Made by a program: the position numbers and the translations under genes. From Pseudomonas sp. Q2-TVG4-2 (lineage in GTDB: Bacteria; Pseudomonadota; Gammaproteobacteria; Pseudomonadales; Pseudomonadaceae), in the NCBI RefSeq assembly GCF_013620795.1, contig NZ_LGLW01000004.1, positions 186,001 to 250,000 of the forward strand: a DNA stretch of 64,000 nt. The letters are read 5' to 3'. Below the pieces are notes generated by a model. The model was not told the DNA's origin. It did not search any database and saw only the letters and a list, made by a program, of their open reading frames with translations. This document shows positions 1 to 64,000 of this stretch, one piece after another; position 1 is the stretch's first letter; each line of letters starts with the position of its first letter.

Positions 1-1690
<1,690 letters not shown>

Positions 1691-1694
<4 letters not shown>

Positions 1695-2512
1695 GTATTA
1701 CTCGACAGATCAGCAACTAGGCGTTGGAGTTTACGTGTGAGCGGCCCCACCGGCCAGACGTTGGCTTCGAACTGCCGCACAGGCCAGACGCCATACAGGC
1801 TGTTGCAAACGAAAACCTCGTCGGCCCCGAGCAGTTGTCCGAGCGAAATATCACCGACCGTCGTCTTAATCCCTGCCTGCCGAGCCCGATGAAGAAGCTC
1901 CGCACGCATTACGCCTGCCACACCGCACCGATCGAGCGAGGGGGTCAGCAGCACGTCCGATTGCGCAATAAAGATGTTGCTGAAGACCGCTTCGATGACA
2001 CGCCCCGAGATATCGCGCATCAAGCCTTCGGCAAAGTCGGGATCCTGCCATTCTGCACGCGCCAATACCTGCTCTAACCGATTGAGATGTTTCAACCCGG
2101 CCAGCGCTGGCTGCTCGGCGAGACGAGTCGTACAGGCATACAGGCGTACGCCATTTTTGGAATGATCGAGCGGATAATCTGGCAGCGGCGATCCCATCAG
2201 AACGATTCGCGGCTGACAGTCAATTGGCGGGCCATAGCCGCGCCGACCATCGCCACGCGTCAGGACCAGCTTGGCCACGCCAGCACCAAGGGCCTTGCCA
2301 AACGCGATAATTTGCGACCGGAGAGCCGTCATGTCGCAGGGGATAGCGAAGCGTTGGCAACCAAGATCAAGACGTTCCAGATGGCGGTCCAGCAGCTCCG
2401 GATAGCCATCGATGACCTTTATGGTCTCGAACAGACCGTCGCCATACGCAAATCCTCGATCATGGAGGGGCAACCCGGTCGCGGGTTGTCCGTCCACCCA
2501 ACTCGGTATCAC
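1691..2512 (-). CDS. pabC: Aminodeoxychorismate lyase
   Basis: PLP-dependent lyase of the fold-type IV (branched-chain aminotransferase-like) family that releases pyruvate from 4-amino-4-deoxychorismate to give p-aminobenzoate for folate. The 273-residue product shows the family's [14 protein letters not shown] segment near the N-terminus, the likely PLP lysine in [13 protein letters not shown] near residue 140, and EAVFSNIF, which contacts cofactor phosphate. GTG start overlaps the fabF stop by four bases, so it is likely co-translated. The position between fabF and mltG is conserved in Gammaproteobacteria and supports pabC over D-amino acid transaminase relatives. Confidence 0.94.
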
Positions 2513-3753
2513 TCGGTGAACCGGCGAAAAACCAGCGAACCGTTGGTGCCACCGAAACCAAAGGAATTGGAGATGGCGATATCGATTGCCTTCGGTTTCG
2601 CTTCGTGCGGTACAAAATCCAGATCGCAGCCGTCATCTGGCTCATCCAGGTTGATCGTCGGCGGTGCAACCTTGTCGCGTATGGCCAGCACACTGAAGAT
2701 CGCCTCGACGGCACCCGCAGCACCCAGCAAGTGGCCAACCATGGACTTTGTCGAGCTGACTGACAGCTCATAGGCGTGATCACCGAATACGGTTTTTATC
2801 GCGGCGGCCTCGGCCTTGTCACCAGCGGGGGTCGAAGTGCCGTGAGCATTGATGTAATCCACCTGGGCTGCATCGATCTTGGCGTCCATGATCGCATTGC
2901 GAATGCAGCGAGCGGCACCCGCGCCATCATCCGGCGGTGACGTCATGTGGAACGCATCAGCACTCATGCCGAAGCCGATCAGCTCCGCGTAGATTTTCGC
3001 CCCGCGCGCCTTGGCATGCTCCAGCTCTTCTAGCACCAGCGCGCCAGCACCATCCGACAGCACGAAGCCATCCCGCCCCTTGTCCCATGGCCGACTGGCC
3101 GCAGCCGGATCGTCATTGCGGGTGGATAGCGCACGCGCTGCGGCGAAGCCACCAATCCCAAGGCCACTGGCGGCCATTTCCGAGCCCCCTGCTACCATGA
3201 CGTCGGCTTCACCGTAGGCAATATTCCGAGCGGCCATGCCGATGCAATGCGAGCCGGTAGTACAGGCCGTGGCGATCGCATAGTTCGGCCCCTGGAGGCC
3301 CAGATGGATCGATAGAAAGCCCGACACCATGTTGATGATCGAGCCTGGTACGAAGAATGGCGAAATTCGCCGCGGGCCCTGTTCGATTAGAGACTTGCAG
3401 CTATTTTCAATATTGGTCAGGCCGCCAATTCCCGACCCCATAGCAACACCGATGCGCTCGCGGTTGGCATCGGTCACTTCCAATCCGGAATCCCGTACTG
3501 CCTGAAAACTGGCAGCCAGGCCGTATTGGATGAACAAATCGAGCTTGCGAGCTTCTTTCGCAGGCAAATACTGCTCGACGTCAAAGTTTTTGACCGATCC
3601 GCCAAAGCGCGTGGAATAGGCGGAGAGGTCCATATGCTCTATCAGGCCGATACCACTGCGGCCGGCGAGAATCCCCTGCCAGCTGCTTGGCACATCGTTA
3701 CCCAGCGGCGATAGCATGCCCATCCCGGTGATTACGACGCGTCTACGCGACAC
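2509..3753 (-). CDS. fabF: Beta-ketoacyl-ACP synthase II
   Basis: Condenses malonyl-ACP with acyl-ACP in fatty-acid elongation and controls the temperature-dependent 16:1 to 18:1 step. I place the start at GTG 3753 rather than the ATG at 3786: AAGGAG lies just upstream of the GTG, and the protein then begins [18 protein letters not shown] as in the family, giving 414 residues. The catalytic triad is visible: Cys in [12 protein letters not shown], His in [11 protein letters not shown] and His in [15 protein letters not shown]. It is separated from acpP by a 182-bp gap with a hairpin terminator, so expression relative to acpP is probably reduced. Confidence 0.97.
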
Positions 3754-3865
3754 AGCAATTCTCCTTACATTTACATTTTGGCTCATTCAGCTCCGCCGCC
3801 ATTGCAACGGGCAGATGGCCAACCATCAGGCGTCGCACGCAGGTGCGCGACCAGCTGAATTCAAC

Positions 3866-3912
3866 TAACTCAAACAAAAGCCGCACTGCCCCGTTCAAGG
3901 CAGTGCGGCTTA
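3866..3912 (-). terminator. Intrinsic terminator/attenuator after acpP
   Basis: On the minus strand a 13-bp perfect stem (arms 3899-3911 and 3878-3890) with an 8-base loop is followed by TTTTGTTTG. It lies between acpP and fabF in the same orientation. Partial termination here would explain how the abundant carrier protein can be made in excess over the synthase; that is an inference from placement. Confidence 0.8.
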
Positions 3913-3935
3913 CTGGTTCGAAGCAGGATTACAAC

Positions 3936-4172
3936 TTACTGCGCGTGCGCGTTGATGTAATCGATAGCTTCTTGAACAGTGGTGATCTTCTCGGCCTGCT
4001 CGTCTGGGATTTCGGTCTCGAATTCCTCTTCCAGAGCCATTACCAGCTCAACGGTATCAAGGGAGTCGGCACCCAGGTCTTCAACGAAGGAAGCGCTGTT
4101 GGTGACTTCCTCTTCCTTGACGCCAAGTTGCTCGGCAACGATTTTCTTGACGCGTTCTTCGATGGTGCTCAT
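3936..4172 (-). CDS. acpP: Acyl carrier protein
   Basis: Small acidic carrier of growing acyl chains. The 78-residue product contains the 4'-phosphopantetheine attachment serine in [10 protein letters not shown] (near residue 37) and the typical [19 protein letters not shown]-terminus. AGGAG and AAGG sequences precede the ATG. It has its own promoter-like sequence upstream (4223-4250) and a terminator downstream, consistent with separate high-level transcription inside the fab cluster. Confidence 0.99.
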
Positions 4173-4222
4173 ACCTTGTTTTCACTCCTATGGAAAAATC
4201 AGGCAGCTGGTCTGCGCGGTAG

Positions 4223-4250
4223 TGTATAGAAAGCGTTTTCCGCATTTCAA
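4223..4250 (-). promoter_or_regulatory. Sigma-70-type promoter for acpP
   Basis: Reading the minus strand, TTGAAA (4245-4250) is followed after 16 bases by TATACA (4223-4228), about 50 bases upstream of the acpP start codon. This fits a housekeeping promoter giving a leader of roughly 44 nt. Called from sequence only. Confidence 0.55.
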
Positions 4251-4363
4251 GCTGAAAGCGGGCAAGCATGAACCAGCCTTCAACCTTCTGTCTATATACA
4301 AACCACAGTTTTATAACGAAACGAATCAGCCGTTATGACTGTAAACATGCGTCGGGCGTCACA

Positions 4364-5107
4364 TTAACTCATGTACATGCCGCCATTCACCGGAACTGTC
4401 GCCCCGGTAACATAGGCAGCGCCGTCAGAAGCTAGAAAGGCGACGACCTTGGCAATCTCTTCCGCCTGCCCAAGGCGACCCAACGGGATCTGCCCCAGCA
4501 GAGCGTCACGCTGAGCTTCTGGCAGCTCACGCGTCATGTCTGTATCGATGAAACCCGGCGCCACGGCATTGACCGTGATACCACGCGAGCCAACTTCGCG
4601 AGCCAATGCTCGACTGAAGCCTTCGAGCCCTGCTTTAGCGGCGGCGTAGTTTACCTGCCCTGCGTTACCCATCGCACCTACCACCGAACCAATACTGATG
4701 ATCCGCCCCCAGCGCGCCTTGGTCATACCACGCAAAACCCCTTTGGTCAGGCGGTAGAGGCTACTGAGATTGGTGTCGATAACGTCGTGCCATTCATCGT
4801 CCTTCATCCGCAGCATCAGGTTGTCACGTGTAATACCCGCGTTGTTGATCAGGATAGCCGGTTGACCAAGATGCTGCTGAATATGCTCCAGCGTAGTCGC
4901 AACGGACTCATCACTGCTGACATCTAGAACCAATCCGGCACCTTCGATGCCGTTCTCCTTGAGTGTCTCGGCGATGCGCTCGGCTCCCGAAGATGAGGTC
5001 GCCGTGCCGATCACGATGGCGCCCTGGCGGCCTAGCTCAAGCGCGATGGCCTGACCGATACCGCGACTGGCCCCTGTTACCAACGCAACCTTGCCTTGCA
5101 GATTCAT
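4364..5107 (-). CDS. fabG: 3-oxoacyl-ACP reductase
   Basis: NADPH-dependent reduction of 3-ketoacyl-ACP in the elongation cycle; short-chain dehydrogenase. I start it at ATG 5107 (MNLQGKVALVTGASRGIG), giving 247 residues, the usual FabG length; the longer open frame to 5236 runs back into fabD. The Rossmann glycine motif GASRGIG, the catalytic Ser in SIGSVVGAMGN, and YxxxK in NYAAAKAGLEGF are present. GGAGAC precedes the ATG, and the gene begins 14 bases after the fabD stop. Confidence 0.98.
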   Translation of the reverse strand: MNLQGKVALVTGASRGIGQAIALELGRQGAIVIGTATSSSGAERIAETLKENGIEGAGLVLDVSSDESVATTLEHIQQHLGQPAILINNAGITRDNLMLRMKDDEWHDVIDTNLSSLYRLTKGVLRGMTKARWGRIISIGSVVGAMGNAGQVNYAAAKAGLEGFSRALAREVGSRGITVNAVAPGFIDTDMTRELPEAQRDALLGQIPLGRLGQAEEIAKVVAFLASDGAAYVTGATVPVNGGMYMS

Positions 5108-5121
5108 AGATGTCTCCTTGT

Positions 5122-6060
5122 TCAGACCAATGCGCCACGAGTGGCTGCAAAAGCTTCTGGGGTATCCAGGTTGTAGGTATTGATGCCTTTGACGCAGCGC
5201 TTGTTGAGACCGGAAAGTACTTTGCCCGGCCCGCACTCGACCAGATCGGTCACTCCGCGCTCGCTCAACGCAACAATGGTCTCGACCCAGCGAACCGGGC
5301 TATAAAGCTGCGCCAGCAAGTCGCGCTTGAGCGAGTCGAGATCCGAAACGATCGCGGCACTGACGTTCTGCACCAGGGGAATTTCGGGCGCTTGCCAGGC
5401 GGCTCCGGTGACGGAATCCGCGAAACGCTCTGCCGCCGGCCGCATCAGATCGCAATGCGAAGGCACGCTGACCGGCAATGGCATGGCGCGTTTGGCACCC
5501 TTGGCCTTGCAAGCCTCGATAGCACGCTCGACGGCCGCAGCATTACCGGCAATCACGACCTGACCAGGCGCGTTGAAGTTGACTGCACTGACGACTTCAC
5601 CTTGCGCCGCTTCGCTACAGGCTGCCAGAACATCGCCATCCTCCAGCCCAAGGATCGCCGCCATACCACCATTGCCGGCTGGAACGGCCTGCTGCATAAG
5701 CTGACCACGCAACTCGACCAGCTTCACCGCGTCAGCGAATGGGAGGCTGCCCGCAGCCACCAGAGCGGAGTATTCACCCAGGCTGTGACCCGCGACAAAC
5801 GCCGGCTTCGCCCCTCCCTCCGCCAGCCATAAGCGCCACAGCGCAATCGAGGCGGTAAGAATGGCCGGCTGGGTTTTGTCGGTCTGATTCAGTTGCTCCT
5901 CGGGACCTTGCTGACAAAGCGTCCAGAGATCGTAGCCCAACACGGATGCCGCTTCGGCAAAGGTATCGATGACTATGGATTGTTGGGCACCGTGCTCAGC
6001 AAGCATGCCAAGGGCCTGGGAGCCCTGGCCGGGAAAGACGAATGCAAGTGATGCGGACAT
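5122..6060 (-). CDS. fabD: Malonyl-CoA:ACP transacylase
   Basis: Transfers malonyl from CoA to ACP, supplying the extender unit. The 312-residue product starts MSASLAFVFPGQGSQ, with the oxyanion glutamine in PGQGSQALGM and the nucleophile serine in the GHSLGEYSALVAAG motif near residue 92; the partner histidine lies in SVPSHCDLMRPAAE. It sits between plsX and fabG as in most Gammaproteobacteria, 60 bp downstream of plsX. Confidence 0.98.
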   Translation of the reverse strand: MSASLAFVFPGQGSQALGMLAEHGAQQSIVIDTFAEAASVLGYDLWTLCQQGPEEQLNQTDKTQPAILTASIALWRLWLAEGGAKPAFVAGHSLGEYSALVAAGSLPFADAVKLVELRGQLMQQAVPAGNGGMAAILGLEDGDVLAACSEAAQGEVVSAVNFNAPGQVVIAGNAAAVERAIEACKAKGAKRAMPLPVSVPSHCDLMRPAAERFADSVTGAAWQAPEIPLVQNVSAAIVSDLDSLKRDLLAQLYSPVRWVETIVALSERGVTDLVECGPGKVLSGLNKRCVKGINTYNLDTPEAFAATRGALV

Positions 6061-6120
6061 GAAACGGCTCTCTTGTGGTTTTTCGTCAAAAGGAATACGC
6101 CACGAGGACGCACCGAATTG

Positions 6121-7191
6121 TCAGTTGGATGGCGACCCGCCGGAGGTGGTCACATCACCGGCGCCGTTTATCGACCGATTGGTCACGAGCAGGTGTTCAA
6201 GCCGACTATGCAGTTGCGCCGGCAGGTTGTGCTGAACGTCCTGGGCGGCGCGCAGGATCGCCGACCGAAAGCCCTCTGCGCCCGCACTGCCATGACTCTT
6301 GACTACGATGCCTTGAAGCCCCAAAAAGCTAGCACCATTGTACTGTGCCGGACGAAGGTCAGCCCGCAACTGACGCAACAGCGGCAATGCCAGCGCGCCC
6401 ACTGCTCGCGAAATTAGCGAGCGACGAAAAAGCGCCTCGACTCGCAAAGCAACCATATGCGCCAAGCCCTCACTGGATTTGAGCAATACATTGCCAACAA
6501 ACCCATCGCACACCGCCACATCAGTCTCGCCGCGAAACAGCCCATCACCCTCGATGAAGCCTTGATAGTTGATATCACCGGCTTGCTGCAAAAGCCCTGC
6601 GGCCGCCTTGACCTGCTGGTTTCCCTTTATCTCTTCGGTGCCCACATTCAACAACGAGACCCGCGGTCGCTCGATACCAAGGCTCTGAGCTGCAACCGAT
6701 CCCATCACTGCAAATTGATACAGGTGCTCGGCAGTGCAGTCCACATTCGCGCCCAGGTCAAGAAGCAGGCATGCGCCTTCAAGCGTAGGGATCGCGGTCA
6801 CCATGGCCGGACGATCAACTCCTGGCAACGTCTTCAGGACGTGGCGAGCAAGCGCCATCAGCGCACCCGTATTACCGGCACTGACGCACGCCTGGGCCTG
6901 ACCATCACGCACTAACTCCAGCGCGACACGCATGGATGACCGCGGCTTGGTCCGCAGCGCCTGGGCGGGACGTTCGTCCATGCCGATCACCTCGCCGGCG
7001 TCAACAATGGTCAGGCGAGCGCGATCCACACCAGGTTGGCGATCAATGATTTCTTCAATAAGGGAGGATTGGCCAACGAGAGCCAGATGCAGCGAGGGGG
7101 CTTCAGCCAGACAGTTGAGACTGGCCGGAACAATGCAGTGGGGACCGAAGTCCCCACCCATTGCATCGATCGCTATGATCGGAGCAGACAA
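6121..7191 (-). CDS. plsX: Phosphate acyltransferase PlsX
   Basis: Makes acyl-phosphate from acyl-ACP, the donor for PlsY at the start of phospholipid synthesis; peripheral membrane enzyme. The conserved N-terminal [12 protein letters not shown] and the GNTGALMA and [10 protein letters not shown] segments are present over 356 residues. The start is TTG at 7191: no ATG or GTG lies closer to the conserved N-terminus, and there is no convincing Shine-Dalgarno, so translation is probably coupled to rpmF, whose stop lies three bases upstream. The C-terminal ~20 residues beyond the conserved domain are low complexity. Confidence 0.96.
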
Positions 7192-7194
7192 GGT

Positions 7195-7377
7195 TTACTC
7201 GTCAGCGCCCTTGTCGATCACTTTACGACCACGGTAGAAACCTTCCGGGGAAACGTGGTGACGCAGGTGAACTTCACCGGTGCTCTTTTCCACGGACAGG
7301 GCGTTCGGCTCGAGCGCGTCGTGCGAACGACGCATGTCACGGGCGGAACGGGATTTTTTGTTCTGCTGAACAGCCAT
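7195..7377 (-). CDS. rpmF: 50S ribosomal protein L32
   Basis: Structural protein of the large ribosomal subunit. The start at ATG 7377 gives [20 protein letters not shown], the canonical L32 N-terminus, and 60 residues in total. It lacks the CxxC zinc ribbon found in some L32 forms (no cysteines are present), so this is the zinc-independent type. It is encoded 12 bases after yceD and three bases before plsX, the classic yceD-rpmF-plsX arrangement that links ribosome and lipid synthesis. Confidence 0.98.
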
Positions 7378-7389
7378 TGGGATCAACTC

Positions 7390-7917
7390 CTAAACGTTTG
7401 GGTCACGCTTTAACTGAGCCAGTACGCTGAACGGGTTGGACCGCGATACCTCGTCCTCATTCGGCTCGGGCTCATCAGGCCCAACCGGCGGCTGGCAAAC
7501 TTCTTGGTCATGGAGTGGAACAATCGGAAGAGCGAGCAAAAGCTCCTCTTCAACCAGCGCCAGCAGATCCAGAGGATCCTCTCCCACTTCCAGCACGTCA
7601 TAGCCCTTGGGCAGGTGCTGACTGCTCGAACCTTCATTCACCACGGCATAATCGCACTCGCTGTGAATAGGCAGAACAACCGGCTCCAGACAACGCTGGC
7701 AAATCATTGTGACCTCAACATCCAGCTCGCTGTGGATGACCACAGTGCGCTGCTCGTCGCGCCCGAAATCAAAACTGGCACGCACCACACCCTTATCGTC
7801 CTCGAGAGGATCGACGAGCCGCTTCAGCTCGGACAATTGCAGCTCACCCTTCAGGGCGGCCGCTCGGTCAGCGAGCTTGCGCGGGTCAACGTGCGGAGGT
7901 ATTGGTCCTTTCAACAT
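7390..7917 (-). CDS. yceD: YceD/DUF177 family protein
   Basis: Member of the DUF177 family encoded next to rpmF across bacteria; in plants and Bacteria it is associated with 23S rRNA metabolism, but its biochemical role is not settled. The 175-residue product starts MLKGPIPPHVDPRKLADR, has a CQRC pair near residue 95 that is typical of the family, and an acidic C-terminal half. A strong promoter lies so close upstream (7927-7955) that the mRNA would begin about three bases before the ATG; no Shine-Dalgarno is seen, suggesting near-leaderless initiation. Confidence 0.93.
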   Translation of the reverse strand: MLKGPIPPHVDPRKLADRAAALKGELQLSELKRLVDPLEDDKGVVRASFDFGRDEQRTVVIHSELDVEVTMICQRCLEPVVLPIHSECDYAVVNEGSSSQHLPKGYDVLEVGEDPLDLLALVEEELLLALPIVPLHDQEVCQPPVGPDEPEPNEDEVSRSNPFSVLAQLKRDPNV

Positions 7918-7926
7918 AAGCGCGGC

Positions 7927-7955
7927 ATTCTAGGGATGCGCCTCTCGACTGTCAA
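7927..7955 (-). promoter_or_regulatory. Consensus sigma-70 promoter of yceD-rpmF-plsX operon
   Basis: On the minus strand a perfect TTGACA (7950-7955) is separated by exactly 17 bases from TAGAAT (7927-7932). A start seven bases after the -10 box falls near 7920, only about three bases before the yceD ATG at 7917. Confidence 0.8.
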
Positions 7956-8020
7956 AGGAATTCAGCCGCACAATTGGCTTCAGCCGACCAGCAATCGAAC
8001 ACCTATATAAAGGAAGGAAA

Positions 8021-8602
8021 ATGCACCGCCGCCTGCTTCTCGCATCAAGCTCCCCTTACCGGCGCGAACTGCTCTCGCGACTGCGGTTGACGTTCGATTG
8101 CAATGCGCCGGAAATAGACGAAACCGCGCATGCCGAAGAGCTACCGGAACAGCTAGTACGCCGACTGGCTCGTGAGAAAGCACAAGCATTGGCAGGGACC
8201 CATCCGGATCATCTGATCATTGGCTCGGACCAGGTTGCCGTGCTTGAGCACAACATTCTCGGCAAGCCCCACACGTTCGAGCGGGCAAAGCATCAACTGC
8301 AAGCCTGCAGCGGCAAAAGCGTGAGCTTTCTGACTGGGCTAGCGTTGCTGGATAGCCGGACAGGGACCGCCCAGATCGACTGCATAACGTTCACCGTTCA
8401 TTTCCGAGCGCTCAACGATCAGCTGATCGAACGCTACCTACTGGCCGAGCAACCCTTCGACTGCGCAGGCAGCTTCAAGGCCGAAGGCCTGGGGATCAGC
8501 CTGTTTCGCTTCACCGAAGGATCAGATGTCACGAGCCTGATCGGGCTTCCACTGATCCGACTGGTCGATATGCTCAACCACGCCGGAATCGAAGTGCCGT
8601 GA
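8021..8602 (+). CDS. yceF: Maf-like nucleotide pyrophosphatase (YceF type)
   Basis: Hydrolyses non-canonical nucleoside triphosphates; the YceF subfamily acts on m7GTP. The 193-residue product has the Maf signature LLLASSSPYRRELLSRL at the N-terminus, the acidic PEIDETA segment and the GSDQVAVLEHNILGKP motif, and ends with a typical SFKAEGLGISLF block. AAGGAAGG stands just upstream of the ATG. It is the only plus-strand gene between two minus-strand operons, divergent from yceD and convergent with sppA. YceF over YhdE is judged from motif similarity and from its place next to yceD-rpmF. Confidence 0.92.
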   Translation: MHRRLLLASSSPYRRELLSRLRLTFDCNAPEIDETAHAEELPEQLVRRLAREKAQALAGTHPDHLIIGSDQVAVLEHNILGKPHTFERAKHQLQACSGKSVSFLTGLALLDSRTGTAQIDCITFTVHFRALNDQLIERYLLAEQPFDCAGSFKAEGLGISLFRFTEGSDVTSLIGLPLIRLVDMLNHAGIEVP

Positions 8603-8617
8603 CAGGCCACGAGGAAA

Positions 8618-9601
8618 CTAACGCAGTTGCGGCCCTTGGAAGCCCATCCACATCGCCAACTGTGAACCAACGCTGGCACCGAGCTTCTTGGTGAAACGAT
8701 CCAGAGCAGAATCCTTGACGGTAAAGTCCACCAGCTCATCCTCTCCGATAACCTCGCGGGCCACGTAGCTAGTACTGCCGAGACCATCAATCAGCCCGAG
8801 CTCAAGGGCCTGCTCGCCGGACCAGATAAGCCCGGAAAATAGCTCAGGATGCTCAGCGACTTGGAGTCGATCCCCACGCCCCTGCTTCACGCTATCGATG
8901 AATTGCCGATGTGTAGTGGCAAGCACACTGCGCCAGAACTCGGTTTCCTCCGGATTCTCCGGCTGAAACGGATCAAGGAACGCCTTGTGCTCGCCTGAGG
9001 TGTAGACCCGACGCTCCACACCCAGTTTGTCCATCGTCTCTACGAACCCAAAAGTCGCTGCGGTCACTCCTATCGAGCCAACCAGGCTGGACTTATCAGC
9101 ATAGATCTCATCCGCAGCGCTGGCGATGTAGTAGGCACCCGAAGCCCCCAGATCAGTAATCACCGCATAGACCTTGATGGCCGGGTATTCTTCACGCAGT
9201 CGACGAATCTCGTCGTAGATATAGCCAGACTGCACGGGACTGCCACCCGGACTGTTGATCCTCAGCACCACACCTTTGGTACTGGAATCCTCGAAGGAGG
9301 CCCGGAGCGCCCCGACAATGTTATCCGCGCTCGCCGCCTCTTCATCCGCAATCATTCCGCGGACATTGATGACTGCGGTATGACTGTCACTAGCGACCTT
9401 ACCGTCGCCCATACGCAACAAGGGCGAGAACATCAGCAGGGCGCCGAAGAGGTAGATGAAGGTCAACAGCTTGAAAAAGATCCCCCAACGCCGGGCTCGC
9501 CGTTGCTCTTGCACGCCGGCAAGCAATGTCTTTTCCAGCAACTTCCAGCTATTGCGATCCTCCTTGGCCTCATTCACCGGCGCCTTCCATTCATCCGACA
9601 T
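8618..9601 (-). CDS. sppA: Signal peptide peptidase SppA (short form)
   Basis: Membrane-bound serine protease that degrades cleaved signal peptides. Start at ATG 9601 (GAGGTAG six bases upstream) gives 327 residues with one membrane anchor at about 46-66 and a periplasmic S49 domain. The Ser/Lys dyad candidates are the serine in DLGASGAYYIASAAD and the lysine in SGEHKAFLDPF; NSPGGSPVQSG is the oxyanion strand. Length matches the single-domain, octamer-forming type rather than the 610-residue E. coli enzyme. It overlaps the upstream HAD gene by 11 bases. Confidence 0.94.
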   Translation of the reverse strand: MSDEWKAPVNEAKEDRNSWKLLEKTLLAGVQEQRRARRWGIFFKLLTFIYLFGALLMFSPLLRMGDGKVASDSHTAVINVRGMIADEEAASADNIVGALRASFEDSSTKGVVLRINSPGGSPVQSGYIYDEIRRLREEYPAIKVYAVITDLGASGAYYIASAADEIYADKSSLVGSIGVTAATFGFVETMDKLGVERRVYTSGEHKAFLDPFQPENPEETEFWRSVLATTHRQFIDSVKQGRGDRLQVAEHPELFSGLIWSGEQALELGLIDGLGSTSYVAREVIGEDELVDFTVKDSALDRFTKKLGASVGSQLAMWMGFQGPQLR

Positions 9602-10280
9602 ACGCAACTACCTCAGCAGCTGAATCAGCAGAGCACAGCCAGCGACCGAGCTCCGAAAAATTTTTGATAGTCATGCACGGCGAGCATGCCTGCAAGACCT
9701 CGACGGACTGCGCGCCGTAAGTAACCGCAACGCTGTCCACACCTGCTCGCCTGGCCATCTCGAGATCGAACACGGAATCTCCAATCATCACGGCCCGCTC
9801 GGGACTGACCCCACAGTGCCCCAGAATCTCATGAATCATCAGGGGATCGGGCTTGCTTGCGGTCTCATCTGCGCAACGCGTCACATCGAAGAAATCGCCC
9901 CACCCTTGCGCTGCGAGCACCCTGTCCAATCCGCGCCGTCCCTTACCTGTTGCCACGGCGAGCATGTGCCCCTGATCACCAAGCTGTTGCAGCGCTAGCG
10001 CGACGCCCGGGTAGAGCGCCGAAGGCTCAGCATCCAGCAATAGATAATGAGCGGCATAGGCACGACGAAACGCCTCAGCCGTTCGCACATCTGTGATATG
10101 GGGGTATAACGCCGCAATTGCCTCTGGCAAACCGAGCCCTATGATCCCCTTGATGACACCCTCATCGAGGGGCGGCAGATCACAATTGGCTGCAGCAACA
10201 GAAATGGATTCGACGATACGCCCGATCGAGTCCGCCAAAGTGCCGTCCCAGTCAAAGATCAACAGGTCGTACTTATTCAC
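9591..10280 (-). CDS. HAD-IA family phosphatase
   Basis: Haloacid dehalogenase-type hydrolase, substrate unknown. With the GTG start at 10280 (GGAGAG a few bases upstream, eight-base overlap with the rluC stop) the 229-residue product opens with motif [10 protein letters not shown], followed by motif [11 protein letters not shown], the KPDP motif III and motif [19 protein letters not shown], the pattern of phosphoglycolate-phosphatase-like enzymes. Gene order rluC-HAD-sppA is common in pseudomonads, suggesting co-transcription from rluC rather than a defined pathway link. Confidence 0.9.
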
Positions 10281-11226
10281 CAAGCCTCTCCAGCGTCCGC
10301 GTCCAGACATCATCGACCGGCGCCTCCAGACTCAGCTCACCGCCGTCGGGCAGCGGCACCTTCAACGCATAGGCGTGCAGGAACAGGCGCTTGCCCCCCA
10401 GGTCACGAATAACGCTGGAGAACTCTTCGTCTCCATACTTATTGTCGCCGGCGATGCCGTGACCCGCATGGCGGGCATGCACGCGAATTTGGTGAGTACG
10501 CCCCGTTACCGGCTTGGCCTCGACCAGCGTGGCGAAATCACCGAAACGGCGCAGCACGCGAAAAAGCGTCAGCGCGTCCTTGCCCTCGTCAGTGACTTCG
10601 ACCATCCGCTCGCCCGAGCGCAGCGTGTTCTTCAACAGCGGAGCATTCACCTGCTTCTTGCTGGTTTCCCAGCGCCCCCGGACAAGCGCCATGTAGCGCT
10701 TATCAATACCGTCGCCGCGCAGCTCCTGATGCAGGTGACGCAGCATGCTGCGCTTCTTCGCAACCATCAACAGCCCGGACGTATCCCGATCCAGACGATG
10801 TACCAGCTCCAGCTCCTTGGCATCCGGACGCAGCTGACGCAGCGCCTCGATGACACCAAAGCTGAGCCCGCTGCCGCCATGCACCGCGATACCTGCGGGC
10901 TTATTCAGCACGATAAGCGCCTTGTCCTCATAGACGATCGCCGCATTCAGACGCTCGAGAAGGCCCTGCGCGACCGGAACCACCTCGTCCCGCTCGGGCA
11001 GCCGAAGCGGCGGCACACGCACCACATCACCTGCCTGAAGCTTATATTCGGGCTTGATCCGACCCTTGTTCACCCGCACTTCGCCTTTGCGCAGAATGCG
11101 GTAGATCAAGGTCTTGGGCACACCCTTGAGTTGAGTACGGAGAAAGTTGTCAATGCGCTGGCCGGCAAGCTCCGGCGAGACCTCAAGCATTTGCACGCCA
11201 GAGGTCTGAGAGGGGGTATTGGTCAT
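10273..11226 (-). CDS. rluC: 23S rRNA pseudouridine synthase RluC
   Basis: Isomerises uridines 955, 2504 and 2580 of 23S rRNA (E. coli numbering). The 317-residue product has an N-terminal S4 RNA-binding domain (about residues 16-80) and the catalytic aspartate in [15 protein letters not shown] near residue 145, plus the RTHQIRVH motif. The ATG at 11226 has no Shine-Dalgarno, and a TATCAT box (11233-11238) sits only six bases upstream, so a leaderless message is possible. Divergent from rne, as in E. coli and Pseudomonas. Confidence 0.95.
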
Positions 11227-11253
11227 GCGCGGATGATATCAATTTTCCCTTAT

Positions 11254-11282
11254 TTGAAGCACTTAAACATTGCTGTTATAGT
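11254..11282 (+). promoter_or_regulatory. Promoter of rne
   Basis: TTGAAG (11254-11259), 17-base spacer, TATAGT (11277-11282) on the plus strand. Transcription from about 11289 would give a ~490-nt untranslated leader before the rne ATG at 11778. Confidence 0.7.
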
Positions 11283-11777
11283 CCAGACGCCGCCAAAAGT
11301 GGTCAGGTCGAGGAATGCCAGCGAAACCGCCATTCCCGGCTCAGCAATGTTCGAGGACGTGAGGCCGTCCGACGGTGCTTCTCTACAAGTAGCAGAAGCA
11401 CCGAAACAAGCCTTGAAGACATGATGCGTGCCCCCGACGGGGAATCGCGATAATCGACAACCCGCTCCCGGATTCTGCGAGCGGCACCCGATTTTCAAAG
11501 TATGAGTGTTGGGTGGAGATGTACAGCCATCGGATTGCGTAGCAAAGGCTTTCATAGACGCTTCATTCCGTCCGCTACCGATTGCTGATTCCTCCTCCCG
11601 AACCATTGCTTCTGTTCCGACAGTAAGCAGGAGACGTCGTCGCGACGCTGGCCCAACTGGCCTCACATCGCTGGACACTGGAGTGCTTTACAACCATTCC
11701 TGACTCACCTGACACCGACCGCGAGAGTCGTGTGTGCCGAACGCCGTTTCCACTGCCCTGGAAACCGACGGTACTAC
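11283..11777 (+). promoter_or_regulatory. Long structured 5' leader of rne
   Basis: About 490 bases with no convincing gene. Several hairpins are visible: GGAATG/CATTCC (11314-11335), GGAC/GTCC (11355-11370) and a perfect 9-bp stem 11374-11382 with 11394-11402. In E. coli, RNase E controls its own synthesis by cleaving a 361-nt leader of its mRNA; this leader is well placed to do the same, which is inference. Open frames crossing it lack coding character. Confidence 0.5.
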
Positions 11778-14700
11778 ATGAAAAGAATGCTAATTAACGC
11801 AACTCAGCCCGAAGAGTTGCGTGTCGCACTGGTCGACGGCCAGCGCCTATTCGATCTCGATATCGAGTCCGGCGCCCGCGAACAGAAAAAGGCCAATATC
11901 TACAAAGGCAAGATCACCCGTGTCGAGCCCAGTCTCGAAGCCGCCTTTGTTGACTTCGGCGCAGATCGTCACGGTTTCCTCCCCCTTAAGGAAATTTCTC
12001 GCGAGTACTTCAAGAAGTCTCCGGAAGGCCGCGTCAACATCAAGGACGTCCTGAGCGAAGGCCAGGAAGTCATCGTCCAGGTCGAGAAGGAAGAGCGCGG
12101 CAACAAAGGCGCAGCCCTGACCACCTTTATCAGCCTGGCTGGCCGTTACCTCGTACTGATGCCAAACAACCCACGTGCTGGCGGCATCTCCCGCCGCATC
12201 GAGGGTGAAGAACGCAACGAATTGCGCGAAGCATTGAACGGTCTCAACGTTCCCGCCGATATGGGGTTGATCGTCCGGACTGCCGGCCTCGGCCGCTCCA
12301 GCGAAGAGATGCAATGGGACCTGGATTACCTGCTGCAGCTGTGGAGCGCGGTCAAGGATGCCTCCCAGGGCCGCCCGGCCCCGTTCCTGATCTATCAGGA
12401 ATCCAACGTCATTATTCGCGCCATCCGCGATTATCTGCGCCAGGATATCGGCGAAGTATTGATCGATAGCGTCGAAGCCCAGGACGAAGCGCTTTCCTTC
12501 ATCCAGCAAGTCATGCCGCAATACGCCAGCAAGATCAAGCTGTACGAAGACAGCGTGCCGCTGTTCAACCGCTTCCAGATCGAAAGTCAGATCGAAACCG
12601 CATTCCAGCGTGAAGTGAAGCTGCCGTCCGGCGGCTCCATCGTGATCGATCCGACCGAGGCACTGGTCTCCATCGACATTAACTCGGCGCGCGCCACCAA
12701 AGGCGGCGACATTGAGGAAACAGCACTGCAGACCAACCTGGAAGCGGCCGAGGAAATCGCCCGCCAGCTACGCCTGCGTGACATCGGTGGCCTGATCGTC
12801 ATCGACTTCATCGACATGACTCCGGCGAAGAACCAGCGCGCCGTAGAAGAAAAGGTTCGCGAAGCACTCGAGGCCGACCGCGCGCGCATTCAGGTCGGTC
12901 GCATTTCGCGCTTCGGCCTGCTGGAAATGTCCCGTCAACGCCTCCGTCCGTCGCTTGGCGAGACCAGCGGCATCGTCTGCCCACGCTGCAATGGTCAGGG
13001 CATCATCCGCGACGTCGAGTCGCTGTCCTTGGCTATCCTGCGCCTGATCGAGGAAGAGGCCCTCAAAGATCGTACCGCCGAGGTCCGCGCCCGGGTGCCC
13101 TTCCAGGTCGCCGCCTTCCTGCTCAACGAGAAACGCAACGCCATCACCAAGATCGAACTGCGCAGCCGCGCGCGTATCTTCATCCTGCCGGACGATCATC
13201 TGGAGACGCCGCATTTCGAAGTGCAGCGCCTGCGTGACGACAGTCCGGAAATCATGGTCGGACAGGCTAGCTACGAAATGAGTCCGACCGAGGTGGAGGA
13301 AGCTCAGCCGGTCAGCTCGACGCGCACGCTGATTCGTCAAGAGGCGGCGGTAAAAACTGCACCGCAGCGCACCGCACCGGCCCCTGTCGCCGCCCCGGCG
13401 GAAACCGCCGCGCCTATCGCCCAGGAGCCAAGCCTGTTCAAGGGACTGGTCAAATCCCTGGTAGGTCTCTTCGCTGGCAAGCAGGAAGCACCGGCTGTCG
13501 AAGTCGAGAAGAAGCCCGCAGCAAGCAGCCGCCCGCAACGCAACGATGAGCGCCGCAGCGGCCGCCAGCAGAACCGTCGCCGTGACTCGCGCAGCAATCG
13601 CGACGAGGAACGCAAGCCACGCGAGGAACGAGCACCGCGTGAAGAACGCCAACCTCGCGAAGAGCGCCAACCTCGCCCTCCGCGTGAAGAGCGCAAGCCT
13701 CGCGAGGCCCGTGAACCCCGCGAGCCGGTCGAATCCAGCGACAGCACCCCGCAGCCGCAGCCCCGTCGCGAGCGCACCCCACGCGAGGATCGTCAACCTC
13801 GTGAAGAGCGCAAGCGCGAATTGCGCGCACCACTGGACGAGCCCGCCCAGACCACTCTGGACACGCCTGCTAGCGAGGAGACCGTCGAGCGTAAACCGCG
13901 TCCGCCTCGTGAAGAGCGCAAGCCTCGCGCAGAGCAAGCCGCAAATACGGAAGAACTGCAGCAGAATGAAGCAGCCGAAACTGCCGAGGACGAGCAGGAA
14001 TCAACCGAGGACAGTGATCGTCCCCGTCGCCGCTCCCGTGGCCAGCGTCGTCGCAGCAACCGCCGTGATCGTCAACGCGATGCCAATGGCAATGAGATTG
14101 GTGAAAGCGAGATCGGCACGGCCGAGGGCAGCGAAAGCAACGCACCGGTGAAGTCGGAGCAGGTCGCCATTGCGGCGACCGCCGCCGCCCTCGCGGCGAA
14201 CACGGCAGATACTGACACGGCACCTGCTGCAGTTCAGACCGAAGCGGCTCCGGAGACCCCCGTGCCGGCCGAAACCGTCAACGAGGCTACCGACGAAGCC
14301 AAAGCTGCCGAGCCAGTCGATGCTATCGCAGCGCCGACAGCCGAAGCCACTACGCCGATAGCAGAGCCAGCCCCTGCCCCGCAGGAAGCCAGCCAGCCCG
14401 AACCGTCGCCAAAAGAGCCTGAGATCGCCGAGGCAACAACTATTCCTCCTGCCGAGGAACCCGCCCCGGCACCGGCCGAACCTACAGCGACACCGGCCCT
14501 GACAGCGAGCGGTCGTGCACCTAACGACCCGCGCGAGGTGCGCCGTCGTCGCCTCGAGCAGGAGCGCCTGGCCAAGGAAGCTGCCGAGGCAGAAGCGAAA
14601 GCTGCCGACGCCGAAGCACCAGCGGAGCTGAGCAGCCCCGAGATCGTTGTCAGCCAACCGGTTGTTGAGACAGCAGCCGAGCAACCGGTTGTCACAACCA

Positions 14701-14891
14701 ACGATAGCGAAGAAGCAGCTGCTGAAGTTGCTTCGCAGCCTGAACCAGCATCGGCCGAACCGGAAGCAGAACCGGTCGTCCCGGAAACCGTCCAGCCTGA
14801 AGTGGAACCGTTCAAGCCCACCACCGAAGCTGAACCTGAGGCGACTGAAGAAGTCACCGAGCGAGACGACGTCGACAAGCGTCAAGGCTGA
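11778..14891 (+). CDS. rne: Ribonuclease E
   Basis: Essential single-strand endoribonuclease and degradosome scaffold at the inner membrane. The ATG at 11778 gives [21 protein letters not shown] and 1037 residues. The catalytic half holds an S1 domain ([19 protein letters not shown], ~35-120), the Mg-binding aspartates in VSIDINSAR and IVIDFIDM, and the zinc-link CPRCNGQG. The C-terminal half (~530-1037) is disordered, Arg/Glu-rich with repeated REER-type units (nt ~13600-13950), then Ala/Pro/Glu-rich, and contains the [20 protein letters not shown] element that Pseudomonas RNase E uses as a protein-binding short motif. Long leader upstream suggests autoregulation. Confidence 0.97.
13600..13950 (+). 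repeat. In-gene repeats encoding REER-type units of RNase E
   Basis: Within rne, near-repeats of cgtgaagagcgcaagcctcg-like units encode successive (K/Q)PREER blocks in the arginine-rich tail. Arginine-rich segments of RNase E tails bind RNA and seed condensates or helicase contacts; copy number of such repeats is prone to slippage. Confidence 0.8.
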
Positions 14892-14906
14892 CAAGCGCGA
14901 CAACAA

Positions 14907-14938
14907 GAAAGGGATGCTTCGGCATCCCTTTTTTTGTT
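14907..14938 (+). terminator. Rho-independent terminator of rne
   Basis: Seven-bp stem gggatgc/gcatccc (14911-14917, 14922-14928) closing a TTCG tetraloop and followed by a run of seven T, 16 bases after the rne stop codon. Confidence 0.95.
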
Positions 14939-15230
14939 TCCTTGCCCCACCCCGACTAAGGTTTTAAACCTTCTGCTATTTCCGCAAGGACGTAGTGGGG
15001 CGGCAGCAGAAGGTGTAATCAGCGGGACACGATGACGACATGGCCATCAATCCCTTCAGCCAGGCGAGACAGTAGCGCGGGTAGCCGCCGATCCGAGGGC
15101 GGTGAGGAGATTCAGACGGAGACTGAATGAGCCTCAATGTGCCCACTGCACGCCAACTGCGATCGGAAAGCCCGGTGTACGAAAACGTCCATCACGTTGA
15201 GCACAAATGGCGCAACTGGGCAGATTCAGC
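14939..15230. other. Intergenic gap rne-murB, no gene seen
   Basis: About 290 bases between the rne terminator and the murB stop codon (convergent genes). I see no ORF with a plausible start, no tRNA and no strong hairpin besides the rne terminator. Its length is unusual for this compact region, so an undetected small RNA cannot be excluded. Confidence 0.5.
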
Positions 15231-16250
15231 CTAGATGACGTTCGGCTCGATTTCCAAGCAGACGCCAAAGCGTTCGGCAATATCGGTCTGGATCTCCCGA
15301 GCAAGCTGCAAGATCTGCTGACCAGAGGCCTGACCGTAGTTGACGAGTACCAAGGCCTGCAGCCGGTGCACGCCCGCGTCACCTTTCCGATAACCTTTCC
15401 ACCCCGCACGCTCGATCAGCCAGCCAGCCGCGAGCTTGACCTGTCCGCTCCCCTGCGAAAACGCTACCAGATCCGGGTAACGCACGCGCAAGGCATCGGC
15501 TAGCGCTTGCGGCACCAACGGGTTCTTGAAAAAACTGCCGGCATTACCCAGAACTTGGGGGTCCGGCAGTTTCTCACTGCGAATCGCACACACCGCACGA
15601 CTGACATCCATCGCTGTGGGTGACTGGATGCCGTGCTGTTGCAGCCACTGACGGAGTGGTCCGTACTCCAGCTTGAGGTCCGCAGTCCGCTGTAGCAAGA
15701 AGCGCACCCGCAGAATGATGTAACGTCCGGTTTGGCGTTTAAACAAACTATCGCGATAGCCGAACTCGCATGCCTGGAGATCGAGCTCAACAACATCTCC
15801 CGTTTCGCGGTCCAGCGCAGTCAGCCCGGCGAAGACGTCCTTGATCTCGACGCCATACGCGCCGACATTCTGGATCGGCGCCGCGCCGACGGTGCCCGGG
15901 ATCAGGCTGAGGTTTTCCAATCCGGATAAGCCCAGCGCCAGGCTGTGCACCACGAAGGGATGCCAGGGCTCCCCCGCCTCCGCCTCAATCACTACTCGCT
16001 CACCGTCATCCTCGATGATTCGAATGCCCCGGCTATGCATACGCAGCACCAACGCATCCACATTCCCAGTAAGCACCAGGTTGCTGCCTCCACCGAGTAT
16101 CAGCAGCGGAACGCCAAGGCGCCTTCCTTCAGCGAGCGCATCAAGGACCGCCTGGTCGTCTTGCGCTTCGGTAAAGTGCGCCGCGCAGGCGTCGAGAGCA
16201 AAGGTGTTAAACGCCTTGAGTGAGCGATTGTGTTCGATGAGAAGATTCAC
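15231..16250 (-). CDS. murB: UDP-N-acetylenolpyruvoylglucosamine reductase
   Basis: FAD/NADPH enzyme that makes UDP-MurNAc for peptidoglycan. The 339-residue product has the FAD-binding GGGSNLVLTG and the IPGTVGAAPIQNVGAYG block, with the catalytic serine region NAGSFFKNP and the terminal glutamate in LEIEPNVI. GTG start overlaps the preceding phosphatase stop by four bases. It is the last gene of an eight-gene minus-strand run starting at comEC; the E. coli-type (type I) length is consistent. Confidence 0.97.
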   Translation of the reverse strand: MNLLIEHNRSLKAFNTFALDACAAHFTEAQDDQAVLDALAEGRRLGVPLLILGGGSNLVLTGNVDALVLRMHSRGIRIIEDDGERVVIEAEAGEPWHPFVVHSLALGLSGLENLSLIPGTVGAAPIQNVGAYGVEIKDVFAGLTALDRETGDVVELDLQACEFGYRDSLFKRQTGRYIILRVRFLLQRTADLKLEYGPLRQWLQQHGIQSPTAMDVSRAVCAIRSEKLPDPQVLGNAGSFFKNPLVPQALADALRVRYPDLVAFSQGSGQVKLAAGWLIERAGWKGYRKGDAGVHRLQALVLVNYGQASGQQILQLAREIQTDIAERFGVCLEIEPNVI

Positions 16251-16711
16251 AGACGTCCTCTGAGCTCGTCGAGCAGCGCCGCAGATGCCCTTTCGACCAA
16301 ATCGAGCACCTGCTCGAAACCGTCCTCGCTCCCGTAATACGGGTCGGGCACTGCGTCTGCGCCCAGCCTGTATCGGCGCAGGAATAGATCAAGCTCACCA
16401 TAGGAGTCTGAGGGACGTAGTGCCTGCAGCCGCTTCAGGTTGTCATGATCCATCGCCAGGATCAGGTCGAAGCGCTGGAAGTCTTCCACAGTCACCTGAC
16501 GCGCCCTTATAGCGCTGAGGTCATAGCCTCGCCTGGCCGCGGCCTGGCAAGCGCGCTGATCCGGACCCTTGTCGACATGCCAGTCACCGGTTCCAGCCGA
16601 GTCGATGGCGATTCGACCGTCCAGCTGAGCGTCCTGCACGTACTTGCGAAATACAGCCTCGGCAGTGGGCGAACGGCAGATGTTGCCCATGCAAACGAAC
16701 AGAACCTTCAC
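16247..16711 (-). CDS. Low-molecular-weight protein-tyrosine-phosphatase
   Basis: Cysteine phosphatase of the LMW-PTP family (Wzb/Etp relatives). The 154-residue product has the P-loop VCMGNICRS at residues 6-14 (CX5R) and the general-acid aspartate in DPYYGSEDGF near residue 123. No partner tyrosine kinase or capsule gene lies nearby; the place between kdsB and murB is conserved in pseudomonads, so the substrate remains open. Four-base overlap with murB, two-base gap from kdsB. Confidence 0.93.
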   Translation of the reverse strand: MKVLFVCMGNICRSPTAEAVFRKYVQDAQLDGRIAIDSAGTGDWHVDKGPDQRACQAAARRGYDLSAIRARQVTVEDFQRFDLILAMDHDNLKRLQALRPSDSYGELDLFLRRYRLGADAVPDPYYGSEDGFEQVLDLVERASAALLDELRGRL

Positions 16712-16713
16712 GT

Positions 16714-17478
16714 TTAGGCTCCGAGCAGCTTGCGGACGCGCTCAAGGTCTTCGGCGGTATCGACGCCGGCCGGAGGTGCCTCGACCACATCGGCGACATG
16801 AATGCGCTTGCCGTGCCAGAGCGCACGCAGCTGCTCAAGGCACTCGGTGTTCTCCAACCAGCAAGGCCCCCAGGCGACGAAGTCAGACAGAAATCCGGCC
16901 CGATAGGCATAAATGCCGATGTGCCGACGGTACGGAACAGCCGGCGGAAGCGCATCCCGGTCTGTCGCAAATTCATCCCTCGCCCACGGCAACGGCGCAC
17001 GGCTGAAGGTCAGCGCCAAGCCATTGATGTCGCTGAGCACCTTCACCACATTCGGATTGAACAGCGCTTGCGAATCGCTAATGGGTTCGGCGAGCGTGGC
17101 GATCGCCGCTTCCGGGTGAGCGGAGAGATTGAAAGCGACCTGGTCGATCACCGAAGGCGGGATCAGCGGCTCATCGCCCTGCACGTTGACGACTATCGCG
17201 TCAGCCGCCAAGCCCAGCTTTTCCGCCACCTCGGCGAGCCGATCGGTACCTGAATTATGCTCGACGCGGGTCAGCAGCACCTCCGCACCGAAGCCCTCGC
17301 AAGCCTCCAGGATGCGTCTGTCGTCAGTGGCGACCACTACTCGCTGTGCACCGCTTTTGCAGGTCTGCTCCCATACATGGCGAATCATCGGCTTGCCGGC
17401 GATGTCCTGCAATGGCTTGCCGGGAAGGCGACTGGACGCGTAGCGCGCCGGGATCACGACGGTATAAGCGTTACTCAT
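16714..17478 (-). CDS. kdsB: 3-deoxy-manno-octulosonate cytidylyltransferase
   Basis: Activates KDO to CMP-KDO for addition to lipid A. The 254-residue product begins with the nucleotide-binding [17 protein letters not shown], followed by [13 protein letters not shown] and [12 protein letters not shown], all hallmark KdsB blocks. The start overlaps the stop of the Trm112-like gene (ATGA). Grouping with lpxK makes a lipid A/inner-core module. Confidence 0.97.
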
Positions 17479-17660
17479 TTGTCCAGACGCTCATCCACGT
17501 CAAGCGTGCGGGCTTCGCTTTCCAGCATCACCGGAATACCGTCTCGCACCGGAAAGGCCATGCCGTCGGCCTTGCAAATCAATTCGGATTTGTCCTCGGC
17601 GAGCTTCAGCGGGCCCTTGCAGAGCGGGCAAGCGAGAATATCGAGCAGTTTGGTATCCAT
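17475..17660 (-). CDS. Trm112-like/YcaR family protein
   Basis: Sixty-one-residue protein, [18 protein letters not shown] at the N-terminus, carrying CPLC with a later single Cys in [10 protein letters not shown], close to a zinc-ribbon arrangement though not all four cysteines are present. Bacterial members (YcaR) lie between lpxK and kdsB in E. coli as here; a function is not firmly known. GGACTGCGA precedes the ATG. The longer upstream open frame overlaps the end of lpxK and is not needed. Confidence 0.9.
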
Positions 17661-17707
17661 TCGCAGTCCTTGGATGCCACCGACCGCACCTGGCAGATCA
17701 AGCGGCT

Positions 17708-18712
17708 TTAGGGGTGTGCGGGCAGCAAGCGGTCCAGCTGGGCATCGAACCAGGTCACGAACGCCGCCGATGGCTCGGCCTGCACCTGCAGATAACACCA
17801 GCCTGGCAGCGCGAATGCCCGGCATTTGACCGCATCCTTCTCGGTCATCACCAGGGGTAGCCCGGGACTGAAGCTCAGCTGCTCCGGGCTATAACAGGCG
17901 TGGTCGGCGAAGGGGTGCGGAATCGGTCGCCAGTGTAGCGCCTCGAGCGTAGTGAAGAAACGCTGCGGATTGCCGATCCCGGCGACCGCATGCAGTTGCT
18001 GCCCTGGTGGAAAATGATCAAGCGGCCAGGCCTTTTCGCTAACGAGCTCTATCAGTCGTGACGGCTGCAAGGTGAAGGCAAAACCGGAGGGGCCATCGAC
18101 CGCCGCCCCGTTGAATAGAACCGCATCGACTGACTCCAGCCGCTCCACCGGTTCACGCAGTGGACCGGCCGGCAGGCAACGGCGATTGCCCAGGCCGCGT
18201 ACCGCATCGATGAGCACCAGTTCCAGGTCGCGAGCGAGCCCGTAATGCTGTAACCCATCGTCAGACAAAATAAGGTCGAGCGGTTCTTGCTTGAGCAGCT
18301 CGCGAACCGCGCGTGCGCGATCCGGATCGATCATGACCGGTACACCCGTTCGCTGCGCGATCAGCAGTGGTTCGTCGCCCACCTCGACCGCCGAATGTTC
18401 CGGCCTCACCCGCCACGGATGCGACGGTGGCGTGGCGCCGTAGCCACGGCTGACCACTCCCACTTTCAAGCCGCGCCGGCGGCAGTGTTCGATGAGCCAG
18501 AGAATCAATGGAGTCTTGCCGGTACCACCAACGGTGATATTGCCCACCACCAGCACAGGCACCGGCGCCCGATAGCAATCGATGGCGCCGCTGACGAACT
18601 TCTTCCGTTTGGCAATAACCACGCGCCGATAGAGCGCCTCCAGCGGGGCGAGCAAGGCCAAAGCCGGATGCCCTTCGTACCAGGCTCGCTGCAGACGATC
18701 AGCTAAAGACAT
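17708..18712 (-). CDS. lpxK: Tetraacyldisaccharide 4'-kinase
   Basis: Phosphorylates the 4' position of the lipid A disaccharide at the inner membrane. The 334-residue product begins [18 protein letters not shown], has the P-loop [15 protein letters not shown] near residue 55, and the [15 protein letters not shown] motif with catalytic aspartates. It overlaps exbD by one base. Together with kdsB it supplies lipopolysaccharide core/lipid A synthesis. Confidence 0.97.
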
Positions 18713-19140
18713 CAGGGCTCCGGCTGGGCCTCGACGGTGGTGATACGCAGCTGTGCGAAACCCAGCTTCCCGGCTGCATCCATGGCAGTAATGACTGCCT
18801 GATGTGGCGTCTTGCCGTCGGCGCTGATGATCATCGGCAGGCTGGTATCACCGCCCGACTCCTTGCTGAGCGCCGCCATTAGCGTGCTCAGGTCATGCTT
18901 GATCAGCGTCTTGCCATTCAGGCTGAAGCTACCATCGACATCGATGACCACTTCCAACCGTTTCTTCTCCGCCTCCTGCGGCGGTGTACCGCTGGCCGCT
19001 TCTGGCAGATCCACCTGGAGCTGAGTTTCGCGGGTAAAGGTGGTGGTCACGACGAAGAACAGCAGCAGGATGAACACCACATCGATCAGCGGAGCCAGGC
19101 CGATGTCGACGTTTTCCCGCGCCTTGCGACGAAACTTCAC
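18712..19140 (-). CDS. exbD: ExbD/TolR family biopolymer transporter
   Basis: Proton-channel partner that energises envelope processes. The 142-residue product has a single N-terminal membrane helix (about 14-34) with the functional aspartate in [16 protein letters not shown], and a periplasmic domain rich in Asp/Lys. GTG start overlaps the exbB stop by four bases. No TonB gene or Pal/TolA is adjacent; the pair belongs to the orphan 'exbB-exbD-lpxK' set of pseudomonads, whose cargo is not established. Confidence 0.92.
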
Positions 19141-19778
19141 GCCTTGCCCTCTCCCAGATCGACGTCACGATCACCCTGCACGACCTCGACCAGCTTGATC
19201 GCCTCCTGCTCCATACCCACCACCAGCTCTTCGACGCGGCGCAGCAGGAAGCGATGGAAGAACAATGCGGGGATACCGACCATCAAGCCTGCGGCAGTGG
19301 TGATCAGCGCTTTGGAAATGCCCGCCGCGAGCAAGGGTGCATTGGCCATACCGGAGCCCATGAAGGCGCTGAAGATCTCGATCATGCCGAGCACCGTGCC
19401 TAGCAACCCGAGCAACGGTGCGATGCCCGCGATGGTACCCAGCGCGTTGAGGTAGCGTTCGAGGTCATGGACGACGCGAGCCGCAGCCTCCTCGATGCAC
19501 TCCTTCATGATTTCCCGACCACGCTTGGAGTTGGCCAGCCCGGCTGCCAGAATTTCGCCCAAGGGTGAATCGGCGCGCAGCTCCTTGAGCTTCTGGTTGC
19601 TGAGCTTCTTGTCCTTGATCCATTTCCACACCTGGCCGAGCAGATGCGGCGGGGTCACACGGCTCGGCCGCAGCGTCCATAGCCTTTCGGCGATGATGCC
19701 GGCGGCCGCAACGGAACACAGAATGATTGGCAGCATGATCCAGCCGCCCGCTTTAACCAGCTCCCACACGAGATGCAC
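19137..19778 (-). CDS. exbB: MotA/TolQ/ExbB proton channel family protein
   Basis: Three-helix inner-membrane proton channel subunit. The 213-residue product has hydrophobic segments at about residues 12-30, 113-137 and 150-172, with the family's GTIAGIAPLLGLLGTVLGM block. GTG start with GAGGGG upstream. It shares an operon with exbD and lpxK downstream of comEC. Assignment to ExbB against TolQ rests on the absence of tol-pal genes and is weak. Confidence 0.92.
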   Translation of the reverse strand: MHLVWELVKAGGWIMLPIILCSVAAAGIIAERLWTLRPSRVTPPHLLGQVWKWIKDKKLSNQKLKELRADSPLGEILAAGLANSKRGREIMKECIEEAAARVVHDLERYLNALGTIAGIAPLLGLLGTVLGMIEIFSAFMGSGMANAPLLAAGISKALITTAAGLMVGIPALFFHRFLLRRVEELVVGMEQEAIKLVEVVQGDRDVDLGEGKA

Positions 19779-19840
19779 CCCCCTCGAAAAAGTGGCGCCA
19801 CTCTAGCATAGGGTCGGCAGGCCGCCGACGGCCCCTGTTC

Positions 19841-22066
19841 TCATTTTTCCCGCCAGAACCGACGTTCGGCGCGCATTCCTCGAACGGGCTCGAAACGTCC
19901 AAGACGGATCTGCAGCGCACCCTGCTCAGCTGTGTCATATAGCTGCGCACCGGATGCCTGCAGGCGCTGCACGACATCCGGATGCGGGTGGCCGAAGGCG
20001 TTGTGCAAGCTGCGCGAAACCAACGCACCGTCGGCACCTGTCGCCTCGATGAATGCGGTCGAAGATGAGCTGCGACTGCCATGATGCGGCACAAGCAGCC
20101 AGCGCACGTCGAGCGGCATATCGCTCGCCAGCAGCGCCTGCTCGGCCGGCACATCGATGTCGCCCGTGAGCAGCAGGCGTTCGCCATCCGCCTCGATCAG
20201 AAGCACGCAGGAGGATTGGTTTCCATCCTGAGCCTGCGGCCACCGCCAAAGCGTGAAGCTGACACGATCCCATTCCCAGCTCGCTCCGGAGCGGCATGCC
20301 TCGGCATTCAGCGACGCAGGTAGCCTTCCCGGCTCGCCACTTAGCACCCGCGCGGCCGGCATCTGTCGCTGGATCGCCTGAGCGCCACCCGCGTGATCGC
20401 TATCAGCATGGCTGAGGAGCAGCATGTCAAGATCGGCGATTCCCAGTGCCCGCAGAGACGGAAACACAACTCGCTCACCGATATCGAAGTCGCCGTAGCG
20501 TGGCCCTGCGTCATACAGCAATGCGTGTTCATGCGTGCGCACCAGCACGGCTAGGCCCTGGCCAACATCGAACACCCAGACTTCCGCCTGCCCTGCAGCG
20601 GGCCGGTTGGTCGGCGGAAACAGTAATGGCGCGAGAAGCACCAGCCCAAGCGCCCGAAACGGCACCCCGCCCGGTAACAGGACGAGCAGCATTCCCAATA
20701 CCACCAGCAACCAGCCCCACAGTGGCAACGAGTCCGGAAGCCACGCGGGCTGCCAGCCAGCGAGCCACCCCAGCGCATCGAACAGAAACGCCAGCAGCCC
20801 ACCCGCCAGCCATAGCAATGCCTCCCCGATGCCCGGCAACCACAGCATCGCAGAGCCCATCAACGACAGTGGTACGATCAGCGCGCTGACCAGCGGTACC
20901 GCGAAGAGATTGGCAACCGGGCCGCTCAGGCTGACCGGCAAACCCAGCGCAAGTAATACCGGCAATAGGCCGAGCCCCATACTCCACTGCGCGCGGCCCA
21001 GCGCCTGCCACCAATTCCAGCTGCCAAGGCGGCCACGGAAGATAAGTGCGAGCACCGCCACGGCCAGAAACGATAACCAAAAACCCGATTGCAGACCGAC
21101 CAGCGGATCAATCAGCAGAACGCCATCAAGCGCGATCAACAACGGTAGCCAGACGCCTAGATGCCGAAACCGCAGGCGCCACGCAAGCACCAGCGCGACC
21201 ATCACCAACGCTCGCTGAACCGGGACCTCGAAGCCCGCCAGCCAACCGTACGCGAGCGCACCGCCAAGAGCGAGGCCGCAGGCGCAGGGCAGCCAGGGGA
21301 TTCGCTGCGGCCAGATTCCCCAGCGTGCCAATAATGAAACCAGACCATAGAGCAAACCGGCCAGCATCCCCACATGCTGCCCCGAGATCACCATCAGATG
21401 CACGGTGCCGGTGTCCTGAAGGACGCGCCAATCGGATGTGGACAGGCCACTGTCATCACCAACCACCAACGCTGCAATTGCGCCAGAGCGCCCCTGTGCG
21501 TCAACGGCCACCAACCGCTGGCGCAGCTGATCGCGCCACGCTCCGTCCCCTTCTGCGGCCGATAGTCGCTCACCAGCCTTGATCGTGCCGCTGGCACCGA
21601 TCCGACGAGCAAGAAGCCAGGCCTCATAGTCGAATGGATGCGGATTGACCAGCCCGCGCGGCCTTTTCAATTTCGCGGCGAGCCGCCATCGCTCACCCGC
21701 CTGCACCTTCGGCCCACCGTACCAGGCCAGACGCAACCGCGAAGGCAGACCGCTATGCCGGGACGAAATGTCGATGAGTTCGAAGCGCACCACACCACCA
21801 CGAACGTCCGGCAGGCCGGTTACCTGCCCTTCGAGCCAGAATGTGCGACCGTCGAGTTCCGTCGGGAGACGGTCGTCCAGGACCCAATGAGCGCTCAGAC
21901 AGGCCCAGGCAAGCCCGCAAAGGAAACAGCCGATCGCTCGCCCGCGAAACGGCAACAAGGCCAGACCCGCCACGAACAAGATGGGTAGCGTCGATACGGG
22001 TGGCAGTTGCGGTAGAAAGCGCAGCAGTAGAAGGCCTGCGGCCAGCGCCAGCATCGCTGTACGCAT
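19841..22066 (-). CDS. comEC: DNA internalization channel ComEC/Rec2
   Basis: Inner-membrane channel that imports single-stranded DNA in natural transformation. The 741-residue product has a signal-like first helix, an OB-type DUF4131 region, a multi-helix competence domain (about 220-470, with the DSGLSTSDWRVLQDTGTVHL-type start and ISGQHVGMLAGL motif) and a C-terminal metallo-beta-lactamase domain with LLSHADSDHAGG and VPHHGSRSS. Intact in frame. Ahead of exbB-exbD-lpxK-kdsB-murB and divergent from the DUF2062 gene. Stutzeri-type pseudomonads are naturally transformable, which fits a complete copy. Confidence 0.95.
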   Translation of the reverse strand: MRTAMLALAAGLLLLRFLPQLPPVSTLPILFVAGLALLPFRGRAIGCFLCGLAWACLSAHWVLDDRLPTELDGRTFWLEGQVTGLPDVRGGVVRFELIDISSRHSGLPSRLRLAWYGGPKVQAGERWRLAAKLKRPRGLVNPHPFDYEAWLLARRIGASGTIKAGERLSAAEGDGAWRDQLRQRLVAVDAQGRSGAIAALVVGDDSGLSTSDWRVLQDTGTVHLMVISGQHVGMLAGLLYGLVSLLARWGIWPQRIPWLPCACGLALGGALAYGWLAGFEVPVQRALVMVALVLAWRLRFRHLGVWLPLLIALDGVLLIDPLVGLQSGFWLSFLAVAVLALIFRGRLGSWNWWQALGRAQWSMGLGLLPVLLALGLPVSLSGPVANLFAVPLVSALIVPLSLMGSAMLWLPGIGEALLWLAGGLLAFLFDALGWLAGWQPAWLPDSLPLWGWLLVVLGMLLVLLPGGVPFRALGLVLLAPLLFPPTNRPAAGQAEVWVFDVGQGLAVLVRTHEHALLYDAGPRYGDFDIGERVVFPSLRALGIADLDMLLLSHADSDHAGGAQAIQRQMPAARVLSGEPGRLPASLNAEACRSGASWEWDRVSFTLWRWPQAQDGNQSSCVLLIEADGERLLLTGDIDVPAEQALLASDMPLDVRWLLVPHHGSRSSSSTAFIEATGADGALVSRSLHNAFGHPHPDVVQRLQASGAQLYDTAEQGALQIRLGRFEPVRGMRAERRFWREK

Positions 22067-22247
22067 GTGGTTCTCCTGGAGTCCATTCCAGCGAAGGCAT
22101 ATCCGGAAGGGTCGGATGCCGGGGTCATTGTGGTCTCACCGACGTCCTGTCGGCTCCACAGTGTAGAATTTATGTCACAAAGTCCTCTCAGCGCCGAGTC
22201 TCGTTTCAGGCATAATCGGGCGCGCTTCAGCCCGCCAGAGAATCTTC

Positions 22248-22763
22248 ATGCCGCGTCGTTTTTTCAAGCGCTACATGCCGCACCCTGACCGCTTAAAGAC
22301 GCACAAGTCTTTGCGGTTTCTCGGCACGCTGACGCATGATCCCAATCTGCTGCATCTCAATCGGCATTCGGTTTCCAGGGCGATGGCGATCGGCCTGTTC
22401 TGGGCCATGATTCCGATGCCCATGCAGATGCTGGCCGCCGCGCTGTGCGCAGTATTGGCCAGGGCCAACCTGCCGATTGCTGTTGGCCTAGTCTGGCTGA
22501 CCAATCCGCTGACGATGCCGCCGGTGTTCTACTGCAACTACAAGGTCGGCGCCTGGCTGATGGACACTCCGGTGTCGCCGATGCCAATGGAGCTCAGTCT
22601 CGCCTGGGTCCGCCAGATGCTCAACAGCCATTGGCAGCCGCTGTTCCTTGGCTCGTTCGTTGTTGGCATCGTGGTTGCGGTACTGGGCTACCTCGCCACA
22701 CAGATCTACTGGCGCTGGTGGGTCAGTCGCAGTTGGCGCAAGCGGCAGCTGGACCGCCGCTGA
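22248..22763 (+). CDS. DUF2062 membrane protein
   Basis: The 171-residue product carries the DUF2062 pattern: a basic N-terminus MPRRFFKRYMPHPDRLK, a LNRHSVSRAMAIGLFWAMIPMP motif (here split over residues ~43-62), then two or three hydrophobic helices (about 48-70, 78-95, 130-155) and a basic C-terminus. Function of the family is unknown; it is an integral inner-membrane protein. It is divergent from comEC and convergent with lolE, the same place it holds in other pseudomonads. Confidence 0.88.
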   Translation: MPRRFFKRYMPHPDRLKTHKSLRFLGTLTHDPNLLHLNRHSVSRAMAIGLFWAMIPMPMQMLAAALCAVLARANLPIAVGLVWLTNPLTMPPVFYCNYKVGAWLMDTPVSPMPMELSLAWVRQMLNSHWQPLFLGSFVVGIVVAVLGYLATQIYWRWWVSRSWRKRQLDRR

Positions 22764-22771
22764 TATACGCT

Positions 22772-24019
22772 CTATTCGTAGCGCAAGGCTTCGGCAGGCT
22801 GAGTCTGCGCGGCGCGCCAGGCCGGGTAGATCGTTGCCAGAAAGCTGAGCGTCAGCGCTGCCAGGGTTACCAGCAAGACATCTTCGAGCCGCAGTTCTGA
22901 CGGTAAAGTGCTGATGAAATAAACATCCGAACTGAAAATGTGCTGACCCGACACCTTTTCCAGCCAAGCCACCAGCGCGCTGACATTCAAGGCGCCAAGT
23001 ACCCCGAGCACGGTTCCTATCAAGGTACCGGTCAGGCCGATGATGCTGCCCTGAACCATGAAGATCGCCATGATCTCTCGGGGCGTCGCCCCGAGAGTAC
23101 GTAAAATCGCGATATCGGCACGCTTATCGGCTACTACCATGATCAGCGTGGCGATGATGTTGAAGGCGGCAACCGCGACGATCAGCAAGAGCAGCAGACC
23201 GATCATGGTCTTTTCCATCTTCATCGCGCTGAACAGGCTGCCCTGAGTAAGCGACCAGTCCTCGCCACGGTAATCCTCACCGAGCTCACCAACGAGTTCG
23301 GCCGCGATTTCCGGCGCCCGGTACAGATCAGCCAGCCTGACTCTCACGCCTTCGACCTGATTCGGCTCCCAGCGAAGCATCCGTGCCGCATCGACCCGAT
23401 GAATAATCGCCAGGCTGCCATCCAGCTCGGCCCCGACCTTGAACACCCCGACGACGTTCAGGCGCTGCATCCGCGGCGTGATGCCGCCGGGCGCATCGCT
23501 GAGTTCGGGCACGATGAGGGTGAGCTTGTCGCCCAGCCTCAGGCCGAATCGACGCGCAGTCATCAATCCGAGTATTACCCCAGATTCGCCGGGCTTCAGA
23601 TCATCGAGCCTACCGGCAATCATTTTCGAGCCGAGGACCGACACCTCCCCTTCCGCCTGCGGATCGATACCCTTGACCTCGATCGGCTGCATCGAACCCT
23701 TGAACGACAGCATGCCCTCGAGCTGGGTAATCGGCGCGGTGCCGAGCACTCCGGGATGCGCCCGGAGCTGCTCGGCCAGCGATTGCCAATGGTCCACAGG
23801 CTGTCCGTCGCCGGCAATCACGGCATGCGGCACCATACCGAGAATGCGGTTGCTCATCTCGCGCTGAAAGCCGTTCATCACAGACAGCACCATGATCATC
23901 GCCAATACACCCAGCGACAGACCAATCATCGAGGTCAGGGAAATGAACGAGATGAAATGATTACGGCGCTTGGCCCGCGTGTAACGGCTGCCAATGAAAA
24001 TGCTGAGCGGCCTGAACAT
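22772..24019 (-). CDS. lolE: Lipoprotein-releasing ABC transporter permease (LolE position)
   Basis: Membrane subunit of the LolCDE complex that extracts outer-membrane lipoproteins from the inner membrane and passes them to LolA. The 415-residue product has the N-terminal SRYTRAKRRNHFISFISLTSMIG-like segment (split here), one helix, a large periplasmic MacB-like domain and three C-terminal helices with the [16 protein letters not shown] coupling motif. One-base overlap with lolD. It is the same length as the first permease and very alike in its C-terminal third; which one matches LolC or LolE is set by order only. Confidence 0.93.
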   Translation of the reverse strand: MFRPLSIFIGSRYTRAKRRNHFISFISLTSMIGLSLGVLAMIMVLSVMNGFQREMSNRILGMVPHAVIAGDGQPVDHWQSLAEQLRAHPGVLGTAPITQLEGMLSFKGSMQPIEVKGIDPQAEGEVSVLGSKMIAGRLDDLKPGESGVILGLMTARRFGLRLGDKLTLIVPELSDAPGGITPRMQRLNVVGVFKVGAELDGSLAIIHRVDAARMLRWEPNQVEGVRVRLADLYRAPEIAAELVGELGEDYRGEDWSLTQGSLFSAMKMEKTMIGLLLLLIVAVAAFNIIATLIMVVADKRADIAILRTLGATPREIMAIFMVQGSIIGLTGTLIGTVLGVLGALNVSALVAWLEKVSGQHIFSSDVYFISTLPSELRLEDVLLVTLAALTLSFLATIYPAWRAAQTQPAEALRYE

Positions 24020-24717
24020 TAGCCAGCCACCAGCCGGCCGTCTTCCAGGCGCAGTATGTGATCCATCTGTCCGGCCAGTTGCGGATCGTGGGTAACAACG
24101 AGAAAGGCCGTACGCAAAGAACTGCTCAATTCCAACATCAGGTCCTGAATGCCCTGGGCTGTATGGTGATCGAGGTTGCCGGTAGGCTCGTCAAGCAATA
24201 CCAGCGCCGGACGGTTGGCCAACGCCCGAGCAATCGCCACACGCTGCCGCTCGCCCCCTGACAGCTCGGAGGGTTTATGCGCCAACCGGTGACCAAGCCC
24301 CACTCGTTGCAAAAGTCCGGTTGCCCGACCCCGCGCTTCCGGGATCGGCGTCTTGCCAATCAGGAGCGGCATGCACACGTTCTCCAGGGCGCTGAACTCT
24401 GGCAGAAGGTGATGGAACTGGTAGACGAAGCCCAGTGCGCGGTTACGCAACAGGCCGCGGTCCTTCTCGCTGAGCGCGGAAAGCTCTTCTCCCGCCAGCC
24501 AGACGCTGCCTTCGCTGGGTGTATCGAGACCACCGAGCAGGTTCAGCAGCGTGCTCTTGCCCGAGCCTGAACTGCCGACAATGGCGACCCTTTGACCCGG
24601 GAAAAGCTCCAGCTGCAATCCGGAGAGCACACTGACCGACTCCGGGCCCTGCTCATAGCGCTTGCCCAGATTGCGGCAACTCAGTACCGCGCCATCCTTC
24701 GAAGACCTATCATTCAT
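24019..24717 (-). CDS. lolD: Lipoprotein-releasing ABC transporter ATPase
   Basis: Cytoplasmic ATPase of LolCDE. Walker [13 protein letters not shown], signature [12 protein letters not shown] and Walker [12 protein letters not shown] are in order within 232 residues. I start it at ATG 24717 ([18 protein letters not shown]), seven bases after the lolC stop; an ATG at 24732 that overlaps the lolC stop would add five residues and is a fair alternative. Neither has a strong Shine-Dalgarno, so coupling to lolC translation is likely. Confidence 0.95.
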
Positions 24718-24724
24718 AACCAGC

Positions 24725-25972
24725 TCACTCATATCGTAACGCCTCGGCCGGTTGGGTACGGGCCGCACGCCACGCCGGGTACAAGGTGGCGAAAAAACTC
24801 AGGACGAGCGCCGCGACGCAGACCTGTACCACATCGGTGGTCATCAGCCTGGACGGCAGATAGTCGATGAAATACACATCGGCGCTAAGAAACTTGTGCC
24901 CGATCAGCCGCTCGAGCGCAGCGATCCAGCTGCTGACGTTGAGCGCGGCGAAGATGCCAAGCAAGGCACCCACCAGCGTGCCGACAACACCGATCACCGT
25001 GCCCTGGACCATGAAGATCGCCATGATTTGCCGGGGCGTCGCACCAAGCGTCCGCAGAATGGCGATGTCGCCACGTTTGTCAGTCACGACCATGACCAGC
25101 GTCGAGATGATGTTGAAGGCCGCCACCGCGACGATCAGCAACAGCAACAGGCCGATCATGGCCTTTTCCATGCGTATCGCTTGATAGAGATTGCCGTGGG
25201 TGCGGGTCCAGTCCCGGGAATAGAACTCATCGCCCAGCTGGCCGGCCAGCTCCCAGGCAATGCGCGGTGCCTGGAACAGGTCGTCGAAACGCAGGCGCAG
25301 CCCCTGAACCTGGTCCGGCCTCCAGCGATGCAGACGTGCTAAGTCGGAAATATTGGCCATCGCCACATAACCGTCGATCTCGCCCGCGCCGACATGAAAG
25401 ATGCCGCGCACGGTAAAGCGCTTCATGCGTGGAAAGACACCTGCCGGCGTGACCGTTACTTCCGGAGCCACGAAGGTGACTTTGTCGCCGATACCGACGC
25501 CAAGCTTATCGGCCGCCTTGTCACCGATAACGATACCGAACTCGCCGGGTGACAGATCTGCCAGCGAACCCTCGCGGAAGAACTGGCCAATGATCGAGAC
25601 GTCCGGCTCGATTTCCGGATCCACCGCATTGATAAGTGTCTTGGTCACCCGACCACGGTGGGTCAGCAGGCCCTGCATCTGTATGAACGGCGCCACTGCT
25701 GAAATCTGCGGATGCTGTGCGAGTCGCTGCCCCAGGGTTCGCCAATCGTCAATCGGCGTCGGGCTTTCGATGGTGGCGTGCGGGACCATGCCCAGCACGC
25801 GGGTGCGCATTTCATGGTCGAAACCGTTCATTACCGACAGCACGACGATCATCACCAGCACGCCCAGTGCCAGCCCAATCATCGAGGTGAAGGAAATGAA
25901 GGAGACGAAGAGGCTGCGACGTCTGGCGCGCGTGTAGCGCGCCCCGATATACACGGACAGCGGTCTGAACAT
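24725..25972 (-). CDS. lolC: Lipoprotein-releasing ABC transporter permease (LolC position)
   Basis: First permease of the lolCDE operon, 415 residues. Same layout as the third gene: [19 protein letters not shown] start, first helix at about 25-48, periplasmic domain to ~265, then three helices, with [17 protein letters not shown] and the ending [19 protein letters not shown]. An inner-membrane lipoprotein-avoidance function is established for the family. The operon promoter should lie between 25973 and 26072, opposite the PilZ gene, but no clear boxes are visible. Confidence 0.94.
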
Positions 25973-26072
25973 AGATCGATGGGTTCGCTTTCGCTGGCGG
26001 AAAATAACAAGCTGAATGACGTTGCCAAGCGGCCTGATACACTCAAGCCATCACTGCAGCCCAGGGATCGAC

Positions 26073-26645
26073 ATGCCCACAGAAGACACCGAAGATCGCC
26101 GCGAATACTATCGTATCGAGGACATGATCGCACTGGAAATACTGCCACCGGAACACGCCGAAACAGTCTCCGGTAGCGGTTCGACGCAACTGTTCGACTT
26201 GCTCGGCGAGCTGCACCAGCTCGACTTCGAAGCACAGCATCTGCTGCGTCAGATAGCCGAGGGCAACCGCACGCTCGCCAACTATCTTAAAGTGCAGAAC
26301 AAGCGCATCGACCTGATCGGCCAAGTGCTCGCACAGGACCTACTAAAGCACCTCGGGCCGGCGCGCGAAGTGATTCTCTCGGAAGGCGGCATCAGCTTCG
26401 TTAATGATCAGCCACTCGAGGAGGGCTCGGCCTGGACGCTCAAATTGGCATTGATGCCGCAAGGCCTGGGTATGTTGCTGACAGCGCGCATAGCAACCTG
26501 CCAGACGCTCGATGATGGGCGATTTGCCATTGGCACGTCCTTCGAATCGTTGACTGATGCACAACGGCAATTGCTCGCGCGACATATCCTTCAGAAACAG
26601 GCCACCGAACGACGCCTGGCACGTGAAAGCCTGCAAGGAACCTGA
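26073..26645 (+). CDS. PilZ domain-containing protein
   Basis: The start at ATG 26073 gives MPTEDTEDRREYYRIEDMIAL, 190 residues. The N-terminal RREYYRI is a variant of the PilZ RxxxR c-di-GMP motif, and the C-terminal half (about 95-175) has beta-strand-rich sequence with the ILSEGGISFVND segment, close to the family's (D/N)xSxxG motif. A helical stretch lies between. c-di-GMP binding is likely but the first motif is separated unusually far from the second, so the receptor role is inferred. Same strand as the next two genes with 3-base spacing. Confidence 0.8.
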   Translation: MPTEDTEDRREYYRIEDMIALEILPPEHAETVSGSGSTQLFDLLGELHQLDFEAQHLLRQIAEGNRTLANYLKVQNKRIDLIGQVLAQDLLKHLGPAREVILSEGGISFVNDQPLEEGSAWTLKLALMPQGLGMLLTARIATCQTLDDGRFAIGTSFESLTDAQRQLLARHILQKQATERRLARESLQGT

Positions 26646-26648
26646 AAC

Positions 26649-26954
26649 ATGCAGCGGTTACTGATCCCCTTCCTGACAATTGCTCTCTGCGTCCCGGCAC
26701 ATGCCGAAATCATCCGCATCCCCGTTGGTCAGCAAGGCCAGGCCGAACTGACCCTACCCAGCCGGGGCGACTCGAAGGACCAAGTGCTCGAGCGCTTCGG
26801 CCTCGCTGATGAGGAGCATCCCGCCGTCGGACAGCCGCCTATCACGCGTTGGGATTATCGTGAATTCTCGGTTTATTTCGAAGGCAACCGGGTCATCAAC
26901 AGCGTTCAGCATCACCAGCGCATCACGCCGCTTCAGCGAGGCATACAACCGTGA
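26649..26954 (+). CDS. Small exported protein of unknown function
   Basis: The 101-residue product has a Sec signal peptide MQRLLIPFLTIALCVPAHAE with a likely cleavage after AHA, then a compact ~80-residue domain containing RGDSKDQVLERFGLADEE and WDYREFSVYFEGNRVINSV. The GxSxxxVxxRFG pattern resembles small SmpA/OmlA-like folds that begin with a 'signature helix', though no firm family is claimed. AAGGAACC precedes the ATG. It overlaps the glycerophosphodiesterase start by four bases (GTGA), so the two are translated together. Confidence 0.75.
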   Translation: MQRLLIPFLTIALCVPAHAEIIRIPVGQQGQAELTLPSRGDSKDQVLERFGLADEEHPAVGQPPITRWDYREFSVYFEGNRVINSVQHHQRITPLQRGIQP

Positions 26955-27673
26955 CACTGACTTACGGCCACCGTGGCGCGAAGGGTGAGGCGCCGGAGAA
27001 TACCCTGGTCGGTTTTCAGCAGTGCCTCGCTCACGGCGTGCGCCGCTGCGAGCTGGATCTGCATCTGTCCAAGGATGGCGAACTGATGGTCATCCATGAT
27101 CCGACCCTCAAGCGCACCACAGGGCAACGCGGCAAGGTCGTGGAACACGACGCCGACGAACTGACTCGTTACGACGCGCGCCACGGAGGACCTGGCTGGA
27201 AACAACCCTGCCCTATTCCTCGCCTGGCGGAGCTGTTCGAGAAATGTGCGTTCGAACATTGGCAGCTGGAAGTCAAAAGCGCCTCCAGGGTCCGCGCCGC
27301 GCGTTCGGTGCTTGCGATCCGGGAGCTGGCCGAGCGCCACGGTATACTTGATCGGATCACCGTCACCTCCGGGTCTCGGGAGGTACTGCGAGCCCTGAGG
27401 CGACTGACTCCCGAGCTGTCATGCGGACTGGTCGCCGAGTACGGCTGGCTCGATCCGCTTAAGGTGGCCAAACAGTACAACTGTGACTTGCTGGCATTGA
27501 AATGGACGCTATGCACACCCGAACGGATCGCGAAAGCTCGCCAGCAAGGCCTGCACGTATCGGTCTGGACGGTAAACGAACCGGCATTGATGCGTCGGCT
27601 CGCGGGTTTCGGCGTAGACAGCCTGATTACCGATTACCCCGGTTTGGCCGTCACCACGTTGCGCAACGCATAA
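26951..27673 (+). CDS. Glycerophosphodiester phosphodiesterase
   Basis: Hydrolyses deacylated phospholipids to glycerol-3-phosphate and an alcohol. The 240-residue cytoplasmic (no signal peptide) GDPD domain has the catalytic HRGAKGEAPENTLVGF, the metal-binding ELDLHLSKDGELMVIHD and the C-terminal SVWTVNEP blocks. This is the UgpQ-like rather than the periplasmic GlpQ form. GTG start overlapping the upstream gene; a GC-rich hairpin at 27684-27703 follows the stop. Confidence 0.92.
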   Translation: MTLTYGHRGAKGEAPENTLVGFQQCLAHGVRRCELDLHLSKDGELMVIHDPTLKRTTGQRGKVVEHDADELTRYDARHGGPGWKQPCPIPRLAELFEKCAFEHWQLEVKSASRVRAARSVLAIRELAERHGILDRITVTSGSREVLRALRRLTPELSCGLVAEYGWLDPLKVAKQYNCDLLALKWTLCTPERIAKARQQGLHVSVWTVNEPALMRRLAGFGVDSLITDYPGLAVTTLRNA

Positions 27674-27683
27674 CGTAACGCGT

Positions 27684-27703
27684 GGCCGCCGTGTCCGGCG
27701 GCC
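27684..27703. terminator. GC-rich hairpin after glycerophosphodiesterase gene
   Basis: GGCCGCC/GGCGGCC stem with a 6-base loop in the convergent gap, without a U-run, so termination strength is uncertain. A second 10-bp palindrome (27763-27772 with 27782-27791) abuts the sthA stop codon and may serve the opposite strand. Confidence 0.45.
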
Positions 27704-27795
27704 GCATTTCGCTTGCCCTCAAAAGCTCTCCCGATTTGGCCAGCGCCAGACCCGGGTATCCTCTCCGACCGGCTCAGGCCACCGGTCGGAGCCGC

Positions 27796-29190
27796 TCAAA
27801 AAAGCCGGTTCAGTCCGTCGAACGCAGCGACGCGATAAGCCTCCGCCATGGTCGGGTAGTTGAACGTGGTATTGATGAAGTACTTGATTGTATTCGCCTC
27901 GCCCGGCTGATTCATGATCGCCTGCCCGATATGCACGATTTCCGAGGCTTGATAGCCAAAGCAATGCACGCCGAGCACCGCCAGCGTCTCGCGGTGGAAG
28001 AGGATCTTCAGCATGCCCACCGGCTCGGCTGAAATCTGAGCGCGCGCCATCCCCTTGAAAAATGCCTTGCCCACCTCGTACGGTACCTTCGCTTCGGTGA
28101 GCTCGCGCTCGTTTTTGCCGATCGAACTGATTTCCGGAATGGTGTAGATGCCGGTGGGCACGTCATCGACGAAACGCCAGCTGTCGTTCTCGACGATACT
28201 GCCGGCGGCCGAACGCCCCTGATCGTACGCCGCACTGGCCAGCGACGGCCAGCCGATCACATCGCCTGCCGCGTAGATATTGCCAACGTCGGTACGGTAG
28301 TGCTCGTCAACCTTGATCTGTCCTCGGCTGTTGACCTTCAGACCGATGTTCTCCAGGGCGAGCTTGTCGGTATTGCCGGTCCGCCCGTTACACCAGAGGA
28401 AGGCATCCGCTTTGATCTTTTTACCTGACTTAAGATGCAGGATAACGCCGTTATCGATGCCCTGGACGCGCTCGTACTCCTCGTTATGGCGAATCAGCAC
28501 GTTGTTGTTGCGCAGGTGGTAGCTGAGCGCATCGGAGATTTCATCGTCCAAGAAGCTGAGCAACTGGTCACGGTTGTCGATCAGGTCGACCAACACACCG
28601 AGACCGCTGAAGATCGACGCGTATTCGGAACCGATCACGCCAGCGCCATAGATGATCAGGCGTCGCGGGGTATGACTCAGGGTGAGGATGGTATCGCTGT
28701 CGTAAATGCGCGGATGCGAGAAGTCGACATCAGAGGGCCGATAGGGGCGCGATCCGGTCGCGATAATGAACTGGCTGGCCACCAATGTTTCAACCATGCC
28801 GTTAGCACTGACCACTTCCACCGTCTGTTCATCGGCAAAACTCGCAGTACCGAAGAAGATATCGATACGGTTGCGTGCGTAGTAACCAGTGCGTGAGGTG
28901 ACCTGCTTGCCGATTACGCTCTCGGCGCTCTTCAGAACGTCGGGAAACGAGAACCAGCGCGGCTCGCCGATCTGGCGAAACAGCGGGTTAGTGTTGTACT
29001 GCATGATCTGCCGCACCGAATGACGCAGCGCCTTGGACGGGATGGTCCCCAGGTGGGTGGAATTGCCGCCGACGTGCGGTCTGCTATCGACCACGGCTAC
29101 CTTGCGCCCTGCCTTGACCGCGTTCATCGCCGCGCCTTCGCCGGCAGGGCCCGAGCCCAATACCACCACATCGTAATTGTAGACAGCCAT
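27796..29190 (-). CDS. sthA: Soluble pyridine nucleotide transhydrogenase
   Basis: Soluble FAD enzyme that equilibrates NADH and NADPH. Start at ATG 29190 gives [19 protein letters not shown] and 464 residues, exactly the usual length; the upstream 15 codons in frame are not conserved-looking. [14 protein letters not shown], the NAD(P) [11 protein letters not shown] and the [13 protein letters not shown] block are present; as in SthA the redox-active CxxxxC of related disulphide reductases is absent ([13 protein letters not shown] at that position). Neighbour to the nqr operon, both acting on NADH. Confidence 0.97.
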
Positions 29191-29369
29191 ATTCACCCCT
29201 GAACACGCAGCAGGCAGCCCTGCCGCTGTTAACAAATTCGGTTATCCAGAAACAGTGCCATTGCCCGCACTACCGTCTGGATCGTTGCGCCGAACACGAG
29301 CGGATCGGCGCTGCGCATGCATAACCTGAGTCCGGCGGCCCAAGCCACCGGCCGGATCAGCACCGATTA

Positions 29370-29600
29370 TCAGCGTCTGGTCGCGTCGTACGCGAGATCT
29401 GCATTTGTGTCCTGGCTCGGCTGCGCATTTACTTCTTCACATTTTTCGCGGCTACCGCCGCAGATCGAGCATTCCTTCTCGATGCCCAGATTGGCGATGC
29501 CCCCGCAGGAACCTGCAATGGGCTTGCGTCCCATAATCACGCCAATCGACATACCGAACACAACCAACAACATGACGAGAAAAACGATTAACCAAGTCAT
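29370..29600 (-). CDS. nqrM: Na+-NQR maturation protein NqrM
   Basis: Small membrane protein needed for assembly of the Na+-NQR complex, thought to help deliver iron to the NqrD/NqrE site. The 76-residue product has one membrane helix (residues 2-22), then GSCGGIANLGIEKECSICGG with four cysteines, the family signature. Its start overlaps the apbE stop (ATGA). It is the last gene of the nqrABCDEF-apbE-nqrM operon. Confidence 0.93.
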   Translation of the reverse strand: MTWLIVFLVMLLVVFGMSIGVIMGRKPIAGSCGGIANLGIEKECSICGGSREKCEEVNAQPSQDTNADLAYDATRR

Positions 29601-30622
29601 TGCTCTGCTCCCGCACCGAATAGCTCATCGAAGGCTTCGGTGCTTCTGCTTACGAATTCCTGCCCTTCGCGAATGACGAAGAGCGCTGCAATCTTTCGCT
29701 CCGCCGCGTATGCCAGCCCCCGTTCGGGGCCCAGCACCATAAGCACAGTAGACAACCCATCAGCCCTTAGTGTCGAGGGATCGACGACCGTCACTGCTGC
29801 TAGATGATGATCAATTGGCGCACCGCTCTGCGGATCAAGCGTATGCGAATAACGTTTACCGTCGCGCTCGAAATAGTTGCGGTAATCACCGGAGGTTGAA
29901 ACAGCGAAACCGTCCAGTTCGATGATCCGCTGGGCAACCCGTTCGTTATCCCGTGGCGCTTCTATAGCGATGCGCCAGGGCGATCCGTCCGGTTTGCGCC
30001 CCCGAGCCTTGAGCTCCCCGGTGATTTCCACCAGATAACTGCGCGCACCAGAGGCCTCGAGCGTTGCAGCCACCTGGTCCACCGCATAGCCCGCCGCAAT
30101 GCTGTTGAAGTCGACCTGAACAGCCCGGTCCTTGCAAAGTTGCTCGCCATCGACCCGAAGATGATGCTGACCGACATCCTGCCGAACCTCGACGATTTCC
30201 TCCGCAGACGGCACTCGCTCGCCTCGTCCCTGCGGGCCAAAGCCCCAGAGGTTGAGCAGTGGTTCGATGGTCAGATCCAGCGCACCGTCGCTTTCGTCCG
30301 AAAGCCGCCGTCCTGCCAGGACCAGTTCACGCACGCTGTCTGGCACGATCATGCACTGGTTCGCAGGCAACGTATTGAAAATCTCGATATCCGAATCGGC
30401 ACGGTAGGTCGACAGTTGCTTATCGATCTCGGCGAGTATCGACTCGGTGTCGCGTTGCAACTGCGCCTTGTCGGCCGCCCCGTCCGTCGCCACATACTTC
30501 ACCGAGTAGGTGCTGCCCATGGTCGGGCCACCGAAGTTTTCTACCTTATCCTGAAACAGACAACCCGTCAGGGCTGCCGCCAGGGCGGCAACGATGACGG
30601 GCTGAAGTAACGCGTGGGTCAT
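29597..30622 (-). CDS. apbE: FAD:protein FMN transferase
   Basis: Periplasmic lipoprotein that attaches FMN through phosphoester bonds to threonines of NqrB and NqrC. The 341-residue product has a lipoprotein signal (lipobox LTGC, Cys21), the GPTMGSTYSVKY start of the ApbE domain, FNSIAAGYAVDQVA, and the DPQSGAPIDHHLAAVTVV region with the metal-binding Asp/Thr. The start is one base from the nqrF stop, fitting its substrate being made by the same operon. Confidence 0.96.
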   Translation of the reverse strand: MTHALLQPVIVAALAAALTGCLFQDKVENFGGPTMGSTYSVKYVATDGAADKAQLQRDTESILAEIDKQLSTYRADSDIEIFNTLPANQCMIVPDSVRELVLAGRRLSDESDGALDLTIEPLLNLWGFGPQGRGERVPSAEEIVEVRQDVGQHHLRVDGEQLCKDRAVQVDFNSIAAGYAVDQVAATLEASGARSYLVEITGELKARGRKPDGSPWRIAIEAPRDNERVAQRIIELDGFAVSTSGDYRNYFERDGKRYSHTLDPQSGAPIDHHLAAVTVVDPSTLRADGLSTVLMVLGPERGLAYAAERKIAALFVIREGQEFVSRSTEAFDELFGAGAEQ

Positions 30623-30623
30623 G

Positions 30624-31847
30624 CTAGCCGCCGAAGTCGTCGAGCAGGATGTTCTCCGGTTCGACGCCCAGATCGGCGAGCATCTTGATCACCGAGGCGT
30701 TCATCATTGGCGGGCCGCACATATAGAACTCGCAATCTTCCGGCGCTGGATGATCCTTCAGATAGTTCTCGTACAGCACGTTGTGAATGAAGCCGGTAGG
30801 GCCGTCCCAGTTGTCTTCCGGCTGCGGATCGGACAGTGCGAGATGCCACTCGAAGTTTTCGTTCTCCGCCTGCAGCTGATCGTATTCTTCAACGTAGAAC
30901 GCCTCGCGCATCGAGCGCGCGCCGTACCAAAAGCTCATCTTACGCTTGGATTTCAAGCGTTTGAGCTGGTCGAAGATGTGCGAACGCATTGGCGCCATGC
31001 CGGCACCACCGCCGATGAAAACCATTTCCGCTTCGGTGTCCTTGGCGAAAAATTCACCGAACGGACCGTAGACGGTAACCTTGTCGCCTGGTTTCAGGCT
31101 GAACACCCAGGAGGACATCTTGCCTGGTGGCAAATCGTCCTTGCCTGGTGGTGGCGATGCAATACGAATATTGAATTTCACCAGGCCAACCTCTTCCGGG
31201 TAGTTCGCCATGGAGTAGGCACGAATCACGGTTTCGTCGACCTTGGATACGTACTTCCACTGATTGAACTTGTCCCAGTCACCGCGATATTCCTCCTGAA
31301 TATCGAAGTCCTTGTAGCGAACCTCATGCGGCGGGCATTCCAGCTGCACGTAACCACCCGCGCGAAAGTCCACGTTCTCGCCTTCCGGCAGCTTCAACGT
31401 CAGCTCCTTGATGAAGGTCGCCACGTTCGGGTTGGATAGCACGGTGCATTCCCACTTCTTCACACCGAACACTTCTTCGGGGACTTCGATCTTCATGTCC
31501 GCCTTGACCGGAGTCTGGCAGGACAGCCGCCAGCCTTCGCCCGCCTCACGACGGGTGAAGTGCGACTCTTCGGTGGGCAGCATCTCACCACCACCGCTCT
31601 CGACGATGCACTTGCACTGAGCGCAGGTACCGCCGCCGCCGCAGGCGGACGAGAGGAAGATATTGTTCGCGGACAGCGTTTGCAGCAGCTTGCCACCTGC
31701 CGGAACGGTAATGGTGCGTTCGCCGTTTATCTCGATACTCACGTCGCCGCTGGAAACCAGCTTGGCACGGGCCGCGAGGATGATCACCACCAGCGCGAGC
31801 ACGATGGCGGTGAACATGCCGATGGCGAGGAAAATTTCGTAACTCAT
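30624..31847 (-). CDS. nqrF: Na+-NQR subunit F (NADH dehydrogenase)
   Basis: Entry subunit: takes electrons from NADH through FAD and a 2Fe-2S cluster. The 407-residue product has one N-terminal helix (3-23), a ferredoxin domain with [15 protein letters not shown] and a fourth Cys in RLSCQTPVK, then an FNR-like reductase with [11 protein letters not shown] (FAD) and [18 protein letters not shown] (NADH). Stop is TAG. It is separated by 15 bases from nqrE. Confidence 0.98.
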
Positions 31848-31862
31848 CAGTTCATCCCGTCC

Positions 31863-32471
31863 TTACAGCTGTACGCCAGAGAAAGACATGAAGCCCAGCG
31901 ACATCAGTCCGATGGTGATGAAGGTGATACCCAGGCCCTGCAAGCCGTCCGGCACATCGCTGTACTTGAGCTTCTCGCGAATACCAGCCAGCAAGGCGAT
32001 GGCCAACGCCCAGGACAGACCCGAGCCGACGCCATACACAGTACTTTCTGCCAGGTTGTAATCACGTTCGACCATGAACAGCGTGCCGCCCATGATGGCG
32101 CAGTTCACGGTGATCAGCGGCAAAAACACACCCAGCGCGTTGTAGAGGCTGGGCACGTACTTATCGAGGGTCATTTCAAGAATCTGAACGATCGCCGCGA
32201 TCACGCCGATGTAGCTGAGCAGTCCAAGAAAGCTCAGATCCACTTCAGGCAAACCGGCCCAGGACAGCGCACCAGCCTTGAGCAGGTAGGTGTAGATCAG
32301 ATTGTTGGCCGGAACGGTGATGGTCTGGACCACGATAACCGCGATACCCAGACCAATGGCCGTTTCCACCTTCTTCGAGATCGCGATGAAGGTACACATG
32401 CCGAGGAAGAACGCCAGGGCCATGTTCTCGATGAACACGGCGCGGACGAACAGACTGACGTAATGCTCCAT
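31863..32471 (-). CDS. nqrE: Na+-NQR subunit E
   Basis: Integral membrane subunit, 202 residues with about six helices, pseudo-symmetric to NqrD. The start [19 protein letters not shown] and the conserved [11 protein letters not shown] with its cysteine, which together with NqrD cysteines holds an iron centre in the membrane, are visible. One-base overlap with nqrD. Confidence 0.97.
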
Positions 32472-33139
32472 TAGTAAGCCTCCTTGTTCGAGACTTGCGG
32501 CGCCATCTTGAAGGATGGCTTCTCGACCTGTTCTTTCTTCCAGGCGCGAATGCCCCAGATGAACAGGCCGATCAGGAAGAACGCCGAGGGTGGAAGCAGC
32601 ATCATGCCGTTGGGCAGGTACCAGCCACCATCATTGACGACCGGAAGAATGGTGTAACCCATCAGCTTGCCGGCCCCGAACAGCTCACGAATGATGCCGA
32701 GCGCGATCAGCATGGCGCTGTAGCCGAGCCCGTTGCCGAGACCATCGAAGAAGGACAGCATCGGCGGGTTCTGCATGGCGAATGCTTCGGCGCGCCCCAT
32801 CACGATGCAATTGGTGATGATCAGACCGACGAACACCGATAGCTGCTTGGATAGAGTGAAGGCATAGGCCTTAAGCACCTGATCAACCAGGATCACCAGT
32901 GAGGCGATGATTACCATCTGCACGATCATGCGGATCGAGCCAGGGATCTGGCTGCGAATCATCGAGATGAACAGATTGGAGAACGCCACCACCAGTGTCA
33001 GCGCAACGGACATTACCAGCGCAGTCTTAAGGTTGGAGGTCACCGCCAGCGCCGAGCAGATTCCGAGAATCTGCAGACCGATGGGGTTGTTGTTGAAGAC
33101 CGGATTGAACAGGACTTCCTTAATAGTAGGTTGCGACAT
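32471..33139 (-). CDS. nqrD: Na+-NQR subunit D
   Basis: Integral membrane subunit, 222 residues, six helices. I use ATG 33139 ([19 protein letters not shown]), which has GGGAGG seven bases upstream; the TTG two codons earlier is not needed. [18 protein letters not shown] carries the iron-ligand cysteine equivalent to that in NqrE. Two bases separate it from the nqrC stop. Confidence 0.97.
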
Positions 33140-33141
33140 GA

Positions 33142-33930
33142 TCAAGCCTCCCCAGCGCGCAGGTTAGCGATAAATGGACCGAAGCCGTCTTCGCCCAGCC
33201 AGAAGTGCAACAGGTTGTTCACCCCATTGCTGGTCAGGGTTGCGCCGGCCAGAGCATCGACCTGATGGTCAGCTCGTGGGCTCTGTGGATCGACACCGCC
33301 CTTGACCACCTGAATGGCCAGTTCACCGTTCTCGTTGAACAGCTCCTTGCCTTGCCACTGGCTGCGCCACTTCGGATTGTCGACTTCACCACCGAGACCG
33401 GGGGTCTCGCCGTGCTGGTAGAAGCCCAGGCCTGCGACCGTGTTGAGATCATCCTTGAGGGCGATAAAACCATAAAGGGTGGACCATAGGCCGTAACCGC
33501 GCACAGGCAGGATCAGCGTTTCCATCTCACCGTTCTCTTCCACGATGTAGGCGACGCTATAACGCTCACGACGCTTGATCGAGGCGATGTCTTCGTCGCT
33601 CGGCAGGGCCTTGGACAGTTTGGGGTCCTTGGCAGCGACTAATGGATCGAAGCTATTAGGGTCGAACTCGTCACTGAACTCACCCGTTTCGAGGTTAACC
33701 AACCTCGCCACGATGCGGTCACCGTACAACGCCTTGACCTGGTTAGCCGACATGCCTGCTTCGCCCAAACCGGCGATTGCCAGAATGCTGCGCTGCTTGT
33801 CCAGTTGGCGGTTTTCCAGCTGTGTCGGGCGTAGTGCCACAGCCGCGCCGGCGACGAACACCGAGCAGACCAGGCAAACCAACAGGGCCACTACCAGAGT
33901 GCGGGCAGTGGATTCTTTTTGACTAGACAT
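33142..33930 (-). CDS. nqrC: Na+-NQR subunit C
   Basis: Membrane-anchored subunit with covalently bound FMN. The start at ATG 33930 gives 262 residues; one helix at about 11-33, then a periplasmic domain. The flavinylation site is the threonine of [12 protein letters not shown] near residue 231 (family motif SGAT(L/I)T; here the first residue is Ala rather than Ser). Overlaps nqrB by eight bases. ApbE encoded downstream would attach the FMN. Confidence 0.97.
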
Positions 33931-35134
33931 TACGCGCCAGCCTCCGCTTGATATTGGCCTGAATGACGAAGTGGTCAATCAACGGCGCACATAGGTTGGC
34001 GAACAAGATCGCCAGCATCATGCCTTCCGGGAAGGCCGGGTTGACTACACGGATCAGCACGACCATGACGCCGATGAAGATGCCGAACACCCACTTGCCC
34101 GTATTGGTCATGGACGCCGACACAGGGTCGGTGGCCATGTAGATCAGGCCGAAGGCAAAACCACCCACTACCATGTGCCAATACCAGGGCATGGCGAACA
34201 TCGGATTGCTGTCGGAGCCAATAAGGTTGAACAACGAGCTCAGCACGATCATGCCGAGCATCACGCCCGAAACGATTCGCCAAGAAGCGATCTTGGTCAT
34301 CAGCAGTACCGCACCGCCGATAAAGATGGCCAACGTACTGGTTTCACCGAGGGAGCCGTGAATGGTGCCGATGAAAGCATCCATCCAGGTGATCCCGCTG
34401 GCAACTACGTTCTCCATACCCCCAGCGAAGCTCAGGCTAAGTGCGGTTGCACTGGCAAAGCCATCCACCGCAGTCCAGACCTCGTCCCCCGACATCTGCG
34501 CCGGATAAGCGAAAAATAGGAAAGCACGGCCGGTCAGGGCTGGATTGAGGAAGTTCTTGCCGGTACCGCCAAAGATTTCCTTGCCAATCACGATACCGAA
34601 GCTGATGCCCAGCGCGACCTGCCAGAGCGGGATGCTCGGCGGTAGTGTCAAGGCAAACAGCACAGATGTAACGAAGAAACCTTCGTTGACCTCATGCTTG
34701 CGAATCGAGGCGAATAGCACCTCCCAAAAACCGCCCACGATGAAGGTCACCGCGTAGACAGGCAGGAAGTACGCTGCGCCCTGAACGAAGTTGTCCCACA
34801 TGCTGCCGGGATCGAAGCCAGCCAAGGCACTGATCAGTGCAAAATGCCAGCCGTCTTGAGCAGCGAGCAGATCCGGGTTAGACGCATAGATCAGGTTGGC
34901 CTGGTAACCGGTGTTCCACATACCGAAGAACATTGCCGGAAAAGTACACAGCCAAACCGTGATCATCATGCGCTTGAGGTCGATGCCGTCACGCACATGG
35001 GCGGTGGTCTTGGTCACGCTGCCGGGACGATAAAGGAAGGTGTCCGCGGCTTCGTAGAGTGCATACCACTTCTCGTACTTGCCGCCCTTCTCGAAATTAT
35101 GCTCGATCTTGTCGAGGAATTCGCGAATGCCCAT
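33923..35134 (-). CDS. nqrB: Na+-NQR subunit B
   Basis: Main membrane subunit, 403 residues with about ten helices; carries riboflavin and a covalent FMN and forms part of the Na+ path. The flavinylated threonine is expected in [14 protein letters not shown] (family S-G/A-A-T). Start [20 protein letters not shown] is typical. Three bases separate it from the nqrA stop. Confidence 0.97.
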
Positions 35135-35137
35135 TCC

Positions 35138-36526
<1,389 letters not shown>

Positions 36527-36605
36527 CTAAAGTCGAATTGCACAACGCGCACTGAAGAGTTATCAGCGCGACGCTATGCCGCGGGCCCAGGTAGAAATCC
36601 GCCCG

Positions 36606-36635
36606 ATTATAGAGGTCGCGACCCGTGACTGACCA
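36606..36635 (-). promoter_or_regulatory. Putative promoter of the nqr operon
   Basis: Minus-strand TATAAT (36606-36611) with TGGTCA 18 bases upstream (36630-36635, four of six match to TTGACA). The only strong -10 box in the nqrA-gap gap; the -35 match is modest. Confidence 0.5.
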
Positions 36636-36738
36636 CCCAAGGTCTTTCAATTTTTTGACTAGAGACAAGCGTTTCGCTGTAACTAACTATTGACGCGGCC
36701 GACTCGAAGGCCCTGCACGATGGATTTTTCCGACGAAA

Positions 36739-36770
36739 TGCAAAACGGGAGCCGAAGCTCCCGTTTTGCA
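36739..36770 (-). terminator. Terminator after the GAPDH gene
   Basis: Perfect 14-bp stem tgcaaaacgggagc/gctcccgttttgca with a four-base loop, 14 bases after the GAPDH stop codon (minus strand). The A/T tracts are inside the arms, so it can work in either direction. Confidence 0.85.
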
Positions 36771-36783
36771 TACGACCGATGCG

Positions 36784-38235
36784 TTAGCGTGGGAAAGCTG
36801 GCGGATTGACTCCGGCCATATCTTCCATCACACGAACGACCTGGCAGCTATAGCCGAACTCGTTGTCGTACCAGACATACAGAACGACGCGGTTATCGCT
36901 GCAGATGGTGGCTTCGGCATCGACCACGCCGGCATGACGCGAACCAACGAAGTCCGTCGAAACCACTTCTTGGGAATTGACGAAGTCGATCTGCTTCTGC
37001 AGGTCCGAATGCATGGCCATCTGGCGCAAGTACTCGTTGATTTCGTCGCGGGACGTCGCCTTTTCCAGATTCAGGTTGAGAATCGCCATGGAAACGTTAG
37101 GCGTCGGAACGCGGATGGCGTTACCCGTCAGCTTGCCCTTGAGTACCGGCAATGCCTTGGCGGCGGCAGTCGCAGCGCCGGTTTCGGTGATAACCATGTT
37201 CAGCGCGGCACTACGGCCACGACGACTGCCCTTATGGAAATTGTCGATCAGGTTCTGGTCGTTGGTATAGGAATGCACCGTTTCCACGTGGCCGTTGACG
37301 ATGCCGTACTGATCATTAACTGCCTTGAGTACCGGCACGATAGCGTTGGTCGTGCACGACGCTGCCGACACGATCTTGTCATCGGCGGTGATTTCGCCAT
37401 GGTTGATTCCATGCACGATGTTCTTGAGCTCGCCCTTACCAGGTGCCGTCAGTACAACGCGGGCAACGCCCGGGCACTTGAGATGCTGACCAAGGCCTTC
37501 GGCGTCGCGCCACTTGCCAGTGTTGTCGACCAGCAGCGCGTTCTCGATACCGTACTGGGTGTAGTCAACCGAGGACGGATCGTTCGAGTAGATCACCTGG
37601 ATCAGGTTGCCGTTGGCAGTGATGGTGTTATTTTCCGCATCGATATGGATCGTGCCGTCGAACGGACCATGTACCGAGTCACGACGCAGCAAACTGGCAC
37701 GCTTGACCAGATCGTTTTCGGCGCCCCTGCGCACGACGATCGCCCGCAGGCGCAGGCCGTCGCCACCACCGGTCTTCTCGATGAGGATGCGCGCCAGCAG
37801 ACGGCCAATACGACCGAAGCCATAGAGCACGACGTCAGTGCCTTTGTGCATGCCCGAGGTGTTGCGCTTGCCGGCGACGTCGGCCAGCTCGTCACGCACG
37901 AACTGATCGAGGGTGCGGCCATTGCCTTCAGCCTTGTACTTGGCGACGACCTTGCCGAGGTCGACGGAGGCAGCACCCAGGTTCATGTCACTCATGGTAG
38001 TGAGGATCTGGTGCGTCTCGTTCACGCAGAGCTCGGCTTCGTCAGCCTGGCGGTGGCGGGCAAAGCGATGTGCTTTGAGCAGCGCGATGACCGAACGATT
38101 GATCAGGCCGCGGCCATAGATGGAAGTCACTACGTTATTGTTACGATACAGCTGACCAATCAGCGGAATCATCGCTTCGGCGAGGGCTTCTCGATCAATC
38201 CATTCACCAAGACACTGGTCGGGCTTCTGAGTCAC
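36784..38235 (-). CDS. gap: Glyceraldehyde-3-phosphate dehydrogenase, N-terminally extended type
   Basis: Oxidises glyceraldehyde-3-phosphate to 1,3-bisphosphoglycerate (or the reverse in gluconeogenesis). At 483 residues it exceeds the usual ~335: the NAD-binding core starts only near residue 130 with VVLYGFGRIGRLLARI, and the catalytic cysteine is in SAASCTTNAIVPVL. The ~125-residue N-terminal extension is helical, charged and unassigned. ATG start with GGAAGGAACTGCCC upstream. Its place between nqrA and mfd is conserved in pseudomonads. Cofactor preference cannot be read with confidence. Confidence 0.93.
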   Translation of the reverse strand: MTQKPDQCLGEWIDREALAEAMIPLIGQLYRNNNVVTSIYGRGLINRSVIALLKAHRFARHRQADEAELCVNETHQILTTMSDMNLGAASVDLGKVVAKYKAEGNGRTLDQFVRDELADVAGKRNTSGMHKGTDVVLYGFGRIGRLLARILIEKTGGGDGLRLRAIVVRRGAENDLVKRASLLRRDSVHGPFDGTIHIDAENNTITANGNLIQVIYSNDPSSVDYTQYGIENALLVDNTGKWRDAEGLGQHLKCPGVARVVLTAPGKGELKNIVHGINHGEITADDKIVSAASCTTNAIVPVLKAVNDQYGIVNGHVETVHSYTNDQNLIDNFHKGSRRGRSAALNMVITETGAATAAAKALPVLKGKLTGNAIRVPTPNVSMAILNLNLEKATSRDEINEYLRQMAMHSDLQKQIDFVNSQEVVSTDFVGSRHAGVVDAEATICSDNRVVLYVWYDNEFGYSCQVVRVMEDMAGVNPPAFPR

Positions 38236-38324
38236 GGGCAGTTCCTTCCAACATGTAGGGGCTGAGAAAAGTGGCTACATTATGCCGGCGCACCCTAGCG
38301 TCGGCAATCTATGCAGCGGAAACA

Positions 38325-38362
38325 CTGACAGCGTCCCGCGCGGATAGTTACAATCCGCGCGG
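38325..38362 (+). promoter_or_regulatory. mfd promoter overlapped by a 10-bp palindrome
   Basis: CTGACA (38325-38330), 18-base spacer, TACAAT (38349-38354). A perfect inverted repeat CCGCGCGGAT/ATCCGCGCGG (38336-38345, 38353-38362; 7-base centre) covers the spacer, the -10 box and the expected start point, the place an operator would occupy. It could also act as a hairpin in RNA from upstream, since TTTTT follows at 38368. Confidence 0.55.
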
Positions 38363-38392
38363 TCCATTTTTCGACCGGAGCCACGCCCACTC

Positions 38393-41300
38393 GTGTCCGT
38401 ATTGCGCCTTCCGCCCATGCCTGCCGCCAGCGGCAAGCAAACCTGGGGCAACCTTCCTGGAGCCGCGCTGAGCCTGGCTATCGCCGAAGCAGCCAGCAAC
38501 GCAGACCGATTCACCCTTCTTCTCACGGCTGATAGCCAGAGCGCCGAGCGCCTGCAGGAAGAGCTCGCGTTTTTCGCGCCGACGCTACCGGTCCTGCACT
38601 TTCCCGACTGGGAAACGCTGCCCTATGACGTTTTTTCGCCGCACCAGGACATCATCTCTCAGCGCATCGCGGCGCTCTATCAGCTTCCTGAGCTGACCCA
38701 CGGCGTACTGGTAGTTCCTATCACCACGGCGCTACACAGGCTCGCACCCAAGCGTTTCCTGCTCGGCTCCAGCCTGGTACTGGATATCGGCCAAAAGCTC
38801 GATGTCGAGCAGATGCGCCTGCGCCTGGAGGCGGCCGGTTACCGCTGCGTCGACACGGTTTACGAACACGGCGAATTCGCCGTGCGCGGCGCGCTGATTG
38901 ATCTGTACCCCATGGGCAGCGCCCTGCCCTACCGCATCGACCTGTTCGACGACGAGATCGAAACGCTGCGCACCTTCGATCCAGAGAACCAGCGATCGAT
39001 CGACAAGGTAGAGTCGATCCGCCTGCTGCCAGCCCGTGAATTTCCCCTGAAAAAGGAGTCGGTCACCGGCTTTCGCGCCCGCTTCCGTGAGCGCTTCGAT
39101 GTGGACTTCCGTCGTTGCCCGATCTACCAGGACCTGTCCACCGGCATCACGCCGGCGGGCATCGAGTATTACCTGCCGCTGTTTTTCGACGAGACAGCAA
39201 CGCTGTTCGATTACCTCCCAGAGGACACCCAGGTGTTCTCACTGCCGGGAATCGAGCAGGCTGCTGAGCATTTCTGGAAAGACGTGCGCAATCGTTACGA
39301 GGAGCGCCGCGTCGATCCCGAGCGGCCGCTGCTGCCACCCGCCGAGCTGTTCATGCCGGTGGAGGATTGCTTCGCTCACCTGAAATCCTGGCCACGCGTA
39401 GTGGCTAGCCAGGATGACGTGGAAACCGGTATCGGCCGCGAGAGATTTCCCGCCAGCCGCTTTCCCGAACTGGCCATAGACGCCAAGGCCAGCGAGCCGC
39501 TGGGTGCGTTGCGGCGTTTCCTCGATGAATTTCCTGGCCGCGTGCTCTTTACCGCTGAGTCCGCCGGGCGTCGCGAAGTGCTGCTGGAACTGCTGGCACG
39601 GTTGAAGTTGCGTCCGCAGGAAGTGGCTGGCTGGCCGCAGTTCGTCGAGAGCCAGGAGCGCCTGGCGATCGCTATCGCCCCGCTGGATGACGGACTCCTG
39701 CTGCAAGACCCGGCCCTGGCGTTGATCGCTGAGAGCCCGTTGTTCGGCCAGCGAATCATGCAACGTCGGCGCCGTGAGAAGAGTCGCGACGCTGGCGAGA
39801 ACGTCATCAAAAACCTTACCGAGCTGCGCGAAGGCGCACCGGTGGTGCACATCGATCATGGCGTCGGTCGCTATCAAGGGCTGGTCACGCTGGAAATCGA
39901 AGGTCAGGCTGCCGAATTCCTCCAGCTGCAGTACGCCGAGGAGGCCAAGCTCTATGTACCGGTGGCCAGCCTGCACCTGATCGCGCGCTACACCGGCAGC
40001 GACGATGCCCTGGCACCGTTGCACCGGCTGGGTTCGGAAACCTGGCAGAAGGCCAAGCGCAAGGCCGCCGAACAGGTGCGCGACGTCGCCGCCGAGCTGC
40101 TCGACATATACGCCCGTCGCGCCGCGCGCGAGGGCTATGCCTTCGAGGATCCCCAGCTCGATTACGAAACCTTCAGCGCCGGCTTCCCGTTCGAGGAAAC
40201 GCCGGACCAGCAAGCCGCCATCGAAGCCGTGCGTAGCGACATGCTTGCGCCCAAACCAATGGACCGTTTGATCTGCGGTGACGTCGGCTTCGGCAAGACC
40301 GAGGTAGCCATGCGCGCCGCTTTCATCGCGGTTCACAGCGGTCGCCAGGTCGCCGTGCTGGTACCCACCACCCTGCTTGCGCAGCAGCATTACAACAGCT
40401 TCCGCGACCGATTCGCCGACTGGCCGGTGCGGGTCGAGGTCATGAGCCGCTTCAAGTCCGCCAAGGAAATCCAGAGCGCGGTGCAGGAGCTGGCCGAAGG
40501 CAAGGTCGACATCCTCATCGGCACCCACAAGCTGCTACAGGATGACGTGAAGTTCACCAACCTGGGCCTGGTCATCATCGACGAGGAACACCGTTTCGGC
40601 GTGCGCCAGAAGGAGCAGCTAAAGGCCCTGCGCAGCGAGGTGGATATTCTCACGCTTACCGCCACGCCGATTCCGCGTACGTTGAACATGGCGGTGGCCG
40701 GCATGCGCGACCTGTCGATCATCGCCACACCACCGGCGCGTCGGCTGTCGGTGCGCACTTTCGTCATGGAGCAGCAGAACTCGGTGATCAAGGAGGCGCT
40801 GCTGCGTGAGCTGCTGCGCGGCGGCCAGGTCTACTACCTGCACAACGACGTCAAGACCATCGAGAAGTGCGCCGCCGACCTCGCCGAGCTGGTGCCAGAA
40901 GCGCGGATCGGTGTCGGCCACGGGCAGATGCGCGAGCGTGAACTGGAACAGGTGATGGGCGACTTCTACCACAAGCGCTTCAACGTCCTGATCGCCTCGA
41001 CGATCATCGAGACCGGCATCGACGTGCCCAGCGCCAACACCATCATCATCGAACGCGCCGACAAGTTCGGTCTGGCCCAGCTGCACCAGTTGCGCGGGCG
41101 CGTCGGGCGTAGCCACCACCAGGCCTATGCCTATTTGCTAACACCGCCACGCAAGGCCATGACCCCGGACGCCGAAAAGCGCCTGGAAGCCATCGCCAAC
41201 GCGCAGGATCTGGGTGCCGGGTTCGTGCTCGCCACCCATGATCTCGAAATTCGCGGGGCCGGCGAGCTGCTGGGTGACGGCCAGAGTGGACAGATCCAGG

Positions 41301-41839
41301 CCGTCGGTTTCACCCTTTATATGGAAATGCTCGAGCGTGCGGTCAAGGCGATCCGGAAAGGCGAGCAGCCGAACCTCGACCAGCCGCTAGGCGGCGGCCC
41401 GGAAATCAACCTGCGCGTACCGGCACTGATCCCCGAAGACTACCTGCCGGACGTCCATGCGCGGCTGATCCTTTACAAGCGCATCGCTAACGCCGCTGAC
41501 GAGAACGGTCTGCGCGAACTGCAGGTGGAGATGATCGACCGTTTCGGCCTGCTGCCCGAGCCGACCAAGCATCTGGTCAGGCTGACGCTGCTCAAGCTGC
41601 AGGCATCGAGCCTGGGCATCACCAAGATCGATGCCGGCCCGCAAGGCGGACGCATCGAGTTCGCCGCCGACACCAGTGTCGATCCGATGACACTGATCAA
41701 GCTGATCCAGAGCCAGCCCAACCGCTACAAGTTCGAAGGCGCTACCGTATTCAAGTTTCAGGTACCCATGGAACGGGCGGAGGAACGCTTCAACACCCTG
41801 GAAGCTCTATTGGAGCGGCTCGCGGCCGGTTCAAAGTAA
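38393..41839 (+). CDS. mfd: Transcription-repair coupling factor
   Basis: Removes RNA polymerase stalled at lesions and recruits UvrA. The 1148-residue protein has a UvrB-like N-terminal region, the RNA-polymerase interaction domain (EGAPVVHIDHGVGRYQGLV, ~480-560), RecG-like translocase motifs with GDVGFGKTEVAMRAA (~630), VIIDEEHRFG, and the C-terminal TRCF domain. GTG start (MSVLRLPPMPAASGKQTWG) matches the family; the ATG eight codons on would clip it. No strong Shine-Dalgarno. Confidence 0.97.
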   Translation: MSVLRLPPMPAASGKQTWGNLPGAALSLAIAEAASNADRFTLLLTADSQSAERLQEELAFFAPTLPVLHFPDWETLPYDVFSPHQDIISQRIAALYQLPELTHGVLVVPITTALHRLAPKRFLLGSSLVLDIGQKLDVEQMRLRLEAAGYRCVDTVYEHGEFAVRGALIDLYPMGSALPYRIDLFDDEIETLRTFDPENQRSIDKVESIRLLPAREFPLKKESVTGFRARFRERFDVDFRRCPIYQDLSTGITPAGIEYYLPLFFDETATLFDYLPEDTQVFSLPGIEQAAEHFWKDVRNRYEERRVDPERPLLPPAELFMPVEDCFAHLKSWPRVVASQDDVETGIGRERFPASRFPELAIDAKASEPLGALRRFLDEFPGRVLFTAESAGRREVLLELLARLKLRPQEVAGWPQFVESQERLAIAIAPLDDGLLLQDPALALIAESPLFGQRIMQRRRREKSRDAGENVIKNLTELREGAPVVHIDHGVGRYQGLVTLEIEGQAAEFLQLQYAEEAKLYVPVASLHLIARYTGSDDALAPLHRLGSETWQKAKRKAAEQVRDVAAELLDIYARRAAREGYAFEDPQLDYETFSAGFPFEETPDQQAAIEAVRSDMLAPKPMDRLICGDVGFGKTEVAMRAAFIAVHSGRQVAVLVPTTLLAQQHYNSFRDRFADWPVRVEVMSRFKSAKEIQSAVQELAEGKVDILIGTHKLLQDDVKFTNLGLVIIDEEHRFGVRQKEQLKALRSEVDILTLTATPIPRTLNMAVAGMRDLSIIATPPARRLSVRTFVMEQQNSVIKEALLRELLRGGQVYYLHNDVKTIEKCAADLAELVPEARIGVGHGQMRERELEQVMGDFYHKRFNVLIASTIIETGIDVPSANTIIIERADKFGLAQLHQLRGRVGRSHHQAYAYLLTPPRKAMTPDAEKRLEAIANAQDLGAGFVLATHDLEIRGAGELLGDGQSGQIQAVGFTLYMEMLERAVKAIRKGEQPNLDQPLGGGPEINLRVPALIPEDYLPDVHARLILYKRIANAADENGLRELQVEMIDRFGLLPEPTKHLVRLTLLKLQASSLGITKIDAGPQGGRIEFAADTSVDPMTLIKLIQSQPNRYKFEGATVFKFQVPMERAEERFNTLEALLERLAAGSK

Positions 41840-41870
41840 TCGAAGACGCGCAACGAAATTAAGGAAGCGT

Positions 41871-42170
41871 ATGCAGTGGTTGTCCCGTTTCGCCCTGCTG
41901 TCGCTGCTGGTATCGCCAGCAGCATTGGCAGAGCAGCTGTATCGGGCGAAAAGGGTCCCCTTTCGTCAGGCTTCGTCGCCGCCGGCCAGGCAGTCGGTGC
42001 CTGGCGATCAGGCGCCGGATGCAGTGCGCCTGAACGGATCGCAGCGGCTGCAATCACCGCACGGCGAGCCTGCCCCATATTTCAGCCCGGCGAATGGCTA
42101 TAGCATCGAACCCGGCAAATTCAGCGACCTCGCTCAGCATAGCCTCGGCTGGCTGAGCGAGCCCTCCTGA
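41871..42170 (+). CDS. Small exported protein, possible CsiV remnant
   Basis: The 99-residue product has a signal peptide (MQWLSRFALLSLLVSPAALA, cleavage after ALA) and AAGGAAGC before the ATG, so it is probably expressed. The mature part LYRAKRVPFRQASSPP and DAVRLNGSQRL recalls, from memory, the first part of CsiV-type peptidoglycan-binding proteins, which are encoded right after mfd in P. aeruginosa and are more than twice as long. It may be a truncated descendant or a distinct small protein. The stop (TGA 42168-42170) is in the same frame as the helicase start at 42189. Confidence 0.6.
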   Translation: MQWLSRFALLSLLVSPAALAEQLYRAKRVPFRQASSPPARQSVPGDQAPDAVRLNGSQRLQSPHGEPAPYFSPANGYSIEPGKFSDLAQHSLGWLSEPS

Positions 42171-42188
42171 CGACGGAGCACTGCGCAT

Positions 42189-44519
<2,331 letters not shown>

Positions 44520-44687
44520 GCTATGTACGGGGCGCGAAGTGAGCGAAGGCAAGAGCACAGCGGTGGTTTTGCCAGCCCCGCCTCATTTCATTCAATTTCC
44601 CCGCGTATAGCCGTGGCGCCTTGTCCGAGACAACGCAGGAACGGCTAGTATCTGCGGCAAAGGCTTCGCCAAACGAGGAACCCCTTC

Positions 44688-45251
44688 ATGAGTCGCTACG
44701 AAATCGCTTTCTCCGGCGAGCTCGCGCCTGGCGCCACCCTGGAGCAGGTCGAGGCCAACCTGGCCCGGCTATTTCAGGCCGATGCCAAGCGGATTGCCGC
44801 GCTGTTTTCCGGCCGCCGCATCGTGATCAAGCAGGACCTCGACCATGCCAGTGTCGAGAAATACCGCCAGGCCATGGCCCGTGCAGGTGCCGTCGCCGAG
44901 GTCCGGCCGATGCCGGTGGAGGTCGAGGAGATCGTCCTTGCCCCGCCACCTGACGAAGCGCCTGCCGCCGCACCGCAGCCATCGGCTGCTTCCGGCTCGG
45001 GGCCATCGCCGCAGCCGCTTAAGGTAACCCCCCGCGACGAGTACATGGCCGCCTTCGTCGATGTCGAGGCGCCAGATTTTGGCATCGCGCCCGTGGGCGC
45101 CGACCTGCAGGACGCTCGCCCAGCAGCGCAACCGCCGGCCGTCGACCTGTCGCAATTCAGCTTGGCGCCGGTCGGCAGCGATCTGGCTGAACGGCGCCGC
45201 GCCAGCGATGCGCCCGTGCCAGATACCTCGCATATCAAACTGCAGGAATGA
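44688..45251 (+). CDS. Conserved hypothetical protein
   Basis: The 187-residue product has an N-terminal ~75-residue domain (MSRYEIAFSGELAPGATLEQ; LFQADAKRIAALFSGRRIV; KYRQAMARAGAVAEVR) of a type seen in pseudomonad proteins at the head of RDD or DUF805 domains. The rest (80-187) is Ala/Pro/Asp-rich and disordered with two imperfect repeats of DFGIAPVGADL / QFSLAPVGSDLAE. No membrane helix. Function unknown; predicted cytoplasmic and soluble. Confidence 0.75.
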   Translation: MSRYEIAFSGELAPGATLEQVEANLARLFQADAKRIAALFSGRRIVIKQDLDHASVEKYRQAMARAGAVAEVRPMPVEVEEIVLAPPPDEAPAAAPQPSAASGSGPSPQPLKVTPRDEYMAAFVDVEAPDFGIAPVGADLQDARPAAQPPAVDLSQFSLAPVGSDLAERRRASDAPVPDTSHIKLQE

Positions 45252-45268
45252 TCGCCCGTATCCAGGCG

Positions 45269-45301
45269 GTGGGCTGAAGCGGAACGCCGCCCGGCCCACC
45301 C
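45269..45301. repeat. Palindromic repeat, GGTGGGC...GCCCACC
   Basis: Inverted repeat GGTGGGC (45269-45275)/GCCCACC (45295-45301) in the 195-bp gap before the DNA exonuclease gene. Resembles intergenic repeat units common in pseudomonads. Confidence 0.6.
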
Positions 45302-45358
45302 TACCCATCGCCGTCCATACGGTAACGCTGAAGCTTGGTGCGCACGCCGCCGTAGCGT

Positions 45359-45372
45359 GGGCTTTAGCCCAC
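45359..45372. repeat. Palindromic repeat, TGGGCT-TT-AGCCCA
   Basis: Perfect six-base arms with a two-base centre, second copy of the TGGGC-type element about 70 bp from the first. Confidence 0.6.
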
Positions 45373-45446
45373 CAGCGTCACCCCAAGCGAACTCGCAGCG
45401 CTACGCCGGGCTCCAACGCTACAAGCCCTCAAAGTGCCTGTATGTA

Positions 45447-46460
45447 ATGGACCTTGTCGTCGCCCGCCCCGAAGGCCTCTACTGCCCGCCCGGGGATTTC
45501 TACATCGATCCTTGGCGCCCGGTCGACCGTGCCGTCATCACCCATGCCCACGGCGACCATGCGCGGTGGGGCATGGGTCATTACCTGGCCTCCAGCGACA
45601 GCGAAGGCATTCTGCGCTCACGCATCGCCGCCGACATGCCGTTGCAGACGCTGGCCTATGGAGAGTCGATCACGCATCACGGCGTCCGCTTGAGCTTCCA
45701 TCCAGCCGGACATGTGCTGGGCTCGGCCCAGGTGCGCCTCGAATATCAAGGCGAGGTATGGGTCGCTTCAGGCGACTACAAAGTCGAGCCTGATGGCACT
45801 TGCGCGCCCTTCGAGCCGGTGCGCTGCCATACCTTCATCACCGAATCGACCTTCGGCCTGCCGATCTACAAGTGGCCGTCGCAAACCGAGGTATTCCGAG
45901 AGATCAACGACTGGTGGCGGGCTAACGCTGCGGCAGGCCGCCCCAGCGTGCTGTTCTGCTATGCCTTCGGCAAAGCGCAGCGCATCTTGCACGGGCTTGA
46001 CGAAAGCATCGGCACGATCGTGCTCCACGGTGCGGTGGAACCGTTGAACAAGGTTTACCGTGAGGGTGGCATCTATTTGCCCCCCACCGTCTATGCGGGC
46101 GACCTGAAGAAAAGCGACCCTCTCTTGAAGCAGGCCATCATCCTTGCGCCGCCGTCGGCCGGTGGCAGCACCTGGATGCGTCGTTTCGGCGACTATGCCG
46201 ACGCCTTCGCCAGTGGCTGGATGATGCTGCGCGGCACCCGACGGCGGCGCGGTGTCGATCGCGGCTTCGTGCTGTCCGACCATGCCGACTGGCCCGGCCT
46301 GCTCTGGGCCATCGAACAGACCGGCGCCGAACGGGTGATGGTGACCCACGGCTCGGTAGCGGTGCTGGTGCGCTATTTGCGCGAAATGCGCGGTCTCGAT
46401 GCGCAGGCCTTTGAAACCGAATACGGTGAAGAAGACGATGCCGCTCAGGGGGCCGAATGA
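45447..46460 (+). CDS. Ligase-associated DNA exonuclease
   Basis: Metallo-beta-lactamase/beta-CASP family nuclease of the 'ligase-associated' repair set. I use ATG 45447 (MDLVVARPEGLYCPPGDFY), 337 residues; the 30 upstream codons lie in repeat DNA. The metal motif HAHGDHARWG, then HPAGHVLGSAQVRLE, SGDYK and VLSDHADWPGL match the family. The head of a four-gene group with the ATP-dependent ligase, Lhr-type helicase and PdeM; related Pseudomonas enzymes are metal-dependent DNA nucleases by published biochemistry. Confidence 0.93.
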   Translation: MDLVVARPEGLYCPPGDFYIDPWRPVDRAVITHAHGDHARWGMGHYLASSDSEGILRSRIAADMPLQTLAYGESITHHGVRLSFHPAGHVLGSAQVRLEYQGEVWVASGDYKVEPDGTCAPFEPVRCHTFITESTFGLPIYKWPSQTEVFREINDWWRANAAAGRPSVLFCYAFGKAQRILHGLDESIGTIVLHGAVEPLNKVYREGGIYLPPTVYAGDLKKSDPLLKQAIILAPPSAGGSTWMRRFGDYADAFASGWMMLRGTRRRRGVDRGFVLSDHADWPGLLWAIEQTGAERVMVTHGSVAVLVRYLREMRGLDAQAFETEYGEEDDAAQGAE

Positions 46461-46515
46461 TCCGGCATTCCACCGCTCAGTCCCGTTCGCAGACCCACGG
46501 CATACCGCACTGCTC

Positions 46516-46542
46516 TTGCAGGAGCGAGCTTGCTCGCGATCC
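46516..46542 (+). repeat. REP element (GCGAGC-tt-GCTCGC)
   Basis: Short palindrome GCGAGC/GCTCGC (46524-46537) inside tgcaggagcgagcttgctcg, in the gap between the exonuclease and ligase genes. Confidence 0.75.
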
Positions 46543-46633
46543 GACAATCCTACATTTCCCATTATCGTCAGCGAGCAGGCCGTCCCCTTGGCGCCTACGG
46601 ATACCTGACCAACACAGACCACCACACCGCTCT

Positions 46634-46661
46634 CGTAGGCGCCAGCTTGCTGGCGATCCGG
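46634..46661 (+). repeat. REP element (CGCCAGC-tt-GCTGGCG)
   Basis: cgtaggcgccagcttgctgg followed by cgatccgg; same family, same strand as 46516-46542. A degenerate inverted partner appears at 46567-46599. Confidence 0.75.
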
Positions 46662-46689
46662 CCCCGCCAATGCACGACGGCGGTGCTGC

Positions 46690-48399
46690 ATGAAAGCCTT
46701 CGCCACCCTCTACAGCCGCCTCGATGCCACCACGTCGAGCAACGCCAAGCTCGCGGCCATGCGCGACTATTTCCGCGAAGCCGACCCCGCCGATGCGGCC
46801 TGGGCGGTCTATTTTCTCGCCGGCGGCCGGCCCCGCCAGCTGGTGCCGGCCCGTGTGTTGCGCGAAACCGCTGTGCAGGCTTCGGGGTTACCGGAGTGGT
46901 TGTTCGAGGAGAGCTATCAGGCTGTTGGCGACATCGCCGAAACCATTTCCCTGCTGATCCCAGAAGCCGAGCACAGCTCTAACGACGGGCTCGCCGTTTG
47001 GATGCAGGACAAACTGCTGCCACTGCGTGGCCTACCGCCGGCGGAACTGGCGGAGCGCCTGCCGGCCCTTTGGGCGCAGCTGGATCGACTCAGTCTGATG
47101 GTCTGTATCAAGCTCATCACTGGCGCCTTTCGCGTCGGCGTTTCAAAACTGCTGGTCACCCGCGCGCTCGCCTCGCTGATCGAGCTCGATCCCAAACGCG
47201 TGGCCCAGCGGCTGGTGGGCTATACCGACCTGTCCCATCGCCCCAGCGCCGAACGCTATCTCGCGCTGATCGCCGATGAGTCCGAACACGAACATGCCCA
47301 GCGCGGCGGCCAGCCCTACCCGTTTTTCCTCGCGCACTCGTTGCAAACTCCAGTGGAAGAGTTCGACACCTTGCTCGGCGCGCCGGAGAACTGGTTCGTC
47401 GAGTGGAAGTGGGACGGCATCCGCGCCCAGCTGGTCAAGCGTGACGGGCAAATCTGGATCTGGTCGCGTGGCGAAGAGCTGGTCAGCGATCGCTTTCCGG
47501 AGCTTTGCGAACTGGCTGGCTGCCTGCCGGACGGCACCGTGATCGACGGCGAAATAGTGGTCTGGAAGCATGTGCCCGATGCGTCACCGAGCGCGCTGTT
47601 CACAGCGCCGGCAGACGATACAGTGCCCGTCGCTGAGCGATTCGGTGTGCAGCCGTTCGCCCTGCTGCAACAACGCATCGGCCGCAAGAACCTCACCGCC
47701 AAGGTGCTGCAGGACGCGCCCGTCGTGGTGCTCGCCTACGACCTGCTGGAATGGCAGGGTGACGACTGGAGGCAGCGCCCGCACCGCGAGCGCCGGCAAC
47801 AGCTTGAGGCTGTGGTCGATCGGTGCTCTAACCCACGGCTGATGACCTCACCGCTGGTACAGGGTAGCGACTGGCAAGAGCTGGCGCGCCAGCGCGAAGC
47901 CTCGCGCGCGCTCGGTGTCGAAGGGATGATGATCAAGGCACGTGCTGCACAGTACGGTGTAGGCCGGACCAAAGACGTCGGCGTCTGGTTGAAATGGAAG
48001 ATTGATCCCTACTCGGTAGACGCTGTGCTGATCTACGCCCAACGCGGCCATGGGCGACGCGCCAGCCTTTATACCGACTTCACCTTCGCCGTCTGGGATG
48101 GCGAACCGGGCGATCCCGAGCGCAAGCTGGTGCCCTTCGCCAAGGCCTATTCAGGGCTGACCGATGAAGAGATGCGCAAGGTCGATGCCATTGTGCGCAA
48201 GACCACCGTGGAAAAGTTCGGCCCGGTACGCAGCGTGACGCCGACCTTGGTGTTCGAGCTCGGCTTCGAAGGCATCGCTGCCAGCAGCCGGCACAAGAGC
48301 GGCATCGCCGTGCGCTTCCCGCGCATGCTGCGCTGGCGTCACGACAAGCCAGTGGACGAGGCTGATACGCTGGAGACGCTGAAGGAACTGCTTGGATGA
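46690..48399 (+). CDS. ATP-dependent DNA ligase (ligase-associated repair cluster)
   Basis: Joins nicks using ATP; known in annotation as the cisplatin-damage-response ligase. The 569-residue product has an N-terminal DNA-binding domain (~1-200), nucleotidyltransferase motif I with the adenylated lysine in EWKWDGIRAQ (Lys~239), motif III DGEIVVWK, motif IV EGMMIKAR, motif V WLKWKIDP, and a C-terminal OB domain. The ATG has no Shine-Dalgarno, and the upstream gap of 229 bp is filled with REP elements, so it may be weakly or separately translated. Confidence 0.95.
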   Translation: MKAFATLYSRLDATTSSNAKLAAMRDYFREADPADAAWAVYFLAGGRPRQLVPARVLRETAVQASGLPEWLFEESYQAVGDIAETISLLIPEAEHSSNDGLAVWMQDKLLPLRGLPPAELAERLPALWAQLDRLSLMVCIKLITGAFRVGVSKLLVTRALASLIELDPKRVAQRLVGYTDLSHRPSAERYLALIADESEHEHAQRGGQPYPFFLAHSLQTPVEEFDTLLGAPENWFVEWKWDGIRAQLVKRDGQIWIWSRGEELVSDRFPELCELAGCLPDGTVIDGEIVVWKHVPDASPSALFTAPADDTVPVAERFGVQPFALLQQRIGRKNLTAKVLQDAPVVVLAYDLLEWQGDDWRQRPHRERRQQLEAVVDRCSNPRLMTSPLVQGSDWQELARQREASRALGVEGMMIKARAAQYGVGRTKDVGVWLKWKIDPYSVDAVLIYAQRGHGRRASLYTDFTFAVWDGEPGDPERKLVPFAKAYSGLTDEEMRKVDAIVRKTTVEKFGPVRSVTPTLVFELGFEGIAASSRHKSGIAVRFPRMLRWRHDKPVDEADTLETLKELLG

Positions 48400-48420
48400 C
48401 CCCGCCCCGCCAACGCCCTC

Positions 48421-48462
48421 CCGTAGGAGCCAGGGGAACGCCCAACTCCTCACTGGCGATCC
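48421..48462 (+). repeat. REP element with inserted loop
   Basis: ccgtaggagccaggg then a ~17-base non-palindromic stretch, then cactggcgatcc: a REP whose centre has diverged or been interrupted. First of four elements in the ligase-helicase gap. Confidence 0.6.
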
Positions 48463-48482
48463 ATAGCCACACAGTATTCCCT

Positions 48483-48507
48483 GATCGCGAGCAAGCTCGC
48501 TCCTACG
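48483..48507 (-). repeat. REP element, inverted
   Basis: gatcgcgagcaagctcgctc followed by ctacg; palindrome GCGAGC/GCTCGC, opposite orientation to its neighbours. Confidence 0.8.
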
Positions 48508-48530
48508 AAAAGCAAAAGCCCGTCACCCGT

Positions 48531-48555
48531 GTAGGAGCCAGCTTGCTGGCGATCC
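48531..48555 (+). repeat. REP element (CCAGC-tt-GCTGG)
   Basis: gtaggagccagcttgctggc followed by gatcc. Confidence 0.8.
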
Positions 48556-48575
48556 ATAACCACGCAAAAGCCCAG

Positions 48576-48600
48576 GTTCGCGAGCACGCTCGCTCCTGTG
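48576..48600 (-). repeat. REP element, inverted
   Basis: gttcgcgagcacgctcgctc followed by ctgtg. Together with 48531-48555 it makes an inverted pair of BIME type. Confidence 0.8.
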
Positions 48601-48646
48601 AGGAGCACAACCGCGATCCTATATCGTACCGGGCGAGGCGCCGGGC

Positions 48647-51256
48647 ATGAGCACGTCGCCTGACACGATCGGTGAACGCTGGTTCGACGAGCGCGGGTGG
48701 GCGCCCTTCCCGTTTCAACGTGACGTTTGGCGGGCGGTAGCGAGCGGAGAGTCCGGTCTGTTGCACGCGACGACAGGCTCAGGAAAAACCTATGCCGTCT
48801 GGCTGGGCGCGTTGATTCGGTTTGCAGAGGCAGCGAAGCGCACCGCTGACGAGCCACCGCCTAAAGCCCCGGACAAGCCTGCGCCGCTTACTGTCCTATG
48901 GATTACCCCGATGCGTGCGCTGGCGGCGGATACGGCCCGCGCCCTGCAGGCGCCGCTGGACGAGCTCGGCATCAACTGGAACATTGGCCTGCGCACCGGC
49001 GACACCGCCAGCGCCGAACGCGCCCGGCAGAGCCGACGCCTGCCTAGCGCTCTGGTCACCACGCCCGAAAGCCTGACACTGCTACTGACTCGCGCCGATG
49101 CTCGCCAGGCCTTTGCCGGCCTGCGCATGCTGGTGGTGGACGAATGGCATGAGTTGTTGGGCAACAAGCGCGGCGTCCAGCTGCAACTGGCGCTGGCCCG
49201 GCTACGCAACTGGATGCCGGAGCTGATCGTCTGGGGCCTCTCGGCCACCCTCGGCAATCAACCGCATGCGCTGGAGGTGCTGCTGCACCCAGGCCAGGGC
49301 CGCCTGGTACAGGGCAAGATCGACAAGCAATTGCGCATCGACACCCTGCTCCCACCGAGTATCGAACGCTTCCCCTGGGCCGGCCATCTCGGCCTGCGCA
49401 TGCTGCCGCAGGTGGTCGAGGAAATCGAGTCAGCCGCCACCTCGCTGGTCTTCACCAACACCCGTTCACAATCGGAACTCTGGTATCAGGCCATCCTCGA
49501 AGCGCGGCCGGACTGGGCCGGGCTGATTGCCCTGCATCACGGCTCCCTGGCGCGCGAGGTCCGCGATTGGGTCGAGCTGGGACTCAAGCAGGGCGCGCTC
49601 AAGGCGGTGGTGTGCACTTCCAGCCTGGATCTCGGCGTGGACTTCCTGCCGGTCGAGCGCGTGCTGCAGATCGGTTCGCCGAAAGGCGTAGCACGGTTAA
49701 TGCAACGGGCTGGCCGTTCCGGTCACGCACCGGGGCGTGCGTCCCGGGTCACCCTGGTGCCGACCCACAGCTTCGAAGTGGTGGAAGCCGAGGCGGCCAA
49801 GGTCGCTGTGGCCGAGCGGCGAATCGAAGCGCGCAGCGCCCCGCACCGACCGCTTGATGTGCTGGTGCAGCATCTGGTCAGCATGGCGCTGGGCGGCGGG
49901 TTTCGCCCCACGGCGCTGTTCAGCGAGGTTCGCCGGGCCTGGTCCTACCGCGAGCTGGACGAGGAGCAATGGCAGTGGGCGCTGGCTTTCGTCCGCCATG
50001 GCGGCCATTCGCTGACCGCCTACCCCGATTACCAGCGCGTCGAGCCGGATGAGACCGGGCTATGGAAGGTGCCGAGTCGCCGCGTGGCGCTGCGCCATCG
50101 GATGAGCATCGGCACCATCGTCAGCGATGCCAGCCTGACGGTGAAGTTCTGGGCCAGGGGTGGCAGCGGCCGCTCGCTGGGTACCATTGAGGAGGGTTTC
50201 ATCGCCCGCCTGCGTCCCGGTGACAATTTCCTTTTCGGCGGGCGTTTGCTCGAACTGGTGCGCGTCGAGAACATGACCGCCTACGTCAGCCGCGCGACGG
50301 GCAGGAAAGCCGCAGTACCGCGCTGGAACGGTGGCCGCATGCCACTCTCCAGCGAACTGGCCGATGCGGTGGTCGAGCAGCTTGGCGCCGCGTCGCGTGG
50401 CGAGTTCGCCAGCGACGAGATGCGCCTCGTCGAGCCGTTGCTGAGGGTGCAACTGGATTGGTCGGCCCTGCCCACCGAATCCACGCTGCTAGCCGAGGTG
50501 ATGAAATCTCGCGAGGGCTGGCACCTATTCCTCTACCCCTTCGCCGGGCGGCACGTGCACCTGGGCCTCGCCAGCCTGCTGGCCTGGCGCATGGGGCAAC
50601 GGCAACCGCTAACCTTTTCCATTGCCGTCAACGACTACGGATTCGAGCTGCTCTCGGCCACCGAGGTGGACTGGCAGCAGTGGCTGACGCCAGCGCTGTT
50701 CAGCCAGGACGCTCTCTTGCACGACGTGCTGGCCAGCCTCAATGCCGGCGAGCTGGCACGCCGGCGCTTCCGCGAGATTGCGCGCATCGCCGGGCTGGTC
50801 TTTTCCGGCTATCCCGGCGCCCAAAAAAGTGCCCGCCAGCTACAGGCCTCCAGCGGACTGTTCTTTGACGTGTTCCGCCAATACGACCCGGCCAACCTGC
50901 TGCTGACCCAGGCCGAGGAAGAGGTGCTGCGCCAGGAACTCGATGTCGAGCGGCTGGAACAGACACTGAGTCGGCTCCAGAGCCGCCAGCTGGACCTGCA
51001 TGTCGTCAGACGCACCACCCCGCTGGCGTTCCCGTTGATGGTCGAACGCTTCCGCGAAAGCTTGAGCTCGGAGAAGCTGGCCGACCGTATCCGTAGGATG
51101 GTTGCCGAACTCGACAAAGCCGCCGGCCCCGGCGGCTATCAGCCGGAAGCGAACGCAGGCATCAGCGTCGAGCGCGAAACCAGCCCGAAGCGTAAACCCC
51201 GCGCGACCAAGGACGGCACGCCACGACCGAAAAAGGCGCGACGCGCACCCCGATAG
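48647..51256 (+). CDS. Ligase-associated DEXH-box helicase (Lhr-Core type)
   Basis: ATP-driven 3'-5' DNA helicase of the Lhr family lacking the long C-terminal extension. The 869-residue product has Walker [14 protein letters not shown], motif [16 protein letters not shown], motif III SATLGN, helicase C with [10 protein letters not shown] and [11 protein letters not shown], then the Lhr winged-helix and core domains. Its basic C-terminal tail ([18 protein letters not shown]) is likely disordered. Partners are the neighbouring nuclease, ligase and PdeM. Confidence 0.94.
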
Positions 51257-51323
51257 ACGACAAACCGGGGAGCCCTCCAACGCGCCGTGTCAGCGACTAC
51301 GATGCTGACCCAGCACACCGCCC

Positions 51324-51346
51324 CGTAAGAGCGGGCTTGCTCGCGA
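51324..51346 (+). repeat. REP-like element
   Basis: cgtaagagcgggcttgctcg followed by cga, a diverged copy in the helicase-PdeM gap (arms GCGGGC/GCTCGC with one mismatch). Confidence 0.65.
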
Positions 51347-51458
51347 ATGCTCGATCACCGTCCCGCTAGCTGAACCGGCGCTCGCATGCGCCGCACAACA
51401 CATATCGAACACTCTCAACGCATGGGAACCCGCAGCCGCCCGCGATAAACTCCGCCGC

Positions 51459-52115
51459 ATGACTCCCCACCTGCCCATCGAGCTGGAACAGACCGAGCTC
51501 TGGCTGCTCGCCGAGAAGGCCATCTACTGGCCCGCACAGCAGGCGCTATTGATCGCCGACATCCATTTCGGCAAGGCCGCCGCCTACCGTCGCCTTGGCC
51601 AACCCGTGCCCCACGGTACTACCCAGGCCAACCTGCAGCGGCTCGATGCCCTGCTCGCCCGTTACCGCTGCGGGCAGCTGATCTTCCTCGGCGACTTCCT
51701 GCACGCGCCGGAGTCGCAGGCGCCCGCCACGCTCAGCCAGCTGCATGACTGGCGCGCCACCCACGCCAATCTGGCGATCACCCTGATCCGTGGCAACCAC
51801 GACCGCCGAGCCGGCGATCCGCCCGCCAGCCTTGGGATGAACGTCGTCCCCGAGCCGCTGCTGCTCGGCCCTTTTGCTCTGCAGCATGAACCCGATCCGC
51901 ACCCCAGCCACCATGTCCTTGCCGGCCATCTGCATCCCGCTTTTCGACTCAGCGGCCGCGGACGGCAGAGCCTGCGCCTGCCCTGCTTCTGCATTGGCGA
52001 GCGCATGAGCCTGCTGCCAGCCTTCGGCGGCTTCACCGGCATGATGGAAGTCGACGCCGACCCGGGTCGGCGTCTGTACGTGGTTGGGGATAACAGCGTG
52101 TGGCGGGTGGCTTGA
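51459..52115 (+). CDS. pdeM: Ligase-associated metallophosphoesterase PdeM
   Basis: Binuclear-metal phosphoesterase of the calcineurin-like family; the Pseudomonas member hydrolyses phosphodiesters and nucleic acid ends with Mn2+. The 218-residue product shows the five-block signature: LIADIHFGKA, GDFLHAP, RGNHDRRAG, and AGHLHPAF plus the C-terminal FGGFTG. It closes the four-gene repair group. Confidence 0.93.
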   Translation: MTPHLPIELEQTELWLLAEKAIYWPAQQALLIADIHFGKAAAYRRLGQPVPHGTTQANLQRLDALLARYRCGQLIFLGDFLHAPESQAPATLSQLHDWRATHANLAITLIRGNHDRRAGDPPASLGMNVVPEPLLLGPFALQHEPDPHPSHHVLAGHLHPAFRLSGRGRQSLRLPCFCIGERMSLLPAFGGFTGMMEVDADPGRRLYVVGDNSVWRVA

Positions 52116-52119
52116 TCGA

Positions 52120-52353
52120 TCAGGCCTGGGAGATGCCGGTGACGGTGATACCGAAGCGTTCGGCCAGGCGAGTGGCCGGTGTTTCCTCGACATCCGGGTC
52201 ATGCTCGTACGCATCCTCCTCTCCGGCATAGTCGCGTTCGGCCTTTTGCGTTACCAGCGCTACTGCCTCATCTATATCCGGCTGGCGATCGGATTCGGTC
52301 CTGAGAATGGATGTGTTGCCGTCTTTGCTGTACGCGATAATCCAGGTCGTCAT
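52120..52353 (-). CDS. Small acidic protein of unknown function
   Basis: The 77-residue product is acidic, begins MTTWIIAYSKDGNTSILRTE and ends RFGITVTGISQA. An AGGGGG precedes the ATG. No domain is recognised. Convergent with pdeM, four bases apart. The opposing plus-strand open frame of similar length looks less natural in composition. Confidence 0.6.
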   Translation of the reverse strand: MTTWIIAYSKDGNTSILRTESDRQPDIDEAVALVTQKAERDYAGEEDAYEHDPDVEETPATRLAERFGITVTGISQA

Positions 52354-52537
52354 TGATGCCCCCTTTTTCTAGCGCCTTCGGCTAAGTCGCTCGCCGAGAT
52401 TGGCGTCGCTCTGTTTAGAGACTAGCCCGTCGCATTCAGTTCTGCCGCTTACGCTTGATCGGACGACCTGCTGAACGGTCTGAACAGGGCTCTGGGACGC
52501 AGGTCATCGGTAGAGATGAGGACAGGAGGTAAAGGCC

Positions 52538-53869
52538 ATGATTGGTTCACGCCCACGATCCACCGAGATTCCCGAGGAACAGCTGGTCAAGCGGCTACGC
52601 CACCATGCGACGCCGCTTCCGGCCATCGACGACCCGGCCTTTGCCGAGCACTTCGATCAGTTCGGCGATGCGACAGTGGTGCTGATCGGTGAGGCCAGCC
52701 ACGGGACGTCGGAGTTCTACCGCGCCCGGGCGCAAATTACCCGACGACTGGTCGAGCACCACGGCTTCAATATCATCGCTGCAGAAGCGGATTGGCCGGA
52801 TGCAACGAAAATCGATTGTTACGTACGTCACCAACAGCCCCCAACCTGGGTCGAAGAAGGCTTCAAGCGCTTCCCGACCTGGATGTGGCGCAATCAGGAA
52901 GTCGCTGATTTCGCCGCCTGGCTACGCAATCACAACGAGGCGTTGGGGCCCGAGCAACGGGTTGAGTTTCGTGGGCTGGACGTCTACAGCCTCGGCTCGT
53001 CGATACGGGAAGTGCTGGAATATCTCGATGCCGTCGACCCGCAAGCCGCCAGCGCCGCGCGTCGTCGCTACGGCTGCCTCAGCCCATGGCACGAGGAACC
53101 GGCCATCTATGGTCACAAGGTAATGCTTGGCGAGCCGTCCTGCGAAGACGCCGTAATCGAGCAGCTGCGAGCGCTGCTCGATCAGCGGCTGGAATACCTG
53201 GAGCGAGACGGCGGCAGCTTCTTCAACGCCGAGCGCAACGCCCGTGTGGTACTCGCCGCGGAACACTATTACCGGGCCATGTATCAGGGCTCGGCAGAAT
53301 CCTGGAACCTGCGCGACCGGCACATGTTCGACACCCTTCGCGCCCTGCTGGAACACCGCGGCGAAAACGCCAAGGCAGTCGTATGGGCGCACAATTCGCA
53401 CATCGGTAATGCGGCATCCACCTCCATGGGCTGGGGTGGAGAATTCAATATCGGCGAGCTGTGCCGTACCGCCTTTGGCAACGACGCGGTGCTGATCGGC
53501 ATGGCCACCGATCGGGGCGAAGTTGCGGCTGCCGATAATTGGGATGAGCCGATGCAGATCAAGCAGGTTCGCCCATCGCGTCCGGACAGCTGGGAGCAGT
53601 TGTTCCTGCGTACCGGTATCGCGGCGTCGCTGACCACCTGGCGCGACGATGCCTCATTACGTCAGGCGCTGGCCAGACCCCGTCTGGAACGGGCGATTGG
53701 GGTTATCTACCGCCCAGCTACCGAGCGGCAAAGTCACTATTTCCAGGCCATACTGTCCGAACAATTCGATGCTTTGATCTGGCTGGAACAGACCACTGCA
53801 GTCACGCCAATCGGCCCGCAGCAGATCGACGACCAGATCGTTCCGGATACCTACCCATTCGGAGAGTAA
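52538..53869 (+). CDS. Erythromycin esterase family protein
   Basis: EreA/EreB-like fold. The 443-residue product has the catalytic-type motifs LIGEASHGTSEFYRAR (His~53), AAEADWPDATKID, and VVWAHNSHIGNAAS. A perfect AGGAGGT lies nine bases upstream of the ATG. No signal peptide. The real substrate is unlikely to be a macrolide in most chromosomal members of this family. Three bases separate it from the phosphoribosyltransferase, a recurring pair in bacteria. Confidence 0.9.
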   Translation: MIGSRPRSTEIPEEQLVKRLRHHATPLPAIDDPAFAEHFDQFGDATVVLIGEASHGTSEFYRARAQITRRLVEHHGFNIIAAEADWPDATKIDCYVRHQQPPTWVEEGFKRFPTWMWRNQEVADFAAWLRNHNEALGPEQRVEFRGLDVYSLGSSIREVLEYLDAVDPQAASAARRRYGCLSPWHEEPAIYGHKVMLGEPSCEDAVIEQLRALLDQRLEYLERDGGSFFNAERNARVVLAAEHYYRAMYQGSAESWNLRDRHMFDTLRALLEHRGENAKAVVWAHNSHIGNAASTSMGWGGEFNIGELCRTAFGNDAVLIGMATDRGEVAAADNWDEPMQIKQVRPSRPDSWEQLFLRTGIAASLTTWRDDASLRQALARPRLERAIGVIYRPATERQSHYFQAILSEQFDALIWLEQTTAVTPIGPQQIDDQIVPDTYPFGE

Positions 53870-53872
53870 GTC

Positions 53873-54556
53873 ATGCGTGCGTTCATGCCTGAATCCTATC
53901 TATTCCGCGACCGCAGCCATGCAGGCCAGGAACTGGCCGAAGCGCTGCAACACCTGGCCGACTTGAAGCCGTTGGTGCTGGCCTTGCCACGTGGCGGCGT
54001 CCCCGTTGCCTTCGAGGTAGCGCACCGGCTGAATGCCCCGCTCGATCTGGTCCTGGTGCGCAAGATCGGCGCGCCCGGCAACGAAGAGCTGGCACTGGGC
54101 GCGGTGATCGACGGCGCCGAGCCGAAGTGGGTGATCAATCAGGAGCTGATCAACCAGATCGCACCGCCGCCGAACTGGTTCGAGGAGGAAATGCAGCGCC
54201 AGTTGGCCGAATTGGAACGTCGCCGGCAACGTTACTGTGGCGGCCGGCCTGCGCCGGTGCTCAACGACCGCTGCGTGATCGTGATCGACGATGGTGTCGC
54301 CACGGGTGCGACGGTCAGGGCGGCATTGAAGGGATTGAAGCAATCGAACCCGAGCAAAATCGTGCTCGCCGTACCGGTCGGTCCGCGCGCAGAGATGGAG
54401 ATGTTGAGATCGGAAGTGGACGAATTGGTCTGTCTGGCAATGCCCGAGCCGTTCATTGGCGTCGGACGCCATTACGGAGATTTCGATCAGACGAACGACG
54501 AGCAGGTCATCGACCTGCTCGATCGGGCTCAGACTTTCACAAACGCGCCGCTATAG
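53873..54556 (+). CDS. Phosphoribosyltransferase family protein
   Basis: Type I PRTase fold, 227 residues. The PRPP loop VIVIDDGVATGATVRAAL (~138-155) and the flap LVRKIGAPGNEELALGAV are visible; no specific base substrate can be named. GGAGAG lies six bases upstream of the ATG, which matches the start chosen (an internal ATG four codons on is the alternative). Co-transcribed with the erythromycin-esterase-like gene. Confidence 0.9.
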   Translation: MRAFMPESYLFRDRSHAGQELAEALQHLADLKPLVLALPRGGVPVAFEVAHRLNAPLDLVLVRKIGAPGNEELALGAVIDGAEPKWVINQELINQIAPPPNWFEEEMQRQLAELERRRQRYCGGRPAPVLNDRCVIVIDDGVATGATVRAALKGLKQSNPSKIVLAVPVGPRAEMEMLRSEVDELVCLAMPEPFIGVGRHYGDFDQTNDEQVIDLLDRAQTFTNAPL

Positions 54557-54564
54557 CGCGTGAT

Positions 54565-54714
54565 TCAGGCGACCGGCGCTGGCGGTGGCTGGTCCGGAAT
54601 GGTCGGCTCGCCGGGTTCACTCGGTAGATCCGGCACGCCCGGCTCCTCCGGGTCGCCCGGGACGCCCTGGGCCTGCCAACTGAGCGTCTCGTCCGAATAA
54701 GGGATGGTTTCCAT
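54565..54714 (-). CDS. Small proline-rich acidic protein
   Basis: Translating the minus strand from ATG 54714 gives 49 residues: METIPYSDETLSWQAQG, then repeated PG-D/E/P units and a PPPAPVA end. AGGAGG is placed eight bases upstream, a near-perfect Shine-Dalgarno, so translation is likely. It is acidic and Pro/Gly/Glu-rich with no hydrophobic helix, predicted disordered. Convergent with the phosphoribosyltransferase, nine bases from its stop. Similar 40-60-residue proteins are scattered in pseudomonads without known function. Confidence 0.55.
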   Translation of the reverse strand: METIPYSDETLSWQAQGVPGDPEEPGVPDLPSEPGEPTIPDQPPPAPVA

Positions 54715-54821
54715 GTCGCTGTCCTCCTGCTGTAACCGGAAAGCCCGGATTGGCTATAGCAGTAGAGGCTCTATGGCCGGCAGAAATCCGTCCTTTTGTC
54801 GGCGTGGCGGCAGCTGACAGC

Positions 54822-54847
54822 GGATCGCCAGCAAGCCGGCTCCTACA
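54822..54847 (-). repeat. REP element
   Basis: ggatcgccagcaagccggct followed by cctaca in the 175-bp gap between the small proline-rich gene and the DUF2058 gene; one arm mismatch. Confidence 0.75.
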
Positions 54848-54889
54848 AAAGCGAAGGAGCCGTGGCGGGAGGCATGTCGGAAACAGCCC

Positions 54890-55429
54890 TTACCACATCA
54901 GATCGTCAGGAATCTGGTAAGCGGCGTAGGGATCATCCGCGTCCGGGGCTTCGGTCTGAATATTGAGCTGGACGATACGGCGCGGATCACGCTCCTGAAT
55001 CTTGAGCGCCGCCTCACGCGGGATCACTTCGTAACTGCCACCGTGCCGGACGATGGCCAGCGAGCCGCTGGACAGCTTGTCGCGCATCAGCGTGTTCACC
55101 GACACGCGCTTGACCTTCTTGTCGTCGACGAAGTTGTAATAATCCTCGGTGGTCAGCTTGGGCAGACGGCTTGTTTCGATCAGCTGTTTGATCTGCGCAG
55201 CGCGTGCCTTCTGCTCGGCCTTTTCCTGCTGCTGACGGTTCAGCTCCTGGTCGCGGGCGAGCTTCTCGGCCTGAGCCTTGAGTGCCGCTTCACGTTGAGA
55301 ATCATCCTTTTCGGCCTGGCCTTTTTTCACCAGACGCTGTTGTTTCTGCTGCTGCTTGCCGGCCTGCTTGGCCTGCTTCTCATTGACCAGCCCTGCTTTG
55401 AGCAGCTGATCACGAAGGGAAAGACTCAT
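54890..55429 (-). CDS. DUF2058 (YaiL) family protein
   Basis: The 179-residue nucleoprotein-like product begins MSLSLRDQLLKAGLVNEKQ, is Lys/Gln-rich and coiled coil in its first 80 residues (KQAGKQQQKQQRLVKKGQAE), and ends in the DUF2058 domain with IVRHGGSYEVIPREAALKI and YQIPDDLMW. Strong AGGAG-like sequence is not obvious. Function unknown; the family is annotated as nucleoid-associated or nucleoprotein/polynucleotide-associated in Enterobacteria. Confidence 0.88.
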   Translation of the reverse strand: MSLSLRDQLLKAGLVNEKQAKQAGKQQQKQQRLVKKGQAEKDDSQREAALKAQAEKLARDQELNRQQQEKAEQKARAAQIKQLIETSRLPKLTTEDYYNFVDDKKVKRVSVNTLMRDKLSSGSLAIVRHGGSYEVIPREAALKIQERDPRRIVQLNIQTEAPDADDPYAAYQIPDDLMW

Positions 55430-55464
55430 GTTTCGGCTCGTCTCGTCGTGGATTCAAATTAGAC

Positions 55465-55535
55465 GTCGGGTGGATCATGCGCCATCGATTTACCGAGCAG
55501 CATTGTGGTGGATGTGAAAAGCGACATCCACCTAC
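55465..55535. repeat. GGTGGAT/ATCCACC palindromic repeat
   Basis: gtggtggatgtgaaaagcga followed by catccacctac (55505-55535; arms TGGATGT/ACATCCA) with a truncated copy gtcgggtggatcatgcg at 55466. Sits between the DUF2058 and mazG genes. The same unit recurs at 56426-56500. Confidence 0.7.
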
Positions 55536-55551
55536 AAAATCGCCGTCGCTG

Positions 55552-56382
55552 CTAACCGCAGGAAGCCGACTTCTCGGCTTTCTTGGCCTCGCCCCAAAGC
55601 GCGTCGAGCGTTTCCAGGTCGCAATTCTCAATGGGCCGGCCACTTTCCCGCAAGGCTTGTTCGATGAAGCGGAAGCGTCGCTCGAACTTGCGGTTGGCCG
55701 CACGCAGCGCGTTCTCGGGATCGACTTTCAGATGGCGCGCCAGATTCACCGTGACGAACAGCAGATCGCCGATCTCCTCGGCAATGGCCTTGGGATCGTT
55801 CTCGCTCATGGCTTCGAGCACTTCATCGAGTTCCTCGCGGACCTTGTCCACCACCGGCAGCGCGTCCGGCCAATCGAAACCGACCTGGGCGGTGCGCTTC
55901 TGCAGCTTGGCCGCACGGCTCAGGGCGGGCAGCGCACCGGGCACATCATCGAGCAACGACAACTGTTCCGGCGCGGCGGATTTCTCTGCGCGTTCCTCGG
56001 CCTTGATCTCTTCCCAGCGCTGCTTGATCGCCGCCTCGTCGAGACGTGGCAGTTCAGGCGAGCCGTAGAGATCGCCGTCAGGAAAGACGTGGGGATGGCG
56101 TCGCAGCAACTTACGCGTGATGCCGTCGACCACCGCATCGAACTCGAACCGCCCCTCCTCCTTCGCCAGCTGGCTGTAATAGACGACCTGAAACAACAGG
56201 TCGCCCAGCTCGCCGGGCAGATGGTCAAAGTCACCGTTCTCGATGGCATCCGCCACCTCATACGCCTCCTCCAGCGTATGCGGGACGATACTGGCGTAGT
56301 CCTGCTGCAGATCCCACGGGCAGCCATGCTGCGGATCGCGCAGCCGGGCCATCAGGTGCAGGAGGTCGTTGAGTTGGTACAT
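55552..56382 (-). CDS. mazG: Nucleoside triphosphate pyrophosphohydrolase
   Basis: Hydrolyses NTPs to NMP and pyrophosphate; in E. coli it lowers ppGpp and limits damage from toxin activity. ATG 56382 (MYQLNDLLHLMARLRDPQHGCPWD) gives 276 residues with two MazG domains; EELGDLLFQV (EExx pattern) and AEEIGDLLFVTVNLARHL are the metal-binding helices. Downstream of relA in the same orientation, the common relA-mazG pairing. Confidence 0.95.
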   Translation of the reverse strand: MYQLNDLLHLMARLRDPQHGCPWDLQQDYASIVPHTLEEAYEVADAIENGDFDHLPGELGDLLFQVVYYSQLAKEEGRFEFDAVVDGITRKLLRRHPHVFPDGDLYGSPELPRLDEAAIKQRWEEIKAEERAEKSAAPEQLSLLDDVPGALPALSRAAKLQKRTAQVGFDWPDALPVVDKVREELDEVLEAMSENDPKAIAEEIGDLLFVTVNLARHLKVDPENALRAANRKFERRFRFIEQALRESGRPIENCDLETLDALWGEAKKAEKSASCG

Positions 56383-56425
56383 GAATTTCCTCGGTGAAAG
56401 CTTGAAGATCGAAGTTGCGGCCAAC

Positions 56426-56500
56426 GTAGGGTGGATGACGCTTCACCCATCCACCGCTGCCTCATCATGGTGGATGTAAAAAGCGACATCCACCCTACGT
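56426..56500. repeat. Inverted pair of GGTGGATG elements
   Basis: gtagggtggatgacgcttca to 56455 and, mirrored, ggtggatgtaaaaagcgaca to 56500. Outer arms GTAGGGTGGATG/CATCCACCCTAC make a ~73-bp imperfect palindrome, BIME-like. Same family as 55465-55535 on the other side of mazG. Confidence 0.75.
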
Positions 56501-56545
56501 GCGCTCTGCGTTACGGATTCAGACGTGCGCGCGCCCGGCCCCGAG

Positions 56546-56656
56546 CGTCGCGAGCGATGAGCTGGCTAGGCGAAGGCCTACCGAAAAAGCGGAGTTGGCT
56601 TTTGCCAATGAGCATTTTTCGGTAGGCCGTTAACAACGCCAGATCGAGCGCAGCAG
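56546..56656. repeat. Hairpin repeat copy A
   Basis: Direct repeat of 111 bp bounded by cgtcgcgagcga and gagcgcagcag. Its core is a 14-bp perfect stem (56575-56588 with 56615-56628; ggcctaccgaaaaa) around a 26-base loop that itself contains TTGGC-TTTT-GCCAA. Confidence 0.85.
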
Positions 56657-56693
56657 CTCGGAGCGGATCGCTTTAACCATACACTGGCCTGAC

Positions 56694-56804
56694 CGTCGCG
56701 AGCGAAGGCCAGACAAGGCGCACGCCTGCTGAAAAAGCGGAGTTGGCTTTTGCCAATGAGCATTTTTCAGCAGGCGTGCAACGCCGTATGGCCGAGCGCA
56801 GCAG
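56694..56804. repeat. Hairpin repeat copy B
   Basis: Second copy, also 111 bp, with identical bounding sequences and identical 26-base loop. Stem 56723-56736 with 56763-56776 (cgcctgctgaaaaa) differs from copy A at three positions, each compensated on the other arm; it extends to 17 bp with outer GCA/TGC. Lies next to the relA stop and could also act as its terminator. Confidence 0.85.
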
Positions 56805-56805
56805 G

Positions 56806-59052
56806 TCAGGTGGTGCGCTGGCGCTTGGCCTCGATAATATTGGGCAGCTGCGAAATGCGGCTGAGCAGTCGGCCCAGCGCGTCCAGCCCTGGGATCTCGA
56901 TGGTCAGCGTCATCTGGGCCGTGCTGTCCTCTTTGTTCGAGCGGGTGTTGACGGCGAGCACGTTGATCCGCTCGTTAAGCAGAATCTGCGAGACGTCACG
57001 CAGCAGGCCGGAACGGTCGTAGGCACGGATGACGATATCGACCGGATAGGTTTTCTCCGGGATCGGGCCCCAGCTGACCTGGATAATCCGCTCTGGCTCG
57101 CGCCCAGCGAGCTGCAGTACCGAGCCGCAATCCTGGCGATGAATACTCACACCCCGACCCAACGTGATGTAGCCAACGATGGGGTCGCCCGGCAGCGGCT
57201 GGCAGCAGCCGGCCATCTGTGTGAGCAGGTTACCGACGCCCTGGATCTGCACGTCGCCACGCTTGCCCGGCTTGGTGCTGGTGGGTCGACGGGGAATCAG
57301 TTCGAGCTGATCGGTGGCGTGGCCATCCGGTTCCACCAGTTGCTGCGCATGGTTGACCAGTTGCGACAACCGCAGATCACCGGCACCCAGCGCGGCGAAC
57401 ATATCCTCGGCGGTCTTCAGGTTGGCTTTTTCTGCCAGCTTGTCGAAGTCCACCGGCGGCAGATCGAGGCGTCCGAGTTCACGCTCAAGCAGCGCTTTGC
57501 CGGCCGCGACGTTCTGATCGCGGGCCTGCAGTTTGAACCAGTGGACGATCTTTGCTCGCGACCGCGAGGTGGTGATGTAGCCGAGGTTGGGATTCAACCA
57601 ATCGCGACTGGGCGATCCGTGCTTGCTGGTGATGATCTCGACCTGCTCGCCGGTCTGCAGGCTGTAGTTGAGTGGCACGATGCGCCCATTGATCTTCGCA
57701 CCGCGGCAGTTGTGACCGATTTCGGTGTGGACGCGGTAGGCAAAGTCCAGTGGCGTGGCGCCCTTCGGCAGGTCGATGGCGTGACCGTCAGGGGTGAACA
57801 CGTAGACGCGATCAGGCTCGATGTCCACACGCAGCTGATCGGCCAAACCGCCGATATCGCCCAGTTCCTCATGCCATTCGAGCACCTGACGTAGCCAGGC
57901 GATCTTCTCTTCGTAGTGATTGGAACTCGAATTGACGTCCGTGCCCTTGTAGCGCCAGTGCGCGCAAACGCCCAGTTCGGCCTCTTCGTGCATGGCCTGG
58001 GTACGGATCTGCACCTCCAGCACCTTGCCCTCCGGCCCGAGCACCGCGGTGTGCAGCGAGCGGTATCCATTCTCCTTGGGGTTGGCGATGTAGTCGTCGA
58101 ATTCCTTGGGGATATGCCGCCACAAGGTATGCACGATGCCCAGCGCGGTGTAGCAGTCGCGCACCTCGGGCACCAGCACGCGTACAGCGCGAACATCGTA
58201 GATCTGGCTGAACTGCAGCCCCTTCTTCTGCATCTTCCGCCAGATGGAATAGATGTGTTTGGCACGGCCGTCGATTTCGGGATGGATGCCGGTGGCGGTC
58301 AGTTCATCCCTGAGTTGCTGGACCACGCTCTGGATGTACTGCTCGCGATCCAGTCGGCGCTCATGCAGCAGCTGGGCGATCTGCTTGTACTGCTCGGGCT
58401 CGAGATAGCGGAAGGACAGATCCTCCAGCTCCCATTTAATGTGGCCAATGCCCAGGCGATGAGCCAGCGGCGCATAGATATCGAAGACTTCGCGGGCGAC
58501 GCGGTGACGCTTGTCGTCGTCGACATTTTTTACCGCGCGGATCGCGCAGGTGCGCTCGGCCAGCTTGATCAGCGCGACACGCACATCGTCGACCATAGCC
58601 ACGAGCATCTTGCGCAGGTTTTCCACCTGGGTCTGGGTGCCCAGCACCAGCGACTCGCGCGGGTTGAGACTGGCGCTAATGGCGGCCATGCGCAGCACGC
58701 CTTCGATCAGCTTGGCCACCACCGGGCCGAACTGCTGGTGCACCTCTGCCAGCTGAACCTTGCCTTCGCGCACGCCACGGTAGATCACCGCGGCCACCAG
58801 GCTGTCCTGATCGAGCTTGAGGTCAGCGAGTATCTCGGCGATCTCTAGGCCGGTCTGGTAACTGGAGGTGCCTTCGCTCCACAGATTCTGTACCGCGTTG
58901 GCCTGTTGTTCCGCCGCTCGGGCGAACTCGCAGGCCTGCTTGAGTGCATCGCGGTCGAGTGCCGGGTCCATCCCCAGCACATGATCGAGCCAGCCATCGA
59001 GGTTGATGCTGCCGTCGGTGTTGACCGGCTGAAGCGCTCTGACCTGGACCAT
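56806..59052 (-). CDS. relA: GTP pyrophosphokinase RelA
   Basis: Makes (p)ppGpp on ribosomes with uncharged tRNA. The 748-residue product has a degenerate HD domain (no active HD motif; FAxIYAPLAHRLGIGHIKWE-like stretch follows), synthetase motifs EFDDYIANPKENGYRSLHT, then TGS (PKGATPLDFAYRVHTEIGH), zinc-finger-like and ACT domains. GGGAAGG precedes the ATG. Followed by the repeat pair and then mazG, an enzyme that may lower ppGpp. Confidence 0.97.
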   Translation of the reverse strand: MVQVRALQPVNTDGSINLDGWLDHVLGMDPALDRDALKQACEFARAAEQQANAVQNLWSEGTSSYQTGLEIAEILADLKLDQDSLVAAVIYRGVREGKVQLAEVHQQFGPVVAKLIEGVLRMAAISASLNPRESLVLGTQTQVENLRKMLVAMVDDVRVALIKLAERTCAIRAVKNVDDDKRHRVAREVFDIYAPLAHRLGIGHIKWELEDLSFRYLEPEQYKQIAQLLHERRLDREQYIQSVVQQLRDELTATGIHPEIDGRAKHIYSIWRKMQKKGLQFSQIYDVRAVRVLVPEVRDCYTALGIVHTLWRHIPKEFDDYIANPKENGYRSLHTAVLGPEGKVLEVQIRTQAMHEEAELGVCAHWRYKGTDVNSSSNHYEEKIAWLRQVLEWHEELGDIGGLADQLRVDIEPDRVYVFTPDGHAIDLPKGATPLDFAYRVHTEIGHNCRGAKINGRIVPLNYSLQTGEQVEIITSKHGSPSRDWLNPNLGYITTSRSRAKIVHWFKLQARDQNVAAGKALLERELGRLDLPPVDFDKLAEKANLKTAEDMFAALGAGDLRLSQLVNHAQQLVEPDGHATDQLELIPRRPTSTKPGKRGDVQIQGVGNLLTQMAGCCQPLPGDPIVGYITLGRGVSIHRQDCGSVLQLAGREPERIIQVSWGPIPEKTYPVDIVIRAYDRSGLLRDVSQILLNERINVLAVNTRSNKEDSTAQMTLTIEIPGLDALGRLLSRISQLPNIIEAKRQRTT

Positions 59053-59152
59053 CTATCTACCTTCCCTCTACGCATGATCTGCGTCGAATACGCCGACTTT
59101 CTGGGAGTCGGTCGGTTGAACCACAGGCCGCCTGCCTGTCATAAAAAAACCG

Positions 59153-60508
59153 CTAAACCGACCGCTCGAAGAGGGCCATCGCCTCGACGTGCGCCGTTTG
59201 CGGAAACATGTCCAGCACCCCGGCCCGCTTTAGTTCATACCCCTGGCGGACCAGCTCGGCCGCATCACGCGCCAGCGTCGCAGGATTGCATGAAACATAG
59301 ACCACGCGCCTTGCGCCTAAAGTCGCCATCTGCCGAACCAGTTCTAACGCGCCGTCACGCGGTGGATCCAGCAGCACAGCAGCGAAACCGCCTTCGGCCC
59401 ATTGCGCCTCAGCCAGCGGCTTCGACAGGTCCGCCTGATGAAAGTGCGCATTCACCAGACCGTTGCGCGCCGCATTGGTGCGGGCCCGCTCGACCATCTC
59501 ATCAACACCCTCCACCGCCACGACTTGCGCGCCCTGCCGCGCCAGCGGCAGCGCGAAGTTGCCGAGGCCACAGAACAAATCCAGCACCCGCTCGCCCGCT
59601 TCCGGTGCGAGCCAATCCAGCGCCTGCGCCACCATCGCCTCGTTCACCGGTGCGTTGATCTGGATGAAATCACCCGGTCGCCAGGCCAGCTCGAGATCCC
59701 AGGCAGGCAAGCGATAGCCCAGTGCATAGGCGGCGTCCAGCGGTTGCGGCGGGCCTTCGCCCTGCAGCCAGAGCTGCACGCCCTGCGCCTGGGCAAAGGT
59801 TGTTAGCCGCTGCAGATCCGCCTCGGCCAGCGCGGCCGTATGGCGAACGAGCACCGCGTCGGCGGTGCCGCTGAACAACTCCACATGACCGATCGCCTGC
59901 GGCTTGTCCAGCGCATGCAATACGGACAGCAAAGCCGGCAACAACGCCTGCAAGGGCTGTACCAGCACATGGCATTCACTGATCGAAACGATGTCCTGGC
60001 TGGCGCCGGCGCGGAAGCCTACGTCCAGCCGCCGCGCCTTGTTATCCCAGCGCACCGCCAACCTGGCGCGGCGGCGATAGCCGAACTCGGGCCCGCTCAA
60101 CGGCGGCGCCCAGACCTGTGGTTCGATACCCGCCAGCCGCGACAACTGCTCGGCGAGGCTGCGCTGCTTGAGCGCCAGCTGATCGGCAGCCGACAAGTGC
60201 TGCAGGTTGCAGCCGCCGCAAACGCGCGCATGCGGACATGGCTCCATGCGGCGTTGCGCGCTCGCAGCCAGCACCCGCTCACTGCGCGCCTCGACGATCT
60301 GACTGCGCGCGCCCATAACCCGCGCATCGACCTCTTCGCCCGGCAAGGCGCCGTCGACGAACCAGGTACGTCCATCAACGAAGGCAATACCACGACCGTC
60401 GTTGGCCAGGCGCTCGACGCTCAGACGTTGCTTTTTGCCGGTCGGGATCTGAGGCTTTTTCTCGCCGCCGCTGGGCTGGAAGCGCAAACCGCCGCTGCGT
60501 TTGGCCAT
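59153..60508 (-). CDS. rlmD: 23S rRNA (uracil-1939-C5)-methyltransferase
   Basis: SAM-dependent 5-methyluridine enzyme. The 451-residue product has a TRAM domain, [4Fe-4S] ligand cysteines in [17 protein letters not shown], the SAM motif [16 protein letters not shown] and the catalytic cysteine in [19 protein letters not shown] start at 60508. Same-strand as cysM, 30 bases apart; the cysM-rlmD-relA-mazG order is typical of pseudomonads. Confidence 0.95.
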
Positions 60509-60538
60509 CAGCAGCTACCGCCTTCGCGTATCGCCTGG

Positions 60539-61441
60539 TCAGTTGGGCTGGTCATACACGCCCGTCGACAGGTAGCGATCACCACGGTCGCAAATGATCG
60601 CGACGATCACCGCGTTCTCGACTTCCTGCGATAGCCGCAGCGCAGCGGCAACCGCACCGCCAGACGACACGCCGCAGAAGATGCCTTCTTCGCGCGCCAG
60701 ACGGCGCATGACGTGTTCGGCCTCGGCTTGGGCCATGTCGACGATGCGATCGACACGCTCGGCCTGGTAGATCTTCGGCAGGTACTCCTGCGGCCAACGA
60801 CGGATTCCAGGGATCGCCGCGCCCTCCATGGGCTGCAGGCCGATGATCTGGATCGCCGGGTTCTGCTCCTTCAGGTAGCGCGACACGCCCATGATGGTGC
60901 CGGTGGTGCCCATCGAGCTGACGAAGTGAGTGATGCTGCCGTCGGTCTGCTGCCACAGCTCAGGGCCAGTGCTGCTGTAATGCGCTTCGGGGTTGTCGCC
61001 ATTGGCGAACTGATCGAGGACCTTGCCGCGGCCTTCGGCGGCCATCTTCACCGCCAGGTCACGGGCGCCTTCCATGCCCTCTTCCTTGCTCACCAGAGCA
61101 AGCTCGGCGCCGTAGGCGGTCATCGCTGCCTTGCGCTCGGCGCTGGAGTTGTCCGGCATGATCAGGATGAACTTGTAGCCCTTGATTGCCGCGGCCATGG
61201 CCAAGGCAATGCCGGTATTGCCGGAAGTGGCTTCGATCAGGGTATCGCCGGGCTTGATATCCCCGCGCGCCTCTGCACGCGCAATCATCGACAATGCCGG
61301 ACGATCCTTCACCGAGCCCGCGGGATTGTTGCCTTCGAGTTTGACCAGAATGGTATTACTGGTGTCGCCGGGCAGGCGCTGCAGGCGAACCAGGGGCGTG
61401 TTGCCGACGCAATCGGCAATGGTCGGGTACTTAATTGTCAT
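60539..61441 (-). CDS. cysM: Cysteine synthase B
   Basis: PLP enzyme making cysteine (or S-sulfocysteine from thiosulfate) from O-acetylserine. ATG 61441 gives MTIKYPTIADCVGNTPLVR and 300 residues. PLP lysine in NPAGSVKDRPALSM, TSGNTGIALAMAAAIKG and GTTGTIMGVSRYLK match; the family B-type C-terminal end is shorter than CysK. The 44 upstream codons do not resemble the family. Confidence 0.95.
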   Translation of the reverse strand: MTIKYPTIADCVGNTPLVRLQRLPGDTSNTILVKLEGNNPAGSVKDRPALSMIARAEARGDIKPGDTLIEATSGNTGIALAMAAAIKGYKFILIMPDNSSAERKAAMTAYGAELALVSKEEGMEGARDLAVKMAAEGRGKVLDQFANGDNPEAHYSSTGPELWQQTDGSITHFVSSMGTTGTIMGVSRYLKEQNPAIQIIGLQPMEGAAIPGIRRWPQEYLPKIYQAERVDRIVDMAQAEAEHVMRRLAREEGIFCGVSSGGAVAAALRLSQEVENAVIVAIICDRGDRYLSTGVYDQPN

Positions 61442-61660
61442 GGCGTCGATGAACCGAGCGGCATTTGGAAGGCACATATGATACCGGCAACGACCGGACA
61501 CGGGCAGACCGCTTAGCCTTCGTCGCAGCTGTAGCGCTTCTGAGCCGCTGCAATCGGCGCTCTCTCCTGCCAAACGCAGCGATCAGGCTTGGCAGATAGT
61601 GGTCAGTGGTCTAGGTCTATAAGCAGCACTTCTATCCGCGCTTCCACAAGGAACCCCCTC

Positions 61661-63451
61661 ATGCCCGTCGGACCTGCCGCCCTGGTCTTTACCTTTCTCT
61701 TCGCCAGCCTGACCGCCTGTACCACGTCGGATTCCCCGAGCCAGACTCCACCGGCGCCGGAAGGCTCTAGCGGCTACACCCCCAAACCCGGCTGGACCGC
61801 CGAACATTTTGCCGTGGCCGCCGCCAATCCGCTGGCCACCGAGGCGGGCTACCAGGTTCTCAAGGCCGGTGGCAGCGCGATGGATGCGGCAGTCGCCGTG
61901 CAGATGGTGCTGACCCTGGTCGAGCCGCAGTCCAGTGGTCTCGGCGGCGGTGCCTTTCTGCTGCACTGGGATGGCGAACATGTGACTGCGTTGGACGGGC
62001 GCGAGACGGCCCCGGCGGCGGTCGACGAGAACCTGTTCATAAAAGCCGACGGCACGCCCATGGCTTTCCAAGAGGCAGTCGTCGGTGGCCGCTCAGTGGG
62101 GGTCCCTGGCACGGTAAAAATGCTCGAACAGGCGCACCAACAATACGGCAAGCTGCCCTGGCGAGCATTGCTGCAGCCGGCCATCCGGCTCGCCGAGGAC
62201 GGCTTCGAGATCAGCCCGCGGCTGCATGGGCTACTTGAGAGCGACCCGGCGCTTCGCGACAATCCGCCAGCAGCCGCCTTCTATTACCAACCAGATGGTT
62301 CGCCCTGGCCGGTGGGCCACCGCTTGCGCAACCCCGCGCTCGCCGCGCTGCTACGCAACATTGCCGAGCAAGGCAGCGACGCCTTCTATCGCGGCGCCAA
62401 CGCCCAGGCGCTGGTCCGGCAGGTGAGCGAGCACCACAACCGCGGGACCGTCACCCTCAGCGATCTGGAGGTCTATGAACCGCGCCAGCGTGACCCGCTC
62501 TGTAACCTCTGGCAGCAGCGCTATCAGGTATGCGGCTTTCCTCCGCCGTCATCAGGGCATATCACCCAGATGCAGATTCTCGGCATTCTCGAGCAGCTGC
62601 CGTCGTTACCGGCCCTGGATCAGGGTGTGCCATCGGTGGAGTTCCTGCACCGCTATACCGAAGCGTCGCGCCTGGCCTATGCAGACCGCGCCAAATACCT
62701 GGCCGACCCGGATTTCGTCCCGGTACCAGGCCGCACATGGAACAGCATGCTCGCCCCCAACTACCTCAAGCAGCGCGCCGGGCTGATCGGGCCGCGCAGC
62801 ATGGGCATCGCCGAACCGGGCGAGCCTGGAACAATGCCCATCGCCTTCGCTTCCCAGCCTGCGCAACCGGAATACGGCACCAGCCACATCAGCATCGTCG
62901 ACGATCAAGGCAATGCCTTGGCGATGACCACCACCATCGAACAGGCATTCGGCTCACGCCTACTCAATGACGGCGGAACCGGCTTGCCCGGTGGCTATTT
63001 GCTGAATAACGAACTCACCGATTTCGCTTTCGAGCCGCGTGACGCTCAGGGCCGGCCGGTTGCCAATCGCGTCGAGCCGAACAAACGACCCCGTTCGAGC
63101 ATGAGCCCGACGCTGGTATTCGACGCCGCCGGCAACCGGCTGCTTGCCAGCGTCGGTTCGCCCGGCGGTGCGGCGATCATTCACTTCACGGCGAAGACGC
63201 TGCTGGGCATGTATGGCTGGGGATTGAATGCGCAAAAGGCGATCGATCTGCCGAACTTCGGCAGCTTCAATGGCCCGACCGTCCTCGAAGCCGGGCGTTT
63301 TCCGGCTAGCACCGTGGAGTCATTGAGAGCGCGAGGCCATCAGATCAACGAGACGGAGATGACCAGCGGCCTGCAAGCCATCCAGCGCACCGACAGCGGC
63401 TGGTTCGGCGGAGCCGACCCGCGTCGGGAAGGCGTGGTGATGGGCGACTGA
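61661..63451 (+). CDS. ggt: Gamma-glutamyltransferase lipoprotein
   Basis: Hydrolyses or transfers the gamma-glutamyl bond of glutathione. ATG 61661 (AAGGAA eight bases upstream) gives 596 residues with a lipobox SLTAC (Cys20), so it is probably an anchored periplasmic lipoprotein. The autoprocessing threonine of the nucleophile subunit is in EYGTSHISIVDD near residue 410, and GSPGGAAIIHF follows. Divergent from cysM, convergent with gacS; a link to sulfur and glutathione recycling with cysM is plausible. Confidence 0.9.
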   Translation: MPVGPAALVFTFLFASLTACTTSDSPSQTPPAPEGSSGYTPKPGWTAEHFAVAAANPLATEAGYQVLKAGGSAMDAAVAVQMVLTLVEPQSSGLGGGAFLLHWDGEHVTALDGRETAPAAVDENLFIKADGTPMAFQEAVVGGRSVGVPGTVKMLEQAHQQYGKLPWRALLQPAIRLAEDGFEISPRLHGLLESDPALRDNPPAAAFYYQPDGSPWPVGHRLRNPALAALLRNIAEQGSDAFYRGANAQALVRQVSEHHNRGTVTLSDLEVYEPRQRDPLCNLWQQRYQVCGFPPPSSGHITQMQILGILEQLPSLPALDQGVPSVEFLHRYTEASRLAYADRAKYLADPDFVPVPGRTWNSMLAPNYLKQRAGLIGPRSMGIAEPGEPGTMPIAFASQPAQPEYGTSHISIVDDQGNALAMTTTIEQAFGSRLLNDGGTGLPGGYLLNNELTDFAFEPRDAQGRPVANRVEPNKRPRSSMSPTLVFDAAGNRLLASVGSPGGAAIIHFTAKTLLGMYGWGLNAQKAIDLPNFGSFNGPTVLEAGRFPASTVESLRARGHQINETEMTSGLQAIQRTDSGWFGGADPRREGVVMGD

Positions 63452-63661
63452 ACCAGACCACCGGACAGGCCTGCGGCCTCCATTCGCCGCGGGGCGCGCC
63501 TCCCACTGAGCAAAGGTGCACCTGCGGCATCCGTGAGCGACACCCAATGGATCGCGAGCCCAGCTGCGCAGTCGTGAGCGGGCCCCATGGATCGGGCGTT
63601 CACTTTGCGGCTTTGTGGGGGGCCCGAGCCGGGGCGAATGGATTCAAGCGAACGCCAAGGC

Positions 63662-64000
63662 CTAGACGACTCGGGCCTCGACTTCCAGGCGCTCGATAGC
63701 GCTGTCGAGCTCATCCATCGCCTGGGCCGCGCTCGGGTGGTTCTGTTTCAATAGTGTTTCGCTGCGCTCGCAGGCCGCCCGCAATTGCGGAACACCGCAA
63801 TAGCGGGTAGCGCCGTGCAAACGGTGTACCCGGTCGATCATCGCCTGACGATCGTTTATCAGACGCGCCTCGCGAATGGCCTGGCGGTCGTCCTCCAGCG
63901 ATGCCAGCAACATGCTCATCATGTCCGCCGCCAGATCGGCCTTGCCTGCCGCCAGGCGCAGGCCCTCTTCGGCGTCCAGTACCTTGAGGTTATTGTCCGG
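63662..64000 (-). CDS. gacS: Sensor kinase GacS, C-terminal Hpt part (5' beyond window)
   Basis: Global hybrid histidine kinase acting through GacA and Rsm small RNAs. Only the C-terminal 112 residues are in the window: LRLAAGKADLAADMMSMLL then the Hpt phosphoacceptor histidine in RVHRLHGATRYCGVPQL. The frame is open to the edge. Assignment rests on the Hpt sequence and on its neighbour cysM, as in pseudomonads; other hybrid kinases are possible but less likely. Confidence 0.85.
   Translation of the reverse strand, partial: PDNNLKVLDAEEGLRLAAGKADLAADMMSMLLASLEDDRQAIREARLINDRQAMIDRVHRLHGATRYCGVPQLRAACERSETLLKQNHPSAAQAMDELDSAIERLEVEARVV

Follow-up and report, generated by a model that had tools for sequence, protein, structure and literature searches.

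The two adjacent genes described here, which code for an EreA-like hydrolase and a type I phosphoribosyltransferase (PRT), may represent the two-gene form of a widespread maintenance module in which a PRT, a dienelactone-hydrolase-like (DLH-like) alpha/beta hydrolase and an EreA-like hydrolase would serve one pathway not concerned with macrolides, a reading to which we give about an even chance. Both proteins may be active, act on one common substrate and have a maintenance role. Elsewhere, relatives of the two proteins are fused together or are joined to a third hydrolase or a protein-repair enzyme, which points to a shared maintenance chemistry and not to antibiotic resistance. If correct, this reading would provide a physiological role for a family known for antibiotic resistance, as well as a pointer to the function of a dormancy-regulon gene. 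An earlier note on this DNA had described an operon-like and recurrent pair, sometimes fused, that does not resemble a resistance locus in its context, and this description stands. It had missed the DLH-like partner, the triple PRT-hydrolase-Ere fusion and a branch fused to protein-L-isoaspartate methyltransferase (PCMT), all of which emerged from the survey of fusions and neighbours that it had proposed.

The window, i.e., the whole 64,000-nucleotide stretch analysed (G000:C34:186001-250000), lies within a 4.47-Mb assembly of a Stutzerimonas-like host, and the closest hydrolases in the hydrolase tree are from Stutzerimonas. On the + strand, the hydrolase ORF extends from an ATG at 52538 to a stop codon at 53869 (443 aa) and is followed by the transferase ORF, from an ATG at 53873 to a stop codon at 54556 (227 aa). 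The two genes are three bases apart (53870-53872), as previously claimed, in an operon-like layout. The hydrolase gene is preceded by a strong Shine-Dalgarno sequence, AGGAGGT (52524..52530, +), located 7 nt 5' of its ATG, whereas the transferase gene has a Shine-Dalgarno-like GGAG core (53861..53864, +) within the 3' end of the hydrolase gene; the statement that both genes have strong ribosome binding sites is thus half right, because this second site is only moderate. A ligase-associated helicase gene and a PdeM gene are present 5' of the pair, and a DUF2058 gene and genes that, judged by their sequence, are probably MazG-like and RelA-like lie 3' of it on the opposite strand. A scan of positions 52050-55000 for sigma-70-type promoters found none.

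With regard to the transferase, a PF00156 match (52.7 bits, E 4e-14, Pfam cut-off 26.3) and a DDGxATGxT motif assign it at the sequence level to the type I PRTs, and more precisely to the TT1426/1WD5 subfamily. The predicted PRPP-binding motif, DDGVATGAT, was located by alignment at residues 139-147 (54287..54313, +), and the DDGxATG pattern is present in 76 of 80 PRT-profile segments. The predicted model of the protein (mean pLDDT 94.8) has as its nearest solved structure TT1426 from Thermus thermophilus (1wd5; Z 28.1, rmsd 2.4, 45% identity over 208 aligned residues), deposited as a hypothetical protein. The remaining structure matches, with Z scores of at most 13.3, include purine, uracil and xanthine PRTs, PyrR and PRPP synthases.

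The hydrolase matches PF05139 over the full length of the profile (448.1 bits, E 4.6e-134, residues 72-419, profile positions 1-358 of 358) and above the Pfam gathering score; this is the only domain of the 443-aa ORF, in which no N-terminal PCMT domain was found. Its AlphaFold model, obtained with 21 relatives as input (mean pLDDT 88.7), is structurally closest to two Bacillus cereus proteins for which passages of PMC7979712 report an esterase activity that was shown or assumed, namely, BcR136 (2QGM; Z 42.5, rmsd 2.9, 384 residues aligned) and BcR135 (3B55/2RAD; Z 40.9, rmsd 3.2 and 399 residues for 3b55), but the identity in these structural alignments is 19-21%. The erythromycin esterase EreC (6xcs) follows with a Z score of 32.9 (rmsd 3.7, 378 residues aligned, 17% identity). 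The catalytic set given for EreC in passages of the same source, E47, H50, E78, R261 and H289, aligns (the EreC number being taken as the chain number minus 20, by our own reckoning from H50) with E52, H55, E83, R259 and H288 of the window hydrolase, and these five residues are identical across all 110 aligned relatives. On the + strand, the corresponding codons are located at 52691..52702 for E52 to H55, which form a GEASH motif, 52784..52786 for E83, 53312..53314 for R259 and 53399..53401 for H288. The window protein therefore shares with EreA, EreB, EreC and EreD the fold and the five catalytic residues, but its bit scores with the EreB, EreD and EreA models (47.1, 37.9 and 22.5) are far under the curated NCBIfam cut-offs of 750, 800 and 750, respectively, and it stands in a non-resistance context. 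With its catalytic set intact and such low scores, it can be regarded as an EreA-fold hydrolase outside the resistance families.

The association between the two proteins was surveyed in 299 evenly drawn Pseudomonadota genomes, with thresholds of E ≤ 1e-20 for the hydrolase, found in 29 of them, and E ≤ 1e-10 for the transferase, found in 36. A PRT is present in 20 of the 29 genomes having the hydrolase versus 16 of the 270 lacking it (Fisher 6e-15, a value not corrected for kinship), and the pairing thus recurs beyond chance. Among the 30 hydrolase loci of this survey, 9 have a PRT at less than 1.3 kb, 14 are PCMT-fused, one is accompanied by an alpha/beta hydrolase alone, and 6 have no partner. 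In the same survey, a PRT was detected in 13/15 non-PCMT versus 7/14 PCMT-fused hydrolase genomes (p 0.05). An additional set of 32 genomes gave a PRT elsewhere in the genome for 10/15 lone-hydrolase versus 4/16 PCMT-fused cases (Fisher p 0.03), the 32nd genome (L139) having its PRT 204 bases from the hydrolase; the PCMT branch thus does without a PRT in many genomes. In Gemmatimonadota, 18 of 61 genomes possess the hydrolase, and the 15 loci classified, which cover 15 of 19 matches, comprise six that have a PRT close by (in one case encoded on the opposite strand and truncated at the edge of the locus), two PCMT fusions, one with an alpha/beta hydrolase alone and six with none. The earlier claim that the pair recurs in bacteria, sometimes as a fusion, is borne out by its presence in Pseudomonadota, Gemmatimonadota and Deinococcota, and by a PRT-Ere fusion in Actinomycetota. 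Finally, the distances among paired PRTs and among their hydrolases correlate (Mantel r 0.76 for 42 pairs, near-copies L006 and L007 being left out; 0 of 2000 permutations as high), although a species history in common can by itself yield such a correlation.

The gene architectures were analysed in 80 named loci from GTDB genomes by six-frame reading with profiles built in this work, the PCMT profile being derived from 15 clean rows. Besides Ere-PRT operons, these loci include Ere-alpha/beta hydrolase-PRT operons, which are common in sphingomonads, and the DLH-like alpha/beta hydrolase proved to be a frequent third partner beside hydrolase and PRT. All three domains are found in a single ORF, in the order PRT-alpha/beta hydrolase-Ere, on four contigs, with a length of about 890-900 aa in the two that were scanned, and this single-chain form occurs in some Rhodobacterales. 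The PCMT-Ere ORFs have about 660 aa; Pfam and NCBIfam confirmed the domains in representative fusions. A complete Salipiger plasmid carries a triple fusion as a gene of 2652 bases (L163:5980-8631), so that this architecture is no artefact of metagenome assembly. This Salipiger gene is annotated merely as an alpha/beta family hydrolase. A Rhodococcus plasmid harbours a PRT-Ere fusion of 682 aa adjoining universal stress protein (USP) genes, the pair is present in reversed order in Deinococcus taeanensis, and in Nostoc and Salinigranum the PRT adjoins the alpha/beta hydrolase but Ere is missing. Overall, the 110 hydrolase rows comprise 36 with a PCMT fusion, 24 with a PRT, 17 with an alpha/beta hydrolase and a PRT, 4 triple fusions, one with an alpha/beta hydrolase alone and 28 with none. 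By the adjacency of its genes, the window pair is a member of what we name here the PRT-hydrolase-Ere module, and its optional DLH-like part is missing, no match to the DLH profile being found in the surrounding 19.9 kb.

The proposed module would serve to maintain metabolites or macromolecules, be cytosolic and consist of a TT1426-type PRT, an optional DLH-like alpha/beta hydrolase and a metal-independent EreA-like hydrolase. In the latter, as in the mechanism put forward for EreC, H55, held by E52, would activate water together with E83, H288 and R259, and the enzyme would open a carboxyl ester, a lactone or a similar bond. The PRT, to which PRPP or a 5-phosphoribosyl group would bind, would either make the compound used by the hydrolase or handle its product. 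The EreA-like core would receive from its partner domains, which make or select it, a carboxyl ester, a lactone or a cyclic imide; the opened compound would be phosphoribosylated in the PRT branch, and the substrate would be an isoaspartyl methyl ester or a succinimide in the PCMT branch. As two unrelated partners are found on one core, its activity may be a general one that the partner directs. We consider it unlikely that, more specifically, a phosphoribosyl or some other carboxyl ester is what the hydrolase cleaves. With this partner set, a question that was vague can be addressed by defined assays, as the PCMT-Ere chain holds the probable upstream enzyme of its own hydrolase.

The two genes may instead catalyse different reactions and stay together for shared transcription in hypoxia or stationary-phase regulons, a possibility that we take seriously but consider doubtful. 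In Mycobacterium tuberculosis, hspX, acg and Rv2030c are regulated by DosR, according to passages of PMC3110807, and USP, Hsp20, CBS or BON genes are found at some hydrolase loci. When 19.9-kb regions of the surveyed genomes were screened for eight stress-associated families, 15 of 27 hydrolase-centred versus 7 of 22 arbitrary regions had one or more of them (p 0.15, not significant) and 6/27 versus 0/22 had two or more, in a comparison biased toward a positive result because the profiles derive from genes flanking other Ere loci. However, the 19.9-kb region of the window pair has no matches to any of the eight families, USP, Hsp20, CBS and BON included, and the triple PRT-hydrolase-Ere fusions suggest more than co-regulation. 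An FNR-type site (TTGATNNNNATCAA, at most two mismatches) was not found between 49168 and 53548. Over the whole window (1-64000), 34 such TTGATNNNNATCAA sites with at most two mismatches were counted versus 13.9 expected from shuffles, an excess perhaps due to codon usage. With regard to Rv2030c, the deletion strain is described in passages of PMC3110807 as 'identical to the parent', its sensitivity to NO, H2O2 and acid not being raised. The previously suggested role in nucleotide-derivative or stress metabolism is thus not established, and the stress part stays conjectural, given the weak enrichment of such neighbours, their absence at the window and the lack of a phenotype of the Rv2030c deletion.

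Another reading, which we hold rather improbable, is that the EreA-like core repairs carboxyl groups by hydrolysing or ring-opening activated carboxyls of proteins or peptides, i.e., isoaspartyl methyl esters or succinimides supplied by the fused methyltransferase in PCMT fusions, and a phosphoribosyl or related carboxylate ester when associated with a PRT. It draws on the PCMT fusions as the second large hydrolase branch (36 of the 110 rows). In the two fusions scanned, the NCBIfam model TIGR00080 for protein-L-isoaspartate methyltransferases (PIMTs; cut-off 159) matches the PCMT domain with 216.7 and 202.0 bits, a (G/E/S)QT(I/M)SQP motif occurs in 31 of 37 PCMT segments, the best solved relatives of the domain by sequence are the PIMTs 1jg1 and 3lbf, and some PCMT-Ere genes are already labelled protein-L-isoaspartate methyltransferase in public annotation. 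In addition, alignment indicates that the catalytic residues are common to both hydrolase branches. Yet a separate Pcm scoring above the curated cut-off is present in 13 of the 14 PCMT-fused survey genomes, so that the fused domain is usually an extra copy, and the use of a PRT by the other branch is left unexplained. A related version, in which the EreA-like protein edits carboxyl groups in general under the direction of its partner, would have interchangeable PCMT or PRT partners (with or without the alpha/beta hydrolase) make or recognise activated carboxyls on aged proteins or metabolites, and the core open the ester or cyclic imide; we think it quite improbable. If true, this editing would be a repair step that either follows PIMT or runs in parallel with it, and the resistance esterases would be offshoots of a repair family. 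In the hydrolase tree, from which L003 (identical to the window) and the plasmid loci L158 and L159 were left out, the PCMT and PRT groups form largely separate branches. A domain swap, suggested by triple fusions nested in the PCMT branch of a quick tree, is not claimed, because their grouping with the PRT branch was not rejected by an AU test (p 0.33). The initial idea that N-terminal extensions of about 220 aa are PRTs was rejected as well; most proved on reading to be PCMTs, with which Pfam and NCBIfam agree in the two fusions scanned. Unlike these fused forms, Pcm is neither fused nor adjacent to the pair in the window. A weak PF01135 match (26.7 bits, 59429-59638, -) is located inside the ORF 59153-60508. 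The sole PCMT-profile match in the 19.9-kb region of the pair is probably this one and thus no Pcm partner of the pair.

That the hydrolase acts on macrolides or other antibiotics, as a chromosomal resistance or self-protection gene, is very improbable. Its fold and catalytic residues are those of EreC, but the model scores and the 17% identity given above place it far from the resistance enzymes, the window copy lies between the PdeM gene and the DUF2058 and housekeeping genes, and elsewhere it is associated with PRT, alpha/beta hydrolase or PCMT and not with resistance genes. Model scores and context thus argue for rejecting macrolide resistance, in agreement with the earlier view that neither gene looks like resistance in context. 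A function in exopolysaccharide synthesis is hardly credible either, since the name 'succinoglycan biosynthesis protein' of 2qgm and 3b55/2rad, the nearest structures by sequence profile and fold, is a depositors' label and no polysaccharide genes are present among the identified neighbours of the pair.

Returning to the PRT/DLH-like/EreA-like maintenance module, co-occurrence of hydrolase and PRT exceeds chance in the survey, but the idea that the pair is co-inherited holds in part only. The genome containing the window has a second hydrolase, 65% identical to the first, with no PRT beside it. This lone paralog (L229, G000:C1:18400-38300) has two universal stress protein matches within its 19.9-kb region, unlike the window pair. 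Furthermore, the Stutzerimonas species S. degradans, S. kunmingensis and S. xanthomarina have kept the hydrolase, after which the PRT is cleanly missing, and each possesses, elsewhere in its genome, a less closely related PRT (44-46% identity) with an alpha/beta hydrolase after it. In the PRT tree, which leaves out the duplicates L038, L040, L041, L061 and L171 and segments below 120 bits, shorter than 180 aa or containing stops, the label 'next to Ere' changes at least nine times, at the starred branches. Hydrolase and PRT are therefore not strictly co-inherited. This paralog and these three species, together with the six partnerless loci among 30 and the independence of the PCMT branch from the PRT, speak against the module, as do the non-significant enrichment of stress-gene neighbours, with none near the window pair, and the Rv2030c deletion that gave no phenotype.

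In the searchable literature, the Ere-PRT combination appears solely as annotation or domain assignment, and the earlier statement that the chemistry of the pair is not established thus still applies. Passages of PMC4410610 assign to M. tuberculosis Rv2030c a PRT domain and the erythromycin esterase superfamily in one protein, a likeness to the window pair at the level of the reported description. The 682-aa Rhodococcus fusion looks to be of this kind. Rv2030c differs from the window pair in being fused and hypoxia-regulated beside hspX, whereas the window has two genes and no stress neighbours. The Deinococcus deserti genes Deide_2p00990 (erythromycin esterase, 444) and Deide_2p01000 (phosphoribosyltransferase, 227), listed with consecutive numbers in part of PMC2669436, code for proteins whose lengths are nearly those of the window pair; the D. 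taeanensis pair differs from the latter in having the transferase first. No description of PCMT-Ere or PRT-hydrolase-Ere fusions was found in the openly licensed literature searched, including portions of PMC8939145, which is weak evidence that these fusions are novel. The Burkholderia lxa locus, which had been considered as a place where such genes might reside, was set aside, the lxa papers searched making no mention of an erythromycin esterase.

Several minor features surround the pair. A divergent gene of 77 aa (52120-52353, -) is conserved in 11 of 81 neighbourhoods and is preceded on its strand by GAACTG-N17-TCTAAA at 52414-52442, which resembles AlgU/ECF sigma promoters; the pattern used in the search matches nowhere else in the window. 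The TTAG and AGTTC blocks near 52414-52442 are invariant across ten aligned upstream regions. On the other side, the interval that separates the transferase gene from the DUF2058 gene in Stutzerimonas holds a family of Pro/Gly-rich short ORFs (73-78 aa, four loci clustered; about 54567-54717, -, in the window).

Follow-up and report, generated by a model that had tools for sequence, protein, structure and literature searches.

Paired DNA hairpins downstream of relA in a Pseudomonas genome belong to a large dispersed family of probably mobile elements with a conserved folded core

Results

The stretch of DNA analysed here, to which we refer as the window, comprises 64,000 nucleotides of Pseudomonas sp. 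Q2-TVG4-2 (contig NZ_LGLW01000004.1, positions 186,001 to 250,000) and contains on its minus strand an open reading frame (56806-59052) for a RelA-like protein of 748 residues, which was named from its sequence. In the gap downstream of this gene, a first-pass annotation had placed two repeats, A (56546-56656) and B (56694-56804), and we find that both are indeed copies of one folded element at these positions. Their location was described correctly, but the fold continues outwards via two further stems and reaches the stop codon of relA (TGA, 56806-56808, minus strand), which is contained in the outer stem of copy B (CCTGACC/GGTCAGG). Full matches to covariance models, obtained with cmsearch on the plus strand, extend from 56536 to 56666 for copy A (114.8 bits, E 1.8e-32 with model R1; 101.6 bits with model R2) and from 56684 to 56814 for copy B (133.1 bits, E 5.1e-38 with R1; 117.9 bits with R2), where R1 was trained on 16 sequences with A and B among them, and R2 on 48 diverse copies excluding A, B and the ERIC copies of E. 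coli, with L013 and other near relatives of B in the training set. As whole copies, A and B share 78% identity over 120 nt, and units of 123 nt fold with z-scores of -6.6 to -9.9 relative to dinucleotide shuffles on either strand. A comparison of positions 56300-57000 with Rfam 15 yielded nothing above the gathering threshold, the only hits being chance miRNA matches to another repeat. The window also carries a second inverted repeat at 56424-56500 (GTAGGGTGGATGACGCTTCACCC...GGTGGATGT...CATCCACCCTACG), which is GTAG-tagged and REP-like and recurs between relA and mazG in most related genomes, occasionally as several copies.

Folding of single copies defines an architecture that proceeds from the outside inwards through stem P1, loop c, stem P2, loop a, stem P3, loop b and stem P4. 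The outer stem P1 is variable and corresponds to the terminal inverted repeats in mobile subfamilies. Loop c (GTCGCGAGCG / GAGCGCAGCAG) is a conserved internal loop, not seen in ERIC or some distant copies, whose halves, conserved in alignment A1, are located on the plus strand at 56547-56556 and 56646-56656 in copy A and at 56695-56704 and 56794-56804 in copy B. A further conserved internal loop, loop a (CAAGGC / AACGCAG), is placed between P2 and P3, both of which covary. The long stem P3 with all it encloses spans 56575-56628 in A, as a 14-bp inverted repeat pairing 56575-56588 with 56615-56628, and 56720-56779 in B, where 17 bp are formed between 56720-56736 and 56763-56779 (plus strand in both cases). 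The 14-bp stems ascribed to both copies are present, and so are the three compensated pair differences between them (G-C/C-G, A-T/G-C and C-G/T-A), although 14 bp is the length of the perfect stem in A only, that of B being 17 bp. P3 encloses an identical segment of 26 nt in both copies (56589-56614 in A and 56737-56762 in B, plus strand), which had been taken for a 26-base loop. It instead holds a 5-6-bp stem, TTGGC-TTTT-GCCAA, between the conserved GCGGAG and TGAGCA that constitute loop b. This apical stem P4 (in A, TTGGC at 56595-56599 and GCCAA at 56604-56608, with the tetraloop TTTT) covaries across genomes, with the pair variants TTTAC/GTAAA, TTGGC/GCCAA, TTTGC/GCAAA, TTGCC/GGCAA and TTTAG/CTAAA and a variable tetraloop. 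Covarying stems around a fixed loop had been read as a sign of constraint on a folded molecule; the constraint stands, but what was taken for a loop is a stem that itself covaries and is flanked by a conserved internal loop. Among other forms of the hairpin, long versions (L024, L032, L316, L330) carry in one arm an additional stretch of about 60 bp (CAACGACCAACGGGAGTAACAGCC...GAATC) with no counterpart in the other, and solo-end elements of about 60 bp (L314, L321, L322) were left by internal deletion.

The covariation of the stems is manifested in an alignment of 16 sequences, in which 88% of cells are paired, a percentage towards which the structure, having been derived from the same 16 sequences, is biased, though not so strongly. 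Double-sided changes are found in 24 of 43 pairs while the internal loops stay fixed, and the covariation score amounts to 0.38 compared to 0.16 in shuffled alignments. None of 500 shuffles reached the observed paired percentage or covariation score, and pairing falls to 27-41% when the partner strand is shifted by 1-3 columns. Covariation, for which the first-pass annotation had proposed a test, is in favour of a conserved fold, and the further copies it recommended searching for are present both in the same genome and across the genus.

A pattern of the apical part matches five places in the own genome and is represented in 49 of the 56 genus genomes, whereas its reversed control gave almost no matches in the same genomes. 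With R1, all 56 genus genomes were matched, with 1-50 copies each and 15 copies in the own genome (E up to 0.01). Beyond the genus, R1 found matches in 104 of 398 genomes sampled phylum-wide, where the weaker ones may include chance matches; many have E-values below 1e-20 in other families and orders, and loops a and b are retained in distant matches. Named genomes among the listed matches to a sequence pattern include Pseudomonas, Stutzerimonas, Halomonas, Salinicola, Chromohalobacter and Methylophaga and, within the Bacteroidota, isolates of Marinilabilia in addition to many MAGs, whose assignments can be wrong. Sampled copies from Bacteroidota, Acidobacteriota, Bdellovibrio and Marinamargulisbacteria score with R2 at E-values of 1e-17 to 1e-21. 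A plasmid collection contained one match, on a Halomonas megaplasmid, phage and viral collections gave no match with the queries used, nor did viral contigs with the sequence pattern, and literature searches for strings of the core returned, among the matches listed, only unrelated ones. In Bacteroidales MAGs (L200, L219, L229, L238, L258, L263, L268), many copies reside about 20 bp or less from contig ends, as though assembly had been interrupted by the multi-copy hairpin. A and B are members of a large dispersed family of DNA hairpins with a conserved folded core.

We compared the relA locus at 30 loci of the genus. A and B are found together in L034, L038, L039 and L044, B alone in L040, L041 (decayed), L048 and L062, and A alone or A/B recombinant and partial forms in L035-L037, L042, L043 and L047, with neither at the remaining loci and many species of the genus lacking the element at relA. 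B occurs alone in other species, and A adjoins B in a subset. The length of RelA is unchanged in the sequences compared by eye, and its stop codon is TGA where B is present and TAA, TAG or TGA where it is absent. At relA, orthologous copies have acquired one-sided changes as well as indels, indicating that old copies are not being kept perfect; the earlier statement that no change is uncompensated is correct within the 14-bp stem but does not extend to these orthologues. The A/B recombinant and half-hairpin forms at relA in L036, L042, L043 and L047 reflect rearrangement between copies.

Evidence for mobility comes from two subfamilies with sharp ends. In the subfamily with ends GAGCCTGTTC, 13 of 21 non-redundant copies are flanked by a perfect 3-bp TNA target duplication, and a single TGA in L338 faces TGA-element-TGA in L327, with a 12-nt indel adjoining. 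A search with the joined flanks of L327 returned this near-empty site only. No insertion sequence with GAGCCTGTTC ends was seen in the genus or among the listed places of the family. An IS1182-family element (L368) was considered as mobiliser of this subfamily and rejected, as it is inserted into a hairpin copy and has its own CAGCCTG ends. Its transposase gene is located in two frames inside the hairpin copy (475-2318 of L368), and the element, bounded by CAGCCTG(C/T)CGGACTT ends, occupies a CT(A/G)G target located at loop c.

The second subfamily, with ends TAGGNTNTGTACGAAAAGT (TAGGNTNTGTACG..., TAGGCTTTGTACGAAAAGTC), is flanked by CTAG/CTAG in many copies and by YTAR-like sequences in most. 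Its ends of about 18 bp and its CTAG/YTAR targets are common to IS5-family elements of 912-914 bp (0.91 kb), of which L418 contains a transposase of the IS5 family that is split over two frames, each part scoring above the NCBIfam cut-off (NF033580), and is matched over its full length by L414, L405, L408, L409 and L419 at 80-89%. These common ends and targets suggest that an IS5-family transposase acting in trans would be the natural mobiliser of the TAGGNTNTGTACGAAAAGT subfamily. The hairpin core was not found in the IS5-family elements when R2 was applied to L405, L408, L414 and L418. Elements of 142-145 bp (L403, L407) have the same IS5-type ends in the absence of the conserved core, which is thus not needed for transposition by that insertion sequence. 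Since A and B contain neither recognisable terminal inverted repeats nor a target duplication, we infer their mode of arrival from the family.

In both sharp-ended subfamilies, the terminal target is frequently a stop codon. This coincidence is exact in 15 of 21 GAGCCTGTTC copies and in 17 of 24 TAGGNTNTGTACGAAAAGT copies, counting stops of frames of at least 100 codons, which may include spurious ones. With null rates of 0.14 and 0.34, taken from all non-coding target sites and stops of the 64-kb window alone, the corresponding P values of about 4e-9 and 3e-4 are rough, since copies may share ancestry and gene calls are ORF-based. In a general sample, about 40 of 71 copies have a stop codon no more than about 10 nt away from one end (a hand count with ambiguous frames), most commonly that of a gene reading towards the right end of the element. 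The 13 right-hand genes of the TAGGNTNTGTACGAAAAGT subfamily show no mutual similarity in blastp. With a stop codon as target, its duplication leaves the gene intact, and these data do not discriminate between a preference of the enzyme and the persistence of those insertions that do least harm.

ERIC, also termed IRU or RU-1, is a 127-bp enterobacterial intergenic repeat that is classified as a MITE and has served as a marker in typing for decades. When searched against 240 kb of E. coli DNA, comprising 40-kb regions around ERIC places, R2 detected six matches (E 1.7e-6 to 0.0019), all of them ERIC and corresponding to four distinct loci near cusC, ybhI, fbaA and narK, and nothing besides ERIC up to an E-value of 10. 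As the regions were picked around ERIC, this demonstrates specificity and not sensitivity. The scores of 20.6-29.5 bits are weak apart from one copy, and matching letters in the alignments are confined to loop a, loop b and the apical stem, with many pairs unmatched. A pattern derived from the ERIC sequence had no match in 274 genomes of the class. A model that was trained without ERIC and finds ERIC alone in these regions argues for a distant relationship, and by model score we regard ERIC as a probable distant member of the superfamily, with the copies of the window not being close to it in sequence. The resemblance could also reflect convergence between long imperfect hairpins with purine-rich internal loops, ERIC being an unrelated MITE, which would be in line with the low scores, the unmatched pairs and the absence from ERIC of loop c and, within loop b, of the additional G and the bulged A. 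Conversely, R2 matches are confined to ERIC places in the 240 kb, common letters are equally placed (CAAG / AACGCAG and GAG-stem UUAC/GUAA-UGA) within the same length range, in three of four loci the right end is directed towards the stop of a minus-strand gene, as in Pseudomonas copies, and the intermediate L143 scores 33 bits with R1. We thus find convergence rather unlikely, and it would affect only the ERIC part of our interpretation.

Discussion

In light of these data, we think it likely that A and B are non-autonomous mobile DNA hairpins, and thus MITEs, of a very widespread ERIC-like superfamily. In the proposed mechanism, the DDE transposase of a resident IS5-type insertion sequence would act in trans on the hairpin ends, inserting the element at a short T-N-A or Y-T-A-R target that becomes duplicated, and a gene hit at its stop codon would be preserved by this duplication. 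The inner fold would be retained because the folded form, either extruded or single-stranded DNA or a transcript, matters for spread or tolerance, and the relA copies would have arrived in the same way as the sharp-ended subfamilies. Mobilisation itself, the role of the core and the arrival of the relA copies are what we infer from the comparisons described above. Among the possibilities raised in the first-pass annotation, a multi-copy MITE-like element is the one that found support, in dispersed copies, covariation, target duplications and a near-empty site, and in ends that are common to one subfamily and an IS5-family transposon.

The compensated changes could also originate from quasi-palindrome correction, where template switching between the arms generates them without selection on the fold and the relA pair is a local duplication of a decaying repeat. 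Such a process would account for the scarcity of one-sided G-U intermediates, the long and near-perfect arms and the A/B recombinants and partial copies at relA. However, it would also erase internal loops, yet these are conserved in very distant genomes, it is at odds with the one-sided changes in orthologous copies, and it leaves target duplications and dispersed copies unexplained. We thus view it as an improbable explanation of the whole, although it may contribute to keeping the arms clean.

Even less probable, in our view, is a structured RNA of gene 3' ends, in which a co-transcribed hairpin governs termination, processing or stability of the upstream gene and selection acts on the RNA. 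The stop codon found about 10 nt or less from an end in about 40 of 71 sampled copies would fit such a role, as would the strength of the fold on either strand, and in Yersinia the stability of mRNAs is altered by ERIC copies located at their 3' ends (PMC2229807, PMC10969869). If selection acted on a single RNA strand, however, G-U pairs should be favoured, yet they are scarce and account for 6% of pairs on the plus and 7% on the minus strand, with about 60 of the 167 on the plus strand falling on one conserved position. This similar share on both strands gives no sign of selection on one of them; in a model-fitted alignment, G-T modestly exceeds A-C, a bias that the fitting itself favours. 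Both orientations relative to genes occur, the neighbours of the TAGGNTNTGTACGAAAAGT subfamily are unrelated, presence at a given gene is patchy and a match in Rfam is absent. The tandem RNA element at the 3' end of relA that had been suggested is likewise not favoured, as the family adjoins many unrelated genes and is missing at relA in many species of the genus. We lean towards the stems being kept as DNA rather than RNA. An integron attC site, which the structured hairpin brings to mind, is unlikely in view of dispersed single copies with target duplications.

Returning to the view of A and B as mobile hairpins, it is conceivable, although we advance this only tentatively, that a single core common to ERIC and several phyla, residing on differing insertion sequence ends, prefers stop codons, with the core, in the form of folded DNA or of RNA, aiding either target choice or survival of the insertion. 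If true, this would define a modular 'hitchhiker' element instead of unrelated MITEs, and the mobiliser of ERIC should be sought among IS5-type transposases. Assigning ERIC to a superfamily in which Pseudomonas members have ends common to IS5-type insertion sequences makes the question of its mover directly testable. The positions at stop codons point to a way for repeats to spread in gene-dense genomes without breaking genes, and the combination of a constant core with changing ends raises the question of the purpose of the fold.

Among known systems, ERIC resembles the present family as a single long imperfect hairpin of similar size that is intergenic and multi-copy, with loops a and b and the apical UUAC/GUAA stem equally placed. 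It differs in the absence of loop c and of the GC/GC and bulged A of loop b, and its primary sequence is otherwise different. ERIC has been described with terminal inverted repeats, a target duplication, 5'TA3' termini and no known transposase (PMC2229807), and in Enterobacteriaceae and Vibrionaceae (PMC10969869), whereas copies of the present family are found in Pseudomonas, Halomonas, Marinilabilia and others. As to the TA termini, one subfamily has TA inside the CTAG/YTAR at its ends and another has TNA duplications, with neither seen in A and B. The general properties of MITEs, which are short and dispersed with terminal inverted repeats and target duplications, are found in two subfamilies, with no clear repeats or duplication of this kind in A and B, and ends common with an autonomous insertion sequence were found for the TAGGNTNTGTACG... 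subfamily but not for GAGCCTGTTC. With MITEs mobilised in trans, the family shares a size below 250 bp and, in one subfamily, terminal inverted repeats and target duplications common with a resident-type insertion sequence. In contrast to an ordinary MITE, which derives from one insertion sequence, its single conserved folded core is combined with several sets of ends that are unrelated to one another, and this core is missing from the insertion sequence. As far as their descriptions go, R178 of Pseudomonas fluorescens (101 bp, with an internal inverted repeat) and the Ppu and Pae stem-loop families fit the present family by their size and intergenic location and by occurring in several strains (PMC2718517, PMC2267715). 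REP, BIME and REPIN elements with their RAYT transposases are likewise palindromic intergenic repeats of Pseudomonas, and a REP-like element had been among the initial candidates. We have discarded this assignment, as the GTAG/CGTC tag is absent from A, B and the conserved positions of a family that, with a unit of more than 110 bp, is much longer and, unlike these repeats, shows target duplications.
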